From assembly GCF_040581405.1 (NCBI RefSeq), contig NZ_CP137157.1:2375001-2439000 (forward strand): 64,000 bases of DNA, in the 5' to 3' direction. Position numbers and translations under genes: made by a program. Shown in pieces: positions 1 to 64,000 of the stretch; positions within the stretch are counted from its first letter, which is position 1; each line of letters starts with the position of its first letter. A model generated the notes under the pieces. That model was given only the letters and a program-made list of their open reading frames with translations, was not told the DNA's origin and searched no databases. The DNA comes from Komagataeibacter sucrofermentans DSM 15973 (GTDB lineage: Bacteria; Pseudomonadota; Alphaproteobacteria; Acetobacterales; Acetobacteraceae).

Positions 1-1
1 C

Positions 2-1126
2 ATCCAGCTCATCCGCTTCGCAGCCGAGAACGTGCGCCGCCTTGAAGGCAACATCATTCCCGGCAGCCGCCCCGGCGAGAAGATCCTGATCGAGAAGATT
101 CCCCACGGCGTGGTGGCGGGCATCTCGGCATGGAATTTTCCGCTCGCACTCACCGCGCGCAAGCTCGGCCCGGCCCTTGCCGCAGGCAACACATTCGTCA
201 TCAAGCCGCATGAACTGACACCGCTCGCCACCTTCGCGCTGGCCGAACTCTCGGTCGAGGCGGGCTTCCCCAAAGGCGTGTTCAATGTCGTGACCGGCGG
301 CGGCGCCACGGTGGGCAATGCACTGGTGACCAACCCCCTCACCAAGCTCATCACCATGACCGGCAGCACGCCCGCAGGCCGCAAGATCATGGCCGCGGCC
401 TCTGAAGGGCTGAAGGAAGTGCGGCTTGAACTCGGCGGCAAGGCCCCGTTCATCGTGATGGAGGATGCCGATATTGAAAAGGCGGTAGACGCCGCCGTGG
501 CCGCGCGCTTCATGAATTGCGGGCAGGTCTGCACGGCCAACGAGCGCACCTATGTACACACCGCCGTGTATGACGAATTCCTCAAACGCCTGCGTGAGAA
601 GGTCGCCGCGCTGAAAACCGGCAACCCGCTCGATGAAGCCACCGACATGGGCCCCAAGATCAGCGCCGCCGAACTTGAGAAGGTGGATGCGATCGTGCAG
701 AAAGCCATCGGGCAGGGTGCCAAGGTCGAACTCGGCGGCAAGCGCCTGACCGGCGGCGCATATGACAAGGGCAACTTCTACGCCCCCACCCTGCTGACCG
801 GTGTCACGGCGGATATGGATATTGCGCAGAATGAAGTGTTCGGCCCCGTGCTGTCACTGATCCGCGTGAAGGACTTCGATGATGCCATCGCCCAGGCCAA
901 CAACTCGCGCTATGGCCTGTCGGCCTACATGTTCACGCAGAACCTGAAAAACATCATGCGCATGACCAACGAACTCAACTTTGGCGAGATTTACGTCAAC
1001 CGCGAGGGCGGGGAAGCCGCGCAGGGCTTCCACCACGGTTATGGCGATAGCGGCATCGGTGGCGAGGACGGCCAGTACGGGCTTGAAGCCTATGTCGATA
1101 CCAAGACCATCTACCTCAACGCATAA
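2..1126 (+). CDS. aldA: Aldehyde dehydrogenase AldA-type, 5' end outside window
   Basis: NAD-dependent aldehyde dehydrogenase; the closest remembered relative is E. coli lactaldehyde/glycolaldehyde dehydrogenase AldA, which oxidises short hydroxyaldehydes to acids in the cytoplasm. The frame is open from base 2, so the N-terminal roughly 100 residues lie outside the window. Visible landmarks are the cofactor-binding stretch ISAWNFPLAL, the general-base glutamate in LELGGKAP and the catalytic cysteine in NCGQVCTA (codon near base 530). The C-terminal half (FGPVLSLI, FGEIYVNRE, GFHHGYGDSGIGGEDG) matches the AldA branch closely. It ends 27 bases before a strong intrinsic terminator, so it is the last gene of its transcript. 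Substrate is inferred; other hydroxyaldehydes are possible. Confidence 0.9.
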   Translation: MQLIRFAAENVRRLEGNIIPGSRPGEKILIEKIPHGVVAGISAWNFPLALTARKLGPALAAGNTFVIKPHELTPLATFALAELSVEAGFPKGVFNVVTGGGATVGNALVTNPLTKLITMTGSTPAGRKIMAAASEGLKEVRLELGGKAPFIVMEDADIEKAVDAAVAARFMNCGQVCTANERTYVHTAVYDEFLKRLREKVAALKTGNPLDEATDMGPKISAAELEKVDAIVQKAIGQGAKVELGGKRLTGGAYDKGNFYAPTLLTGVTADMDIAQNEVFGPVLSLIRVKDFDDAIAQANNSRYGLSAYMFTQNLKNIMRMTNELNFGEIYVNREGGEAAQGFHHGYGDSGIGGEDGQYGLEAYVDTKTIYLNA

Positions 1127-1153
1127 GCAGCACAGGCAGCCCCCACGCGCCAT

Positions 1154-1184
1154 GGCGGCCCGGAGCACTCCGGGCCGCCTTTTT
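1154..1184 (+). terminator. Intrinsic terminator after aldA
   Basis: A perfect 11-bp stem (1154-1164 with 1169-1179), four-base loop and a run of five T. It lies 27 bases after the aldehyde dehydrogenase stop. Confidence 0.9.
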
Positions 1185-1240
1185 CATGCGCCGTAACCAA
1201 ACTATAATGACCCGGACGGGTCTGTTATGGAGAGGGGCAC

Positions 1241-1711
1241 ATGGGCAGATACTACTATATGGTGTGCATGGAGTGCGGCGAGGTGGTCAACCTTGGCAAG
1301 GCCGTTGCCTTCACCGATGACCGCCTTGCGGCACCGGACCCGCTCTATGGTTTTGCGTTCACGACGGATGGCCACCAGCATGATGATGGAGACAACATCT
1401 CCCCCGTAACCATCATGACATGGCGGTACCTGGAGCATTTCATGATGCGCCATCGCGGCCATGAACTCCGCGTGCTGCCCGACCTGATTGAAAAATATGA
1501 AAATGACCATTTCCCGGTCTATGCGCCCGGCGATCCGTTCGGAACCGATGAGTACCTGCCGGATGAAAGCTACTACCGCTCCCCCACCGGCCGCCCCGAC
1601 CAGGACCGCGATGCGGCACGGGTGCCCGACAGCGTCGTGAAACGGTTAAAGGAATTACAGGCCGGAAAGAACGTATCCGTACCGATATGGGACACCGAAG
1701 ACCAAGCCTGA
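1241..1711 (+). CDS. Hypothetical protein, 156 aa
   Basis: I do not recognise a family with a known role. The ATG has a GGAG-type ribosome site 10 bases upstream and the gene follows a terminator, so it is probably monocistronic. The protein is acidic and rich in aromatic residues and histidines (MGRYYYMVCMECGEVV at the start, a DGHQHDDGD stretch near residue 45). It has a CxxC pair near residue 9 but no partner pair, no signal peptide and no membrane segment, so it should be cytoplasmic. Codon use (high GC3) matches its neighbours, supporting a real gene. It is convergent with the pantothenate kinase gene, separated by 37 bases. Confidence 0.7.
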   Translation: MGRYYYMVCMECGEVVNLGKAVAFTDDRLAAPDPLYGFAFTTDGHQHDDGDNISPVTIMTWRYLEHFMMRHRGHELRVLPDLIEKYENDHFPVYAPGDPFGTDEYLPDESYYRSPTGRPDQDRDAARVPDSVVKRLKELQAGKNVSVPIWDTEDQA

Positions 1712-1748
1712 TGCACCGCAAAAACGCTACTCTTTTAAAAACCGATCC

Positions 1749-2726
1749 TTAAATCTGGCGCATCCACACCGTATCGATCGCATGGCTGGGGCTTTTGTGC
1801 ATGACCACGCGGGCGCGCTCGCGCGTGGGCAGGATGTTCTGCTGCAGGTTGGGCAGGTTGATCCGCCGCCAGATGTCGCGCGCAAGCTGCTCGGCCTCGC
1901 CTTCCGGCAGGTCGGCGTAATGGTGGAAATAGGACGTGGGCTTGCGGAAGGCGGTTTTCTGCAACAGCAGGAAGCGTTTGACGTACCAGTCCTCGATCAC
2001 CCGCGTATCAGCATCGAGATAGATCGAGAAATCAAAGAAGTCAGACGCCATGAACGGCTGCTCGGACACGGTCTGGAGCACGTTCAGCCCCTCGAAGATC
2101 AGGATATCGGGCTGGTCGATCACCTGATGGCGGCCGGGGATGATGTCATAGGCCTCATGCGAGTAAACCGGCACCTTGAGGTTGCGCCCGCCCGCCTTGA
2201 GTGCCGAGAGAAAGCTGATCATCTGCCGCAGGTCATAACTTTCGGGGAAGCCCTTGCGGTGCATGAGGTTGCGCTTTTCCAGCGCGCGCGTGGGCAGCAG
2301 GAAGCCATCGGTCGTGACCAGCGCCACGTTCGGGTGGTCAGGCCAGCGCGACAGCACGGCCTGCAGCAGGCGGGCAAACGTGCTCTTGCCCACCCCCACG
2401 CTGCCCGCAATGCCGATCACGAACGGCATGGTCACACCCGGCCTGCCCATGAACGCGCTCTTGACCATGCTGTTCAGGCTGCGGGTGGCCATGACATGCA
2501 GGTTGAGCAGGCGCGACAGCGGCAGGTAGATCTCGGTTATGTCCTCAAGCGAGACCGGCTCGTTATGCCCGCGCAGCGTGGCGATATCGGCCTCGCCCAG
2601 CGATTGCGGCACATTGGCGCGGAGTGCTGCCCATTCGGGGCGGGGAAAGATCAGGTAAGGCTGCACCGGGCCGGGGGCCGGATGCGTGGAGATGACGGGA
2701 CGCGCGTCCAGCATGCAGTCCTCCAT
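1749..2726 (-). CDS. coaA: Pantothenate kinase type I
   Basis: ATP-dependent phosphorylation of pantothenate, the first and usually rate-setting step of coenzyme A synthesis, in the cytoplasm. The 325-residue length fits the bacterial type I (CoaA, P-loop) family, about 316 residues in E. coli. The P-loop GSVGVGKST lies near residue 110, followed by VTTDGFLLP and the family stretch RKGFPESYD, then SHEAYDI. The ATG at 2726 has an AAAGGA ribosome site at suitable spacing; an in-frame ATG four codons later is possible. CoaD, a later step of the same pathway, is encoded at 44128. The gene is divergent from the glycerate kinase gene across about 290 bases. Confidence 0.95.
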   Translation of the reverse strand: MEDCMLDARPVISTHPAPGPVQPYLIFPRPEWAALRANVPQSLGEADIATLRGHNEPVSLEDITEIYLPLSRLLNLHVMATRSLNSMVKSAFMGRPGVTMPFVIGIAGSVGVGKSTFARLLQAVLSRWPDHPNVALVTTDGFLLPTRALEKRNLMHRKGFPESYDLRQMISFLSALKAGGRNLKVPVYSHEAYDIIPGRHQVIDQPDILIFEGLNVLQTVSEQPFMASDFFDFSIYLDADTRVIEDWYVKRFLLLQKTAFRKPTSYFHHYADLPEGEAEQLARDIWRRINLPNLQQNILPTRERARVVMHKSPSHAIDTVWMRQI

Positions 2727-3019
2727 GCCCTTGTCCTTTCTGCTGTGGCAGCCCGCCCATGGGTGCAGGCCATCTGCCGCGTATCACCATCGCCTGCGCC
2801 AATCCAGATATGGACCGCCCAAATTAGCGTGTACGCCCGCCACAACCCGCCGCATTCCGCCCATCCTGACACAGACGTGACAATTGTGACACACTGCGCC
2901 ATGCTGCATGGATGGTATGGACCCCACGGCGCCCCTGCCGGGCATCGGGCCTGCAGGCTGGCCGTTTGCCCCTCATGGCGGCCCCTATGCCGCACCACGC
3001 CAATGACAGGGATAATGTC
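2727..3019. promoter_or_regulatory. Divergent intergenic region with TGACA repeats
   Basis: About 290 bases between coaA and the glycerate kinase gene, which should hold both promoters. Three direct TGACA units start at 2867, 2878 and 2887 and include an ACAATTGT palindrome. This looks like a possible operator, but no regulator can be named. Confidence 0.25.
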
Positions 3020-4345
3020 ATGAACGACCCGACCATCCACCCGTTTTCCGCCACGGCCCGGCAGAGCACGCCCGCGGACTGGACGGACGGGCACGCCCGC
3101 GCCACCCTGCGCCGCATTCTTGATGCCGCCATCCACAGCGCCCTGCCCGAGCAGGTGCTGCAACGCTACCTGCCCCAAAGGCCCAAGGGCCGATGCGTGG
3201 TGGTGGGCGCGGGCAAGGCGGCGGCGACCATGGCAGCCGCCCTCGAACGCGCCTGGCCGGATGTGGAGATGAGCGGCTGCGTGGTCACGCGCGACGGGCA
3301 CGCCGCCCCCACGCGCCGCATCCGCGTGCTGGAGGCCGCCCATCCCGTGCCCGACGCCCGCAGCGTGGCCGCAGGCCATGCCATGATGGTGGAAGTCGCC
3401 GACCTGGGGCCTGATGATCTGGTCATTGCCCTGATTTCCGGCGGTGGATCAGCGCTGCTGGAACTGCCCAAGCCGGGCGTGACGCTCGATGACCTGCGCA
3501 CCATCAACCGCGCCCTGCTGCATAGCGGGGCCAGCATACGCGACATGAACGTGGTGCGCCGCCACCTCTCGGCCATCAAGGGCGGCGGGCTGGCTGTCGC
3601 CGCCAGTCCCGCGCGGGTCGTGACGCTGGCCATAAGCGACGTGCCGGGCGATGATCCGCTGACCATTGCCAGCGGCCCCACGGTGGCGGACCCCACCACC
3701 CCTGCCGATGCCCGCGCCATCATTGCCCATTATGGAATTGCCCTGCCCGAGGCAGCGCGAAAGGTGCTGGAACACGATGCCGGGCCGATGGCGCTTTCAC
3801 CCGCCAATCAGGTCGTGCTGATCGCAACGCCGCTGATGGCGCTACAGGCCGCAGCCAGCGCCGCACGCGCATGCGGGCTGACACCGCTCATTTTGGGAGA
3901 TGCGCTGGAGGGCGAAAGCCGCGACGCCGGCACGCTCATGGCCGGGATCGCCCTGTCGGCCCGCCTGCACGACCTGCCCGTGGCGGGGCCTGCCGTGCTG
4001 CTTTCAGGCGGCGAGACGACGGTGAGCATCGACCCGGCCGGCCCCCCGCCAGGGCGGGGCGGGCGCAATACCGAATTCCTGCTCTCCATGGCCTGCGCGC
4101 TGCAGGGGCAGCAGGGCATCTGGGCCATTGCGGCAGATAGCGATGGCATTGATGGCACCGAGGACGCGGCAGGCGCCATCATCACCCCCGATACGCTGGC
4201 CCGCGCCGAAGCCGCAGGCTGCAACCCGCGCGCCGCCCTGCGCGCGCATGACAGTTACACGGCGTTCGGGCAGACGGGCGATCTGGTCATGACCGGCCCC
4301 ACGCTGACCAATGTGAACGACATCCGCGCGGTACTGGTGCTGTAA
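3020..4345 (+). CDS. Glycerate 2-kinase (MOFRL family)
   Basis: Phosphorylates D-glycerate to 2-phosphoglycerate; related proteins were long annotated as hydroxypyruvate reductase TtuD/GckA. The family is recognised from VVGAGKAAATMA near the N-terminus, LISGGGSALL, the SIRDMNVVRRHLSAIKGG stretch, SDVPGDDP and the C-terminal MOFRL segment (LLSGGETTVSI, GRGGRNTEFLL, DSDGIDG). At 441 residues it is typical. The chosen ATG at 3020 has an AGGGA site seven bases upstream; an open frame extends to 2912 but that extension has no ribosome site. It would feed glycerate or tartronate-semialdehyde products into lower glycolysis. No pathway partner is adjacent. Confidence 0.88.
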   Translation: MNDPTIHPFSATARQSTPADWTDGHARATLRRILDAAIHSALPEQVLQRYLPQRPKGRCVVVGAGKAAATMAAALERAWPDVEMSGCVVTRDGHAAPTRRIRVLEAAHPVPDARSVAAGHAMMVEVADLGPDDLVIALISGGGSALLELPKPGVTLDDLRTINRALLHSGASIRDMNVVRRHLSAIKGGGLAVAASPARVVTLAISDVPGDDPLTIASGPTVADPTTPADARAIIAHYGIALPEAARKVLEHDAGPMALSPANQVVLIATPLMALQAAASAARACGLTPLILGDALEGESRDAGTLMAGIALSARLHDLPVAGPAVLLSGGETTVSIDPAGPPPGRGGRNTEFLLSMACALQGQQGIWAIAADSDGIDGTEDAAGAIITPDTLARAEAAGCNPRAALRAHDSYTAFGQTGDLVMTGPTLTNVNDIRAVLVL

Positions 4346-4362
4346 GAGCGTATCTGAAAAAC

Positions 4363-4436
4363 AAATAGCCGTTTCCGGACGCAGCCTTTTTTCAAACAAG
4401 GCGGCATTCTCTGAGGCTTTTTGAAAACGGCTATTT
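4363..4436. repeat. Intergenic hairpin repeat, divergent copy 1
   Basis: A diverged member of the window's repeat family. It has a 12-bp perfect outer inverted repeat (4363-4374 with 4425-4436), a GCAGCC/GGCGGC inner hairpin around TTTTTTCAAACAA and a GAGGCTTTTTGAAAA remnant. It lies between convergent genes and its right arm includes the last codons of the lipoprotein gene. Confidence 0.7.
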
Positions 4437-4811
4437 GCCGCCCGGCTTGCCGAAGCTGAGCTGCGTGTCAGGCACGACAAAATGCTTGCCGTCATCACTT
4501 TCAGGCTGATCATCATCGCCAGCCTGATTGGGGTCATAACCCGATGAGATCATCCGCATCGCCTCGGCGTCAGGGGGGGGATGAAAATCCTCGGTGGCCC
4601 CGTCCTCACCGGGGTTGGGCGGCCTGGGCAGATGGCGCGAGAGCGGGCGCAGGGCATTGCTTGCATGCGTGGCATGATGCCCCTCCCACGCGCTGCGGCC
4701 GAGCGGAGGGGGCATTTCATCCACATCATCGGGATCATTATCGCCGTCGTGCCCGCTGCTACAGGCAGCAAGGCAGGCCAGCAATCCGATCATTGCAAGA
4801 CGTGGTTTCAT
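4431..4811 (-). CDS. Small lipoprotein, unknown function
   Basis: A 126-residue predicted lipoprotein. The N-terminus MKPRLAMIGLLACLAAC is a short positively charged, hydrophobic signal ending in a lipobox, so the mature protein would start at the cysteine and be membrane-anchored. The rest is acidic, proline-rich and low in secondary-structure signals (GDNDPDDVDEMPPP and similar), so it is probably disordered. I see no known domain. The ATG at 4811 is preferred because the AAGGG site sits eight bases upstream; a GTG two codons earlier is possible. The C-terminal codons fall within an intergenic repeat arm, suggesting the end of the gene was reshaped by that element. Confidence 0.65.
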   Translation of the reverse strand: MKPRLAMIGLLACLAACSSGHDGDNDPDDVDEMPPPLGRSAWEGHHATHASNALRPLSRHLPRPPNPGEDGATEDFHPPPDAEAMRMISSGYDPNQAGDDDQPESDDGKHFVVPDTQLSFGKPGGK

Positions 4812-4917
4812 TCCCACTGCCCTTACCCCCGCTTTTCAGGCCCTGCTCCCGCCATGGCACGGGCCACGCCAGAGCGCAGGGACGATAGCCTGTTACAATG
4901 GAACAGGCCAAGGGCAA

Positions 4918-5961
4918 TCAGTCCGCCCCCTCCTCATCGGGGCCGACGAGCATGGCTTCAGCCACGACACCGGCCTGCTCGCGCACGCGGCGCTCGATAT
5001 CGGCAGCCATTTCGGGGTGGTCGCGCAGGAACTGCTTGGCGTTCTCGCGCCCCTGGCCAATGCGCTGGCTATCGCACGAGAACCAGGCACCGGACTTTTC
5101 AACAATGCCCGCCTTGACGCCAAGGTCGATCAGTTCGCCAACCTTGCTGATTCCCTCGCCATACATGATGTCGAACTCGACCTGGCGGAAGGGGGGCGCC
5201 ATCTTGTTCTTGACCACCTTGACGCGGGTCTGGTTGCCGGTCACCTCATCCTTGTCCTTGATCGAGCCGATGCGGCGGATGTCCATGCGCACGGAGGCAT
5301 AGAACTTCAGCGCGTTACCGCCTGTCGTGGTTTCGGGGCTGCCGAACATCACGCCAATCTTGAGCCGGATCTGGTTAAGGAAGATCAGCATGGTGTTGGA
5401 GCGCGAGACGGAGCCGGTCAGCTTGCGCAGCGCCTGGCTCATGAGGCGGGCATGCAGGCCCACATGGCTGTCGCCCATGTCGCCCTCAAGCTCGGCGCGC
5501 GGCACAAGGGCCGCCACGCTATCGACCACCAGCACGTCAATCGCGCCCGAGCGCACCAGCGTATCGGCAATCTCGAGCGCCTGCTCGCCCGCATCGGGCT
5601 GGCTGATCAGCAGGTTGTCCACATCCACGCCCAGCTTGCGGGCATAGCCGGGGTCAAGCGCGTGCTCGGCATCGATGAAGGCGCAGGTGCCACCCTTGCG
5701 CTGCGCCTCGGCAATGGCGTGCAGCGCCATGGTGGTCTTGCCCGAGCTTTCGGGGCCATAAATCTCGACAATACGGCCACGTGGCAGGCCGCCAATGCCC
5801 AGCGCGATATCGAGGCCGAGCGAACCGGTGGAGATCACATCCACCTGCTCGGACGGGCGCTCGCCCATGCGCATGATCGAGCCCTTGCCGAACGCGCGCT
5901 CGATCTGGCTCAATGCCCCTTCCAGGGCCTTGCTTTTATCTATACCCGGAGCCTGTGCCAT
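4918..5961 (-). CDS. recA: RecA recombinase
   Basis: DNA-dependent ATPase that forms filaments on single-stranded DNA, drives homologous recombination and triggers LexA self-cleavage in the SOS response. Length is 347 residues. The Walker [10 protein letters not shown] is near residue 70, with Walker B-like [12 protein letters not shown], the L1/L2 region with [10 protein letters not shown] and [12 protein letters not shown], and an acidic C-terminal tail ending GPDEEGAD. The gene stands alone, oriented against the lipoprotein gene downstream. A LexA-like site overlaps its probable promoter about 100 bases upstream. No recX follows. Confidence 0.98.
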
Positions 5962-6055
5962 TGCCTGCCTACCTGGTTCTGGTGGAATGAAACCTTATAA
6001 CGGGCATCCTGCCCTGCCGCGCCAGCCCGGAACAGGGGGCGGGGTCATGTCCTGC

Positions 6056-6084
6056 AATATGGAACAAAACAGGATCATTTACAA
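6056..6084 (-). promoter_or_regulatory. Probable recA promoter with LexA-like operator
   Basis: On the minus strand a TTGTAA -35 (6079-6084) and a CATATT -10 (6056-6061) are 17 bases apart, each 4/6 to consensus. The spacer contains GATC-N7-GTTC (6062-6076), one base off the alphaproteobacterial LexA box GTTC-N7-GTTC. Placement inside the spacer fits repression, but LexA binding is inferred. Confidence 0.5.
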
Positions 6085-6140
6085 TGGCCCTGTTCCTTTC
6101 CTACCCCGATAATGATGGGCCGCCGGGCAATAACCGTGCT

Positions 6141-7604
6141 TTAGCGCGGCCCCATGGCCAGCCCCGCGCCACGCGGGTCGGTCACGGCGGTGCAGGTTGC
6201 GCCATCACCCGGCAGGCCATGCGGGCAGGATATGGCATTAACGCGGCCCTGCGCTGTAACAGGATGGGCATCGGGCGTCTGGCCTGCAAGGATCTGCCGC
6301 ATGGCAATGCCGGTTGCCGCCGCCGCATCGTTCTGCCCCGACCCCGCCACCACCGCGCGGAAGGCACGGCCCTGGCTGGCAATGGCGGCAGCATAGAGCG
6401 GCTGCGGCAGGCGCGCTGGCGATGCGCCAAGCACGATGCCGGTATTGCCCGCCATGCGCCCGGTGCCAAACAGGTTGTCCATGCTCAGGCTGCACGCCAC
6501 CGCCATGCCCGCGTGGTCAACCACGGTAAACGAGGTGGAAGCCGGCAGCGACGGCAGGCCACCGCCGCCTGCCCCGCCTGCGTTGACAAAGGCCTGCGCG
6601 CGGGCGGTCAGGTCATCGCCCGTGCCGCTGGCGTGGCTGCCATTCTGGGCACGCCAGCCCGCCACGCTGGCCTGCGCACGTGTTGCTGCATCCGATGAGG
6701 AGGCCGCGCGAAATGCCACCGCAGCACCCAGCCCGCCATCCGCAGGGGGCGGCAGGAAGCTGACCTGCGTCTCGCCACTGCTCACGGACAGCGGCAGGCG
6801 CTCGGACGGAATGCCCCCCCGCAGGTCGGCCATGGTCAGGCCCCCGCCCGCCTTCTGGCTACCCGCCACAAAGGACTGGCCCAGCGCGCCATTATAAAGA
6901 TCGCCCACGCCCATGCTGCGGATCTGGTCCAGCGCGCCTGAAAGATGGGTCTGGACCAGCGCATCGCCCTCGGCCAGCGCCTTGCCATCCGAGCGGGCAA
7001 ACACCGTGCGCACGCCCGCATCAGCCAGCAGCGGCACCTGCACGGCAGCAAGGTCGGTGGCAAGCTGGCGGCTGACATTGATGCCATTGGCCGCGAGCGT
7101 AATCGCGCCCGGCACCATCTCGGAAAACGCGGCCGAGCCATATTGCAGGTGCATGAGGTACAGCCCGCGCGCGAGCATGGGCACCGCTGCCGGGCGGTCG
7201 GCATGGGGCATGCCTGTTATGTCGGTTGTCCCCGCCACGGGCAGGAACATGAAGGCGCGGCCGCCATTCTGGTCACCCGGACGGTAGGCGAGGCACGCCC
7301 CGCCAGAGCCGAGCGAGGCGCGCGAAGGCAGCGTTACGGCCAGCGCGAACCCCATGGCCGTGGCCGCATCCGCCGCATTGCCGCCGCGCTGGAGAATGTC
7401 GCGCCCGACCAGCGTGGCCTGCGGCTCATCGGAGGAGACAGTGCCGATCAACTGCCCCGGCGAGGGGCCGAACATGCTGGAGACGATCTTGACGGGCGAA
7501 TAGTTCTTGAAGGCGCAGCCCGTAACCGAAAGGGCCAGAACGGCACAGAGCGCCGTACGCATGGACCGACGGGCGACAGGGGTGATCGACGAATGCTCAG
7601 GCAC
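6141..7604 (-). CDS. Gamma-glutamyltransferase-like lipoprotein, likely non-canonical
   Basis: Member of the gamma-glutamyltranspeptidase N-terminal-nucleophile superfamily by overall pattern: VGRDILQRGGNAADAATAMGFAL, LGSGGACLAY, ITLAANGINVS and the nucleophile strand STSFTVVDHAGMAVAC followed by NLFGTGRMAGNTGIVLG. A GTG start at 7604 is chosen because GGAGAAG precedes it; it gives 487 residues and a lipobox (SVTGC, Cys30), so the protein should be a periplasm-facing lipoprotein. By eye the canonical nucleophile Thr is Ser356, and the substrate-binding arginine (DFREVAP in classical enzymes), the MDDF aspartate and the PLSS serines are not recognisable. It may therefore have altered activity or none. 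Orientation and spacing suggest a single-gene unit. Confidence 0.7.
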   Translation of the reverse strand: MPEHSSITPVARRSMRTALCAVLALSVTGCAFKNYSPVKIVSSMFGPSPGQLIGTVSSDEPQATLVGRDILQRGGNAADAATAMGFALAVTLPSRASLGSGGACLAYRPGDQNGGRAFMFLPVAGTTDITGMPHADRPAAVPMLARGLYLMHLQYGSAAFSEMVPGAITLAANGINVSRQLATDLAAVQVPLLADAGVRTVFARSDGKALAEGDALVQTHLSGALDQIRSMGVGDLYNGALGQSFVAGSQKAGGGLTMADLRGGIPSERLPLSVSSGETQVSFLPPPADGGLGAAVAFRAASSSDAATRAQASVAGWRAQNGSHASGTGDDLTARAQAFVNAGGAGGGGLPSLPASTSFTVVDHAGMAVACSLSMDNLFGTGRMAGNTGIVLGASPARLPQPLYAAAIASQGRAFRAVVAGSGQNDAAAATGIAMRQILAGQTPDAHPVTAQGRVNAISCPHGLPGDGATCTAVTDPRGAGLAMGPR

Positions 7605-7809
7605 GCAACGCTTCTCCAATAGGCAGGTCGGCTTCATTCCGTTGAACGGTTCGTAACGACCGCGCGATCGTAGCAGACCCTTCACGACTTAGCGGCGTTC
7701 CGGGCCATCGGCAACAGGCATGGCGCCAGCACGGCCCCATGGCCCATTTCTTTCCGCTGCCCGATCCTTTACACACCACCCTATCGCGACATGACAACGG
7801 AGCAAACCC

Positions 7810-8598
7810 GTGACCTTTCTTTCGCCCCGCCACAACCGACCCCGCCTGCTCCCCACCCTGCTCGCCACGGGGGCGATGATGGCTGCCACGGCAGGCGCGG
7901 GCCGGGCCGCGGATGCACAGGCCAGCTTCACTCCCGCCCAGCGGCAGGAAATTGTCGAGATCATGCGCAATGCGCTGAAAACCGACCCCACCATCCTGTC
8001 AGACGCCATTGCCGCCCTGCGCAGCAATGCCAACGCAGCCCAGCAGAACGCGGCCCGCTCCGCGCTGGAAAGCCACCGTGGCGACCTGACCACGCCAACG
8101 GCGACCGATGGCGTGCTGGGCAATGCCAAGGGGCAGACCACCGTTGTCGAATTCTATGACCCCCGCTGCCCCTACTGCCGCAAGGTGCTGCCCGACCTTG
8201 ACCGGCTGACGCGCGAGAACAGGGACCTGCGCATTATTGAAAAGGTCATTCCCGTGCTCGGCCAGCCCAGCCTGATCGCATCGCAGGCGCTCGTGGCGGC
8301 CTTCGTGCAGGGCGGGCAGGAAGGATATTTCCGCATGCAGGGCGTGGTGATGAACGATTCCGTGCAGCCCACGGTCGAGCGCATGCGCACGCTGGCCACC
8401 CAGGCGGGGCTGAACGCCACCCAACTGGTCAGTGACATGAATGGCGCCAAGGTCACGTCCATCCTGCAGGCCAACATGGAACTCGCGCGCGCGATCGGAC
8501 TTGATGGCACGCCCACCTTCGTGTTCAACGCCCGCCAGATCATTCCCGGCGCTGTCAGCTATGATGACCTGAAAAAGGCCATCGCGCAGAACCATTAA
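7810..8598 (+). CDS. DsbA-family thiol:disulfide oxidoreductase, exported
   Basis: Thioredoxin-fold periplasmic protein expected to oxidise or isomerise disulfides in exported proteins. The start is GTG at 7810 with a CGGAG site eight bases before. The N-terminus (MTFLSPRHNRPRLLPTLLAT, then an Ala-rich region ending near GRAADA) is a signal peptide. Residues about 40-100 form a helical segment like that preceding the catalytic domain in ScsC/Com1-type proteins, which can mediate oligomerisation. The active site is CPYC at residues 120-123 and the cis-proline loop is GTPTF near residue 235. At 262 residues it is longer than E. coli DsbA. It has no dsbB neighbour. A hairpin repeat follows the stop directly. 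Confidence 0.85.
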   Translation: MTFLSPRHNRPRLLPTLLATGAMMAATAGAGRAADAQASFTPAQRQEIVEIMRNALKTDPTILSDAIAALRSNANAAQQNAARSALESHRGDLTTPTATDGVLGNAKGQTTVVEFYDPRCPYCRKVLPDLDRLTRENRDLRIIEKVIPVLGQPSLIASQALVAAFVQGGQEGYFRMQGVVMNDSVQPTVERMRTLATQAGLNATQLVSDMNGAKVTSILQANMELARAIGLDGTPTFVFNARQIIPGAVSYDDLKKAIAQNH

Positions 8599-8606
8599 GG
8601 AAGAAT

Positions 8607-8687
8607 AAAAGTTTTTGGGTGCCGCCTGTTTTCAAGAAGGCGGCGTTCTCCTGTAAGCTTTCTGAAAAAAGCTTCAGCAAAAACCTT
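8607..8687. repeat. Intergenic two-hairpin repeat, copy 2
   Basis: Outer arms AAAAGTTTTTGGG and AGCAAAAACCTT bracket hairpin 1 (GCCGCC to GGCGGC) and hairpin 2 (AAGCTTTCTGAAAAAAGCTT). It begins nine bases after the thiol oxidoreductase stop and may act as its terminator. Confidence 0.85.
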
Positions 8688-8760
8688 ACCCTGTTTCAGG
8701 GTACCGGATCAGGCCCTTCCCGCCTCCCGTGCTGACAGGAGGGCGGGAAAGGGCATGGCC

Positions 8761-10041
8761 TCAGGCCATGGCCACGACTGATGCCTCGGCCAGGTCATTG
8801 ATCCTCAGCAGGTGGCCAAGGGCCGCCACCATCTCGTCCATCATCGCATCCGTATGGCGCGGCCCCGGCGTAAGCCGCAGCCGCTCCGTGCCACGCGGCA
8901 CGGTGGGGTAGTTGATGGGGGTGGTGTACATGCCATAATCGTTGAGCAGCCGGTCGCTCAGTTCGCGGCAGCGCCGCGCATCGCCTACGGGGATGGGCAC
9001 GATATGGCTCGGCGTCATGCTAAAGGGAATGCCCGCCGCCCTGAGCTTGGCGCGGAAGGTATCGACACGCTCGAAAATGCGCTCGCGCCGCCAGTTATCC
9101 TTGCGCACCTGCTTCACGCTGGCCAGCGCCGCCGCCACGACCGCGGGGGGCAGCGCCGTGGTGAAGATGAAGCCCGAGGCGTTCAGGCGCAGATATTCCA
9201 CGATATTGCTCGAAGCGGTGATGTAGCCGCCATGCACGCCAAAGCCTTTGGCCAGCGTGCCCTCGATGATGTCCACCTCAGCAGCCACGCCATCGCGCTG
9301 CGACACGCCGCCGCCCTGTGCGCCATACAGGCCCACGGCATGCACTTCATCAAGGTAGGTCATGGCGCCGTATTTACGGGCCAGCGCGCAGGTGCCGGCG
9401 ATGTCGGCAATATCGCCATCCATCGAATACACGCTCTCGAACGCGATCAGCTTGGGGGCGTCCTTCGGGGCTGCGGCCAGCTTGGCCTCAAGGTCGGCAA
9501 GGTCGTTATGCTCGAAAATGACCGTGCTCGACCCGCGCGCACCCTTGATGCCCGCAATCATGGAGGCATGGTTCAGCCGGTCGGAAAAGCAGATCCAGCC
9601 GGGCATGCTCGTCAGGATGGTCTGCAGCGATGCCTGGTTCGACACGTAGCCCGAGCCGAACAGCAGCCCCGCTTCCTTGCCGTGCAGGTCGGCCAGTTCC
9701 GCCTCCAGCGCGGTATGCACCGGGCTTGTGCCCGCGATATTGCGCGTGCCGCCAGCGCCTGCCCCATGCTCATGGATGGCGCGGATCGCGGCCTCGGTTA
9801 CAACCGGCTCGACCCCCATGCCCAGATAGTCATTGGAGGACCAGACCACGACTTCACGGTCTTCGGGGCAGGCGGGGGTGGATGGCGTGGCCTCGGCCTC
9901 GGGCTGCTCGTATAACGGGTAGCGGTCGGCCAGCCGTGCCAGGGGCGTAAACTGCCGGTATCGCCCCTGGGCGCGGATATCGGCCAGCGCCGTCTGGCAG
10001 AACCGGAAAAACGGATGCCCATCCACATGATTACTGGACAC
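8761..10041 (-). CDS. hemA: 5-aminolevulinate synthase
   Basis: PLP enzyme condensing glycine and succinyl-CoA to 5-aminolevulinate, the first step of haem synthesis by the C4 route typical of alphaproteobacteria. The fold-type I pattern is clear: [46 protein letters not shown] and the PLP lysine in [12 protein letters not shown]. The GTG at 10041 has GGAG ten bases upstream; an in-frame ATG at 10062 lacks a good site and a further GTG lies at 10026. Length is 426 residues by this start, close to the family's usual 400-410. It is followed by a repeat and is not in an evident operon. Confidence 0.95.
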
Positions 10042-10231
10042 TGCTGGTTTTCTCCATGGCATACCCCGATCGTGTTTACGGGGCCTTCATTCATTACGCC
10101 CACCGTGCGGGGTGGCCCAAGCCGGGGGGGGGATGAAACCGCCCCTTATCGGCCACTAGGGCTGGCGGTTAACCACCGGCAAGGGGGCCTTTATGGCATG
10201 ACGGGGGCGGAAATTGCAAAACCGCATTGAA

Positions 10232-10696
10232 CTACTCGACGTAAATGCAGACCTGCGTTGCACTGCCAGAGGGAACGCCCCGGGCATCCATCTCGGTCTG
10301 GGCGGTGCCTGCGCCTGCATCCATCACCGCCTGCAGCACCGGCTGGCCGTCCGTATCCACCGCCGCCTTCATGTCTGGCAGGCCGCTTGCGGCCCCCACC
10401 GGCACGTTGACCACGATGGTGAACAGCGCGTTGGGCTTGCGCGCCAGCGCATCGGCCACGGCGGCCCGGACCGCAGGCTGCCATTGCGCGGGCGGCGTCC
10501 CCGCCACGATGGTCACGAGCGGCGGCCTGTCGATGCCCGGGACCTGCGGGACCGGAGCAGCGGGCAAATGCGGCGGATCGCCTGCATGGCGGTTGAAGGT
10601 TTTCTGGCTGACCAGCCGGCACCCGCCGATGGCTGGCAGGCACAGGGCCGCCACCAGAATAGCACGGCGGGCGAAGCGGGGAGACGGACGGGTCAT
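10232..10696 (-). CDS. Small lipoprotein, unknown function
   Basis: A 154-residue predicted lipoprotein: MTRPSPRFARRAILVAALCLPAIGGC is a charged, hydrophobic signal with a lipobox at Cys26. The mature part contains a strand-helix pattern (PPLVTIVAGTPPAQWQPAV, ALARKPNALFTIVVNVP) that suggests a small alpha/beta domain, but I cannot assign a family. Codon use matches neighbours. It is transcribed divergently from the transketolase-like gene, with little room for separate promoters. Confidence 0.65.
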   Translation of the reverse strand: MTRPSPRFARRAILVAALCLPAIGGCRLVSQKTFNRHAGDPPHLPAAPVPQVPGIDRPPLVTIVAGTPPAQWQPAVRAAVADALARKPNALFTIVVNVPVGAASGLPDMKAAVDTDGQPVLQAVMDAGAGTAQTEMDARGVPSGSATQVCIYVE

Positions 10697-10830
10697 GACC
10701 CGCTACCGATACAGTATCCGCCCCGCCGGGCATAGGGGCGCGTGCAGCAATGTTGCCGCGGCGCACCGGGCGCAGTAACAGTACTCCACCGGCTCCGACC
10801 GATCATACCCTGCTCAATGGACGACGCCGC

Positions 10831-12750
10831 ATGCCCGAAGACCAAGCCCGCGTGATCTCCCCCGCGCTTCCGCCCCCGCCCCCTTCCATGCCCGAGCGGC
10901 TGGCCACGGCGATCCGCCATGCCATCGGCGTTCATGAAACGGACCGGCGGCAGGCCCCACACGCCCGGGTCATGGCCGGTCTGTGCGCGGTGCTGTGGAG
11001 TCGCTTCCTGCGCTTCGACCCGGCCAGCCCCGACTGGCCAGACCGCGACCGCCTGGTCATCTCCTCGCCACGCTACCGGGTGCTGCCGCGCATCATGGCC
11101 GAACTGTCGGGCCAGGCAATCCGCCCCGGCACGCCTGCCGCGACCGACCGGCAGGCCTGCGGCCCCAACGGGCAGGGACTGGGGGCGGCGATCGGCATGG
11201 CGCTGGCCGAGCAGAAGCTGGCCGCCCGCTTTGGCCGCTCGGTGGTCAACCACCGCGTATGGGCGCTGGGGTGCTGGAGCGAGCTTTCCACCGGCGTGGC
11301 ACTGGAAAGCGCCGCCCTGGCAGGCCAGCTTGGCCTTGACCGCGTGACCCTGGTGGTGGGCCTGTGGAGCAGCGAGCGCGAGGAGGTGGACACCATCCTG
11401 CCGCGCTACAGCGCATCGGGCTGGTCGGTGCGCAAGGTCGATGCGGGCAATACCGAACAGATCGCAAGCGTCATCGCCTCCGCCCAGCGCACGCAGAAGC
11501 CCTGCCTGATCGCGTGCATCGCCCCGCCCGAAACCGATCCGCCAGCACCCTTTGTCGATGATCCGGGCCTGTGGGCCGGCGCGGCGCGGCGGGGGGCCAG
11601 CGCGCGGCGCTCGTGGCTGCGCCGCCTGTTCAAGGACCGCCAGAAAGCCGAATTCGAGCGCATGGCCCGCAACCAGCGCCCCGCCTTCTGGCAGCCTGAC
11701 TGGCAGCGTTCGTGGCGCGAGCACGGCGCGCTGCTGGCCCGCGCCTCGGCCGCCTTCTCGGCCCGGCGCGGACTCGAAACCCTGCATGAACTCCTGCCCG
11801 AGCTGACCTGCCTGCGCTCGCGCCAGGGCATGATGCCCGATTTCTCCGCACTGCGGCGCAGCAGTGGCGATCCGGATCTTTCATGCGGCACGCAGGTGCA
11901 TGGCATGGCCGCCCTGCTCAACGGCATTGCGCTGCATGACGGGCTGCTGGCCTTTGGCGCCACCACCATCATTGCGGTGGACCGCATGCGCCCCGCCCTG
12001 CGCTACGCCGCCATGACCGGCCAGCAGGTGATCTACCTGCTCAGCGATGATGAACTGCCGCGCGGCGAGAACGCGGGCGGCTGGCAGCCCGTCGAGCAAC
12101 TGGCCAGCCTGCGCGCCATGCCCAACATGGCGCTGTTCCGCCCCGCCGACCACCGCGAGACCATGGAATGCATGGAACTGGCCCTGCGGCGCACGACCGG
12201 GCCGAGCCTGCTGGTGCTGGAATCCGCCCCCTCGACCGCCGCCGCCGTGCCCGAGCGCGAACAGCATGGCCTGACCAACCTGTGCGCGCGCGGCGGCTAC
12301 GTGCTGGCCGAGGCCGAAGGCCCGCGGCAGGTTACGCTGGTGGCCACGGGGCACGAGGCCATCGTGGCGCTGGCGGCGCGCGCGCTGCTGCGCGCGGCGG
12401 GCATCGGGGCGGCGGTTATATCACTTCCGTGCTGGGAACTGTTCGCCGCCCAAAAAATGACGTATCGTGATGCCGTGCTGGGAACAGCGCCCCGGATCGG
12501 AATCGAGGCCGCATCGGGTTTTGGATGGGATCGCTGGCTTGGGCCGGGCGGGCTGTTCGTGGGCATTGACGGGTTCGGGGCCTCCCCCACGCCTGACAGG
12601 CCCGACGACCCGGCCGACATCACGCCGGAACGGATCTGCCGCGACGCCATGCGGCTGCTCCACTCCCATGCCGGAACCGCGATGGAAACCGCGGGAGGAA
12701 ACGGCGCGCCGCCACCATCCGGGCTGGTATCGCTCGATGCCAGTGTGTGA
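10831..12750 (+). CDS. Transketolase-like protein lacking TPP and catalytic residues
   Basis: About 639 residues spanning the transketolase architecture (TPP-binding, pyrimidine and C-terminal domains). Alignable landmarks include [50 protein letters not shown] and [22 protein letters not shown]. The functional residues are replaced: the Mg/TPP motif GDG...N reads LGC...W (about 146-179), the activating glutamate of REFGM reads TQVHGM, and the active-site histidines of THDSIG and PTHQPVE are absent. By family knowledge it should not bind TPP or catalyse ketol transfer, so I call it a probable pseudoenzyme. ATG 10831 is preferred because GC-rich third positions begin there; the frame is open from 10750. 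It ends 32 bases before gap, so it is probably cotranscribed with gap-pgk. Confidence 0.75.
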
Positions 12751-12782
12751 ACATGTCTGACCCTTACGGAGATAATAAGAAC

Positions 12783-13805
12783 ATGGCTGTTAAAGTCGCA
12801 ATAAACGGTTTTGGTCGCATCGGTCGCCTCGTGCTGCGTGGCATCATTGAAAGCGGGCGCACCGACGTGGTGCCGGTCGCGATCAATGACCTTGGCAGCG
12901 TGGCCGACAACGCACACCTGCTGTCCTATGACAGCGTGCACGGGCGCTTCCCCGCCGAGGTGAAGGTGGAGGGCAACCAGATCATCATCACGGCCAATGG
13001 CCGCACCTACGCCCCCATTACCGTCTCGGCCGAGGCCGACCCCACGAAGGTTCCCTTCCAGGGCGTGGACGTGGCGCTGGAATGCACGGGCCGCTTTACC
13101 GACAAGGAGAAGGCCGCGCAGCTCATTACGGCGGGCGCGCGCAAGGTGATCGTGTCCGCCCCGGCATCGGGCGTGGACGCCACCATCGTCTATGGTGTGA
13201 ACCAGGACGTGCTGACCCCGGACATGACCGTGATCTCCAACGCATCCTGCACCACCAACTGCCTCGCCCCCGTGGCCAAGGTGCTTGATGACACGTTCGG
13301 CATCGAATGTGGCTACATGGTCACCATCCACTCCTACACCGGCGACCAGCGCACGGTGGACACGCTGCACAAGGACCTGCGCCGCGCGCGTGGCGCCGCC
13401 CTGAACATGATCCCGACCTCGACCGGCGCCGCGCGCGCCGTGGGGCTGGTGCTGCCGCACCTCAAGGGCCGGCTTGATGGCACCGCCATCCGCGTGCCGA
13501 CCCCCAACGTGTCGCTCGTCTCGCTCGACTTCGTGCCGAAAAAGGCGCCCGCCTCCGTCGAGGACGTCAACGAGGCGCTGCGCAAGGCCGCCGAGTCGGG
13601 TCCGCTCAAGGGCATCCTAGCCTACAACACCGCGCCGCTGGTCAGCACCGACTTCAACCACTCCCCCGCCTCATCCACCTTCGATGCCACCCAGACGGCG
13701 GTGATCGATGGCGGCAAGCTGGTGCGCATCTGCAGCTGGTACGACAATGAGTGGGGCTTCTCCAACCGCATGGCCGACACGGCCGCCGTATTCGGGGCAC
13801 TGTAA
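12783..13805 (+). CDS. gap: Glyceraldehyde-3-phosphate dehydrogenase
   Basis: NAD(P)-dependent oxidation and phosphorylation of glyceraldehyde 3-phosphate in lower glycolysis/gluconeogenesis. The N-terminal Rossmann motif [10 protein letters not shown] is followed by the active site [12 protein letters not shown] with the catalytic Cys156, the histidine in [10 protein letters not shown], and the family end [12 protein letters not shown]. The start at 12783 has a GGAG site 11 bases upstream; the frame opens earlier (12747), overlapping the end of the transketolase-like gene, but without a ribosome site. At 340 residues it is normal length. Its stop overlaps the pgk start by one base (TAATG), indicating translational coupling. 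Confidence 0.97.
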
Positions 13806-15028
13806 TGGCTGCCGCAAGCTTCAAGACGCTGGATGACCTTGATGCCACGGGCAAGAAGGTTCTCCTGCGCGCTGATCTGAACGTTCCGGTCAGGAACGCC
13901 GAGATTACCGATGCCACGCGCATCCTGCGCCTGCTGCCCACCATCCAGGAACTGGCCCAGAAGGGGGCGAAGGTGATTGTTGTCAGCCACTTCGACCGCC
14001 CCAAGGGCAAGCCGGTGCCTGAAATGTCGCTTGGCCCGATTGCCGATGCGCTTGGTGATGCGCTCGGCCGCCCGGTCACCTTTGTCGATGACTGCACCGG
14101 CCCCAAGGCACAGCAGGCCGTGGATGCCATGCAAGATGGCGACGTGGTGGTGCTGGAAAACACCCGCTTCTACCCCGGCGAGGAGCAGAACGACCCGGCG
14201 CTGGCCAAGGAATTCGCCGCACTGGCCGATTATTACGTCAATGATGCGTTCTCCGCCGCCCACCGCGCCCATGCCTCGACCGAGGGCGTAGCCCGCCTGC
14301 TGCCCTCCTTTGCAGGCCGACTGATGGAGACGGAACTCAACGCGCTCAACGTAGCCCTTGAAAACCCGGCCCGCCCGGTGGGGGCCATCGTGGGCGGGGC
14401 CAAGATCTCGACCAAGCTCGACCTGATCGGCAACCTGCTTGAAAAAGTGGACATGCTGATTATTGGCGGCGCGATGGCCAATACTTTCCTTGCCGCACAG
14501 GGCGTGAACGTAGGCCGCTCGCTGCAGGAGGCCGAGATGCACGACACCGCGCGTGACATCATGGCCAAGGCGAAGGAAAAGAACTGCGAGATCATCCTGC
14601 CGGTTGATGTCGTGACCGCGACCGACTTCAGGGCGGACGTGCCCACGCGCACGGTGCCAGTGAACGCCATTCCGGCTGACGCCATGGCGCTCGACGTAGG
14701 CCCGGAGACGGTCAGGCTGATTAACGAAAAGCTCACCATGCTGAAAACGCTGGTCTGGAACGGCCCGCTTGGCGCGTTCGAGATCACGCCGTTCGATGCC
14801 GCCACCAATGCGGTGGCGCGCGAGGTTGGTCGCCTGACCGATGCGGGCGCGCTCAAGAGCATTGCAGGCGGTGGCGATACGGTCTCCGCCCTGCGCCATG
14901 CGGGGGTAGAGAAGCATATCTCCTACATCTCGAGCGCGGGCGGCGCCTTCCTTGAATGGCTGGAAGGCAAGACGCTGCCCGGCATCATGGCGCTTGAAGC
15001 CGTGTTTGAACGGGCCATGCCCATCTGA
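13805..15028 (+). CDS. pgk: Phosphoglycerate kinase
   Basis: Transfers the acyl phosphate of 1,3-bisphosphoglycerate to ADP. Family features seen: [11 protein letters not shown] near residue 18, [20 protein letters not shown], the [17 protein letters not shown] stretch, and the C-terminal nucleotide motif [12 protein letters not shown]. Length is 407 residues. The ATG overlaps the gap stop as TAATG, so translation is coupled. An intrinsic terminator about 30 bases after the stop closes the transketolase-like-gap-pgk transcript. Confidence 0.97.
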
Positions 15029-15054
15029 CAGGCCGCGCCGTCATGACGTGAAGG

Positions 15055-15084
15055 AAGGGACCATCATCCGGTGGTCCCTTTTTT
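15055..15084 (+). terminator. Intrinsic terminator after pgk
   Basis: Stem AAGGGACCA / TGGTCCCTT (15055-15063 with 15072-15080), loop of eight, then a run of T to 15084. Confidence 0.9.
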
Positions 15085-15115
15085 CATGGGCGCTCCGCTT
15101 TTTTCAAACAGCCGT

Positions 15116-15739
15116 TCAGTGCCGCGACAGACCCAGCCTCAGCCCGAAGCCGATAAAGACACAGCCGGTCAGCCGATCCATCAGCCGTGCCGTCGCCCCC
15201 TGGCACAGCAGGCGCGCGAGGGAATGCCCCATGCAGGCCACCACCACCAGCCATAGCAGGCTCACCCCCGCCTGCACGCCCGAGAGCACGAACAGATAGG
15301 GCCCGACGCGCACATGCGCCGGCACGAACTGCGGCAGGAAGGAAATATAGAAGACGCCAATCTTGGGGTTGAGCAGATTCTGGCACAGCCCACGCAGGAA
15401 ATGGCGCCGTGGCAGCCCGCGCCGGGCGGTGTCAGGGGCCAGCATGTCGCTACGGGGGCGCAGCAGCATCCTCACTCCGGCCCATAACAGATAGGCCGCG
15501 CCGCAGGCACGGATCATATCAAACGCCAGACGCGAGGCCGCAAGCAGCGCCCCCAGCCCGGTCGCGGCGGCCACCCCCCACGCCAGGCAGCCACAGGCGA
15601 TGCCCAGAGCGGTTTCCACCCCTTTTCCCCGCCCATCGCGCAAGGCCGTGCGCAGCACGAGCGCCGTATCAAGACCGGGGGTCAACGCCAGAATGAGGGT
15701 CGCAAGCACAAAGGAAAGAAAGGATTGCGAAACCGTCAC
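15116..15739 (-). CDS. LysE/RhtB-family amino-acid exporter
   Basis: Inner-membrane exporter of 207 residues with about six hydrophobic segments. The LysE family signature is the first helix ending LALTPGLDTALVLRTAL with the following DGRGKGVETALGIACGC, and the central FLRGLCQNLLNPKIGVFYISFLPQFV motif. The family exports amino acids such as lysine, threonine or homoserine lactone; the substrate here cannot be told. It is convergent with pgk across the terminator. The ATG at 15739 lies close to the family's conserved N-terminal start, and the stretch before it is compact. Confidence 0.88.
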   Translation of the reverse strand: MTVSQSFLSFVLATLILALTPGLDTALVLRTALRDGRGKGVETALGIACGCLAWGVAAATGLGALLAASRLAFDMIRACGAAYLLWAGVRMLLRPRSDMLAPDTARRGLPRRHFLRGLCQNLLNPKIGVFYISFLPQFVPAHVRVGPYLFVLSGVQAGVSLLWLVVVACMGHSLARLLCQGATARLMDRLTGCVFIGFGLRLGLSRH

Positions 15740-15783
15740 GCTGGTCTTCCTCGTGCCATCGGGGCTGGAATTGTGGCGACCGC

Positions 15784-16155
15784 CTAGCGGTTATAGGGGT
15801 TGGTATCCACGCGCACGGCCTTGCCGGTGCGGTCGTAATATAGCACGGCGGTGCCGCGCTTCTCAGCATAGCCATCCGGCTCGCCGGTGGGGGTCCAGAA
15901 CAGCAGGCGGTTCAGGTCAGGCTGTTCCTTGACCCGGTCACCCCTGGGGATGTAGCGGTACTGGCTGTAATCCATATGTAGGGTGGGTAGCGGCGGCTTT
16001 TTGGAAAGCTGATGCATGGTGGCATGGCGCTGCGAGGCCTCGCCGGGGTCTTCGTTGCCTGCATCGGCATGGCCGCTATCCGCCAGGGCCACACCCGGCG
16101 CGACAGCAGCGCCCAGCCACGCAGCAAGGACCAAGTGCCGTAACCTGATAGACAT
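15784..16155 (-). CDS. Secreted small protein, unknown function
   Basis: A 123-residue protein whose N-terminus MSIRLRHLVLAAWLGAAVAP is a classical signal peptide (cleavage near VALADSG). The mature protein has a His-rich stretch, then HMDYSQYRYIPRGDRV and LLFWTPTGEPDGYAEKRGTAVLYYDRTGKAV, suggesting a small beta-rich domain, but I recognise no family. The ATG at 16155 is chosen because GGAAAGG lies nine bases upstream; the frame is open further (16236). It lies 88 bases downstream of the large outer-membrane protein gene on the same strand and may be cotranscribed with it, so a periplasmic or envelope role is likely. Confidence 0.65.
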   Translation of the reverse strand: MSIRLRHLVLAAWLGAAVAPGVALADSGHADAGNEDPGEASQRHATMHQLSKKPPLPTLHMDYSQYRYIPRGDRVKEQPDLNRLLFWTPTGEPDGYAEKRGTAVLYYDRTGKAVRVDTNPYNR

Positions 16156-16243
16156 GAGCGCAGGCCTTTCCATTCTTCCCAATCGCGGGGCCACCATCCC
16201 CCTTTTCCCGGCCTGACGCAATATCCGCCGTGGCACGCCTGCC

Positions 16244-18139
16244 TTACTGGAAAGGCAGGTAGCGGAAATCGAAGAAGATCTCGCTCAGGCTGGTCGTGGG
16301 CGCGCCACCCATGCCACCCCATGTATGCACGCGCGAATAGGCCAGCTGCGTGCCTGCCTGCACCGTGCCATACTGGCCGTGGATGAAGCGGTACCATGCC
16401 CCGATGGTGAACTCCTCCACCGAGCGGATATTGGCGGCGCACCCTCCGCCGCCATTGATGCCGGAGCCTTCGGTCATGCAGCCCGTATTGTCGGCATTGG
16501 GGTTGCCATAGCCATAGCTGCCGCCATCTTCGTCAAAATAGTTGCGGCCCGAGCGCTGCATGCCGAAATAGCCATACACGTCGATCACCTTGTTGGGGTG
16601 CGCGATCACGCCTGCCGTGGTCTGGGCGCTCGACAGCAGGGCGGGCCCGCCATTGGCGCGCAGCGTGGCATCAGGCAGCAGCACCGAGCCGTAGCGGCCA
16701 ATGCCCTTGCCCGCCAGGCCTGCGAGCCGCACTTCCAGCCGGTGGGGAATGACCGGCAGGATCATCGAGCCGCCCGCCCCCCAGGCGATGGCGGTATGGT
16801 TCTCGCCCACCCCGTTCATGACCGAACGGTCATGCGGGAAGTGGACCACGCCCTCGACTTCGTAATGACCCCATGAGGGATCCCATGCCAGCTTGCCGAT
16901 GATGTCGGGCGCGATTTCGTTGGAATAGTTGGTGGTGGCGCTGCTCAGCCCCACGCCGTTCGAGCCGAGCTTGGCGTAATTGCTGCTGTTGCCCGGCAGG
17001 CGGAACTCACCATTGCCCACGTCATCGCCAAACCCGGAGGTGTCATAGATGGTGGCCGGGTTCTCGATCGACAGGCCGGTCCACAGGCGGTGCTTGAGGA
17101 AGTCCTTGACGATGCGCACCTGCCACTGCCGCGACCAGGTCTGGCCCGCGAGGATGGAGGATTCAATTGTTTCGGGCAGGCTCTCCTGGCGGGGCACGAT
17201 GCCCACGCGGTCGGGTGTGAGCATGGTCCAGGCCTGGCCGATGAGGAAATGCAGGTCCGCGCGCGAATCATCCAGCGTCAGGTAAGCCTGCCGCAGCCGG
17301 GGCACGTAGGAATTGCTCTCATAGGGGTTGGTGGTCTCGGCACTCGCGCCAAAATCGGTTTCCACAAAGCCTGCCACGGTCAGGTGCGGGTTGAGCTGGC
17401 CGCGCGCCATGAGCGAGAAGCGCGAATACCGCGCATCGCCATTGAAGTTGGTGGTGTGGAAATTGGAGCTGTTGCGGAAGGGAATGGCGTTCCAGTAGTT
17501 GAAGATGCCCGATGAAACCTGACGGTTCTCGACCAGCGCCGCCGCATCGAAGAAGCCACCCAGAATGATGGCCACGGGGCCAAGATGGAACACCTTGCTA
17601 CCCAGCGCGCCAGCCGACTGCGCGCCCACTGTCTCGCGGTTGTGGGGGCCGACATTGTTGTTGGCCATGTGCGAGATCAGATCTTCCTCGCGGTGCGCCA
17701 CCACGGATTCAACCGTGGGCTGATCCCCGGGCTCTGATGTGGGGTCGGAATAGCCGCCGATATGGGGGCGGCCCACGCGCTCGCCACCCGTCACGGCTGC
17801 CTGCTGCGGTGCATGGCCTTCCACCGGCATCCAGCCGCCACGCACGTGCCCGCCCGTGCCGGTGACCTCAAGCGGGTGGCCCGCGCCGCCTGCCCCGCTC
17901 GCAGCCGACGTGCCGCCAAGGCGGGCGCGGTGCTGCGCGATCTGCTGGTGCATGGCGGCGAGTTCGTTCTGCAGGGCCTGCTGCTGCTGCTGCAGATGGG
18001 CCATCTGGCGTTCCATGATATCCAGCGATTCGGGATCCTCATCGCCCCATGCGGCAGCCATGGGCACCAGAACGGAACACAGCATGAGCAGGCTGGCCAG
18101 ACGGCCAGCGGGCTTGCCGGAGAGGAACGGAATCTGCAT
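16244..18139 (-). CDS. Outer-membrane porin-like beta-barrel protein with coiled-coil N-terminus
   Basis: A 631-residue exported protein. After a signal peptide (cleavage near PMAAAWG) comes a Gln-rich heptad segment (IMERQMAHLQQQQQALQNEL, about residues 41-72), predicted as a coiled coil, then a Gly-rich linker and a long barrel-like region of alternating strands with aromatic girdles. It ends FDFRYLPFQ, close to the aromatic C-terminal signal used by the BAM complex. N-terminal trimeric coiled coils in porins often reach into the periplasm or peptidoglycan. The DcaP-like/phosphate-type porins have this layout, but I cannot name the substrate. It is upstream of a small secreted protein gene and divergent from nothing nearby. 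Confidence 0.75.
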   Translation of the reverse strand: MQIPFLSGKPAGRLASLLMLCSVLVPMAAAWGDEDPESLDIMERQMAHLQQQQQALQNELAAMHQQIAQHRARLGGTSAASGAGGAGHPLEVTGTGGHVRGGWMPVEGHAPQQAAVTGGERVGRPHIGGYSDPTSEPGDQPTVESVVAHREEDLISHMANNNVGPHNRETVGAQSAGALGSKVFHLGPVAIILGGFFDAAALVENRQVSSGIFNYWNAIPFRNSSNFHTTNFNGDARYSRFSLMARGQLNPHLTVAGFVETDFGASAETTNPYESNSYVPRLRQAYLTLDDSRADLHFLIGQAWTMLTPDRVGIVPRQESLPETIESSILAGQTWSRQWQVRIVKDFLKHRLWTGLSIENPATIYDTSGFGDDVGNGEFRLPGNSSNYAKLGSNGVGLSSATTNYSNEIAPDIIGKLAWDPSWGHYEVEGVVHFPHDRSVMNGVGENHTAIAWGAGGSMILPVIPHRLEVRLAGLAGKGIGRYGSVLLPDATLRANGGPALLSSAQTTAGVIAHPNKVIDVYGYFGMQRSGRNYFDEDGGSYGYGNPNADNTGCMTEGSGINGGGGCAANIRSVEEFTIGAWYRFIHGQYGTVQAGTQLAYSRVHTWGGMGGAPTTSLSEIFFDFRYLPFQ

Positions 18140-18301
18140 TTATCGCCAGAAGGCCCCAGAACAGGTTCAAGACAGGATGTGACAAAACATGTCCGGCGGG
18201 CCGGGTAAATGATAATTTGTTTTAATAAGACATGATCCGCCGCGCCGTGCTGTTTGTGCCACGGGCATCATGGCGGAATATGGCATCCCGGCCAGCCAGT
18301 G

Positions 18302-18946
18302 TTACAAAACGTCAGGGCGGCGGGCCGTCAGCGCCATGACCGCATCCTTCCAGAACATGTCCTCAGGCGCGGGGGTGACGCTGCCGGTATCCACCGGGCC
18401 GAAACCCGCGCGCTGCAACAGCACGCCGAGCATGCGCCCCCGGTCATCAGGCTCGAGCGCCTGCCATAGCGCCGTGGCCTTCTGCGGCAGGAAGCGCGCG
18501 CCATACGTCATGATGATCAGGCCGCCGGGTTGCAGCACGCGGGCGACTTCACGCAGCACCTGCACCGGCTGGCGCAGATAGGGCACGACATCGCACAGAA
18601 GGACCGCGTCCATGCTTTCATCGGCGAGCGGCAGGTCGGGGGTTTCGTTGATGTCCTCCACCACGCGGTCGGTCAGGCGGGGATTGCTGTCGAGCGCCTG
18701 CGCGTTCACGCCAATGCCGATCACGCTGTCGAATTCCATGTCAGGCGGCAGGTGACTGTCGGGGCCTGCCATCAGGTCGAGGATATTGCCATCCTCGGGC
18801 AGGAGCGTGCGATAGAGCGCCGTGATGGCCGTCTGCGCGCCCTGGTCAAGCAGGGGGCCGGTTGGCCTGCGCGAATAGAACAGCGTATCGGACTCAGCCG
18901 AGGCGGCGGTGAAGGATTGCGGGTGGAACCCGTGCAGGTCGTTCAT
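18302..18946 (-). CDS. SAM-dependent methyltransferase (class I)
   Basis: About 214 residues with the Rossmann-type methyltransferase order: ILDLMAGPDSHLP (motif I, somewhat divergent from the usual DLGCG), VIGIGVNAQALDSNP (motif II), DAVLLCDVVPYLRQPVQVLREVARVLQPGGLIIMTY (motifs IV-VI). The acceptor substrate is not evident. The start is uncertain: ATG 18946 is chosen because starting at the frame's first ATG (19006) would leave only 26 bases to the divergent glyoxalase gene; neither has a clear ribosome site. Cytoplasmic, no membrane segment. Confidence 0.75.
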   Translation of the reverse strand: MNDLHGFHPQSFTAASAESDTLFYSRRPTGPLLDQGAQTAITALYRTLLPEDGNILDLMAGPDSHLPPDMEFDSVIGIGVNAQALDSNPRLTDRVVEDINETPDLPLADESMDAVLLCDVVPYLRQPVQVLREVARVLQPGGLIIMTYGARFLPQKATALWQALEPDDRGRMLGVLLQRAGFGPVDTGSVTPAPEDMFWKDAVMALTARRPDVL

Positions 18947-19032
18947 GAATGTGCCAGACAGTGCAGGTGTAACAATGCGATACGGGGTGGGCGTATCACG
19001 CCCCATGCCGTGGAGAACAGGAGAAAAGCCGA

Positions 19033-19434
19033 ATGGCCCGTATGATCCATTCCATGATCCGCGTGCTTGATGAAGCCGCGAGCCTTGCCTTCTATGAAAC
19101 CGCCTTTGGCCTGAAAGTGGCCGACCGGCTTGTTTTTGATAGCTTCAGCCTTATCTACCTGTCGAATGATGAACAGACATTCGAGCTGGAACTGACCGTA
19201 AACCACGGCCGCACCCAGCCTTATGACCTTGGTGATGGCTATGGGCACCTCGCCGTATCGGTGGCCGATGTCGATGCCGAGCATGCCCGGCTGACGAAGG
19301 CGGGCCTTGCGCCGCTGGCGGTGAAGGACATGTCGTGTGGCGAGCAGTTCGTGGGCAGGTTCTTCTTCATAACCGACCCCGATGGCTACAGGATCGAGGT
19401 GCTGCAGCGCGGAAAGCCGGGGCGTTTTATCTGA
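19033..19434 (+). CDS. gloA: Lactoylglutathione lyase (glyoxalase I)
   Basis: Isomerises the glutathione hemithioacetal of methylglyoxal to S-lactoylglutathione, detoxifying a glycolysis by-product in the cytoplasm. The 133-residue length and all four metal ligands of the bacterial Ni/Co-type enzyme are visible: His6 (IHSMIRV), Glu53 (FELELT), His72 (GYGHLAV) and Glu122 (GYRIEVL). The ATG at 19033 follows an AGGAG site. It is divergent from the methyltransferase gene and followed by dapF after 73 bases. Confidence 0.95.
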   Translation: MARMIHSMIRVLDEAASLAFYETAFGLKVADRLVFDSFSLIYLSNDEQTFELELTVNHGRTQPYDLGDGYGHLAVSVADVDAEHARLTKAGLAPLAVKDMSCGEQFVGRFFFITDPDGYRIEVLQRGKPGRFI

Positions 19435-19507
19435 TCGGGCTTGCAAGCAGGCGCGCGCGGTGCCATCCCGCTCGCATAAAGGGGTGGCGAACCGCTATAC
19501 AGGACGG

Positions 19508-20332
19508 ATGATGACCGGTTTTTTGAAAATGCATGGGCTGGGCAATGATTTTGTGGTGGTGGATGAGCGCGCGCAGCGCCATGACCTTACGCCTGCCCGC
19601 ATTGCCGCCCTGTCCGACCGGCATACCGGCATTGGCTGCGACCAGTTCGTGATCCTGCGCCCGGCCTGTGCCGAAGGGGCAGATGTGTTCGTGCGCTTTT
19701 TCAACGCCGATGGCTCGGAATCCGGGGCCTGCGGCAATGCCTCGCGCTGCGTGGCCGACCTTGTGGCGCGTGAGAGCGGGCGTACCGGCATCGGCCTTCA
19801 GACCCGCGCGGGCGTGCTGCCCGCCACCATCGTGCGCCCCGGCGTGGTCACGGTGGATATGGGCGTGCCCGCGCAGGGTTGGGAAGATGTACCACTGGCT
19901 AAGGCCATGGACACGTTGTACCTGCCCATTGCGGGCGACCCGGCGGCGGTGTCGATGGGCAACCCGCATGCCACCTTCTTCCTGCCCGCGCCCGATGCGA
20001 TGGACCCGTGCGTGGCGGGGCCGGAACTCGAGCATCACCCGCTCTTCCCCCAGCGCGCCAATATCGGCTTTGCCCATGTCATATCGCCTGATGCCATGCG
20101 CCTGCGCGTGTGGGAGCGTGGCAGCGGGCTGACGCGGGCCTGTGGCTCGGGCGCGTGCGCCGCCGTGGTCAACGCCATACGGCGCGGGCTGGTCGCGCGC
20201 ACCTGCACCGTGGCGATGGATGGCGGGGAACTGAACATTACGTGGCGCGAGAGCGATGGCCACGTGCTCATGACCGGCCCTGCGGTGACCAGCTTTACGG
20301 GCCACTTCAACCCTGAAGATTACCCACGATGA
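19508..20332 (+). CDS. dapF: Diaminopimelate epimerase
   Basis: Interconverts LL- and meso-diaminopimelate by a two-cysteine, cofactor-free mechanism; the product feeds peptidoglycan and lysine synthesis. Catalytic cysteines are Cys75 (SGACGNASR) and Cys212 (TRACGSGACAAV). The N-terminal KMHGLGNDFVVVDER is the family signature. Length is 274 residues. Two adjacent ATG codons (19508, 19511) follow an AGGA site, so the exact start is uncertain by one codon. The stop overlaps the mtaB start by four bases (ATGA), so dapF-mtaB-ftsY is probably one coupled operon. Confidence 0.96.
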   Translation: MMTGFLKMHGLGNDFVVVDERAQRHDLTPARIAALSDRHTGIGCDQFVILRPACAEGADVFVRFFNADGSESGACGNASRCVADLVARESGRTGIGLQTRAGVLPATIVRPGVVTVDMGVPAQGWEDVPLAKAMDTLYLPIAGDPAAVSMGNPHATFFLPAPDAMDPCVAGPELEHHPLFPQRANIGFAHVISPDAMRLRVWERGSGLTRACGSGACAAVVNAIRRGLVARTCTVAMDGGELNITWRESDGHVLMTGPAVTSFTGHFNPEDYPR

Positions 20333-21576
20333 CCAAGCCCGAGATCCTTACCTTCGGCTGCCGCCTCAATACCTATGAGAGCGAGGTGATGCGCAACCAC
20401 GCGGCAGGTCTGGACAATGTGGTGATCGTGAACACCTGCGCGGTAACGGGCGAGGCCGAGCGCCAGGCGCGGCAGGCCGTGCGCCGCGCCCACCGCGAGC
20501 GGCCAGATGCCCGCATCGTCGTGACCGGCTGCGCGGCCCAGATCGACCCCGGGCGCTGGGCCGCCCTGCCCGGCGTAACCCGCGTGCTGGGCAACCGCGA
20601 GAAGCTCGAGGCCGCAAGCTGGAGCGAGATGGCGCTGGGCGCAGGCCATGCCGTGTCCGACATCATGGCGGCGCGTGAGACAGCGCCGCATCTGGTAACC
20701 GAATTCGCCGGCCGCACCCGCGCGTTTGTGGAGGTGCAGCAGGGCTGCGACCATCGCTGCACCTTCTGCATCATTCCCTTCGGTCGCGGCCCCTCGCGCT
20801 CGGTGCCGGTGGGCGCTGTAGTGGAGCAGGTACGCGCACTCGTGCAGTCCGGCTACCGCGAGGTGGTGCTGACGGGGGTGGACATTACCTCCTGGGGGCA
20901 CGACCTGCCGGGCAAGCCGCTGCTGGGGCAGTTGTGCCGCAGGCTGCTTGCCCTCGTGCCCGAACTCGAGCGGCTGCGCCTGTCATCCGTTGATCCGGTG
21001 GAGATTGACGAGGACATCTGGAAGCTGCTTGAGGGGGAGCCGCGCTTCATGCCTTACCTGCACCTGTCATTGCAGGCGGGCAGCGACATCATCCTCAAGC
21101 GCATGAAGCGCCGGCACCTCACGGCCGATGCTGCTGCCGTCGTGGCGCGGGCGCGCGCGCTCAGGCCCGATATCGGCATAGGGGCGGACATCATTGCAGG
21201 CTTCCCGACCGAGGATGACGCGCTGTTTGAACAGACACTCGAATTCGTGCGGGATAACGCCCTGCCCTACCTGCATGTCTTTCCCTATAGTGAGCGGCCC
21301 GGCACGCCTGCGGCCCGCATGCCCGCCATTGCGGTGCCCGAGCGCAAGGCGCGCGCGGCACGCCTGCGCGCGGCAGGGGCACAGGCGGCACGCGACTTTC
21401 ATGAACGCCTGCGCGGGCGCACCCTGCGCGTGCTGATGGAAACCGACACGGCGGGACATTCGGAAGAATTCGCGCCGGTGCGACTGGTGGATGGCGCTGT
21501 GTCGGGTGCGGGGCGGATCGAGACGGTGCGCCCCGTGGCGGTTGACGATAACGGACTGGTGGCGGAAATTCTCTGA
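20329..21576 (+). CDS. mtaB: tRNA t6A37 methylthiotransferase MtaB
   Basis: Radical-SAM enzyme adding a methylthio group to t6A37 in tRNAs reading ANN codons. The N-terminal methylthiotransferase domain carries Cys11 (FGCRLNTYE), Cys37 (NTCAVT) and Cys68 (TGCAAQ) for one 4Fe-4S cluster. The radical-SAM motif is Cys140-x3-Cys144-x2-Cys147 (GCDHRCTFCIIP), and a C-terminal TRAM-like region follows. The RLNTYES version of the first motif distinguishes MtaB from MiaB and RimO. Length is 415 residues. It overlaps dapF by four bases and lies one base before ftsY. Confidence 0.93.
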   Translation: MTKPEILTFGCRLNTYESEVMRNHAAGLDNVVIVNTCAVTGEAERQARQAVRRAHRERPDARIVVTGCAAQIDPGRWAALPGVTRVLGNREKLEAASWSEMALGAGHAVSDIMAARETAPHLVTEFAGRTRAFVEVQQGCDHRCTFCIIPFGRGPSRSVPVGAVVEQVRALVQSGYREVVLTGVDITSWGHDLPGKPLLGQLCRRLLALVPELERLRLSSVDPVEIDEDIWKLLEGEPRFMPYLHLSLQAGSDIILKRMKRRHLTADAAAVVARARALRPDIGIGADIIAGFPTEDDALFEQTLEFVRDNALPYLHVFPYSERPGTPAARMPAIAVPERKARAARLRAAGAQAARDFHERLRGRTLRVLMETDTAGHSEEFAPVRLVDGAVSGAGRIETVRPVAVDDNGLVAEIL

Positions 21577-21577
21577 T

Positions 21578-22576
21578 ATGGCTCTTGGCTTCTTCTCACG
21601 TCTCAAGGCGGGGCTTTCGCGCTCCACCCAGAAACTCAGCGGTGGCCTGACCGCCGTCTTTACCCGGCGCAAGCTTGATGACCAGGCGCTCGAGGACCTG
21701 GAAGACCTGCTGATCTCCGCCGATCTTGGCCCCAGCGTCGCGGGCAAGGTGATTGAATCCTTCCGCCGCTCCAAATTCGGCAAGGAAGTGACCGATGAGG
21801 AAGTGCGTCAGGCCCTGGCCGAGGAAATCGCCAACATCCTCCAGCCTGTCGCCATTCCGTTCGAGCCCGACCCCAGCCACAAGCCGCATGTGGTGCTGGT
21901 GGTGGGCGTGAACGGCACCGGCAAGACCACCACCATTGGCAAGATGGCCCGCTATTATGGCGAGCAGGGCAAGAAGGTGATGATGGTGGCGGGCGATACT
22001 TTCCGCGCCGCAGCCGTCGAGCAGTTGCAGGTCTGGGGCGAGCGCACCGGCGTGCCGGTCATTGCGGGCAAGCCCAATGCCGATGCGGCGGGGCTTGCGT
22101 TCGAGGCCCTCAAGCGCGCCACGGCGGAAGGCGCCGACCTGCTGCTGGTCGACACCGCAGGCCGCCTGCACAACAAGAGCGCGCTGATGGAGGAACTGGC
22201 CAAGATCATCCGCGTCATGCGCAAGTTTGACGAAACCGCGCCGCATTCCGTGCTGCTGGTGCTTGATGCCACCACCGGGCAGAACGCGGTGGAGCAGGTG
22301 CGGGTGTTCAAGGAACTGGTCAACGTGACCGGCCTTGTGGTGACCAAGCTTGATGGCTCGGCGCGGGGCGGCATTGTGGTGGCGCTGGCCGATGCGTTCG
22401 GCCTGCCGGTGCATCTGGTAGGCGTGGGCGAGCAGGCCGAGGACCTGCGCCCCTTCTCCGCCGAGGCCTTTGCCACGGGGCTGGTGGGTGATTCCATCAA
22501 GGTGGTTGAACGCGACGATGCCCCCGCCACCGAAGCGGATGAGACGCCCGAAGCCGGTCAGCCCCCGGCGCAGTAA
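21578..22576 (+). CDS. ftsY: Signal recognition particle receptor FtsY
   Basis: SRP-family GTPase that docks ribosome-SRP complexes at the inner membrane for cotranslational insertion. The 332-residue protein has a short N-terminal amphipathic region (MALGFFSRLKAGL), an N domain with LEDLLISADLG, and the G domain: G1 GVNGTGKTTTIGK near residue 110, DTFRAAAVEQL, G3 DTAGRLHNK and G4 TKLDGSARGG. The acidic A domain of E. coli FtsY is nearly absent, as in many alphaproteobacteria. The ATG at 21578 is one base past the mtaB stop. A hairpin repeat follows. Confidence 0.96.
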   Translation: MALGFFSRLKAGLSRSTQKLSGGLTAVFTRRKLDDQALEDLEDLLISADLGPSVAGKVIESFRRSKFGKEVTDEEVRQALAEEIANILQPVAIPFEPDPSHKPHVVLVVGVNGTGKTTTIGKMARYYGEQGKKVMMVAGDTFRAAAVEQLQVWGERTGVPVIAGKPNADAAGLAFEALKRATAEGADLLLVDTAGRLHNKSALMEELAKIIRVMRKFDETAPHSVLLVLDATTGQNAVEQVRVFKELVNVTGLVVTKLDGSARGGIVVALADAFGLPVHLVGVGEQAEDLRPFSAEAFATGLVGDSIKVVERDDAPATEADETPEAGQPPAQ

Positions 22577-22609
22577 TATCTGCGCCCCGGCTTTTGGAGG
22601 GGAACAGAT

Positions 22610-22690
22610 AAACGTTTTTGGGTGCCGTCTTTTTGAAAAAGGCGGCGTTTTTTGAAGCTTTTTGAAAAAAGCTTCACCAAAAACTTCTTT
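22610..22690. repeat. Intergenic two-hairpin repeat, copy 3
   Basis: Outer arms AACGTTTTTGGGT and ACCAAAAACTT pair around hairpin 1 (GCCGTC with GGCGGC) and the perfect hairpin 2 GAAGCTTTTTGAAAAAAGCTTC. It lies 34 bases after the ftsY stop. Confidence 0.9.
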
Positions 22691-23071
22691 ATGGTTAAAG
22701 CACTTCCATATTTTTCAAATAAAACTGACATCTATATTTTTAATCTCACAAGCCAGAAGGGCAATGTGGTTTTTAGAATTTCTCATTTTCTGAAAAATAC
22801 TTTTTCCAGCCTTAGCCCTATCTACGATCTACTTTACAGCACAGGCTTATCCTGATTCTGCATTCAGACATGTTTTATGTGCAGGAATTCATTAAAAATA
22901 TAGCTTCATGAACATTTATTAATAATTTTATTTGAAGTGTCGGATATTTTACATCGCTTCACGCTTACTTTATTAAATATGTGCAAAATATTACAAATTA
23001 ATTAGATTTTATAATTTGAATGCAATTGTGAAAATAATGCAATTAACGGGAAATTCTGGAACGGATTCCTC
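22691..23071. other. AT-rich intergenic region before the OprB porin gene
   Basis: About 380 bases at well under 40% GC, in strong contrast to the flanking genes. No ORF is credible: the one open frame starts inside the adjacent repeat. Presumably it holds the porin promoter and long 5' leader, but no site can be singled out. Confidence 0.5.
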
Positions 23072-24508
23072 GTGAAGCAAATACTGACATCTATTGCTTT
23101 GATTTTCATAATCGTGACCTGCATTGATGACGCATTTGCCCAGAGTGAAACCTCCAAGTCCCTGCCCGTCGAGCTTGAACCCTACGCCGCCCATGCCTTT
23201 CCGCTTGAAGGCTGGGGCAATGCCGTGGTCGACCCGCAGGTGCCCACCCTGCACGGTGCCCCTCACCTGCTTGGCCAATGGTTTGGCGCCCGCCGGTGGC
23301 TGAACAGACATGGCCTGTACCTCAACTTCGCGCTCAATGAAGAATATATGGGCAACGTGCGCGGCGGGCGCACGCGCTCCGATGTGCTGGCGGGCCAGGT
23401 GGCCAGTGAACTTGATATTGACTGGCAGCGGCTTGCGCATGTCAGCGGGTTATGGACCCACATGCTCGTCATCAACGGGCATGGGCGCAACTTTGGCTAC
23501 AACCTTGGTGATTCGGTCACCAACCCCGAGCAGATCTATGGCGGGCGCGGTAATGTCGTGGCGCATCTGGTGGCGCTATATGCCGAAAAGACATTCCTGC
23601 ACAAACGGATCGTTGTTTCCGCCGGTGATATTCCGACCGGCAGCTTCTTTGCCTATGATTACGTGGCCTGTTCTTTCATGAACGTGTCGGTGTGCAGCAA
23701 TTTCGCGCCGGGCAAATACGTGCCGGGCGGGCGTGACTGGCCCTCGGGCAATCTTGGCGGGGTGCTGCGCGTGTTCCCGGCCAAGAAGGTCTATATCATG
23801 GGGGGCATCTTCATGGTGTCGCCCCACGCCTATAACGGCGGTATTTCAGGCTGGGCGCTGGCCCAGAACGGGATGAGCAAGGTCACATCGCAGGTTGAGC
23901 TGGGGTGGATGCCATGGTTTGGCAAGCATTCGCTCCGCGGCAACTACAAGCTTGGCGCATGGTACGATAACTCGCGCTATCCCAACCTTTATTCCGATAT
24001 TCATGGCAATTCCTTCCAGCTTACGGGCCAGCCGCGCCGGTATGAGGCAGGCATGAGCACGGCATGGTTCATGTTCGACCAGATGCTGGTGCGCAATGGC
24101 CCTGGCGTTGCAGAAGGACTGGTGGCGGTAGGTGGTGCGGGCTATTCGCAGGGCAACCTCGTGGCCATGCGCGACCATGAATGGATTGGCCTTGTTGAAT
24201 CAGGCACGCCCTGGCACCGCAGGCAGGACCAGATTGGCGCCATGTTCCAGCACATGGACATGAGCGGCACGCTGTCGCTGCAACAGGAATCATCGCGCGC
24301 GCTCGGCATGCCCTACCTGAGCAACCAGTGGGGGCCGGTATGGGGCGTGCAGCATTGGGAAAATGTATACGAAGCATTTTACAGCACGCACGTGCTGCGC
24401 AATTCCACCACGATGCAGTTTGACTTCCAGTACCTCCAGCACCCTGGTGCCACGACGACTTTCCATGACGCTGCGGTGCTGGGTATTCAATTGACGGCCA
24501 ACCTGTAA
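23072..24508 (+). CDS. Carbohydrate-selective porin, OprB family
   Basis: Outer-membrane beta-barrel for sugar uptake, 478 residues. A signal peptide (MKQILTSIALIFIIVTCIDD, cleavage near AFAQSE) is followed by OprB landmarks: LLGQWFGARRWLNRHGLYLNF, LDIDWQRL, the GDIPTGSFFAYDYVACSFMN segment and GNYKLGAWYDN. It ends HDAAVLGIQLTANL. In acetic acid bacteria such porins serve glucose and polyol entry; substrate is inferred. The start is GTG at 23072 behind an AACGGA-like site. It has its own AT-rich upstream region and is probably monocistronic. Composition is normal apart from the leader. Confidence 0.9.
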   Translation: MKQILTSIALIFIIVTCIDDAFAQSETSKSLPVELEPYAAHAFPLEGWGNAVVDPQVPTLHGAPHLLGQWFGARRWLNRHGLYLNFALNEEYMGNVRGGRTRSDVLAGQVASELDIDWQRLAHVSGLWTHMLVINGHGRNFGYNLGDSVTNPEQIYGGRGNVVAHLVALYAEKTFLHKRIVVSAGDIPTGSFFAYDYVACSFMNVSVCSNFAPGKYVPGGRDWPSGNLGGVLRVFPAKKVYIMGGIFMVSPHAYNGGISGWALAQNGMSKVTSQVELGWMPWFGKHSLRGNYKLGAWYDNSRYPNLYSDIHGNSFQLTGQPRRYEAGMSTAWFMFDQMLVRNGPGVAEGLVAVGGAGYSQGNLVAMRDHEWIGLVESGTPWHRRQDQIGAMFQHMDMSGTLSLQQESSRALGMPYLSNQWGPVWGVQHWENVYEAFYSTHVLRNSTTMQFDFQYLQHPGATTTFHDAAVLGIQLTANL

Positions 24509-24804
24509 GGACGCGTGGGACAGACAGTGGAAACTGCGCGCTCTGGTATTGTGTTGTTCTGGCGGGTTTCATTTCTTTTTGGATATAAAGGGCCTCAACA
24601 CAGATTCTACATAGCGGACAGGCAGGATATGCCCTCTTTTCAGACGCCCAGAAGGCTACTCGACCATTCGGTAAGCGGACTTATGATCACAAGGGATCAG
24701 TTATAGTTGCCGTGTAGCTTCATGTCTGGATTATGACTTGTGATACCGGAAGCCCTCTGTATTCTCACGAACCCATGAGAGAAATCCAAGTGTGGAGCAT
24801 ATAG
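24509..24804. other. Intergenic region between OprB and beta-lactamase genes
   Basis: About 296 bases of lower GC. A 63-codon open frame (24515-24706) has no ribosome site and no recognisable product. The region probably holds the left junction of the ampC segment, but no repeat or IS end is visible. Confidence 0.35.
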
Positions 24805-25953
24805 ATGAATAAGCGGTCGTATCTTGTGGCGCTCTCCATTGCCATGATCGCTTCAAATATTTTGCCTGCAAAAGCTGACAGTTTTGCTGAACAAACACGG
24901 GATGCGCTCCAACCCGTGATGAAGGAATACGATATACCCGGCCTTGTTGTCGGCATTACCCGCAACGGCAAACATGAATTTTATGCCGCTGGAGTAGCAT
25001 CACAAGCCGATAACCGTCCTGCTACGCCTGATACTCTGTTTGAACTCGGCTCAATAAGCAAAATTTTCAATGTAACACTTGCAGCATTGGCCGAGGAACG
25101 CGGTGAACTCAGCCTCAATGACACAGTGGCACATCATGTCTGTGCAGACGCCTGCTCGATAGGCAATCGGCTGACCCTCATGGATCTGGCAACGCACCAT
25201 TCGGGAGGACTGCCTTTGCAGGTGCCAGACAACATAACCGACGTCGATGGGCTGGTGACCTGGCTAAAGAACTGGCACCCGCCGGAACCGGGAGCAAGAA
25301 GCTATTCCAACATCAGCATCGGAATGCTCGGCTATATCACTGGCAAGGCCATGAACTCGAACTATAAGCAGGTCGTGCAAGACCTGCTTTTTCCGATGTT
25401 CGGGCTGCAGCATACCTGGATTGACGTACCAGAGAGCGAAATGGGCCAGTACGCCTGGGGATATGACCGAAAGACCAACGCACCAATCCGAATGACCCCT
25501 GGCGTTTTGGCCGATGAAGCCTACAGCGTAAAATCGAGCGCCCGGGACATGCTGAAGGTCCTGGATGTGGAGATGGGACAGGGGACAGCTTCGGAAGAAT
25601 TGCGTAAGGCAGTCAGGAGAACCCATGAAGGACAGTACAAAACATCGTTCTTCACGCAGGATATGATCTGGGAGCAATACACCTGGCCCACTGAGCTGCA
25701 GAAGATGACACTGGGCAATGGCTATGACTTTATTATGAAGCCACAACCAGAACAGAAGTTGAACCCGCCACTCTCCCCCCAGAAAAACGTTTTCCTGAAC
25801 AAGACTGGATCAACGAACGGCTTTGGTGGCTATATTGCGATCCTGCCCGGTGAAAATATCGGCATAGTTGTCCTGGCGAACAAAAACTATCCGAATGAAT
25901 CCCGGGTGAAGGCGGTCTACTCGCTCATCGAGTCACTGAATTCCAGGCCTTAG
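24805..25953 (+). CDS. ampC: Class C beta-lactamase
   Basis: Periplasmic serine beta-lactamase hydrolysing cephalosporins and penicillins. The 382-residue length, a signal peptide ending near LPAKADS, and all three class C motifs are present: SISK (Ser83/Lys86), YSN (Tyr167) and KTG (Lys333, [12 protein letters not shown]). The C-terminal [20 protein letters not shown] is typical. The ATG follows a GGAG site. No ampR regulator is adjacent. GC content and third-position GC are visibly lower than in neighbours, suggesting acquisition. The last four bases overlap the convergent alcohol dehydrogenase gene. Confidence 0.93.
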
Positions 25954-27194
25954 TCGCCATCGGCGAAAACGTCTGAGTTTGAAGACAGGTGTCCGAAACC
26001 GGACATTCCATTGCCCCCATGCGGGTAAAACACAACCTTGATGCAGTCATCTTTCTTATCACGAAACTTCTCATACAAAGCAGGCCCCTCTTCAAGGTCG
26101 GTGGAGCGATGGCTGATGACGAAAGAAGGGTCAATCTCCCCCTTCTCAATACGCTCAAGCAGGGGCTGGAGGTATTTCTGGGCATTGGTCTGCCCCGTGC
26201 GCAGGGTCAGGCCCTTGTTCATTAGCACCCCGACCATGACCGGCCCGAGCGCACCCGCGTAAACGCCGGGCATCGACACGATGCCGCCGGGCCTGCAGCC
26301 CAGAATGGCCTGGTTGAGTGCAAAGGGCCGCTCGAGCGTGGTGGCCGAGAGCAGGGCCGAGCCGACCTTCTGCATCATGGTGTCCGCACCATGGGCTTCC
26401 ATGCCTACCGCCTCGATCACCGCATCCGGCCCCAGCCCGTGGGTCATTTCAACAAGGGTGTGCTGAATGTTCTCGGTGCCAAAATCAATTGTCTCGGCAC
26501 CAGCAGCCCGCGCCATGGCCAGCCGCTCGGGCACCTGATCTATGGCGATGACGCGTTTGGCCCCGAGCAGGAAGCATGAGCGGATCGCCATCTGCCCCAC
26601 CGGGCCGCAGCCCCATATGGCGATGGTCTTTTCGGCCTCGGGCGTAATGTCGCACTGTTCGGCGGCCTGATAGCCGGTGGGAAAGATATCGGACAGGAAA
26701 AGAACCTGATCGTCACTCAGCCCGTCTGGCACGATGATCGGCCCGATATCGGCATGCGGCACCCGCAGATATTCCGCCTGCCCACCGGGAAAACCGCCCG
26801 TCATGTGCGAATAGCCAAACAGCCCTGCCAGCGGGTAGCCAAATGTCTCGGCCTGCTGGCGGCCATTGGGGTTGGTGCGCTCGCAACAACTCCAGTTGCC
26901 CCATTTGCATTGCCGGCATACCCCGCACGAGATGGTAAAGGGCACCACAACCCGGTCGCCTACCGTAAGGCGGGTGTTTTCCCGCCCCACCTCCACCACT
27001 TCGCCCATGGTTTCGTGGCCGAGGATGTCGCCGCACTGCATGGTCGGCATCATGCCATCCATCAAATGCAGGTCGGAGCCACAGATGGCGCAGGCGGTCA
27101 CCCTGATGATGGCGTCATGCCCATCCATAATGGCGGGATCAGGCACGCTTTCGCATGTGATCTTGCCTTTCTTCTGCCAGGTCAGTGCTTTCAT
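25950..27194 (-). CDS. Zinc-dependent alcohol dehydrogenase
   Basis: Medium-chain dehydrogenase/reductase of 414 residues resembling the formaldehyde dehydrogenase-like branch. Catalytic-zinc ligands are in AICGSDLHL and GHETMGEV, and the structural-zinc site is [15 protein letters not shown]. The Rossmann motif is [10 protein letters not shown]. It oxidises an alcohol or aldehyde with NAD; the substrate cannot be fixed. After the usual end ([13 protein letters not shown]) there is a tail of about 20 residues ending [11 protein letters not shown]. That tail runs to the 4-base convergent overlap with ampC, so it may have been altered when ampC arrived. An AGGACG site precedes the ATG. Confidence 0.88.
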
Positions 27195-27301
27195 GGGAAA
27201 ACGTCCTGCTTGAGGGGAATATCAGGCAGACGCATGGGGGGCGGTATGGTTTGCTGGCCCGCTCCATAAAAGAGAGATCCTGTTCGAAAATAACCTTGAT
27301 G

Positions 27302-27391
27302 AAAAACAGAAGTTTTCGGGTGCCGCCTTTTTTCAAAAAAGCGGTGTTCTTCTGGAGCTTTTTGTAAAAAGCTTCACCAAAAACTTTTATT
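27302..27391. repeat. Intergenic two-hairpin repeat, copy 4
   Basis: Arms CAGAAGTTTTCGGGT and ACCAAAAACTTTTAT flank hairpin 1 (GCCGCC, partner GCGGTG degenerate) and hairpin 2 (GGAGCTTTTTGTAAAAAGCTTC). It is immediately downstream of the ABC ATPase gene (minus strand), overlapping its last codons. Confidence 0.85.
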
Positions 27392-28127
27392 CTTGTGGGC
27401 CAGTTTCGCGCGGGGCGTAAAGCTGCTCCAGCATGGGGGCATCAAGCACATCGGCTGCGGGCCCGTCGGCCATGATCCGCCCCTGTCGCAGCGCAATGGC
27501 GCGGTCAAACACGCGGGCGGCAGCAAGCGGGTCATGCGTGGTGGCCACAATGGCATGGCCTTGGCTGGCAAGTCTGTGCAGCAGGGCATAAAGCCGCTGC
27601 TTCTGCCCGTAATCCAGCCCGGTTTCCGGCTCATCAAGAATGAGCGTGCGCGCCCCCTGCGCCAAAGCGCGGGCCAGCAGGGCCGCCTGCCGCTCGCCGC
27701 CCGAAAGTTCGGTATAGGGCCTGTCCGCCAGATGGATGATGCCCAGCGCATGCAGGGCGTGCGTTACCTCATCGCGGTCATGGCGGCCCAGGTTGAGGGC
27801 AAAGGGCGTTTCCGCCAGGCGGCCCATGCCCACGATGTCACGCACGCTGTAGGGAAAAAGCGGCACATGCCCCTGCGGCACATGAGCAATCCGCCGCGCC
27901 ACCTCGCGCCGTGACCAGGCCTGCATGGGCTGGCCATCAAGCAGCACCTGCCCTGCGTCTGGCCGCGCCAGTCCCAGCAGCAGGCGCAAAAGCGTGGTCT
28001 TGCCCGCGCCATTGGGGCCGAGCAGCGCGGTCATCTCCCCTGCCCTGATGCCAAACGAAAGGTCATGCAGCACGGTGCGCCCGGCATGGCGGAAGCTGAC
28101 ATGATCCATGCGCAGCACAGCCTTCAT
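27387..28127 (-). CDS. Iron-complex ABC transporter ATPase
   Basis: ATP-binding subunit of a siderophore/haem/cobalamin-type importer. It has Walker A GPNGAGKTT near residue 37, Q-loop VPQGH, signature LSGGERQ, Walker B LILDEPETGLD and the switch histidine in TTHDP. Length is 246 residues. The ATG at 28127 overlaps the permease stop by four bases; an in-frame GTG three codons earlier is possible. Third gene of a binding protein-permease-ATPase operon. An intergenic repeat follows and overlaps the stop region. No TonB-dependent receptor is nearby to define the ligand. Confidence 0.9.
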   Translation of the reverse strand: MKAVLRMDHVSFRHAGRTVLHDLSFGIRAGEMTALLGPNGAGKTTLLRLLLGLARPDAGQVLLDGQPMQAWSRREVARRIAHVPQGHVPLFPYSVRDIVGMGRLAETPFALNLGRHDRDEVTHALHALGIIHLADRPYTELSGGERQAALLARALAQGARTLILDEPETGLDYGQKQRLYALLHRLASQGHAIVATTHDPLAAARVFDRAIALRQGRIMADGPAADVLDAPMLEQLYAPRETGPQE

Positions 28128-29131
28128 GCCCGCCACCCCCGCCGCAGCAACGGCAGCACGGCCACGAACAGCGCCACACCGAGCAGGTCGGCAATCAGGC
28201 CCACGGGAATTTCCTCCACCGAGAGCGTGCGCGCCAGGTCATCGCACACCAGCAGGAACATACCACCAAGACACGCACTTGCAGGCAGTACCCGCATGTT
28301 GCATGGCCCCACCAGCAACCTGGCCACATGCGGCACCACCAGCCCCACCCAGCCAATCATGCCCGCAACCGAGACCGTGAGCGCCGCCAGCACCGTGGCG
28401 GCGCCAATCACGCCATAGCGCAGCGCCATAACGGGAATGCCCAGCGTGCGGGCCTCCTCATCGCCCATGGCCAGGCCATCGAGCATGCGCCCGCATGCGC
28501 TGAGCAGCACGATGCCAATCGCCACTGGCCCTGCCATCACGCCCAGCGCATGTGGCGTGACCTGCGTCAGGCTGCCCAGCAGCCAGAACACGATGTCGGG
28601 CAACTGGTTCTGCGGGTCGGCAATGTATTTGAGCAGCGACAGCAGCGCCGTGAAGAGTGCCGAACTGATCAGCCCGCCAAAAACCAGCATCAGCATCGAT
28701 GCCGCATCGAACAGATGCGCCACGCCCACGCCAAGGGCCACGGCCAGCAGCCCCCCGATAAAGGACAGCCCCGCCACACCCACGGGCCCCAGCCCCCACA
28801 CGATGCCCAGCGCCGCCCCCGTGCCAGCCCCCGCCAGCACGCCGAGCAGGCCGGGCGAGACCAGCGGGTTGCGAAACACCGCCTGATACGCCGCCCCCGC
28901 CACCGAAAGCGCCGCCCCCACGCAGATAGCACCCCCAATACGCGGCAGACGCGCACCAAACACGACGCTATGCACCATATGCGCCTGCGGCGTATCGCCC
29001 TGTGCCACCAGTCCGATGCTGGCGGCCAGCGCGTGCAGCACCTGCGCGGGCGGCACCGCAAAGCGCCCGATACAGGCCGAGAAAACCGCAAGCCCCACCA
29101 GCCCCATGACCGCCAGCGCCGCAATACGCAC
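28124..29131 (-). CDS. Iron-complex ABC transporter permease (FecCD family)
   Basis: Inner-membrane permease of about 335 residues with nine to ten hydrophobic helices. FecCD landmarks are RLPRIGGAICVGAALSVAGA, FRNPLVSPGLLGVLAGAG and the ATPase-contact region GDEEARTLGI followed by MIGWVGLVVPHVARLLVG. The frame is open to 29404, but GTG 29131 is chosen: it lies 11 bases past the binding-protein stop and has GAGG nine bases upstream. Fused or alternative starts are unlikely because the upstream extension reads as low-complexity shadow of the binding-protein gene. Coupled to the ATPase by a 4-base overlap. Confidence 0.88.
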   Translation of the reverse strand: MRIAALAVMGLVGLAVFSACIGRFAVPPAQVLHALAASIGLVAQGDTPQAHMVHSVVFGARLPRIGGAICVGAALSVAGAAYQAVFRNPLVSPGLLGVLAGAGTGAALGIVWGLGPVGVAGLSFIGGLLAVALGVGVAHLFDAASMLMLVFGGLISSALFTALLSLLKYIADPQNQLPDIVFWLLGSLTQVTPHALGVMAGPVAIGIVLLSACGRMLDGLAMGDEEARTLGIPVMALRYGVIGAATVLAALTVSVAGMIGWVGLVVPHVARLLVGPCNMRVLPASACLGGMFLLVCDDLARTLSVEEIPVGLIADLLGVALFVAVLPLLRRGWRA

Positions 29132-29142
29132 GCCGCGCAGCC

Positions 29143-30189
29143 TCAAGGAGCGGTACCCGGCTGCGGCGGGTGGCCTGCAAGGATGCGCTGCGCATCGTCC
29201 CCGGTCAGGTTGTAGTGGAAATAGGTGCGGTAGAAGTCCTGCGTCAGCGCCACGGGGTCGGTCTGCGCAAACAGGTCGGGGTGCAGCGTTTTCGCGGCCC
29301 AACTGATCTGGAGCGGCAGTTCGCTGCCATAGCGATCCCACGGGAACACGCCAGACGGATTGGCATGCACGCGCCCGTTGCGCATGGCGGCGAGGCGCTG
29401 CCACAACCCGCCATCAGCAGCAGGGTCGATGGTGCCGCAATCGGGGCCGAGGATGATGACATCGGGGTTCCACGCCGCCACCTGTTCGGGCGTGACCGGC
29501 TTCATGTTGCCGCTCACCCCGGTTGCGGCATTGCGGCCGCCCGCCAGCGTAATCCATTCATCCACGATGCTGTCCGCCCCATCCACCCGCAGCGGATGCA
29601 GTGACTGGATGTGCAGCACGCGCGGGCGCGCGGCCTCGGGCACGCTGGCCAGGCGCTCGCGCACGTCATTGACTGTCTGCTTCATCATGGTGCGGTAATG
29701 GGCCGCGGTGGCGTGCGCGTGCTCGGTGCCCAGGGCCGCAGCCGTCATGTCCACCACGCGCAGCAGGCCATCGACATCGTGAAACGACGAGACCAGCACC
29801 GGAATGTCCACCGCGCCAAACGCCGTAATGGCCGCCGAGGCCTGCGGCACGAACACAAGGTCCACCTGATCGCGCAGCAGGGATTCCGCATTGACCTGCG
29901 GCCCGTTGACAAGCTGCGCCTGCGCGAGTGCCGGAAACACCCGGTACATCCACGGCCGCGCCTGCGGGCTGTCCACCGTCATGACAATCTGCTGCACGCC
30001 GCCGAGCATCAGCAGCAGTTCATTATGGGCGAACCACAGATCGGCAATGCGGGCGGGATGATCGGGCACGGCCTGCGCGTGGCCCGCCATGTCCGTTATC
30101 TCGCGCGCCGTGGCGGGAGTAACAGCAAGACCCGCTGCCAGAGCCCATGCCCACAGTCCCGTGGCTACAGTCGATCTCCCCGAGTTCAC
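29143..30189 (-). CDS. Iron-complex ABC transporter substrate-binding protein
   Basis: Periplasmic ligand-binding protein of 348 residues with a signal peptide (cleavage near PATAREI). Features of the FepB/BtuF-like cluster A-II family: REITDMAGHAQAVPDHPARIADL, a domain boundary near residue 130, and AWNPDVIILGPD. It would deliver a ferric-siderophore, haem or related chelate to the permease. GTG start at 30189 follows an AGGACAGGA-rich site. First gene of the operon. A TATATC-N6-GATATA inverted repeat lies about 30 bases upstream and could be a promoter element or operator. Confidence 0.88.
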   Translation of the reverse strand: MNSGRSTVATGLWAWALAAGLAVTPATAREITDMAGHAQAVPDHPARIADLWFAHNELLLMLGGVQQIVMTVDSPQARPWMYRVFPALAQAQLVNGPQVNAESLLRDQVDLVFVPQASAAITAFGAVDIPVLVSSFHDVDGLLRVVDMTAAALGTEHAHATAAHYRTMMKQTVNDVRERLASVPEAARPRVLHIQSLHPLRVDGADSIVDEWITLAGGRNAATGVSGNMKPVTPEQVAAWNPDVIILGPDCGTIDPAADGGLWQRLAAMRNGRVHANPSGVFPWDRYGSELPLQISWAAKTLHPDLFAQTDPVALTQDFYRTYFHYNLTGDDAQRILAGHPPQPGTAP

Positions 30190-30218
30190 GGTCCTGTCCT
30201 CATTTTCTGGCCGGTTAT

Positions 30219-30236
30219 TATATCCTTGCAGATATA
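30219..30236. promoter_or_regulatory. Inverted repeat upstream of iron-complex ABC operon
   Basis: Perfect 6-bp arms TATATC and GATATA separated by six bases, 30 bases before the GTG start in an AT-rich pocket. It could overlap the -10 region. It does not match a standard Fur box well. Confidence 0.3.
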
Positions 30237-30316
30237 TAGACTAACTGCCCCGGCGCAATCAGCCCCGCAGAGGTTACCTGAAAAGGCAATTCAGGAAACA
30301 TCTTGAAAACATAAGG

Positions 30317-30393
30317 ATGTTTTTGGTGAAGCTTTTTTCAAAAAGCAAAAAAATGCCGCCTTTTTGAAAAAAAGGCGGCACCCGGAAACGTTT
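30317..30393. repeat. Intergenic two-hairpin repeat, copy 5 (reverse orientation)
   Basis: Reads ATGTTTTTGGTGAAGCTTTTTT, then a TGCCGCCTTTTTGAAAAAAAGGCGGCA hairpin and GGAAACGTTT. The orientation is opposite to copies 2, 3, 6 and 8, matching the minus-strand gcvP gene it follows. Confidence 0.85.
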
Positions 30394-30415
30394 ACCGTTC
30401 TTGCAAATCCGCCCC

Positions 30416-33310
30416 TCAGGCCTCGTAAGTGCTCATGTCAGGGCAGGAGCACACAAGGTTGCGATCACCATAGGCATTGTCCAGCCGGTTGACGGGCGAC
30501 CAGTATTTGCTCGCCGGATGCACCCCGCCGGGCAGGCAGGCGCTCGCGCGGTCATAGGCGCGCGCCCAGTCGGGGTCGGTCAGGTCGCGCACGGTGTGCG
30601 GCGCGTGGCGCAGGGGGCTTTCCTCAATGGTCAGTTCGCCTGCGGCAACCGCGCTGATTTCCTTGCGGATGGCAATCATCGCATCACAGAACCGGTCCAG
30701 TTCGGCCCGGCTTTCGGACTCGGTCGGCTCGATCATGAACGTGCCTGCAACCGGAAAGCTGACCGTAGGCGCATGAAAGCCGTGGTCAACCAGCCGCTTG
30801 GCAATGTCATCGACCGTAACCCCCGTCTCGTCCTTGAGCGGGCGCAGGTCGATAATGCATTCATGCGCCACGCGGCCATTCGCACCCTGATACAGCACCG
30901 GGTAGTGACCGGACAGGCGGCTAGCGATGTAATTGGAGTTCAGGATCGCGACCTCGGTAGCGCGTTTCAGCCCCGCATCGCCCATCATGACCATGTACAT
31001 CCACGAAATGGGCAGCACATCGGCCGAGCCAAAGGGCGCTGCCGAAATGGCATTGGCCTCGCCATTCTGTGGCGCACCCGGCAGGTAGGGTGCGAGATGC
31101 GCGCCCACCCCAATCGGCCCCATGCCGGGGCCACCGCCCCCATGAGGGATGCAGAAGGTCTTGTGCAGGTTGAAGTGACTGACATCGCCGCCATACATGC
31201 CCGGCTGCGCAAGGCCCACCTGCGCGTTGAGGTTCGCGCCATCCACGTAAACCTGCCCGCCTGCCGCATGCACGAGGTCACAGATCTCGCGCACGTTCTC
31301 CTCGAACACGCCATGCGTGGATGGATAGGTAATCATGATCGCGGCCAGCGCATCGGCATGTTTTGCAATCTTGGCCTTCAGGTCCGCGATATCAACATTG
31401 CCGTGGCTGTCGCACGCCACCACCACTACCTTCATGCCCGCCATCTGGGCCGAGGCCGGGTTGGTGCCATGCGCCGAGGCCGGGATGAGGCACACGTCAC
31501 GCGCCATGTCACCACGCGCGCGGTGGTAGCCACGAATGGCCATCAGCCCCGCGAACTCGCCCTGCGCACCAGAATTGGGCTGGAGCGACACCGCCGCATA
31601 GCCGCTGATCTGGCACAGCATGCGCTCAAGATCGGTGAACAGCCGGGCATAACCACGCGTCTGGTCCGCTGGCGCAAAGGGATGGATGTTGCAGAATTCG
31701 GGCCACGTGATCGGCAGCATCTCCGCCGTGGCGTTGAGCTTCATGGTGCACGAGCCCAGCGGAATCATGGAGCGGTCAAGCGCCAGGTCACGATCGGCCA
31801 GGCGGCGCATGTAGCGCAGCATGTCGGTTTCCGACTGACAGGCCGAGAAGATCGGCTGGGCCAGAAGTTCACCCGTGCGCACTAGGCTTGCGGGAATGGC
31901 GCTGCCCGGGGTGGCAAGTCCGGCCTCGACCTGCGCGGCGCGCGCCGCATCGCCACTCACGCAGGCCCATAGCGCACGCACCGTATCGGGTGTCGTGGTC
32001 TCATCAAGGCTGATGCCCACATGCGCTGCATCGACCCGGCGCAGGTTCATACCCGCATCGAGCGCCCGCGCCATGACCGCATCCGTTTCCGCGCCGGTGT
32101 TGAGCGTTACGGTATCAAAGAATGCCTGCGTTACCACCTCGGCGCCAAGCGCACGCAGGCCAGCGGCAAGGATGGTGGCGAGTTTGTGGATGCGCGTGGC
32201 AATGGCCTTCAGCCCGACCGGCCCATGATACAGCGCGTACATGGACGACACGATGGCTGGCAGCGCCTGGGCCGTGCAGATGTTCGAGGTCGCCTTCTCG
32301 CGGCGGATATGCTGCTCGCGCGTCTGGAGTGCCAGACGGTAGGCAGGCTTGCCGCGTGCATCAATCGACACGCCCACGATGCGGCCGGGAATGTTGCGGC
32401 GGAAGGCATCGCGCACCGCCATATAGGCCGCATGCGGGCCACCAGCCCCCATGGGCATGCCGTAGCGCTGCATGGAGCCGACTGCAATATCGGCCCCCAG
32501 TGCGCCGGGGCTTTGCAGCAGCATCAGCGCCAGCGGGTCGGCGCACAGCGTGGCGATAGCGCCGGCCGCGTGCAGCTTTTCAATCCACGCGCGCGGGTCA
32601 CGAACTTCACCTGTCGAACCGGGATACTGGAACACCGCGCCAAATACCGCCTGCGCATCAAGGTCGGTGGCGGGATCACCCACCACCACCTGCCAGCCCA
32701 GCGGCTCGGCGCGGGTACGGATGACGGCGATGGTCTGCGGGTGGCAGCCGGCATCGACAAAGAAGGCGCTGGCCTTGCTTTTGGCCACGCGGCGGGCCAT
32801 GGCCATGGCCTCGGCGGCGGCGGTGCCTTCATCGAGCAGCGAGGCGTTGGCCACGTCCAGCCCGGTCAGTTCGATCACCAGCGTCTGGAAATTGAGCAGC
32901 GCTTCAAGCCGCCCCTGGCTGATCTCGGGCTGATAGGGCGTATAGGCGGTGTACCAGGCCGGGTTCTCCAGCACGTTGCGCTGGATCACGCCGGGCAGGA
33001 TGGTGTCGTAATAGCCCTGGCCGATCAGCGAGGTCAGCACCCGGTTCTCGCTTGCGATGCCGCGCAGCCGGGCCAGCGCCACATGCTCGGGCACGCCAGC
33101 GCCAAGACCCATCGCGCCATCAAGGCGGATGGAACCGGGCACGGTCTGGGCCATCAGGATGTCGAGCGTATCCGCGCCCACCACGCGCAGCATGGCCGCC
33201 ACGTCATTTGCATCGGGGCCAACATGCCGGGCGCAGAACGCCCCGGCATCATCGCCCGTATCTTGCCACAGGGAAGAAGAACCGCAGGAAGAAGACGTCA
33301 CGGCCAGCAT
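30416..33310 (-). CDS. gcvP: Glycine dehydrogenase (decarboxylating), P protein
   Basis: PLP-dependent P protein of the glycine cleavage system; decarboxylates glycine and transfers aminomethyl to lipoylated GcvH. At 964 residues it is the full-length single-chain form. N-terminal half carries [17 protein letters not shown]; the PLP lysine lies in [19 protein letters not shown], about residue 708. The ATG at 33310 is nominal: a GGAG is too close to it but well placed for a GTG three codons downstream. Last gene of gcvT-gcvH-gcvP, 30 bases after gcvH, followed by a repeat that may end the transcript. Confidence 0.96.
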
Positions 33311-33340
33311 ACTCCGTCAAAGGTGGGAACGAGGGAAAAA

Positions 33341-33706
33341 TCAGCCAACCAGCGCGGTGTAGGTGGCGTGGTCCATCAGGCCTTCAAGCTGGGTGGCGTC
33401 CGCAATGGTCATGCGCACGATCCAGCCTTCGCCCTCGGGGTCGCGGTTGATGAGGGCCGCGTCATCGGTGAGCGCGTCATTGAAGGCCAGCACGTCGCCC
33501 GTGACGGGGGCATAGATGTCGGATGCCGCCTTGACGGATTCGACCACCGCTACGCTATCGCCCTGCTCCACGGTGGTGCCGGGGTCGCGGGCTTCGGAAA
33601 ACACGATTTCGCCGAGTTCGTTGGCCGCATGCGCCGTGATGCCGACAACGGCCACATTGCCTTCAACGCGCAGCCACTCATGTTCCTTGGTGTAATAGAC
33701 GGTCAT
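33341..33706 (-). CDS. gcvH: Glycine cleavage system H protein
   Basis: Lipoyl-carrier protein of 121 residues shuttling the aminomethyl group between P, T and L proteins. The lipoylated lysine is in ESVKAASDIYAPVTG, about residue 60. N-terminal YYTKEHEWLRVEG and GITAHAANELGEIVF are family hallmarks. The ATG at 33706 has an AAGGAAG site. It sits between gcvT and gcvP on the same strand, 48 bases after gcvT. Confidence 0.97.
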   Translation of the reverse strand: MTVYYTKEHEWLRVEGNVAVVGITAHAANELGEIVFSEARDPGTTVEQGDSVAVVESVKAASDIYAPVTGDVLAFNDALTDDAALINRDPEGEGWIVRMTIADATQLEGLMDHATYTALVG

Positions 33707-33754
33707 TGTCCGTGCTTCCTTGATGAATATGGGTTTGAAAAAAACAGCGAAAAA

Positions 33755-34888
33755 TCAGCGCCTGAACGTAGCCGCCACGAAAGGCAGCGCCACGACCGAC
33801 ACAGGCAGCAGCCGCCCGCGCACGCTGGCGAACAGCCGCGTGCCCACGCCCGCAAGGTCAGTTGCCACATAGCCCATGGCCACCGGGCCGCCCACGCTGG
33901 GGCCAAACGCGCCTGACGTGACACGGCCCGCAGGCACCTCGCCCGCCTCATCGGCAAACAGCGCCACACCACCGCGCACCGGGGCGCGGCCTTCGGCGCG
34001 CAGGCCCACACGCCGCCGCGTCGTGCCATCGGCCAACTGGTCGGCCACGACCTGCGCGCCGGGGTAGCCGCCCGCGCGCGCGCCACCGGGCCTGCGGCTT
34101 TTCTGGATGGACCATTCAAGCGCGCCTTCCACCGGGGTGGTGGTCAGGTCGATATCCGCGCCATACAGGCACAGGCCCGCTTCAAGCCGCAGGCTGTCAC
34201 GCGCGCCAAGGCCCGCGGGCGCCACATCGGGCTGGGCCAGCAGGGCGCGGGCCACGGTTTCGGCCCCCTCATTGCCCATGCCGATCTCGTAGCCATCCTC
34301 GCCGGTATAGCCCGAGCGCGAAACGATGCAGTTCACGCCCGCAAGGTCCATCTCGGCCACATCCATGAAGCGCATGGCGGTGGCAGCCGGATTGAGCGCG
34401 GCGAGTGCCGCCTCGGCTGCGGGGCCCTGCAGCGCGATCAGCGCGCGGCCATCGAGCCGCTCGACGGTGCAGGTTTCGGTCAGAGCTTCATGCACATGGG
34501 CAAAATCGGCATCCTTGCACGCGGCATTGACCACGAGCAGCAGCCAGTCGCCCATGTTGGTCACCATCAGGTCATCGCTGATGCCGCCATCATTGGTGGT
34601 GAACACGGCGTAGCGCTGGCGGCCGGGCTTGAGCGCTTTAATATCGGCCGGCACCAGCGCCTCGAGCGCTGCCGCCGCATCGGCGATGTTGCCCGAGCGC
34701 GGGCGGATACGCACCTGCCCCATATGCGAGACATCGAACAGCCCCGCCTTGCCCCGCGTGTGCAGGTGCTCGGCCATGACGCCTGCGGGGTACTGCACCG
34801 GCATGTCATAGCCTGCGAAGGGCACCATGCGGGCGCCGAGTTCGATATGAAGGTCGTAAAGCGGGGTGCGCAGCAGGGGCTGGGTCAT
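33755..34888 (-). CDS. gcvT: Glycine cleavage system aminomethyltransferase T protein
   Basis: Transfers the methylene unit from aminomethyl-GcvH to tetrahydrofolate, releasing ammonia. 377 residues. Signature stretches are ARMVPFAGYDMPVQY, LFDVSHMGQVRI, GGISDDLMVTN (with the catalytic aspartate), SRSGYTGEDGYEI and RDSLRLEAGLCLYG. The ATG at 34888 overlaps the TGA of a 46-codon leader ORF (ATGA), so initiation is probably coupled to that ORF; the only purine-rich site of its own (AAGG) is 13 bases away. The upstream tandem glycine riboswitch indicates induction by glycine. Confidence 0.96.
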   Translation of the reverse strand: MTQPLLRTPLYDLHIELGARMVPFAGYDMPVQYPAGVMAEHLHTRGKAGLFDVSHMGQVRIRPRSGNIADAAAALEALVPADIKALKPGRQRYAVFTTNDGGISDDLMVTNMGDWLLLVVNAACKDADFAHVHEALTETCTVERLDGRALIALQGPAAEAALAALNPAATAMRFMDVAEMDLAGVNCIVSRSGYTGEDGYEIGMGNEGAETVARALLAQPDVAPAGLGARDSLRLEAGLCLYGADIDLTTTPVEGALEWSIQKSRRPGGARAGGYPGAQVVADQLADGTTRRRVGLRAEGRAPVRGGVALFADEAGEVPAGRVTSGAFGPSVGGPVAMGYVATDLAGVGTRLFASVRGRLLPVSVVALPFVAATFRR

Positions 34889-35025
34889 GCGGGCTGGGCC
34901 TTGTGCGGGTCCGCAGGCGCGCGCGCGGCCCCGCATGCCAGGCACGCGGACGGGCGGGCACGAAACGCGCCAGCGGAACAGGTCGGGGAAAATGCGGAGA
35001 ACACGGTAACGAACGGCGTAGACAT
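34885..35025 (-). CDS. 46-aa leader ORF coupled to gcvT
   Basis: Small ORF between the glycine riboswitch and gcvT, read on the minus strand. It begins ATG at 35025 with a strong AGGAG site seven bases upstream and ends in TGA overlapping the gcvT ATG by four bases. The peptide starts MSTPFVTVFSAFSPTCSAG and has three cysteines, including a CLAC pair, with an Arg/Ala-rich middle. It has no clear signal or domain. The site and the exact overlap argue it is translated; its purpose may be to couple riboswitch-controlled initiation to gcvT, or to act as a product itself. I know of no family for it. Confidence 0.65.
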   Translation of the reverse strand: MSTPFVTVFSAFSPTCSAGAFRARPSACLACGAARAPADPHKAQPA

Positions 35026-35039
35026 GCGGGACTCCTGTC

Positions 35040-35055
35040 GAATCCTGATGGATTC
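35040..35055 (-). promoter_or_regulatory. Hairpin before the leader-ORF ribosome site
   Basis: GAATCC-TGAT-GGATTC inverted repeat (6-bp stem, 4-base loop) between aptamer 2 and the AGGAG site at 35031-35036. It could be part of the riboswitch expression platform. Confidence 0.4.
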
Positions 35056-35060
35056 CAAGT

Positions 35061-35222
35061 GCCCCTTCTGTCGCATGTGCCTGAGATCGCTATCCCGTCG
35101 GCGGGCATCCGGGTTACGGACACCTCTTTCCAGAAGTCTTGGCCGACCGGTCCTTTGGCCTGAGAGTTTCCGGGGCGGTTGCTCCTTCGGCGCTGGCGCG
35201 GGGCCAGTCTCTCCCGTGTCGA
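35061..35222 (-). ncRNA. Tandem glycine riboswitch
   Basis: Read on the minus strand, aptamer 1 shows ACGGGAGAGACTGG, GCCGAAGGAGCAACC and AACTCTCAGGCCAAAGGACC. Aptamer 2 has AGAGGTGTCCG, CCGACGGGATAGC and GATCTCAGGCACATGCGACA. This order is the known gcvT-element with two glycine-binding domains joined by a short linker. It sits between a good promoter and the gcvT leader ORF. In known cases glycine binding turns on the cleavage operon. Ends are approximate. Confidence 0.9.
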
Positions 35223-35230
35223 CAGAGCTG

Positions 35231-35259
35231 ACTTGACATGACCGGATGCGCCAAGTCAA
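35231..35259 (-). promoter_or_regulatory. Promoter of the gcv operon
   Basis: Minus-strand TTGACT (35254-35259), 17-base spacer, TCAAGT (35231-35236). The predicted transcription start near 35224 falls right at the first base of the riboswitch, which supports the call. Confidence 0.6.
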
Positions 35260-35353
35260 TCCATGAAAATGCGCCATGGTTGTGCACACCATGACACCGC
35301 CCACCGCAGGCATTACGTTCTGGGCCTGTAACGTAAAAAAGGATGACCCCTTC

Positions 35354-35662
35354 ATGACCAGCCCGCTGACCATCGTGGCCGAATTCCGCATTCCCGCCGA
35401 GCACCGTGACCACTTCCTCGAGCTCTGCGCCTATGACAGCGCCCATTCCGTGGCGGATGAAAGCGGCTGCCAGCGCTTTGAGGCCGTCTGCCCGCTCGAT
35501 GACCCGCAGACCATCATCCTGGTGGAAGTCTATGATGATGAAGCCGCGTTCGAGGCCCATCTCGCCACGCCGCATTTCAAGGTCTTTGAAGTGGCCGTGA
35601 AGGAACTGGGCGCGGACCTCGTCAGCCTGCGCAAGACCGCGCGCATCGCGCCCCGGGCCTGA
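35354..35662 (+). CDS. Antibiotic biosynthesis monooxygenase (ABM)-domain protein
   Basis: Small 102-residue ferredoxin-like protein. The pattern MTSPLTIVAEFRIPAEHRDHFLELC, then ADESGCQRFEAVCPLDDPQTIILVEVYDDEAAFEAHLATPHFKVF, is typical of the ABM/YgiN quinol monooxygenase family. Such proteins are cofactor-free dimers acting on quinols or aromatic compounds; the substrate is unknown. The ATG at 35354 has AAAGGA 11 bases upstream; the frame extends to 35276 without a site. Divergent from the gcv operon, convergent with speE across a bidirectional terminator. Confidence 0.85.
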   Translation: MTSPLTIVAEFRIPAEHRDHFLELCAYDSAHSVADESGCQRFEAVCPLDDPQTIILVEVYDDEAAFEAHLATPHFKVFEVAVKELGADLVSLRKTARIAPRA

Positions 35663-35683
35663 TTACCAGCCTGACGGCGCCAC

Positions 35684-35724
35684 AAAAAAAGGCCGGAGGG
35701 GACGCACCCCTCCGGCCTTTTTTT
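35684..35724. terminator. Bidirectional intrinsic terminator
   Basis: A run of seven A, an 11-bp perfect GC-rich stem (35691-35701 with 35707-35717), loop ACGCA and a run of seven T. The symmetry serves both the ABM gene and speE. Confidence 0.92.
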
Positions 35725-35740
35725 AATCTACGCCATATGC

Positions 35741-36601
35741 TCAGCGCGGCAGGTTCTGCGCGATATAGGGCGGCAGGACGAAGGAGGCGACATGCATCTC
35801 CGGCGTCCAGTAGCGCGTGTTCGCAATGCCCGCCTTCCCGGCGCGCGCGCGGATCACGTCAGCGGACTGCCGGCCCGGCACCGTGCCCTTGGCGGCAACA
35901 CCCAGCGTCATGAACCCGCCCACATAGGTCGGCACGGCAGCGACATAGGCCGAGACGTGATCGAAGAACTGCGCGCGCCGCGCACTGGTGTCGCGCAGTT
36001 CATCAGCCTGCATGAACGGCACGCCGCACTGGTTCACGATAATGCCGTTGGCCGTGAGGATGCGCGCGCAGTGGCTGTAGAACGAATCGGTAAACAGCAC
36101 CTCGCCCACGCCAATCGGGTCGGTGCTGTCGACGATGATGACATCAAACGACCCATCGGGCGCGTTGGTCACGTATTCGATGCCATCGCCCACGATCACC
36201 TCGGCGCGGGGGTCGTTCCACGCATCGCCCGCAATGGCGGGCAGGAACTTCTTGGACAGGTCGATGACCTCGCCATCGATCTCGACCATCACGGCCTTTT
36301 CCACCGTGCTGTGCTCGAGCACGCGGCGCAGCACGCCGCCATCGCCCGCGCCAATGATCAGCACGCGCTTCGCATCGCCATGCTCGAGCAGCGGCACGTG
36401 GGTCAGCATTTCCTGATAGACGAATTCGTCGCGTTCCGTGATCTGGACCACGCCATCAAGCATCAGCACCCGGCCAAGATCGACATTTTCGAACACCGCA
36501 ATGTCCTGAAACTGGCTTTTGGTGCGTGCCAGCAGCCTATCCACGCTCAGTTCCTGCCGCCAGCCTTCATACAGGCCTTCGCTGATCCACTCACGGGACA
36601 T
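35741..36601 (-). CDS. speE: Spermidine synthase
   Basis: Aminopropyltransferase making spermidine from putrescine and decarboxylated S-adenosylmethionine. 286 residues. Family motifs: QDIAVFENVDLGRVLMLDGVVQ, DEFVYQEMLTHVPLL, VLIIGAGDGGVLRRVLEH and DVIIVDSTDPIGVGEVLFTDSFY with the catalytic aspartates. The C-terminal WTPEMHVASFVLP is also typical. It lies downstream of speD, which makes its co-substrate, separated by 133 bases including a terminator-like hairpin. Confidence 0.96.
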   Translation of the reverse strand: MSREWISEGLYEGWRQELSVDRLLARTKSQFQDIAVFENVDLGRVLMLDGVVQITERDEFVYQEMLTHVPLLEHGDAKRVLIIGAGDGGVLRRVLEHSTVEKAVMVEIDGEVIDLSKKFLPAIAGDAWNDPRAEVIVGDGIEYVTNAPDGSFDVIIVDSTDPIGVGEVLFTDSFYSHCARILTANGIIVNQCGVPFMQADELRDTSARRAQFFDHVSAYVAAVPTYVGGFMTLGVAAKGTVPGRQSADVIRARAGKAGIANTRYWTPEMHVASFVLPPYIAQNLPR

Positions 36602-36637
36602 GAAAAACCCCCTTTACGTCCTAATCGTGCACATGAA

Positions 36638-36667
36638 AAAGCACGGGCCGGAAATACATCCGGCCCG
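36638..36667 (-). terminator. Terminator or attenuator between speD and speE
   Basis: A 9-bp perfect stem (36644-36652 with 36659-36667), six-base loop, then on the minus strand TGC and five T. It ends about 36 bases before the speE start, so it would end the speD transcript or attenuate readthrough. Confidence 0.65.
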
Positions 36668-36734
36668 CCACTTCGACTTTGATTTACTGAAAGCATGCCA
36701 GGGCGCATAAACGCGCCACCCCGGCCACAGCCAC

Positions 36735-37199
36735 TTAAAGCTGCACGCGCCCACGCCGCTGTTCGTCCACCTCGATCCGGCCCGCCTGGAACAGGCGCTG
36801 CATGACCGGAATGGCAAGGTGCGGATCGCACGCCCCACACATGAAAATATCCACGGCGGCAAAGTTGCGCTCGGGCCATGTGTGGATCGAGATATGACTT
36901 TCCGCCAGCACGACCACGCCCGACACGCCGCCATTGGGCGTGAAGTGATGGAAGTGGCTGTGCAGGATCGTCGCCCCCGCCGTGATGGCGGCATCACATA
37001 GGGTACGGTCGATCTGTTCCGGATCATCGAGATTCCGGGCATCCCACAGATCGACAAGAAGGTGCGTTCCCGCAAACTTCATTCCGTCTTTCTCGACGAA
37101 ATAATCCTTCCGGTCGTCCTCGGACGAAAACGGCGCTGAAGAGATCTGGTTATCGCTCGGGTGTTCCGAGACCATCCCCAGTTGAGCAAGTGCGTTCAT
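36735..37199 (-). CDS. speD: S-adenosylmethionine decarboxylase proenzyme
   Basis: Pyruvoyl enzyme supplying decarboxylated SAM for spermidine. 154 residues. Self-cleavage occurs at Glu100-Ser101 in LAESHISIHTWPE, giving a pyruvoyl group from the serine; the following RNFAAVDIFMCG is conserved. The length and cleavage context match the bacterial class with a C-terminal alpha chain of about 50 residues. ATG 37199 is preferred with a GGGGG-type site; the frame runs upstream to 37331. It is paired with speE. Confidence 0.93.
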   Translation of the reverse strand: MNALAQLGMVSEHPSDNQISSAPFSSEDDRKDYFVEKDGMKFAGTHLLVDLWDARNLDDPEQIDRTLCDAAITAGATILHSHFHHFTPNGGVSGVVVLAESHISIHTWPERNFAAVDIFMCGACDPHLAIPVMQRLFQAGRIEVDEQRRGRVQL

Positions 37200-37285
37200 C
37201 ACGTACCCCCAAACCAGTAGACAGCCTGTTGGGCAGAATTGCCCCCTTGGGCCAAGAGAGGCGCTGATAGGGCCTGCGGGCCTTG

Positions 37286-37329
37286 GGGTGCAAGTGTTTT
37301 TCGCAGCCTGCGAAAAGTTTTTTGCACCC
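37286..37329. repeat. Long intergenic hairpin between uvrA and speD
   Basis: GGGTGCAA at the left and TTGCACCC at the right flank an inner TTTTCGCAG/CTGCGAAAA stem with T-rich mismatched parts between. It is about 30 bases after the uvrA stop and probably terminates uvrA transcription. It is not the common repeat of this window. Confidence 0.6.
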
Positions 37330-37358
37330 ACCCCGCAACCATCCGCGCAAAGCGGTGT

Positions 37359-40397
<3,039 letters not shown>

Positions 40398-40644
40398 GAA
40401 CTCTCCCTGTTCCGATCCCGTAAGGGGTGCGGATGCTGGCCGCGATATCCGGCCCTGTCATATCTGGTCCCGCCGGTCCATTCGGACAAGGGTCATGCCA
40501 TCATGACGCACGCTCGCATTTTATACGATGATCCTTTAAGATCGCCGCACCTCTATTCACCACGGCGGCCCACGGGCAGCCAGCGTGGCAACCGGCGGGG
40601 CCAGCAGGCCACGATCCGCCGGACCCATATTCGAAGGACAGCAT

Positions 40645-41196
40645 ATGGCGGGCAGCGTCAACAAGGTCATTCTGGTCGGCAATCTGGGCAAGGACCCCGA
40701 AGTGCGGAACAGCCAGAGCGGGGCGAAGATCGTCTCGCTCACCCTGGCCACGAGCGATACATGGAATGACCGCGCCTCAGGCGAGCGGCGCGAGCGCACC
40801 GAATGGCACCGGGTCGTGATCTTCAACGAGCGCCTCGGCGACGTGGCCGAGCGCTTTTTGCGCAAGGGCCGCAAGGTCTACCTCGAAGGTACGCTGCAGA
40901 CACGCAAATGGACCGACCAGAGCGGCCAGGACCGCTACACCACCGAGGTGGTGATCGACCGCTTCCGTGGCGAACTGGTGCTGCTTGACAGCAATCGCGG
41001 CGGTGATTCGGGCGGCGGCGATGACATGGGCGGCGGCTACGGCGGTGGTGGCGGTGGCGGTGGCGGCTATAGCGCGCCCGCGCGCAGCCAGCCCCAGCGC
41101 AACGAGCGCCCTGCCGGTGGTAGCGGCGGTGGTGGCGGCGGCGGATGGGATGCACCCGCCGGTGGCAGCGATCTGGACGACGAAATTCCGTTCTGA
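40645..41196 (+). CDS. ssb: Single-stranded DNA-binding protein
   Basis: OB-fold protein coating single-stranded DNA in replication and repair. The N-terminal [21 protein letters not shown] is canonical, the OB core runs to about residue 115, followed by a Gly-rich linker with Gln/Pro and the acidic tip DLDDEIPF that recruits partners. Length 183 residues. The ATG at 40645 has an AAGGA site. Divergent from uvrA with about 250 bases between, a pairing common in proteobacteria; a clear LexA box is not visible in it. Confidence 0.97.
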
Positions 41197-41357
41197 GCCG
41201 CCCTGCCCCCTGCGCGGCGCTTCGCGCCGGGGGGCAAGCCGTGCTATGAGAGACGCAGGGATATGATGGCTGCCAACCGCGCCATGCCTGCCTTCCGTTC
41301 CACCCCGTGCCCGCATGGCCATGGGGGGATAACCCTGACTGACATGACGGAACTGCC

Positions 41358-44135
41358 TTGACCGAGATACCCGACGATTCCCTGCCCCCGTCCGACATGC
41401 TGCCGGTCACGATCGAGGAGGAAATGCGCTCCTCCTACCTGGCCTATGCCATGTCCGTCATTGTCAGCCGCGCGTTGCCCGATGTGCGCGACGGGCTGAA
41501 GCCGGTCCATCGCCGCATCCTGTATTCCATGCGCGAGAGCGGGTTCACACACGACAAGCCCTACCGCAAATCCGCCCGCGCGGTGGGTGACGTGATGGGT
41601 AAATACCATCCGCATGGCGACTCCTCGATCTATGACGCCATGGTGCGCATGGCGCAGTCGTGGTCGATGCGGGTGAAACTGATCGACGGGCAGGGCAATT
41701 TCGGCTCGGTGGATGGCGATTCGCCTGCCGCCATGCGTTATACCGAGGCCCGCCTGGCCAAGGCCGCCGCCTTCCTGCTTGATGACATCGACCGCGATAC
41801 CGTCGATTTCCAGCCCAACTATGATGAAAGCGAGCAGGAACCCAAGATCCTGCCTGCCGCCTTCCCCAACCTGCTGGTCAATGGCGCATCGGGCATCGCG
41901 GTGGGCATGGCCACCAACATTCCGCCGCACAACCCCACCGAGATCATCGATGCGACGCTGGCGCTCATTGCCCGCCCGGACATGACGCTCGATGACCTGC
42001 TTGAATACGTTCCCGGTCCCGACTTCCCCACCGGGGGCACCATTCTGGGCCGCGCAGGCATCCGCAGCGCGTTCGAGACCGGGCGCGGCTCGGTCATCAT
42101 CCGTGCGAAGGCCGAGATCGAGGAGATCCGCAAGGACCGCAAGGCCATCATCGTCACCGAGATTCCATACCAGGTGAACAAGGCCACGTTGCAGGAGCGC
42201 ATTGCGGACCTCGTGCGCACCAAGCAGGTGGAAGGCATTTCCGACATCCGCGACGAGAGCGACCGCTCGGGCATGCGCATCGTTATCGAGATCAAGCGCG
42301 AGGCGACGCCGGAGGTGGTGCTCAACCAGCTCTACCGCTTCACGCAGCTCCAGACCTCGTTTGGCGTGAATATGCTGGCCCTTGATGGCGGCCAGCCGCG
42401 CCTGATGGGGCTGAAGGACGTGCTCGAAGCGTTCATCCGCTTCCGCGAGGACGTGATCCTGCGCCGCGCGCGCTTTGACCTCAACAAGGCCCGCGACCGC
42501 GCCCATCTGCTGGTCGGCCTGGTCATTGCAGTCGCCAACATCGATGCCGTGATCGCGCTGATCCGCTCGGCCCCCGACACGGCCGCCGCCCGCGCCGCCC
42601 TGATGGCGCGCGCATGGGATGCGGCCGACGTGGCCCCCCTGCTCGAACTCATCCACGATGAAGGCAATGTCATCGTGGACGGCAGGGTGCACCTGACCGA
42701 GGCGCAGGCCCGTGGCATCCTTGAGCTGCGCCTGCAACGCCTGACCGGGCTGGAACGCGACAAGATCCAGAGCGAACTCTCGGAAGTGGCGGTCAAGATC
42801 AACGAGCTGCTGGAGATCATCGCCAGCCGCCCGCGCCGCATGGAGGTGATGTGCACGGAACTCGCCACCATCCGCGCCGAACTCGCCACCCCGCGCGCCA
42901 CCGACATTGCCGATTACGCTGGCGACCAGACCGATGAAAGCCTGATCGAACCCGGCCAGATGGTTGTCACCATCACGCGCGAGGGCTTCATCAAGCGCAC
43001 GCCGCTTGATGTGTTCCGCGCCCAGAACCGCGGAGGCCGTGGCCGCACGGCGGCAGGGCGCCGGGGTGATGACATCATCGTCCGCTCGTTCAACGCGCAT
43101 ACGCACCAGTGGGTTCTGTTCTTCTCATCGGGCGGCAAGGCCTACCGCGAGAAGGTCTGGCGCCTGCCCGAGGCCAGCCCCACCGCCAAGGGCCGTGCGC
43201 TGGTCAACCTGCTGCCCGACCTGGGCAGCGATACGATTACCGCAGTCCTGCCCCTGCCGCAGGATGAGGAGCTGTGGGAGAACCTGCACCTCGTCTTCGC
43301 CACGGCCTCAGGCAGCGTGCGGCGCAACCGGCTGAGCGATTTCCGCAACATCCGCTCGTCCGGCCTGATCGCCATGAAGCTCGATGAGGACGACCGCCTG
43401 ATCGGCGTCGCCACCTGCCGCGAAGGGCAGGACGTGTTCCTCGGCACACGCAATGCGCGCTGCATCCGCTTCCAGATCACCGATGACACGCTGCGCGTGT
43501 TTGCCGGGCGTGGCAGCTCGGGCGTGCGCGGCATAAAGCTGGCCGAGGGCGACAGCGTGAACAGCCTGTGCGTGCTCAACCATGTCGAGGCCACGGTGGA
43601 GGAACGCGCCGCCTACCTGCGCATGGCCAATGCCCGCCGCCGCGCTGAAGCGGCTGCCAATGGCGAGGAAGCCGAGGAGGTCATTGCACATGATGACAGC
43701 GAAGCCGCCGAAGACCTGCCCCTGACCCCCGAGCGCTTTGCCGAACTCGAAGCGGCGGAAGAAGTGCTGCTGATCGTGAGCAACGCGGGCTTTGGTCGCC
43801 GGTCTTCCGCCTATGACTACCGCGTGAGCGGGCGTGGCGGGCAGGGCATCAACAACATGACCTTCTCGGCCAACAAGCGCGGCAACGCGGTGGTGGCCAC
43901 CCTGCCGGTGCTGGAAGGCACGGATGTCATGCTGGTGACCGATGCGGGCCGCCTGATCCGCCTGCCAATTGCGCAGGTGCGCATCATGTCGCGCCAGGCC
44001 AGCGGTGTGACCCTGTTCCGCCTGAACGATACGGAAGAGGTGACCAGCGTCTTCCCCGTGATGGATGATGGCGAGGAAGGCGAGGACGGTGAAGCCACCG
44101 ATAACGCCGCCCCTGATGCAGGCCACGATGACTGA
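41358..44135 (+). CDS. gyrA: DNA gyrase subunit A
   Basis: Catalytic subunit of gyrase, introducing negative supercoils. 925 residues. The active-site tyrosine is Tyr128 ([10 protein letters not shown]). The quinolone region keeps the susceptible-type residues Ser89 and Asp93 in [12 protein letters not shown] (E. coli 83 and 87). The C-terminal domain carries the GyrA-box-like [13 protein letters not shown], distinguishing it from ParC, and an acidic tail. The start is TTG at 41358, with GGAA upstream; the next ATG would remove 13 residues. It overlaps coaD by eight bases. Confidence 0.96.
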
Positions 44136-44637
44136 GGCCCCCGCCCGCACCGGGTTCTATCCGGGCACGTTCGATCCCGTGACCTGCGGGCACATGGATA
44201 TTATCGAACGGGCTGCGGGGCTGATGGACCGGCTGGTGATCGGGGTGGCCGAAAACCCCGACAAGCACCCGCTCCTGCCACTCGAGGAGCGGATCATGTG
44301 CCTGCGCACCGATATCGCCCCGCTCAATGCGGGGCGGGCCATGCCCATTACCGTTGTCGGTTTTACGGGGCTGGTGGTGCATGCGGCGCGTACGCATGGG
44401 GCACATGCAATCATTCGCGGGCTGCGGGCGGTTGCGGATTTCGAATACGAGAACCAGATGTTCGGTATGAACCAGCACATGGCCCCGGACATTGACACGC
44501 TGTTCCTCATGGCGCGCGAGGGGCACCAGTACGTCTCCTCGCGGCTGGTCAAGGAAATAGCGAAGCTGGATGGGGACATTTCCGGTTTTGTCCCTCCCTT
44601 TACGCGCAGGCACATCCTGAGCCGCCTGCGCGGCTGA
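44128..44637 (+). CDS. coaD: Phosphopantetheine adenylyltransferase
   Basis: Transfers AMP from ATP to 4'-phosphopantetheine in the penultimate step of CoA synthesis. The 169-residue protein has the nucleotidyltransferase signature [17 protein letters not shown] (T/HxGH form), the [13 protein letters not shown] stretch and the [13 protein letters not shown]-type C-terminus ([15 protein letters not shown]). The ATG at 44128 overlaps the end of gyrA by eight bases, indicating cotranscription. CoaA of the same pathway is at the left end of this window. Confidence 0.94.
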
Positions 44638-44701
44638 CGGGCCGGGACCGCGCCCCGCGCGGCCCTGCCCTCCCACACCCCTATTTACGAAACGGATCAC
44701 G

Positions 44702-45193
44702 ATGTCTGCTACAGAAAACAAATCCGACCTGATCAACGTCGATCTCAAGACAGGACGGGTGGTGATCCGCCTGCGTCCCGACATTGCGCCGCTGGCGGCA
44801 GAGCGCATCCGCACGCTGGCGGCGGAAGGGTTTTACGACAACACGCCTTTCCACCGCGTGATCCATGGCTTCATGGCGCAGGGCGGCGACCCCACGGGCA
44901 CGGGCACCTCGGGCAGCAAGCTGCCGGACCTGAAGGCCGAGTTCACCAACAAGGCGAAGTTCGAGCGCGGCACGGTGGGCATGGCCCGCACCATGAACCC
45001 CGATAGCGCGAACAGCCAGTTCTTCATCATGTTCGAGCCCTCGCCGCACCTTGATGGCCAGTACACCATCGTGGGCCAGGTGATTGAAGGCATGGACCAT
45101 ATCGACCAGATCAAGCGCGGCGCGGGCCAGAGCGGCATGGTGCAGGACCCCGACCGCATCATCAAGATGCGCCCGGCCGACGCCGAGGCCTGA
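44702..45193 (+). CDS. Cyclophilin-type peptidyl-prolyl isomerase
   Basis: Cytoplasmic cyclophilin of 163 residues without a signal peptide, catalysing proline cis-trans isomerisation. Active-site residues are visible in FHRVIHGFMAQGGDPTGTG (catalytic Arg in the first part), MARTMNPDSANSQFFIMF and LDGQYTIVGQVIEGM. The tryptophan used by cyclosporin-sensitive cyclophilins is replaced (YTIVG here), as in PpiB-like bacterial forms. The ATG has a GGA-type site. 64 bases after coaD; may be part of the gyrA-coaD transcript. Confidence 0.93.
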   Translation: MSATENKSDLINVDLKTGRVVIRLRPDIAPLAAERIRTLAAEGFYDNTPFHRVIHGFMAQGGDPTGTGTSGSKLPDLKAEFTNKAKFERGTVGMARTMNPDSANSQFFIMFEPSPHLDGQYTIVGQVIEGMDHIDQIKRGAGQSGMVQDPDRIIKMRPADAEA

Positions 45194-45267
45194 TTGGCCA
45201 CCTGCCGGGCGGCGCACCCTGCCGACGCCCGGCACCCCTGTGGGCGTGCATAAACGGCACGCGCAGG

Positions 45268-45296
45268 TTGACACTCCCGCCGTGGATGTTTAGAGA
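45268..45296 (+). promoter_or_regulatory. Probable promoter of tRNA-Lys
   Basis: Perfect TTGACA (45268-45273), 17-base spacer, TAGAGA (45291-45296). It sits 64 bases before the tRNA. Confidence 0.5.
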
Positions 45297-45359
45297 CCTG
45301 CCCAAGGCGCCATGCCCCGGTCTGACCGGCTGGCTGGCCCCTTGATGAACAGGTCATGT

Positions 45360-45435
45360 GAGCCGGTAGCTCAGTCGGTAGAGCATTCGACTTTTAATCG
45401 AATGGTCGTGGGTTCGAATCCCACCCGGCTCACCA
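45360..45435 (+). tRNA. tRNA-Lys(UUU)
   Basis: 76 bases, cloverleaf complete: acceptor GAGCCGG/CCGGCTC, D arm AGCTCAGTCGGTAGAGC, anticodon arm TTCGA-CTTTTAA-TCGAA with anticodon TTT, T arm GTGGG-TTCGAAT-CCCAC, and an encoded CCA end. Reads AAA and AAG codons. Confidence 0.98.
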
Positions 45436-45891
45436 GACCCCTTCCCCTCTCCTACTTTTTATGGTCTCCGCGTCCCTGCCGCTGCCCGTTGCGCAGCGTG
45501 AGCGGTTGTTGTTCGTGCATCCTTTCGCGAACGCGCGGTGCTGCGCCATTATTCCCATAAAATCTCGATATAACCGCCATGGACCGCCCCGGCCTGTGGT
45601 GATGTGTCGTGGCCAGGCGCGGGCTTCCCTGGGCCATGATGGCCAGGGAAAAGCGCGCTTTCAGGCGGTTTTATATTCGCTTTAATAATTAAGTTATCTT
45701 ATTGGTTATTTTTTTATAATTTTATGTCTTGATCTGGGTCCGTTTTTGCAAATAAATGGCCTTCCGCCATGCGGTCACAGGATATTCGCACATTCCGGCC
45801 GCTTTCCCTCCCGCTATCGTTGCCGGTGCAATGGATGGCGAGCCTGCCCCGGCCCAGCCCGGCGCAGGTGCTTCAAAGTCTGTGAGATGCC
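45436..45891. other. Intergenic region between tRNA-Lys and edd
   Basis: About 455 bases with no credible gene. It holds an imperfect 12-13 bp hairpin (45625-45637 with 45639-45650, one bulge) next to an AAGCGCGCTT palindrome, then an AT-rich block (about 45680-45760) that could carry the edd promoter. No riboswitch or known RNA recognised. Confidence 0.4.
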
Positions 45892-47730
45892 ATGAGCCTG
45901 CACCCTGTCCTGACCGCCGTGACCGAACGGGTCATTGCCCGTTCGGCCCGCACCCGCAGGGCCTATCTGGACCTGATCGCCCGCGAGCGTGAAAACGGCA
46001 TCAGCCGCCCGCGCCTGGCCTGCGGCAACCTGGCCCACGCCATTGCGGCATCGGGCAGCGACAAGGCGGGCCTGCGCACGGCGGGCGGCATGAATGTGGG
46101 CATCATCACCGCCTATAACGACATGCTCTCCGCCCATCAGCCCTATGGTCGCTACCCCGACCAGATCAAGCTGTTCGCGCGTGAGGTGGGCGGCACGGCG
46201 CAGGTGGCTGGCGGCACGCCCGCCATGTGCGATGGCGTGACGCAGGGCCAGTCGGGCATGGAAATCTCGCTGTTCAGCCGTGATGTCATTGCGCTGTCCA
46301 CCGCTGTCGGGCTGAGCCATGGCATGTATGAAGGCGTGGCCATGCTCGGCATATGCGACAAGATCGTGCCCGGCCTGCTCATGGGCGCGCTGCGCTTTGG
46401 CCACCTGCCCACCATCCTGATCCCGTCTGGCCCCATGCCATCGGGCCTGCCCAATAGCGAGAAGCAGCGCATCCGCCAGCTTTATGCCGAGGGCAAGGTG
46501 GGCAAGGACCGGCTGATGGATGCGGAATCCGAGTCCTATCACGCAGCGGGCACCTGCACCTTCTATGGCACGGCCAACACCAACCAGATGCTGATGGAGG
46601 TGATGGGCCTGCACCTTCCTGGCTCCTCTTTCGTGCCGCCCAACACAAAGCTGCGGCAGGAACTGACCCGTGCCGCCATCCACCGCCTGAGCGAGATCGG
46701 CACGCGCGGTGAGGATTACCGCCCGCTGGGGCTGTGTGTTGATGAACGCGCCATTGTCAACGCCGCCGTGGGCCTGCTGGCCACGGGTGGGTCGACCAAC
46801 CTTGCCATCCATATCCCCGCCATGGCGCGGGCGGCAGGCATCATCATTGACTGGACCGACCTCGACCAGCTCTCGGCCATCGTGCCGCAGCTCACCCGCG
46901 TGTACCCCAACGGGTCGGAGGATGTGAACGCCTTCCATGCCGTGGGCGGCATGCCCAGCCTGATCGGCTCGCTGCTCGATGCCGGCCTGCTGCACCCCGA
47001 TATCCTGACCGTGGCCCATGGCGGCTTCAGTGAATACCGCAAGAAGCCCGAATTGCGTGACGATAAGGTGGTGTGGGAAGAGGCTGGTCCCTCCACCAAC
47101 GAGACCATCCTGCGCGCGCCCGCCAACCCCTTCCGCGCCGATGGCGGCATGAAGGTGATGGAAGGCAATCTGGGGCGCGGCATCTACAAGACCAGTTCTG
47201 TCGCCCCCGAGCGCTGGACCATCGAGGCTCCGGCCGCCGTGTTCGACCACCAGGAAGATGTGCTGACCGCCTTCCGCGACGGCAAGCTCGACCGCGACGT
47301 GGTGGTTGTCGTGCGCTTTCAGGGCCCGGCCGCCAATGGCATGCCCGAACTGCACAAGCTCACCCCGACCCTGGCGGTGTTGCAGGACCGCGGGCACAAG
47401 GTCGCGCTCGTGACCGATGGCCGCATGTCGGGTGCCAGCGGCAAGGTGCCCGCCGCCATCCATATCGGGCCGGAAGCCTATGTGGGCGGCCCGCTCTCGC
47501 TGCTGCGCGATGGTGACGTGGTGCGCGTGTGCGCCCAGACAGGCCGCATCGAGGCACTGGTGGAAGCAGGCGTGCTGGCCGACCGCACGCCTGCCCGCCC
47601 CCCCGCGCCGCAATTTGGCACCGGGCGCGAACTGTTTGCGCTGATGCGCAACAACGTGGACCTGCCCGAGCAGGGGGCCTCGGCCATTCTTGCTTCCATG
47701 GACCACATGGCGGCACAACAGAGCGCGTGA
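45892..47730 (+). CDS. edd: Phosphogluconate dehydratase
   Basis: First committed enzyme of the Entner-Doudoroff pathway: dehydrates 6-phosphogluconate to KDPG. 612 residues, IlvD/Edd family, 4Fe-4S type. Cluster cysteines lie in [21 protein letters not shown] and [14 protein letters not shown]. The C-terminal [15 protein letters not shown] is a family mark. The ATG at 45892 ends a GAGATGCC-like context. eda follows after 29 bases with a strong ribosome site, forming the classical edd-eda operon. Many acetic acid bacteria lack phosphofructokinase and depend on this route or the pentose phosphate pathway. Confidence 0.97.
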
Positions 47731-47759
47731 ACCCCAACGCCTTGCACAAGGGAGCCGAC

Positions 47760-48374
47760 ATGGCCCGCATTGAAGAGATCATGACCCTTGCCCCGGTTAT
47801 TCCGGTGCTGGTCATTAACGACCCCGCCCATGCCCGCCCGGTGGCCGAGGCCCTTGTGGCTGGCGGCCTGCGCGCGCTGGAAGTGACCCTGCGCACCGAC
47901 TGCGCGCTGGAAGTGATTGCCGAGATGGCGAAGGTGGAAGGTGCCGTCGTGGGTGCTGGCACCGTGCTCAATGGCGATGACCTCAAGCGCTCGGTCGATG
48001 CCGGTGCGCGCTTTATTGTCAGCCCCGGCCTGACCACGAACGTGGCGCAGGCGGCACGGGCGAGCGACGTGCCACTGCTGCCCGGCACGGCCAATGCCAG
48101 CGACATCATGCGCGGGATGGACCTTGGGCTGACACATTTCAAGTTCTTCCCCGCCGTGGCGGCAGGCGGCCTCCCGGCGCTCAAGGCGCTTTCGGCCCCG
48201 TTTGGCCAGGCGCGGTTCTGCCCCACCGGCGGCATCAAGGCCGAGACCGCAGCCGAGTGGCTGGGCCTGCCTTCCGTGCTGTGCGTGGGTGGCTCGTGGC
48301 TGGTGCCCGCCGGTGCGCCGGATGTGGCGGCCATTACGGCACGCGCAAAGCAGGCCGCAGCCCTTAAGGGCTGA
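47760..48374 (+). CDS. eda: KDPG aldolase
   Basis: Cleaves 2-keto-3-deoxy-6-phosphogluconate to pyruvate and glyceraldehyde 3-phosphate, which then enters gap-pgk. 204 residues. The Schiff-base lysine is Lys128 in LGLTHFKFFPA; the general-acid glutamate region is LRALEVTLRT (Glu41) and the phosphate site is CPTGGIKAETA-like. The ATG at 47760 has an AAGGGAG site. A half-copy of the intergenic repeat follows. Confidence 0.97.
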   Translation: MARIEEIMTLAPVIPVLVINDPAHARPVAEALVAGGLRALEVTLRTDCALEVIAEMAKVEGAVVGAGTVLNGDDLKRSVDAGARFIVSPGLTTNVAQAARASDVPLLPGTANASDIMRGMDLGLTHFKFFPAVAAGGLPALKALSAPFGQARFCPTGGIKAETAAEWLGLPSVLCVGGSWLVPAGAPDVAAITARAKQAAALKG

Positions 48375-48379
48375 TAAAA

Positions 48380-48430
48380 ATAAAAGTTTGCGGGTGCCGC
48401 CTTTTTTCTCGAAAAGGCGGCATTCCCTGA
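48380..48430. repeat. Intergenic hairpin repeat, half copy 6
   Basis: Has the left arm TAAAAGTTTGCGGGT and hairpin 1 (GCCGCC...GGCGGC, with a TTCTCGAAAA-type loop), but hairpin 2 and the right arm are missing. It starts just after the eda stop. Confidence 0.75.
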
Positions 48431-48522
48431 CCTAAATACCCGCTGCCAATTCGTGTCGGCCATCGCCTTTCGGGCCATGACACCATAATATCCTGCCTGT
48501 TGTTTAAGGGAACAGAGCCATT

Positions 48523-48882
48523 ATGGATCAGGCACAGGCGGAAGAAACCGTTGCACGCAACGCACCCTTGAGCTCCCAGTTCCGCGATGATTCCTTCCTC
48601 GGCAGGCTGCATGAGGAATGGGTATGGGATGAAGGCGCGTTTGCAGAGTTGAAGCAGGCCATCACCTGCCTCACCCACCATAAATGCCACAACGCCACAA
48701 CACGCGCGCAGGCCTTCGATATCTTCAGCTACATCATGTCTGTTGCATTGCTCAGCCACTGCAACCCCGGTGATCTGTACAGGATCGCCAACATGGATAC
48801 CGAACTGTTCTGGGCAAGACGCGAAGACGTGCAGATGGTGTTCGACCACTTTCTGGGAAGCTGGCAGTTCCGCCAGGCCTGA
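48523..48882 (+). CDS. Hypothetical protein, possible immunity-type
   Basis: A 119-residue cytoplasmic protein without signal peptide. I cannot place it firmly; the opening part SSQFRDDSFLGRLHEEWVWDEGAFAELKQAI recalls small helical immunity proteins of polymorphic toxin systems (the Imm41-like pattern), but this is only a resemblance. The rest is helical (FDIFSYIMSVALLSHCNP, DVQMVFDHFLGSWQF). The ATG has an AGGGA site. It converges on alkB with 13 bases between. No toxin gene is adjacent. Confidence 0.6.
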   Translation: MDQAQAEETVARNAPLSSQFRDDSFLGRLHEEWVWDEGAFAELKQAITCLTHHKCHNATTRAQAFDIFSYIMSVALLSHCNPGDLYRIANMDTELFWARREDVQMVFDHFLGSWQFRQA

Positions 48883-48895
48883 AGCGCCTCCTGCC

Positions 48896-49552
48896 CTACC
48901 ACACCCGCCGGAAGGTCAGGTTGTAACGGCACGGCCCCGTAACCGGGTGCTGGCCTGCGCGCAGCGGCGCAATGCCGTGAAAGACATGCCGCGACGGGCC
49001 GCCCCACACCACGACATCACCATGTAGCAACGCAATGCGCCGGACCGGGTCCGCACGCTGCAACCCGCCCCATTGAAAGATGGCAGGCAGGCCGAAGGAG
49101 ATGGACACAACCGGCGCATCCGCCTGCTCATCATCATCCTGATGCAACCCCATCCGCGCACCGGGGCGGTAGCCGTTGATCAGGCAGGTATCGGGCACAA
49201 ACCCGTCATGCCCCGCAAGCCGCGCCGCCGCGATGGCCCACTCCCGCCAGGCGGGCGGCAAGACTGGCCAGGGCTGGCCGGTCATGGGGTCCCGGGTTTC
49301 ATAACGGTGGCCCAGCGCATCGCTGCACCACCCTGCCGCCCCGCAGCAGGTCATGGCGACCGACATGGAGCCACCACCCGCCACTGTCATGCGCCGGAAG
49401 GGGGAGAGCCGGGCAATCTGTTTTATACCCGCCAGCATCCCCTGCGCCTGTGGCGCGGCATGGCCGCGCAACACCATGGCCCCGGCATCAAGCACTTCAT
49501 GCTTCGGCGCGGATGCAGGCGGTGGGTCGAGCATGAATTCCTGCTGCGCCAT
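48896..49552 (-). CDS. alkB: Alpha-ketoglutarate-dependent DNA dealkylase AlkB
   Basis: Fe(II)/2-oxoglutarate dioxygenase that oxidatively removes methyl groups such as 1-methyladenine and 3-methylcytosine from DNA. 218 residues, very close to the E. coli length. Iron ligands are His137 and Asp139 (LHQDDDE) and the distal His in GGPSRHVFHGI; the cosubstrate motif RYNLTFR (Arg209, Asn211, Arg215) is at the C-terminus. MSVAMTCCGAAGW and WPVLPPAWREW are typical. ATG 49552 has a GGGGAAAG site; the frame opens earlier through an intergenic repeat, which is spurious. No ada gene is adjacent. Confidence 0.95.
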   Translation of the reverse strand: MAQQEFMLDPPPASAPKHEVLDAGAMVLRGHAAPQAQGMLAGIKQIARLSPFRRMTVAGGGSMSVAMTCCGAAGWCSDALGHRYETRDPMTGQPWPVLPPAWREWAIAAARLAGHDGFVPDTCLINGYRPGARMGLHQDDDEQADAPVVSISFGLPAIFQWGGLQRADPVRRIALLHGDVVVWGGPSRHVFHGIAPLRAGQHPVTGPCRYNLTFRRVW

Positions 49553-49625
49553 GCCCGGTCTTTCCCCTTGTGCCTTGCTACGGACCGTTAAGAGACTGTT
49601 TGAAAACAACGCATTGATAAAAAAT

Positions 49626-49690
49626 AATAAAAGTTTCTTGGTGCCGTCTTTTTTCAAGAAAGCGACGTTCTTCAAAGCTTTCTTTGATTT
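49626..49690. repeat. Intergenic hairpin repeat, copy 7 (eroded)
   Basis: Left arm AATAAAAGTTTCTTGGT and hairpin 1 (GTGCCGTC...AAGCGAC, weakened) are followed by TTCTTCAAAGCTTTCTTTGA, where hairpin 2 is degraded. This copy lies upstream of alkB, not after a stop codon. Confidence 0.7.
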
Positions 49691-49918
49691 TAAAGCGCTA
49701 TCATGCGCCGCCTTTTTTAACAAATGGCATCTGGATGCTGGATCAGACCTTCAGGCCCCTTCAGGAAAAATATGGGCACGCACCTCAAAAGGCGCACCGT
49801 GCCATCATCATTCCGGGTGGCCGCACACCCTCATGACAAAAAATGCTCCCCCTGCCTGCATCAACCGGGCAGGATTGTTTTCTTGGGAATTGCGTGAAAT
49901 CTTCAATAGGAACCGGAA
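49691..49918. other. Intergenic region before small-gene island
   Basis: With the repeat at 49626-49690, the whole gap from 49553 to 49918 has no credible gene. The right part is lower in GC. I see no promoter I would name, nor a remnant of a toxin gene. Confidence 0.35.
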
Positions 49919-50344
49919 ATGAAAGATATAATTGATCTGTTGGGATTGGCGCCTGATAAAATAAAAATCATCTCTGAGCAGAAATATGATAATATAGAAG
50001 AATTCGATGATCGCATTGATTACGAATTCTGCAATGATGGATTTTGCCTATGCAAGGAATCCGGAAAAAGCATCATTGATAATATTTTCTTCCATAGCAA
50101 AAATTATGGAGATGGCTACCAGGCTTATCGTGGCGAACTGCCTTTGGGCCTCCGCTTTGACATGAGCCGCGCAGAAGTCCACCAATTATGCGGCAAACCT
50201 GATTCCAGTCGGGGCGCAGTAACAGTGCCAGCCCTTGGCACAGTGCCACCCAGCGATAAATACGTCAGAAATGCCATGAAAATTAGTATAATTTATGATT
50301 TTGATGAACATTCGATCTTATACACAATTGCAAGTATTGATTAG
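49919..50344 (+). CDS. Hypothetical protein, possible immunity-type (141 aa)
   Basis: Low-GC gene with an AGGAACCGGAA site before the ATG. The protein is acidic, soluble and has no signal. The central GDGYQAYRGELPLGLRFDMSRAEVHQLCGKPDSS followed by a strand-rich end (KISIIYDFDEHSILYTIASID) resembles the small beta-alpha module found in many predicted immunity proteins, where LPxGLxFxMSRxEV...GxP recurs. That is a pattern memory, not a confirmed family. Its downstream neighbour is a decayed paralog with the same ribosome-site context, indicating tandem duplication. Composition contrasts with the chromosome, suggesting transfer. Confidence 0.65.
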   Translation: MKDIIDLLGLAPDKIKIISEQKYDNIEEFDDRIDYEFCNDGFCLCKESGKSIIDNIFFHSKNYGDGYQAYRGELPLGLRFDMSRAEVHQLCGKPDSSRGAVTVPALGTVPPSDKYVRNAMKISIIYDFDEHSILYTIASID

Positions 50345-50372
50345 TATTTTATGTTTTCAAGGAAACACAGAA

Positions 50373-50681
50373 ATGAAAGATACATTCGATTTGTTGGCAA
50401 AAATCCTGACGACATAAAAGATATTTTTGAACCCGGATGCGATGAAATTCAGGATATAGAAGGCAGAACAGAGGGGCATGGTTACCAGATATATCGGGGC
50501 GACCCGCCTCTTGGCATCAATATCGACATGACGCGCGCAGAAATCCGCCACCTGTGGGGAGAACCGGATTTCAGCAGAGGCGTGATGACACTGCCTCATG
50601 CCTGAAAAAATGGACCCCATGGGCTGTTACTTCAAGAACGGCATAAAAATAACTATAGATTACAGCATTGATGGGGGATAA
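50373..50681 (+). pseudogene. Frameshifted, internally deleted duplicate of the preceding gene
   Basis: The ATG at 50373 (AAGGA site upstream) reads MKDTFDLLAK, matching MKDIIDLLG of the neighbour, then stops at codon 15. Shifting frame at the A run 50399-50403 recovers NPDDIKDIFEPG and then HGYQIYRGDPPLGINIDMTRAEIRHLWGEPDFSRG. That frame stops at 50603-50605; shifting again at the A6 run (50605-50610) recovers YFKNGIKITIDYS to a TAA at 50679-50681, matching the neighbour's C-terminus. About 30-40 residues between are deleted. Two A-run frameshifts could be sequencing errors, but the internal deletion is not. Confidence 0.7.
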
Positions 50682-50687
50682 ATCATC

Positions 50688-50960
50688 ATGACAATTTCAG
50701 GAATTGACAAAGGCCAACCGGTCCTGGTTGTCATACCAGCCCTGATATTACTGCTTTTGCGTAAAGAAGAAGAAAAAGGATCCCCCCTTACGAAAGAAGA
50801 CGTGTTATCCATAAGGGATAACGCTGTCTGCATGACCGTACCCTATTCTGTAGCCCATCTGGCAAGCGAGCGGCGTGGTTACGATGACATATCACTGGAA
50901 AACGCGTGGGAAGACTGGTGCCAGGTGCGACCCGGTCTCATTGGTGGCGGCTCATCCTGA
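50688..50960 (+). CDS. Hypothetical protein (90 aa), possible immunity-type
   Basis: Starts ATG at 50688 with GGGGG 10 bases upstream, six bases after the pseudogene stop. The N-terminus holds a hydrophobic stretch (LVVIPALILLLLRK) that could be a single helix or buried strand. The rest (LTKEDVLSIRDNAVCMTVP, RRGYDDISLENAWEDWCQVRPGL) has a recurrent look: proteins ending in a RGYxDIxxExxWExW pattern are common next to toxin or immunity genes. I do not know the function. Lower GC than the surroundings. Confidence 0.6.
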   Translation: MTISGIDKGQPVLVVIPALILLLLRKEEEKGSPLTKEDVLSIRDNAVCMTVPYSVAHLASERRGYDDISLENAWEDWCQVRPGLIGGGSS

Positions 50961-51101
50961 CGATCGGGACCGAACCCGGCCGGATACCTGGGGGCGACAA
51001 CTTTTCCTGTCGCATCGATAACCGCATGGAGTGGCAGGGCCCGCCTGCCACAAGACCCTCTCCTGACCCGCCCCATGGCGCTCTTTTGCAAACATCCGCA
51101 T
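50961..51101. other. Intergenic remnant with possible transposase scrap
   Basis: No gene. On the minus strand about 20 codons read LPLHAVIDATGKVVAP, recalling the KxHAxxDxxGxP motif of IS5-type transposases. Nothing else of an insertion sequence is visible. Confidence 0.25.
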
Positions 51102-51130
51102 AAAAAAGGGGCACCCGCGCCGGATGCCCC
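51102..51130 (-). terminator. Intrinsic terminator after the DUF2076 gene
   Basis: On the minus strand GGGGCA/TGCCCC with an inner CCG/CGG stem and then six T (51102-51107). It is 25 bases after the gene's stop. Confidence 0.8.
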
Positions 51131-51154
51131 TTCCCGTAACAAGACAGCGCTCAA

Positions 51155-51928
51155 TCAGAAGCTGTTGTCATCGCCCGCGTCAAACCCGCCACCGTCGAAA
51201 CCACCGCCATCATCGCCACCACCGGCATCAAAACCGGAATCCGCCGTGGTGCCGCCACCGGCAAACGGGTCGGCGCCGCCGGTACCAGCCGTGCTGTCAC
51301 CGTAGTTGTTGTTGATGATGGTCTCGCCCGTGCCGCCCTGGGGCATGCCGCTGCCAAAGCCGCCATCATCATGGTGCCCGCTGAACAGGCCGGTCAGCGC
51401 GTTGCCCATCATCATGCCACCGGCCACGCCAGCCGCCGTGGTCAGGGCCGAGCCAAGAAAGCCCGAACCACCCGAGCGGAACATGCCCGGCTGCATGCCC
51501 TGCGGGTAGACCGGCTGCGGCGGCGGGCTGGAAGGTGCGGCCCCACCACCCCAGCCCGGCGGGGGCGCTGCCTGCTGCGCGCGCTGGCCGCCACCAAAAA
51601 TGCCGCTGAGGAACCCGCCGCCGCCCGATGCCTGCTGCGGGGGCACCTGCTGCTGCATCTGCTGGATCTGCTGCTGCGCCTGCTGGAGCTGCCACTGCAA
51701 CTGGCGAATCCGGTTCTGCGCCTCGGCAAGGGCCGCTTCCTGCACCACGGCGGTCTGGGTGATGCGGTAGCGGGCTTCAGGATATTTCTGGAACATCTGC
51801 CCGATATACTGATCGGCCTGCGGGTCGATCGGCGGGAGGGCATTTGTCGTCTGCGGCACGCTGCCGGGGGCATTGCCCCCCACGCGGGCAAAAAACTGTG
51901 TAATCAGTTCGCGTTCCTGGTCATTCAT
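51155..51928 (-). CDS. DUF2076-family protein
   Basis: A 257-residue protein of the DUF2076 family, whose role is not established. The N-terminal MNDQERELITQFFARVG with DPQADQYIGQMF is the family's conserved helical part; a Gln-rich coiled segment (EAQNRIRQLQWQLQQAQQQI) follows, then Gly/Pro/Gln-rich low-complexity sequence with a hydrophobic Ala/Gly/Met segment (LGSALTTAAGVAGGMMMGNA) that could insert in a membrane. The C-terminus is Gly/Asp-rich. ATG 51928 has an AGGA site eight bases upstream; the frame opens at 52015. It probably forms its own unit with the terminator below. Confidence 0.8.
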   Translation of the reverse strand: MNDQERELITQFFARVGGNAPGSVPQTTNALPPIDPQADQYIGQMFQKYPEARYRITQTAVVQEAALAEAQNRIRQLQWQLQQAQQQIQQMQQQVPPQQASGGGGFLSGIFGGGQRAQQAAPPPGWGGGAAPSSPPPQPVYPQGMQPGMFRSGGSGFLGSALTTAAGVAGGMMMGNALTGLFSGHHDDGGFGSGMPQGGTGETIINNNYGDSTAGTGGADPFAGGGTTADSGFDAGGGDDGGGFDGGGFDAGDDNSF

Positions 51929-52138
51929 CCTGTCTGTCCTGCCTTGGGCTGGGAATACCGTATCCCTGCCGATGTGGTCCGTGCGGGCGCAATAAGCAAG
52001 GCCCCAAGCCGCCATGCGGGGCCGCTTTTGGCGTATGGCACGCCCGACCTTCCGGTCGGGGCCGCATAACGGTATGCTGTCGCGCGATTTTGCGCCAGAT
52101 GGCGCAGACCTCTACCCGTTTACCGGAGCATCTCGTTC

Positions 52139-53029
52139 ATGGACCCGGCCCCCGTGCCCCGATCACCCACCTCACCGCGCCCGCTGTCCTTTCAGGGGCT
52201 TATCCTGAAGCTGCACCAGTTCTGGTCCGATCAGGGCTGCGCCATCCTCCAGCCCTATGATACGGAGGTGGGCGCGGGCACGCTCTCGCCGCACACCACG
52301 CTGCGCGCGCTTGGCCCCAAGCCGTGGAAGGCTGCCTACGTGCAGCCCTGCCGCCGCCCGTCAGATGGCCGCTATGGCGAGAACCCGAATCGCCTGCAGC
52401 ACTATTACCAGTATCAGGTGCTGCTCAAGCCCACGCCGGAGGAGAGCCAGAAGCTGCTGCTCGACAGCTACCGCGCCATCGGCATCGACCCGCTCGAACA
52501 CGACATCCGCTTCGTGGAAGATGACTGGGAGAACCCCACCATCGGCGCCTGGGGCCTGGGGTGGGAAGTGTGGTGCGATGGCATGGAGGTGACGCAGTTC
52601 ACCTACTTCCAGCAGGTTGGCGGCATTCCCACCGTCATGCCCTCGACAGAGCTGACCTACGGGCTGGAACGGCTGGCCATGTACGTGCAGGGAATCGAGA
52701 ATGTCTATGACCTCGATTTCAATGGCCAGGGCCTGAAATATGGCGATGTGTTCCTGCGCGCCGAGCAGGACTATTCGCGCCACAACTTCGAGGTGGCGGA
52801 TGTGGAGATGCTGCACCGGCACTTCATCGATGCCGAGCGAGAATCCACTGCCCTGGCCGAGGCTGGCCTGGCCCAGCCCGCCTATGACCAGTGCCTCAAG
52901 GCCAGCCACCTGTTCAACCTGCTCGACGCGCGCGGCGTGATCAGCGTAAGCGAGCGCGCCGCCTATATCGGCCGCGTGCGCAACCTGGCCAGGCGCTGCT
53001 GTGAAACGTGGCTGGCGGGCGAGGAATAA
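52139..53029 (+). CDS. glyQ: Glycyl-tRNA synthetase alpha subunit
   Basis: Class II synthetase subunit forming the alpha2beta2 bacterial glycyl-tRNA synthetase; it holds the adenylate-forming active site. 296 residues. Conserved stretches are [57 protein letters not shown] and the motif 3 region [14 protein letters not shown]. The ATG at 52139 begins a short Pro-rich extension. glyS follows after six bases, so the two are one operon. Confidence 0.96.
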
Positions 53030-53035
53030 GAGATC

Positions 53036-55096
53036 ATGCCCGAACTGCTTATCGAACTCTTCTCCGAGGAAATTCCGGCCCGCATGCAGGCGCGCGCGGC
53101 CTCCGACCTCGAACGCCTCGTGACCGAGGCGCTGAGCGCCCTCAAGCCCCGCGCGGCCACGGCCTATGCCAGCCCGCGCCGCATTGCGCTCTCGCTCACC
53201 GTCGATGCCACGGTGCCCGGCAGCACGGTCAATGAACGCGGCCCGCGTGAAAGCGCGCCCGAAAAGGCGCTGGCCGGCTTCATGCGCAAGCATGGCGTGA
53301 CAAAGGATGCACTGGTGGCCGAAAACGGCTTCTGGGTGCTGCACCGCGACATCCCGCCCGTTGATGCCGCAAGCCGCATTGCCGATGTGCTGCCCGGCCT
53401 GCTGCGCCGCTTCCCGTGGCCCAAATCCATGCGCTGGGGCGAAGGCAGCGCCTTTACATGGGTGCGCCCGCTGCGCCGCATCGTGTGCCTGCTTGATGGC
53501 AGGGTGGTCGATTTCACGCTGGCGGAAGGCGAGGATAACGGCCACGGCCTGAAGGCGGGCAACCTGACCGAAGGCCACCGCTTCACTAGGCCCGGCGCCT
53601 TTGCCGTAAGCAGCACGCAGGACTGGCTGGACGGCCTGCGCGCCCACGAGGTCGAGCCCGATGCCGCCCGCCGCCGCACCCTGATTGCCGAAGGCGTCGC
53701 CCGCCTTGCAGGCGAGGAAGGGCTGAACGTGGTGGCCGATCCCGGCCTGATTGACGAGGTTGCAGGGCTGACCGAATGGCCGGTGCCCTTCCTTGGCCAG
53801 ATCGATGATGAATTCATGACCCTGCCGCCCGAGGTGATGCAGGTTTCCATGCGCGTGAACCAGCGCTACTTCGCGCTGCGCAATTCGGATGGCTCGGCCG
53901 CACCCCGCTTCGCCTTCGTGGCCAACCTGCTGCCCAGCGATGGCGGGGCGCTGACCATTGCAGGCAACGAGCGCGTGCTGCGCGCCCGCTTTGCCGATGC
54001 CCGCCATTTCTGGGATCTCGATCGCGCCACCTCGCTCGAAAGCCGCGTGCCAGCACTCGACCGCATCGTGTTCCATGCAAGCCTTGGCAGCCAGGGCGAG
54101 CGGGTCAAGCGCATCGTGCGGCTGGCGGGCATTCTTGCGGGCATGACCGGAGCCGATCAGGCGCAGGCTGAACGCGCGGCCCTTTTGTGCAAGGCGGACC
54201 TGACCACCGGCATGGTGGGCGAGTTCCCCGAACTGCAGGGCATCATGGGGGCCTATTACGCCCGCCACGATGGCGAGCCCGCTGCGGTGGCCGATGCCAT
54301 TGGCGCGCATTACATGCCCCGTGGCCCGCAGGATGCGGTGCCGACCGCTCCGGTCGCGGTTGCCGTGGCGCTGGCCGACAAGATCGACATGCTGGTGGCC
54401 TTCTTCGCCGTGGGTGAAAAGCCGGGTGGCTCGGGCGATCCGTATGCGCTACGCCGGGCAGCCCTTGGCATCATCCGCATCATCCGTGAAAACGGGCTGC
54501 GGCTGGATCTGGCCAAGGTGTTCTGGGAAGCAGCACAGGGCCTGCCCGAGGCCCTGCGCCTTGCACCCGATCTGGACGTGCTGCCCGAATTCGTGGCTGA
54601 CCGCCTGCGCGTGCAGCTCCGTGGCGAGGGCGCGCGGCATGACATTCTGGCCGCCGTATCGGTAGGTAATACCGATACCGACATCGTGCGCCTGCTGGCC
54701 CGTGCCAAGGCCATTGCCGACATGCTGGAAACTGATGACGGGCGCAACATGCTCGCCGCCACCAAGCGTGCCGCCAATATCCTGCGCATCGAGGACCGCA
54801 AGGACGGCCCGCATGAAGGCACGCCCAACCCCGCGCTATACGCCCAGACGGAGGAAAAGGCGCTGGCCGATCAGCTGGCCACAACCATCCCCGCCGTCGA
54901 GCAGGCAACCGCGCAGGAACGCTACGCCGATGCCATGCGTGATGTTGCGGCCCTGCGCCCCGCACTCGACCAGTTCTTTGACAAGGTGACGGTCAACGAC
55001 AACGACCCCGCCATCCGCGCCAACCGCCTGCGCCTGCTGTCGGAACTGTGCCGCATGACGGTGCTGATTGCCGATTTCAGCCAGATCGAAGGCTGA
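53036..55096 (+). CDS. glyS: Glycyl-tRNA synthetase beta subunit
   Basis: Beta subunit with the tRNA-binding regions of the tetrameric glycyl-tRNA synthetase. 686 residues. It begins MPELLIELFSEEIPARMQ (family mark), contains PKSMRWGEG, PLRRIVCLLDG and the HD-like ADLTTGMVGEFPELQGIMGAYYARHDGE segment. The C-terminal anticodon-binding part ends DNDPAIRANRLRLLSEL. The start is close behind glyQ with AAGAG-type spacing. A repeat copy follows the stop. Confidence 0.96.
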   Translation: MPELLIELFSEEIPARMQARAASDLERLVTEALSALKPRAATAYASPRRIALSLTVDATVPGSTVNERGPRESAPEKALAGFMRKHGVTKDALVAENGFWVLHRDIPPVDAASRIADVLPGLLRRFPWPKSMRWGEGSAFTWVRPLRRIVCLLDGRVVDFTLAEGEDNGHGLKAGNLTEGHRFTRPGAFAVSSTQDWLDGLRAHEVEPDAARRRTLIAEGVARLAGEEGLNVVADPGLIDEVAGLTEWPVPFLGQIDDEFMTLPPEVMQVSMRVNQRYFALRNSDGSAAPRFAFVANLLPSDGGALTIAGNERVLRARFADARHFWDLDRATSLESRVPALDRIVFHASLGSQGERVKRIVRLAGILAGMTGADQAQAERAALLCKADLTTGMVGEFPELQGIMGAYYARHDGEPAAVADAIGAHYMPRGPQDAVPTAPVAVAVALADKIDMLVAFFAVGEKPGGSGDPYALRRAALGIIRIIRENGLRLDLAKVFWEAAQGLPEALRLAPDLDVLPEFVADRLRVQLRGEGARHDILAAVSVGNTDTDIVRLLARAKAIADMLETDDGRNMLAATKRAANILRIEDRKDGPHEGTPNPALYAQTEEKALADQLATTIPAVEQATAQERYADAMRDVAALRPALDQFFDKVTVNDNDPAIRANRLRLLSELCRMTVLIADFSQIEG

Positions 55097-55109
55097 AAAC
55101 CTTAAAAAA

Positions 55110-55172
55110 ACAGAAGTTTTTGAATGCCGCCTTTTTTCCAAAAAAGGCGGCATTCTTTTTTTGAAGCTTTTT
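55110..55172. repeat. Intergenic hairpin repeat, copy 8
   Basis: Left arm ACAGAAGTTTTTGAAT, hairpin 1 (GCCGCCTTTTTTCC AAAAAAGGCGGC, complete) and a GAAGCTTTTT half of hairpin 2; the right arm is lost. 14 bases after the glyS stop. Confidence 0.85.
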
Positions 55173-55186
55173 ATCCGTTTGCAGTA

Positions 55187-55579
55187 TCAGGCCAGATAAA
55201 CCAGCCGCGCGGGCCGGTTGCCATGCACAACCACCACGGCATTCTGCCTGAACCGCCGCGCAAGCCCCAACCCGCGCGCCAGCCCCACCCGCACGCCATA
55301 AAGTGGCTCGGACCACCGTCCCAGCCTTCCTTCCCCCAACGCATGGGGCAGTCCTGCCAGGCATTGCGCAAGATGCGCCATCATGCGCCGGTTCCAGCCA
55401 TCGGGCCGCAGCCTGCCGCCGGGGTTGCACGCGCTGAGCAGAACAATATCGCCCGCAGGCGCACGGCCCTGCCAGCGTGGCCTGTGGCCAATGCGAATGA
55501 CCGGCAGGCCGGCCACATGATAGGTACTGAGCCGATAGGAGCGATGAATGGTAGGCGTGGGCGGCACGATGCCCGCCAT
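55187..55579 (-). CDS. DUF3293-family protein
   Basis: A 130-residue cytoplasmic protein matching the DUF3293 pattern: a start like YRLSTYHVAGLPVIRIGHRP, then VLLSACNPGGR, NRRMMAHLAQCLAGL, EPLYGVRVGLARGLGLARRFRQNAVVVVHGN. The family's role is unknown. The ATG overlaps the rodA stop by one base (TGATG) with a GGAGAAGG site upstream, so it is translated with the cell-shape operon. It ends just before the repeat that follows glyS, and is convergent with glyS. Confidence 0.8.
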   Translation of the reverse strand: MAGIVPPTPTIHRSYRLSTYHVAGLPVIRIGHRPRWQGRAPAGDIVLLSACNPGGRLRPDGWNRRMMAHLAQCLAGLPHALGEGRLGRWSEPLYGVRVGLARGLGLARRFRQNAVVVVHGNRPARLVYLA

Positions 55580-56736
55580 CAGTCCTTCTCCCCCGGCGTG
55601 GTCTCGCCAAAGGTGGAATTGCGATGCACCCATGCCGACATGAGCAGCCCGAAGCCGAACATGACCATGAGCATGGCCGATCCGCCATAGGAGATGAGCG
55701 GCAGCGGCACGCCCCCCACCGGGATCGCCCCCATCACCATGGACAGGTTGACCGCGCAGTACAGGAAGAAGTTCATGGAAATGCCCAGTCCGAGCAGCCG
55801 CCCGAACTGGTTGCGGCTGCGTATGGCGATCAGCATGCCGCCAAATACCAGCAGCAGCAGCATGCCGATCACGGTAATGCCGCCCACATACCCCCATTCT
55901 TCCGCAATCATGGTGAAGATGAAGTCGGTCTGCTTTTCAGGCAGGAAGTTGAGCTGCCCCTGCGTGCCCCGCAGGTAGCCCTGCCCCCACATGCCGCCCG
56001 ACCCCAGCGCGATCTTGGACTGGATGATGTTGTAGCCCGCGCCGAGCGGGTCGCTCTCGGGGTGGAGGAAGGTGGTCACCCGCGCCTTCTGGTAATCATG
56101 CAGGTGGCCGTAGGCGATCTTGGCCAGAAAGGGCATGGGCAGCACCAGCAACGCGATCTGCCACAGCCGCATGCCTGCGCCAAAGAACATGCTCGCCCCC
56201 ACCGTGCCGATAATGACGGCGGTGCCCAGGTTCGGCTCCTTGAGCACAAGGGCAACCGGCAGCAGCACCATGAGCGCAGGCGGCACCAGCATGAGCGGGT
56301 TGCCCATGCTGCGGTAACTGATCTTGTGAAACCACGAGGCCAGCATGAGCACCAGCGCGATCTTGGCCAATTCCGAGGGCTGGACCTGCATGCCGCCCAG
56401 CATCAGCCACCGCTCCGCCCCTTTGCCCACATGCCCCATGCGCAGCACCGCAACCAGCAGGAAAAGCGAGAAGATGTAGAGCGGCCACGCCATGCGCACC
56501 AGAATGGCCGGGCTCATCAATGCTATGCCCAGCATCATGACCAGCCCGAAGCAGAAGCGGATGGACTGCGGCCCGGCAAATGGCCGCGACGTGCCGCCGC
56601 CAGCCGAATACAGCGCCCCGTAGCCAATCACCGCCAGCGCGCAGATCAGCAGCACATACAGCCAGTTGACCTGCCACAGCTTGGTCAGGATCTGAAAATT
56701 GGGTTCGGCGCGCAGCAGGCGCTTCTGGAATTTCAT
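55579..56736 (-). CDS. rodA: Rod-shape determining SEDS glycosyltransferase RodA
   Basis: Lipid II polymerase of the elongasome, working with PBP2 and MreBCD at the lateral wall. About 385 residues with roughly ten transmembrane helices. Recognised by GYGALYSAGGG, the loop HLHDYQKARVTTFLHPESDPLGAGYNI and QSKIALGSGGMWGQGYLRGTQ, followed by PEKQTDFIFTMIAEEWG. ATG 56736 has GGAG six bases before; the frame opens at 56763. It lies between mrdA and the DUF3293 gene. Confidence 0.95.
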   Translation of the reverse strand: MKFQKRLLRAEPNFQILTKLWQVNWLYVLLICALAVIGYGALYSAGGGTSRPFAGPQSIRFCFGLVMMLGIALMSPAILVRMAWPLYIFSLFLLVAVLRMGHVGKGAERWLMLGGMQVQPSELAKIALVLMLASWFHKISYRSMGNPLMLVPPALMVLLPVALVLKEPNLGTAVIIGTVGASMFFGAGMRLWQIALLVLPMPFLAKIAYGHLHDYQKARVTTFLHPESDPLGAGYNIIQSKIALGSGGMWGQGYLRGTQGQLNFLPEKQTDFIFTMIAEEWGYVGGITVIGMLLLLVFGGMLIAIRSRNQFGRLLGLGISMNFFLYCAVNLSMVMGAIPVGGVPLPLISYGGSAMLMVMFGFGLLMSAWVHRNSTFGETTPGEKD

Positions 56737-56784
56737 TCCATTCTCCACAACAGGCGCGGGCATGGCGGGAGCACTTGGCCCGTA

Positions 56785-58704
56785 TCAGTCCACCTCGGCC
56801 TGCGCCACTTCCTGGCCCGGCGGTTCGCGGTGGTTGACCGGGTCGCGGCGCAGGGTATCGGTCATGATATCACGCGCAAGGGGGGCTGCGACATCGGCAC
56901 CCGCATTGCCGTGCTCGATCACCACCGCCGTGGCGTAACGCGGGGCATCATAGGGCGCGAAACAGATGAACAGCGCATGGGGCCGGTATTCCCACGGCAG
57001 GTTGGCGGAGTTGAAGTGCCCGCTCTCGCGCATGGCGCGCGAAACACGCCGCACCTGCGCCGAGCCGGTCTTGCCCGCCATCTGCACGCCCGGAATGTCC
57101 AGCCGCGCCTTGGGGGCGGTGCCGCCTTCCTCGTTCACCACGGCGTACATACCCGCCCGTATGTCTTCAAAGAAGTGCTCGGGCATGTCCATGCCCGGCG
57201 CGCGGCCAAGGTCGGTCAGGTCCGCCATGCGGCCCGCTACCGAGCGGATCAGGTGCGGCTGCACGTTGCGCCCCGTGGCGATGCGCGAGGCATAGGTGGC
57301 AAGCTGCAGCGGCGTCACCTGCACGAAACCCTGCCCGATGCCGCTGACAATGGTGTCGCCGCCATTCCAGTGGTGGCCATGCGCGCGGCGCCATGTGGGC
57401 GTGGGGATCAGCCCCTGGCGCACATGCGGCAGTTCGATCTCGGGCAGCTTGGCGCCAAGGCCAAACAGTTCGGACGTGGCGGCGATCGGGTCCATGCCGG
57501 TGCGGCGCGCGACTTCATAGAAGAACACGTCGCACGAATATTTCAGCCCCTGCCGCAGGTTGATCGTGCCATGCCCGTAGCGCGACCAGCAGTGAAAGCG
57601 CGTGCCGCCCACATCGATATAGCCGGGGCAGGTAATGCGGTCGGAGGGGGAAAGCGTGCCCGCGCGGAGTGCAGCCATGGCCACGGCGGGCTTGAAGGTG
57701 GAACCGGGCGGATACAGCCCCGACACCGCCTTGTTGATGAGCGGGGTCTGGCTGTTGTTGGTCCACTCGATCCACTGCGCCTGGCTCACGCCACTATCGA
57801 ACAGCGAGGGGTCGAAGGAGGGGTTGCTGACCATGGCCAGCACCTCGCCGTTGCGGCAGTCCATCACCACCGCGCTGGCCGACTGGTCGCCAATGCGGCC
57901 AAGCACCTGCTGCTGCAGGCCGCTATCAATGGTGAGCGCGATCTCGTCACCCGCGAGGCCGGAGTCACGGTCGAGTTCGGCCATTACGCGGCCCACCGCG
58001 TTGACCTCCATCTCGACCGAACCCACCTGCCCGCGCAGGTTCAGGTCCTGTGTCTGCTCGATGCCCGAGCGCCCCACGCGCATGCCCGGCAGGGCGAGTT
58101 CGGCATTGTGCACCACGTCCTTTTCAGCCGGTGGGGCGACATAACCCACCACATGCGCCATGAGCGGGCCGAAGGGATAGACGCGCGTGGTGCCCACATC
58201 GATCAGCACGCCCGGCAGCGAGGGCATGTTGAGTTCCAGCCGCGCCATGTCATCCCATGACAGGAAATCACGCAGCATGATGGGAATGAACCGCCGCTTG
58301 TGGCGCAATTCATGCTCGATGCGCACGCTGTCGCGCGGCTCGAGCGGCACGAGTTGGGCAAAACGCTCGAGCGTGCCGTTGATGTCGCTGGTTTCCTCGG
58401 CCAGCAGCAGGGCGCGCCAGTTGATGCGGTTGGCCGCAACCGAGATGCCGAACCGGTCGGTAATACGCCCGCGCGGCGGGGCGAAGAAGCGTTTGCTCAG
58501 GCGGTTGTTTTCCGCAAGCTTCGCATAATGACTGCCGTTGAGAACCTGAAGGCCGTACAGACGTTCACCCAATGCCCCGAGCACCGCGCCCTGGGCTGCC
58601 ATGAGCAGCAGGGCGCGACGGGTAAAGACGCCACGGGAGGGATTCTTGCCCTCCTCCGGGCGCGACATGAGCCGGTTGCCGGATTTCTTCTTGCGTAACT
58701 TCAT
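56785..58704 (-). CDS. mrdA: Penicillin-binding protein 2
   Basis: Peptidoglycan transpeptidase of the rod system. 639 residues, with a single N-terminal helix (RRALLLMAAQGAVLGALGERL) anchoring it in the inner membrane. Dimerisation domain starts at PRGRITDRFGISVA. Active-site motifs: STFK in YPPGSTFKPAV (about 328-334), SxN-type as YSCDVFF, and KTG in MAGKTGSAQ. The class B PBP2 features FCAPYDAPRYATAVVIEHG are close to the consensus. Spacing of 48 bases to rodA indicates one operon. The enzyme partners RodA. Confidence 0.96.
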   Translation of the reverse strand: MKLRKKKSGNRLMSRPEEGKNPSRGVFTRRALLLMAAQGAVLGALGERLYGLQVLNGSHYAKLAENNRLSKRFFAPPRGRITDRFGISVAANRINWRALLLAEETSDINGTLERFAQLVPLEPRDSVRIEHELRHKRRFIPIMLRDFLSWDDMARLELNMPSLPGVLIDVGTTRVYPFGPLMAHVVGYVAPPAEKDVVHNAELALPGMRVGRSGIEQTQDLNLRGQVGSVEMEVNAVGRVMAELDRDSGLAGDEIALTIDSGLQQQVLGRIGDQSASAVVMDCRNGEVLAMVSNPSFDPSLFDSGVSQAQWIEWTNNSQTPLINKAVSGLYPPGSTFKPAVAMAALRAGTLSPSDRITCPGYIDVGGTRFHCWSRYGHGTINLRQGLKYSCDVFFYEVARRTGMDPIAATSELFGLGAKLPEIELPHVRQGLIPTPTWRRAHGHHWNGGDTIVSGIGQGFVQVTPLQLATYASRIATGRNVQPHLIRSVAGRMADLTDLGRAPGMDMPEHFFEDIRAGMYAVVNEEGGTAPKARLDIPGVQMAGKTGSAQVRRVSRAMRESGHFNSANLPWEYRPHALFICFAPYDAPRYATAVVIEHGNAGADVAAPLARDIMTDTLRRDPVNHREPPGQEVAQAEVD

Positions 58705-58738
58705 TTACTCATCCGGCACGCAGGCCGTTACGCCGGCT

Positions 58739-59305
58739 TCAGGCGCGGTCCGCGTTATTGACGACAAAACGGTAGGTCCAGACAAACCCCGTATACAGGA
58801 CAGGGAAACTGCCAAAGGCCAGGACTGTCTCGAACACAAAGGGCAGGAACTCCACGATATGCAGCGCAAGCGCGCAGCACAGCACCCATTGTAGCGCCGT
58901 AACGCCCACCATCACCACGCCAAACACAAGCCAGAGAATAAAAAAATTAACCCGCGCCAGCGTATAACGCCCCGACAGGGCCACGCCATGCACGATCAGC
59001 ATCATGAGCAGCATCACCCCTGCGGGGCCAAAACTCAGGATATCGGCCCATATGCCCAGCACGAACACCGCAAGCGAGGGCATGAGCACCGGCGCGAACA
59101 CCGACCACAGGAAAATGGTGGCCATGATGATGGCGGGCATGAGCTCGACCTGACCGGGCAGGTTGAGCGGCGCCGAGAGCACCAGTGTTGCAAAGAACAC
59201 GAACAGGAACGGCACGCTGCTGCGCACGCCATGGTCGATCCGGTAGCCCAGCCCAGAACGTGGCTGGATGCCGGGGCGGATCGGGGGTGGAGTGAAGGTT
59301 TTCAT
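58739..59305 (-). CDS. mreD: Rod-shape determining protein MreD
   Basis: Small multi-spanning inner-membrane protein of 188 residues (about five to six helices, PFLFVFFATLVLSAP, PSLAVFVLGIWADILSFGP). Part of the MreBCD complex guiding lateral peptidoglycan synthesis. The order mreB-mreC-mreD-mrdA-rodA is conserved in alphaproteobacteria. Its ATG overlaps the mreC stop by four bases, indicating coupling. Confidence 0.9.
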   Translation of the reverse strand: MKTFTPPPIRPGIQPRSGLGYRIDHGVRSSVPFLFVFFATLVLSAPLNLPGQVELMPAIIMATIFLWSVFAPVLMPSLAVFVLGIWADILSFGPAGVMLLMMLIVHGVALSGRYTLARVNFFILWLVFGVVMVGVTALQWVLCCALALHIVEFLPFVFETVLAFGSFPVLYTGFVWTYRFVVNNADRA

Positions 59306-60204
59306 CCGTGCAGGCCCTGATCGGGGTGCGCGGGCAGGGGCATGGCGCCGCCGGTTGCAGGCAGGGGCACGCGGCCCGGCGCATCGGGCGGCACCACGCT
59401 GTCCTCATAATCGAACACGCGCAGCATATCGACATGATCGAGGTCGGCGGCAGGCACCACCACCGGCTGGCCGGGGCGCAGGTAATGCACATGCCCCACC
59501 GGCAGGCCGGCGGGCAGGCTCTCGATCTCGCCATTGGTCACGACACGCTCGCCCTCGATCGGCACATTGTCCTGCGGGTAAAAGATGATGCGCGGCAGGG
59601 CTGAACTGTCACCCGCCATGATGGCCGCCGCATGGCTTGATTCCAGCGTGACCGGCAGGCGGCTTGACGAATCGGTAATGAGCAGCACGCGCGCCGAGCG
59701 CCGCCCCACCTCGGTCACGCGCCCGACCAGCCCCGCGCCATCAAGGGCGATGCCGCCCTTGCGCACCGCCGTATCGGGGTTCAGCGCCAGCAGCACCGCG
59801 CGTGCATACAGCCCGCTGGTATCACGCACCACCCGCCCGCTGACGAAGGTGGGCGCGTTATCGGGAATCCAGTGCAGGTTGGCCTTCAGCGTCGCGTTTT
59901 CATCAGCCAGTGCGGCGGCCACGTCGTACCAGTGGCGCAGCGACACGTTCTCTGCGCGCAGGCGGATGTTCTCGGCCTCGAGGTTGCGGATATCCTGCAG
60001 GTTCCCCGACACCCAGCGCAGCTTTTCCTGCGGCCAGGCCACCAGCCCATAGGCGGGGGCGAGCAGGTCGGCGGTGTTCATGCGCAGTTTTTCGATCAGG
60101 CCACGATCGGCCTTGCCAAGCAGGATGACGCCACAGGCCACGAGAATGAGGGCGGGCAGCACAAGCTTGCCCAATGCCTGGCGGAACTGGATGGAGACAG
60201 GCAT
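59302..60204 (-). CDS. mreC: Rod-shape determining protein MreC
   Basis: Bitopic inner-membrane protein with a single N-terminal helix (VLPALILVACGVILLG), a coiled coil (NLEAENIRLRAENVSLRHW) and a beta-rich periplasmic domain (GLVGRVTEVGRRSARVLLITDSSSRLPV). It bridges MreB and the penicillin-binding proteins. About 300 residues. ATG 60204 and GTG 60207 share the GGGAAG site, so the start is uncertain by one codon. mreD follows with a 4-base overlap; 141 bases separate mreC from mreB upstream. Confidence 0.94.
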   Translation of the reverse strand: MPVSIQFRQALGKLVLPALILVACGVILLGKADRGLIEKLRMNTADLLAPAYGLVAWPQEKLRWVSGNLQDIRNLEAENIRLRAENVSLRHWYDVAAALADENATLKANLHWIPDNAPTFVSGRVVRDTSGLYARAVLLALNPDTAVRKGGIALDGAGLVGRVTEVGRRSARVLLITDSSSRLPVTLESSHAAAIMAGDSSALPRIIFYPQDNVPIEGERVVTNGEIESLPAGLPVGHVHYLRPGQPVVVPAADLDHVDMLRVFDYEDSVVPPDAPGRVPLPATGGAMPLPAHPDQGLHG

Positions 60205-60345
60205 CACGCACGCTTCCCACGCGCAGCACCTGCTGCGCCGTGCCGGTCGGATCGTTCACTTCTGCCTGGTCGCCGGACCTGCATCGTCCTGCGTCTCCCC
60301 CCTCGGCACGCCGCCCTGCCTTGCGCCGTGGGCGGCGGCCGTACG

Positions 60346-61704
<1,359 letters not shown>

Positions 61705-62265
61705 ATGAAGACTTCATCGCCCCGCATGACCCCTCGCCCGGCGCTGCTGCTTGCGGCGACACTGTGCCTCGGCCTTGGCGCATGCGAGGACACGCGCGAC
61801 CCCGGCCAGCGCGCCATTGGCGGCGGGCTGCTTGGCGCGGGCGGCGGCGCGCTGATCGGCGGGCTGGCGGGCGGCGGGCAGGGCGCCGCGATTGGCGCGC
61901 TGGCGGGTGCTGCGGGGGGCGCTGCCATCGGCGCCGCCACCACGCCGCGCAACCGCCCGCGTGGCGAGGCCCCATCCACCGTGTGCGCGGGGGGCCGCGT
62001 ACTGCCGCCGGGCTATGGGCCGCAGAGCTGCCCCGAGGCCCAGCGCGGAGGTTATGGCTACGGTAGCCAGCGCGGCTACGCCACCCCCAGCTACCCCCGG
62101 CAGGGCGGGTATGGTCAAGGCGGGTATGGCCAGAGCGGATACAGCCAGGGGGGATATGACCAGAGCGGCTATTACGGCCAGCAGCAGGGTGGCTATGCCC
62201 AGCCCTATGGCTACGGGCAGGAAGGCGGCGACGCGCAGGGTTACGAAGGCGAAGGCGGCTACTGA
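61705..62265 (+). CDS. Glycine-zipper lipoprotein with Gly/Tyr/Gln-rich tail
   Basis: A 186-residue envelope protein. Signal and lipobox: PALLLAATLCLGLGAC, modified Cys near 27. Residues about 38-78 are a glycine zipper (AIGGGLLGAGGGALIGGLAG and on), typical of OmpA-like/SlyB-type membrane-embedded repeats. The C-terminal about 75 residues are repeats of GGYGQ/SGYSQ with YGQQQ, low-complexity and prion-like in composition. The ATG at 61705 sits 14 bases after a GGAG. I know no specific function; an outer-membrane or surface role is likely. Confidence 0.8.
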   Translation: MKTSSPRMTPRPALLLAATLCLGLGACEDTRDPGQRAIGGGLLGAGGGALIGGLAGGGQGAAIGALAGAAGGAAIGAATTPRNRPRGEAPSTVCAGGRVLPPGYGPQSCPEAQRGGYGYGSQRGYATPSYPRQGGYGQGGYGQSGYSQGGYDQSGYYGQQQGGYAQPYGYGQEGGDAQGYEGEGGY

Positions 62266-62277
62266 AAGCCCCATGAC

Positions 62278-62315
62278 ACACCGCCCCGCCGTGACAGGAC
62301 ACGGCAGGGCGGTGT
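62278..62315 (+). terminator. Hairpin after the glycine-zipper gene
   Basis: Arms ACACCGCCC and GGGCGGTGT (62278-62286 with 62307-62315) enclose GCCGTG/CACGGC with a six-base loop; one mismatch. No T run follows, so its terminator role is uncertain. Confidence 0.5.
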
Positions 62316-62346
62316 GGCAGTATCAGCGATCTGCGACGAATGTTTC

Positions 62347-62420
62347 CGGGCGCGACTTTTCTTTAAAAAAGCCGCGCCTTTCGAAGCTTTTTGAAAAAAG
62401 CTTCACCAACAACTGTTCTT
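62347..62420. repeat. Intergenic two-hairpin repeat, copy 9 (variant)
   Basis: Hairpin 1 varies as GCGCGACTTTTC TTTAAAAAAGCCGCGC; hairpin 2 is CGAAGCTTTTTGAAAAAAGCTTC, right arm ACCAACAACT. It lies between convergent genes and ends just before the leuA stop. Confidence 0.75.
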
Positions 62421-62423
62421 CAC

Positions 62424-63998
62424 TCAGGCTTCGAGCGCGGCAGGCTCGGCCCGGTCACGCTTGACCAGCAGCTTGTTGAGCGCATGCACGTAGGCGCGCA
62501 CGGCCGAGACCAGCGTATCGGCATCAGCGCCCTGGCCATCGACCAGCTTGCCATCTTCCTCCAGCCGCACGGAGGTGCGGGCCTGCGCATCGCTGCCCTC
62601 GGTCACGGCGCCGACGGAATACAGTTGCAGCGTCGCATCATGCGGCACGATGGCACGGATGGCATTGAACGCGGCATCGACCGGTCCCTGCCCTTCCGCA
62701 TGGCCTTCGCGGCGCGCGCCATCGACTTCCAGCACCAGATCGGCGGTGGCGGGGCGGCGCGAGCCTGCGGTTACATCGAGCGAGATGAAGCGGATGCGGG
62801 CATGGTCGCGCACTTCATCATCAACCAGTGCGACCAGATCCTCGTCGTAGATGACCTTCTTGCGGTCGGCCAGATCCTTGAAGCGCGAGAACGCCTCGTT
62901 GAACTGCTCTTCTTCCAGCTTGTCGTAGCCCATCGCCTTGAGCTTGTCGCGGAAGGCCGCGCGCCCCGAATGCTTGCCCAGCACCAGCGAGGAACGGGTC
63001 CAGCCCACGCTTTCCGGCGTCATGATCTCGTAGGTGGCGGCGTTCTTCAGGATGCCATCCTGATGGATGCCGCTTTCATGCGCAAATGCGTTACGGCCCA
63101 CGATGGCCTTGTTGGGCTGCACGTCAAAGCCCGTGATGGTGGCCAGCATGCGCGAGGTGCGCAGCAGGCGCTCGGTGTGGATGCCGGTCGTAAAGGGCAG
63201 CACGTCATGGCGCGTGCGCAGCACCATGATGATTTCCTCCAGCGCCGCATTGCCCGCGCGCTCGCCAATACCGTTGATGGTGCATTCCACCTGCCGCGCG
63301 CCAGCCTTCAGCGCCGCGATGGTGTTGGCAACCCCCAGGCCCAGGTCATTATGGTTGTGGGTGGAGAAGATGACGCCATCAGCCCCCGGCACGCGGGCGC
63401 GCAGGTCAGCGAAGATGCGGGCCATGTCCTCGGGCGTGGAATAGCCCACCGTGTCGGGGATGTTGATGGTGGTCGCACCCGCGCGGATGGCGGTCTCGAC
63501 ACAGCGGCACAGGAAGTCGGGCTCGGTGCGCGAGCCATCCTCGGCGGACCATTCCACATCATCGGTGAACTGGCGGGCGGCGCGGTTGCCCGCCTCGATC
63601 ACTTCCAGCACCGTTTCGGGCTCCATGCGCAGCTTGTACTTCATGTGCAGCGGCGAGGTGGAGATGAAGTTGTGGATGCGCCCGCGCTTTGCTGGCTTGA
63701 TCGCCTCGCCCGCGCTGGCAATGTCGTTCTTGCCGCCGCTGCGTGCGAGCGCGCACACCACGGTGTTCTTCACCTTCTGGGCAATCTGGTGAACGCTGTC
63801 GAAATCACCCCTGGAGGCCACGGGAAAGCCCGCCTCCATCACGTCCACGCCCAGTTCCTCAAGCGCTTCGGCCATGCGCAGCTTCTCGGCGAGGTTCATG
63901 GAAAAACCGGGCGACTGCTCGCCATCACGCAGCGTTGTATCGAAAATGATGACGCGGTTGGCGTCGATGCGGCCAAAGGAGGGATGGTCGATGCTCAT
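62424..63998 (-). CDS. leuA: 2-isopropylmalate synthase
   Basis: Condenses acetyl-CoA and 2-ketoisovalerate in the first step of leucine synthesis. 524 residues. DRE-TIM family marks: IFDTTLRDGEQSPGFSM near residue 20, the metal site HNHNDLGLGVAN, and GIGERAGNAALEE. The regulatory C-terminal domain (LVLEVDGARREGHAEGQGPVDAAF) binds leucine for feedback control. The ATG lies two bases from the window edge, so the start cannot be checked against upstream sites. Confidence 0.95.
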   Translation of the reverse strand: MSIDHPSFGRIDANRVIIFDTTLRDGEQSPGFSMNLAEKLRMAEALEELGVDVMEAGFPVASRGDFDSVHQIAQKVKNTVVCALARSGGKNDIASAGEAIKPAKRGRIHNFISTSPLHMKYKLRMEPETVLEVIEAGNRAARQFTDDVEWSAEDGSRTEPDFLCRCVETAIRAGATTINIPDTVGYSTPEDMARIFADLRARVPGADGVIFSTHNHNDLGLGVANTIAALKAGARQVECTINGIGERAGNAALEEIIMVLRTRHDVLPFTTGIHTERLLRTSRMLATITGFDVQPNKAIVGRNAFAHESGIHQDGILKNAATYEIMTPESVGWTRSSLVLGKHSGRAAFRDKLKAMGYDKLEEEQFNEAFSRFKDLADRKKVIYDEDLVALVDDEVRDHARIRFISLDVTAGSRRPATADLVLEVDGARREGHAEGQGPVDAAFNAIRAIVPHDATLQLYSVGAVTEGSDAQARTSVRLEEDGKLVDGQGADADTLVSAVRAYVHALNKLLVKRDRAEPAALEA

Positions 63999-64000
63999 GG

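Follow-up and report, generated by a model that had tools for sequence, protein, structure and literature searches.

In Komagataeibacter sucrofermentans, a 46-codon open reading frame (ORF) that separates gcvT from the glycine riboswitch upstream probably serves as a relay (leader) cistron, whose start would be controlled by a tandem riboswitch and from which gcvT would be reached by termination and reinitiation. Judging from sequence comparison, we place the probability of this reading at roughly 0.7. The elements in question all lie on the minus strand of the window, the 64,000-nucleotide stretch of DNA analysed here. The aptamer recognized by Rfam (35226–35139; RF00504, 61.8 bits, E 2.2e-10, gathering threshold 32) sits upstream of the glycine-metabolism gene gcvT (aminomethyltransferase; 34888–33755), identified by its Pfam matches (PF01571, E 1.8e-79; PF08669, E 3.3e-18); the ORFs 3' of gcvT are presumably gcvH and gcvP. 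The small ORF (35025–34885; 46 residues, ATG 35025–35023, TGA 34887–34885) carries a Shine-Dalgarno (SD) motif, AGGAG (35036–35032), 6 nt ahead of the start codon; at the other end, the TGA and the gcvT ATG (34888–34886) overlap within the 4-nt sequence ATGA (34888–34885). The sequence and the list of ORFs confirm this arrangement, coordinates included, as it had been described in an earlier note on this DNA. Since the end of the tiny ORF overlaps the start of gcvT, ribosomes probably use it as a relay.

In a single genome such an ORF and its overlap are weak evidence, and their significance comes only from comparison. Bacterial genes often have an A directly behind their ATG, so that ATGA by itself says little. 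For the window, the probability of the frame staying open (0.68 by shuffling, given the frame) multiplied by one third gives 0.23, and the corresponding chance ranged from 0.10 to 0.33 across the 11 individual loci tried. Searches with GcvT covered 60 genomes, including that of the window, and 397 genomes drawn from the family, and placed 93 loci (30, 60 and 3, by source search). Three of these (L021, L034 and L036) duplicate L116, L123 and L127 and were counted once; seven without the aptamer motif (L028, L138, L157, L158, L160, L166 and L169) were left unclassed, as was L168, and A3 and A5 do not include L120. The final classes are 37 ORF loci, 13 ‘direct’ loci, in which no more than 56 nt separate the motif from the gcvT start, and 32 further loci with a displaced gcvT. 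We compared the leaders of 19 loci from Komagataeibacter (g1, the genus of the window), 13 from Gluconacetobacter (g67), and four and one from two further genera (g97 and g10, respectively), which were all that these searches showed, together with those of 42 other family members.

The same start and the same ATGA overlap with gcvT were present in 37 of 37 ORF loci, so that the start and overlap of the window hold up in relatives, while ORF length itself varies from 15 to 62 codons (46–50 in Komagataeibacter, 61–62 in g97, 22–31 in Gluconacetobacter and 15 in g10). In every one of these loci the ORF begins 47–49 nt past the end of the second aptamer described below, with ATG in 35 and GTG in two, behind an SD match of 4–6 nt (AGGAG in Komagataeibacter, AGGAG or GGAG in g97, AGGAGG in Gluconacetobacter and GAGGT in g10). 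Across the family as a whole the ORF is not the rule: most of the 32 other displaced loci have no clear ORF of this kind. An ORF of at least 10 codons with its start 46–54 nt past the motif and its end in the overlap was found in only four of them (L151, L153, L161 and L163); L025 and L030 have such ORFs of just four and three codons, and L135, L144, L152 and L162 have ORFs that overlap gcvT and start elsewhere.

The length of the ORF changes in steps that preserve its frame. The distance from the ORF start to the gcvT start takes the values 137, 140, 143, 146 and 149 nt in Komagataeibacter and 65, 68, 71, 74, 77 and 92 nt in Gluconacetobacter, corresponding by parsimony, on trees without a support test, to at least six and at least five changes; g97 adds one more (61 versus 62 codons). 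All of these changes, at least 12 in number, are multiples of three and none is out of frame. At one in three for each, 12 of 12 would have a probability of about 2e-6, a figure of simple arithmetic on trees that were not support-tested. Neighbouring intervals in Komagataeibacter move by one or two nucleotides: the linker (47, 48 or 49 nt) changed eight times and the aptamer interval (93, 94 or 95 nt) six times. In Gluconacetobacter the linker (48 or 49 nt) moves once or twice and the aptamer interval is constant. Stops in the ORF frame were absent from all 36 loci of Komagataeibacter, g97 and Gluconacetobacter; the other two frames contained stops in 3 and 4 of 19, 4 and 4 of 4, and 3 and 0 of 13 loci, respectively. 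From these sequences the frame appears to be preserved in such a way that its end falls on the gcvT ATG.

Rfam reported only one glycine aptamer at this locus, even at E ≤ 1, and no second copy appeared in its results. The 72 nt that follow aptamer 1 (35136–35065) can be folded into a second aptamer consisting of P1 (CUUCUG/CAGAAG, 35136–35131 with 35070–35065), P2 and a minimal P3 (GGGAU-AGCG-AUCUC). Across 40 aligned rows, 97.0% of the cells of this structure are paired and 53 cells carry a change on both sides, versus 18.9 in shuffles; none of 500 shuffles reached the observed values for pairing or for both-side change, and slid versions of the structure brought pairing down to 24–46%. Because its P3 never varies it is uninformative by itself, and the support comes from the covarying P2. 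By this alignment the riboswitch is a tandem one, with a second, shortened aptamer lying between the Rfam match and the ORF. The known tandem glycine riboswitch of gcvT operons (RF00504) likewise has two aptamers upstream of gcvT, and aptamer 1 of the window matches it; the present switch differs in that P3 of aptamer 2 is minimal and falls below Rfam detection, and in that the start it would govern first belongs to the small ORF and not to gcvT. The minimal P3 is common to all 40 aligned loci, and the outgroup locus L025 has, as judged by eye, a longer one.

The 56 nt leading from aptamer 2 to the small-ORF start are predicted, in the window copy, to fold at −22.4 kcal/mol (z −3.70) into a hairpin that buries both AGGAG and AUG. 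This predicted expression platform (35077–35023) pairs CAUGC (35077–35073) with GCAUG (35027–35023) and GGGGC (35065–35061) with GUCCC (35032–35028), and its apical stem, read in the sequence, joins GAATCC (35055–35050) to GGATTC (35045–35040). A hairpin at 35055–35040 had been put forward as the platform; it is present, but only as the apical part of the longer predicted hairpin able to bury the SD motif and start codon. Folding z scores below −1.5 were obtained for the start hairpin in 18 of 19 Komagataeibacter loci (the remaining one scored −1.48), 13 of 13 Gluconacetobacter, 4 of 4 g97 and the single g10 locus, and for none of 11 direct loci, where gcvT itself occupies that place (L027 and L147, the other two of the 13, were left out). 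In the 19 Komagataeibacter rows 93.7% of cells are paired, versus 31–49% for slid structures; two pairs have changes on both sides, a number matched by 69 of 500 shuffles, and letter shuffles do equally well on most measures. No both-side changes occur in the Gluconacetobacter hairpin. The fold is thus well kept and its covariation thin.

The strands that would cover the start come from aptamer 2: in Gluconacetobacter the pairing uses the 3' strand of its P1 itself (GACAGAAGGGG), and in Komagataeibacter the neighbouring core strand plus GGGGC. Folding of aptamer 2 and burial of the start should therefore be mutually exclusive, from which an ON switch is predicted. In other bacteria gcvT is known to be switched ON by glycine. 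Duplex energies between aptamer-2 strands and start regions, computed across genera for 19 representative loci, did not favour matched partners, the aptamer strand being nearly invariant. That riboswitch control would act at the start of the small ORF, as originally proposed, is supported by the comparison, with the same start in 37 of 37 loci.

These features suggest the following sequence of events. When glycine is absent, the 3' strand of aptamer 2 would pair over the SD motif and start codon of the small ORF; when glycine is present, aptamer 2 would fold and free both. Ribosomes would then translate the small ORF, terminate at its TGA, inside ATGA, and start again at the gcvT ATG that overlaps it, with a weak SD motif assisting. 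The peptide would be a by-product, and selection would hold the start, the frame and the overlap. What the comparison brings out is a conserved start position, frame, overlap and second aptamer, together with a predicted start-burying hairpin confined to the ORF-bearing genera; translation of the small ORF, its dependence on glycine, the ON sign and reinitiation are steps that we infer.

Several other explanations for a conserved small ORF were weighed against this relay. The ORF might be kept for its product: the earlier note had pointed to a Cys pair (CLAC) in a possibly functional peptide, CxAC is found in 16 of 19 Komagataeibacter loci, and C-terminal words recur within genera (HKAQPA in many Komagataeibacter, YRNDEVVFA in 4 of 4 g97). 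Only some of these peptides have the pair, however (1 of 4 g97, 0 of 13 Gluconacetobacter, absent in the g10 peptide), the window peptide has no Pfam match, three small-ORF peptides tried gave no match in NCBIfam, and by eye the genera have no peptide sequence in common. The ORF pN/pS ratios of 0.84, 0.68 and 0.72 in Komagataeibacter, g97 and Gluconacetobacter lie near their wrong-frame values (0.75/0.89, 0.94/0.67 and 1.05/0.82), pointing to no constraint at the protein level; gcvT gave 0.18 (18 Komagataeibacter genomes, L019 left out). With 0.84 set against 0.18, frame rather than product seems to be selected, and we rejected a functional peptide as the main reading, regarding it as very improbable. 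Nor does the ORF resemble a leader-peptide attenuator, having two non-adjacent Gly in 46 residues; the terminator scan found no intrinsic-terminator-like site from aptamer 1 to gcvT, its one such site (35297–35271) lying upstream of aptamer 1. That gap would suit a reading in which translation of the small ORF mainly shields the transcript from Rho-dependent termination and control is exerted at the transcript level, for which PMC12810186 offers a precedent in Mycobacterium tuberculosis (riboswitch, upstream ORF and Rho together); such shielding does not need an exact ATGA overlap, and we think this explanation hardly likely. It is barely credible that the frame is open by chance and untranslated, with RNA structure alone under selection. 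The single-locus odds given above and the nucleotide-level conservation of the middle part of the ORF in Komagataeibacter agree with that view, but the in-frame length changes and unbroken ORF frame speak against it, as does the 3' part of the ORF, for which RNAalifold gave no pairs with both-side change and the window copy has a folding z of −0.20.

The remaining alternative, which we judge unlikely, is that the small ORF is translated under riboswitch control while gcvT initiates alone from AAGG, the overlap being a matter of operon compaction. gcvT had been thought to lack a well-spaced site, a view that the comparison does not support: 19 of 19 Komagataeibacter loci carry a weak, SD-like AAGG 10 nt ahead of the gcvT ATG (34902–34899 in the window, within the small ORF), all 4 g97 loci have GAGGT at 9 nt, and 10 of 13 Gluconacetobacter loci have GGAGG at 5 nt. 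Because these motifs are kept, independent initiation is possible. Opening the gcvT site costs 5–23 kcal/mol, which does not exceed the cost when the sequence upstream is shuffled (mean z −0.14 in Komagataeibacter, 0.18 in g97 and −0.10 in Gluconacetobacter), which is consistent with an independent start; the site is not extra buried, and so we claim no dedicated lock on gcvT. A candidate RNA lock inside the small ORF (inverted repeats seen by eye in Komagataeibacter, CCCUC against GGAGGG in Gluconacetobacter) was dropped on the same burial values and the same RNAalifold and z results. On the other side, an SD match of at least 4 nt is absent from gcvT in three Gluconacetobacter loci (L119, L120 and L122) and in g10, and compaction fails to explain why unrelated ORFs of 15–62 codons all end exactly on ATGA. 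Under the relay reading, most gcvT copies could have the help of an SD motif for reinitiation and some would have none. In L005 and L007 a stop in the gcvT frame lies 15 nt upstream of gcvT, and L014 likewise has an in-frame TAA before it (open frame 381 aa); gcvT must really start at the overlap there, and a longer GcvT is excluded.

In the 13 direct loci gcvT itself starts 46–54 nt after the same motif, in nine of them as NTGTCC. The direct gcvT start thus sits where the small ORF begins in the other loci, and often reads the same (ATGTC). The riboswitch-controlled start site is therefore probably homologous in the two arrangements, with gcvT having moved. In the GcvT tree, Komagataeibacter plus g97, Gluconacetobacter, and g10 are not united in a single clade; g10 is placed as sister to the clade with the direct genera, and the deepest forks are open. 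A single origin of the ORF followed by loss and several separate gains are both possible. The Ser-2 codon of GcvT is AGC in all eight Gluconacetobacter cases and TCN in all ten direct cases, and among the other loci with a displaced gcvT 13 have AGY and one has TCC; the pattern fits the keeping of ATGA, although an A after ATG is in general common.

On this basis we suggest, tentatively and as something short of an even chance, that acetic acid bacteria possess a family of sequence-free relay cistrons, in which the riboswitch-controlled start that belongs to gcvT itself in related genera has stayed in place, gcvT has shifted 44–185 nt downstream, and the two are bridged by a coding insert, free in length and sequence and selected only for being in frame with ATGA. 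If so, GcvT would answer to glycine only via reinitiation, and evolution could add or remove the insert. Together with relatives that have none, these relay ORFs of 15 to 62 codons behind a single type of riboswitch would form a natural series in which the reach of a riboswitch signal passed on by reinitiation, the role of leader length and sequence, and the handover of a start site from a gene to a leader ORF could be tested. The case also suggests that small ORFs may be selected for frame alone, and coding tests based on pN/pS would miss these.

Comparable relays are known. According to PMC11260477, the B12 riboswitch of M. tuberculosis ppe2 masks the SD motif of a short out-of-frame upstream ORF, uPPE2, and PPE2 was shown experimentally to depend on uPPE2 translation, mostly by termination-reinitiation at an AUGA overlap. 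The present locus is similar, with a short ORF after the aptamer, an SD motif of its own that the predicted platform could mask, and the AUGA overlap in 37 of 37 loci. The uPPE2 system differs in combining a B12 OFF switch with a PPE gene, whereas here a tandem glycine switch, presumed to be ON, precedes gcvT; here, moreover, the frame is kept while the peptide is free over four genera, and the gcvT start is displaced from the riboswitch start. As for the uPPE2-type trait of a downstream gene without its own SD motif, most gcvT copies here have an SD-like motif, and the three Gluconacetobacter loci and g10 named above have no match of 4 nt or more. PMC12810186 describes the Mbox of M. tuberculosis pe20, whose translational platform acts first on a small upstream ORF, Rv1805A, as the platform predicted here would, and mentions, citing others, a PE-containing upstream ORF downstream of the M. 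tuberculosis glycine riboswitch. Rv1805A is there called highly conserved, and the passages considered describe no overlap with gcvT; the present peptide, in contrast, is unconserved and its ORF overlaps gcvT. Of three further articles, PMC4833913, in the passages considered, treats leader reinitiation in general with no mention of a riboswitch; PMC6944388, which deals with the context of glycine riboswitches, does not contain the words ORF, Acetobacter or start codon; and PMC12405394, on Novacetimonas, mentions in the passages considered only an FMN riboswitch. Among the literature matches listed, which mostly lie outside subscription journals, none dealt with acetic acid bacteria in which a small ORF separates gcvT from a glycine riboswitch. 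A relay from a riboswitch through an upstream ORF is therefore already known; what is likely new is its glycine and gcvT version in acetic acid bacteria, with the frame kept and the peptide free, as we infer the mechanism.

Other small ORFs were seen at related leaders. In L024 (g14) a different one of 15 aa, with AAGGA and an ATG at 43 nt, follows the aptamers and stops 76 nt ahead of gcvT. L148 and L167 (g55) have 27-codon ORFs, with no SD match of 4 nt reported, whose stop begins 8 nt past the first gcvT base, without ATGA. Within the small ORF of Komagataeibacter, the middle and 3' part (34980–34885, minus strand) is strongly conserved at the DNA level (TTCCGCTGGCGCG, GCATGC repeats), with neither protein constraint nor covarying pairs in that genus.

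Upstream of aptamer 1, the minus-strand segment 35260–35229 (ATTGACTTG...TGTCAAGTC) is almost unchanged in the 19 Komagataeibacter loci and looks like a promoter; a sigma-70 scan reported no site. The sequence ATTGACTT, also upstream of aptamer 1, is present in 37 of 37 ORF loci, and an inverted repeat (TGACTTG/CAAGTCA) is found there in 16 of 19 Komagataeibacter loci. A divergent gene on the plus strand with an ABM domain (35276–35659; PF03992) starts near the promoter region of gcvT, and it is possible that the two genes share a control region.
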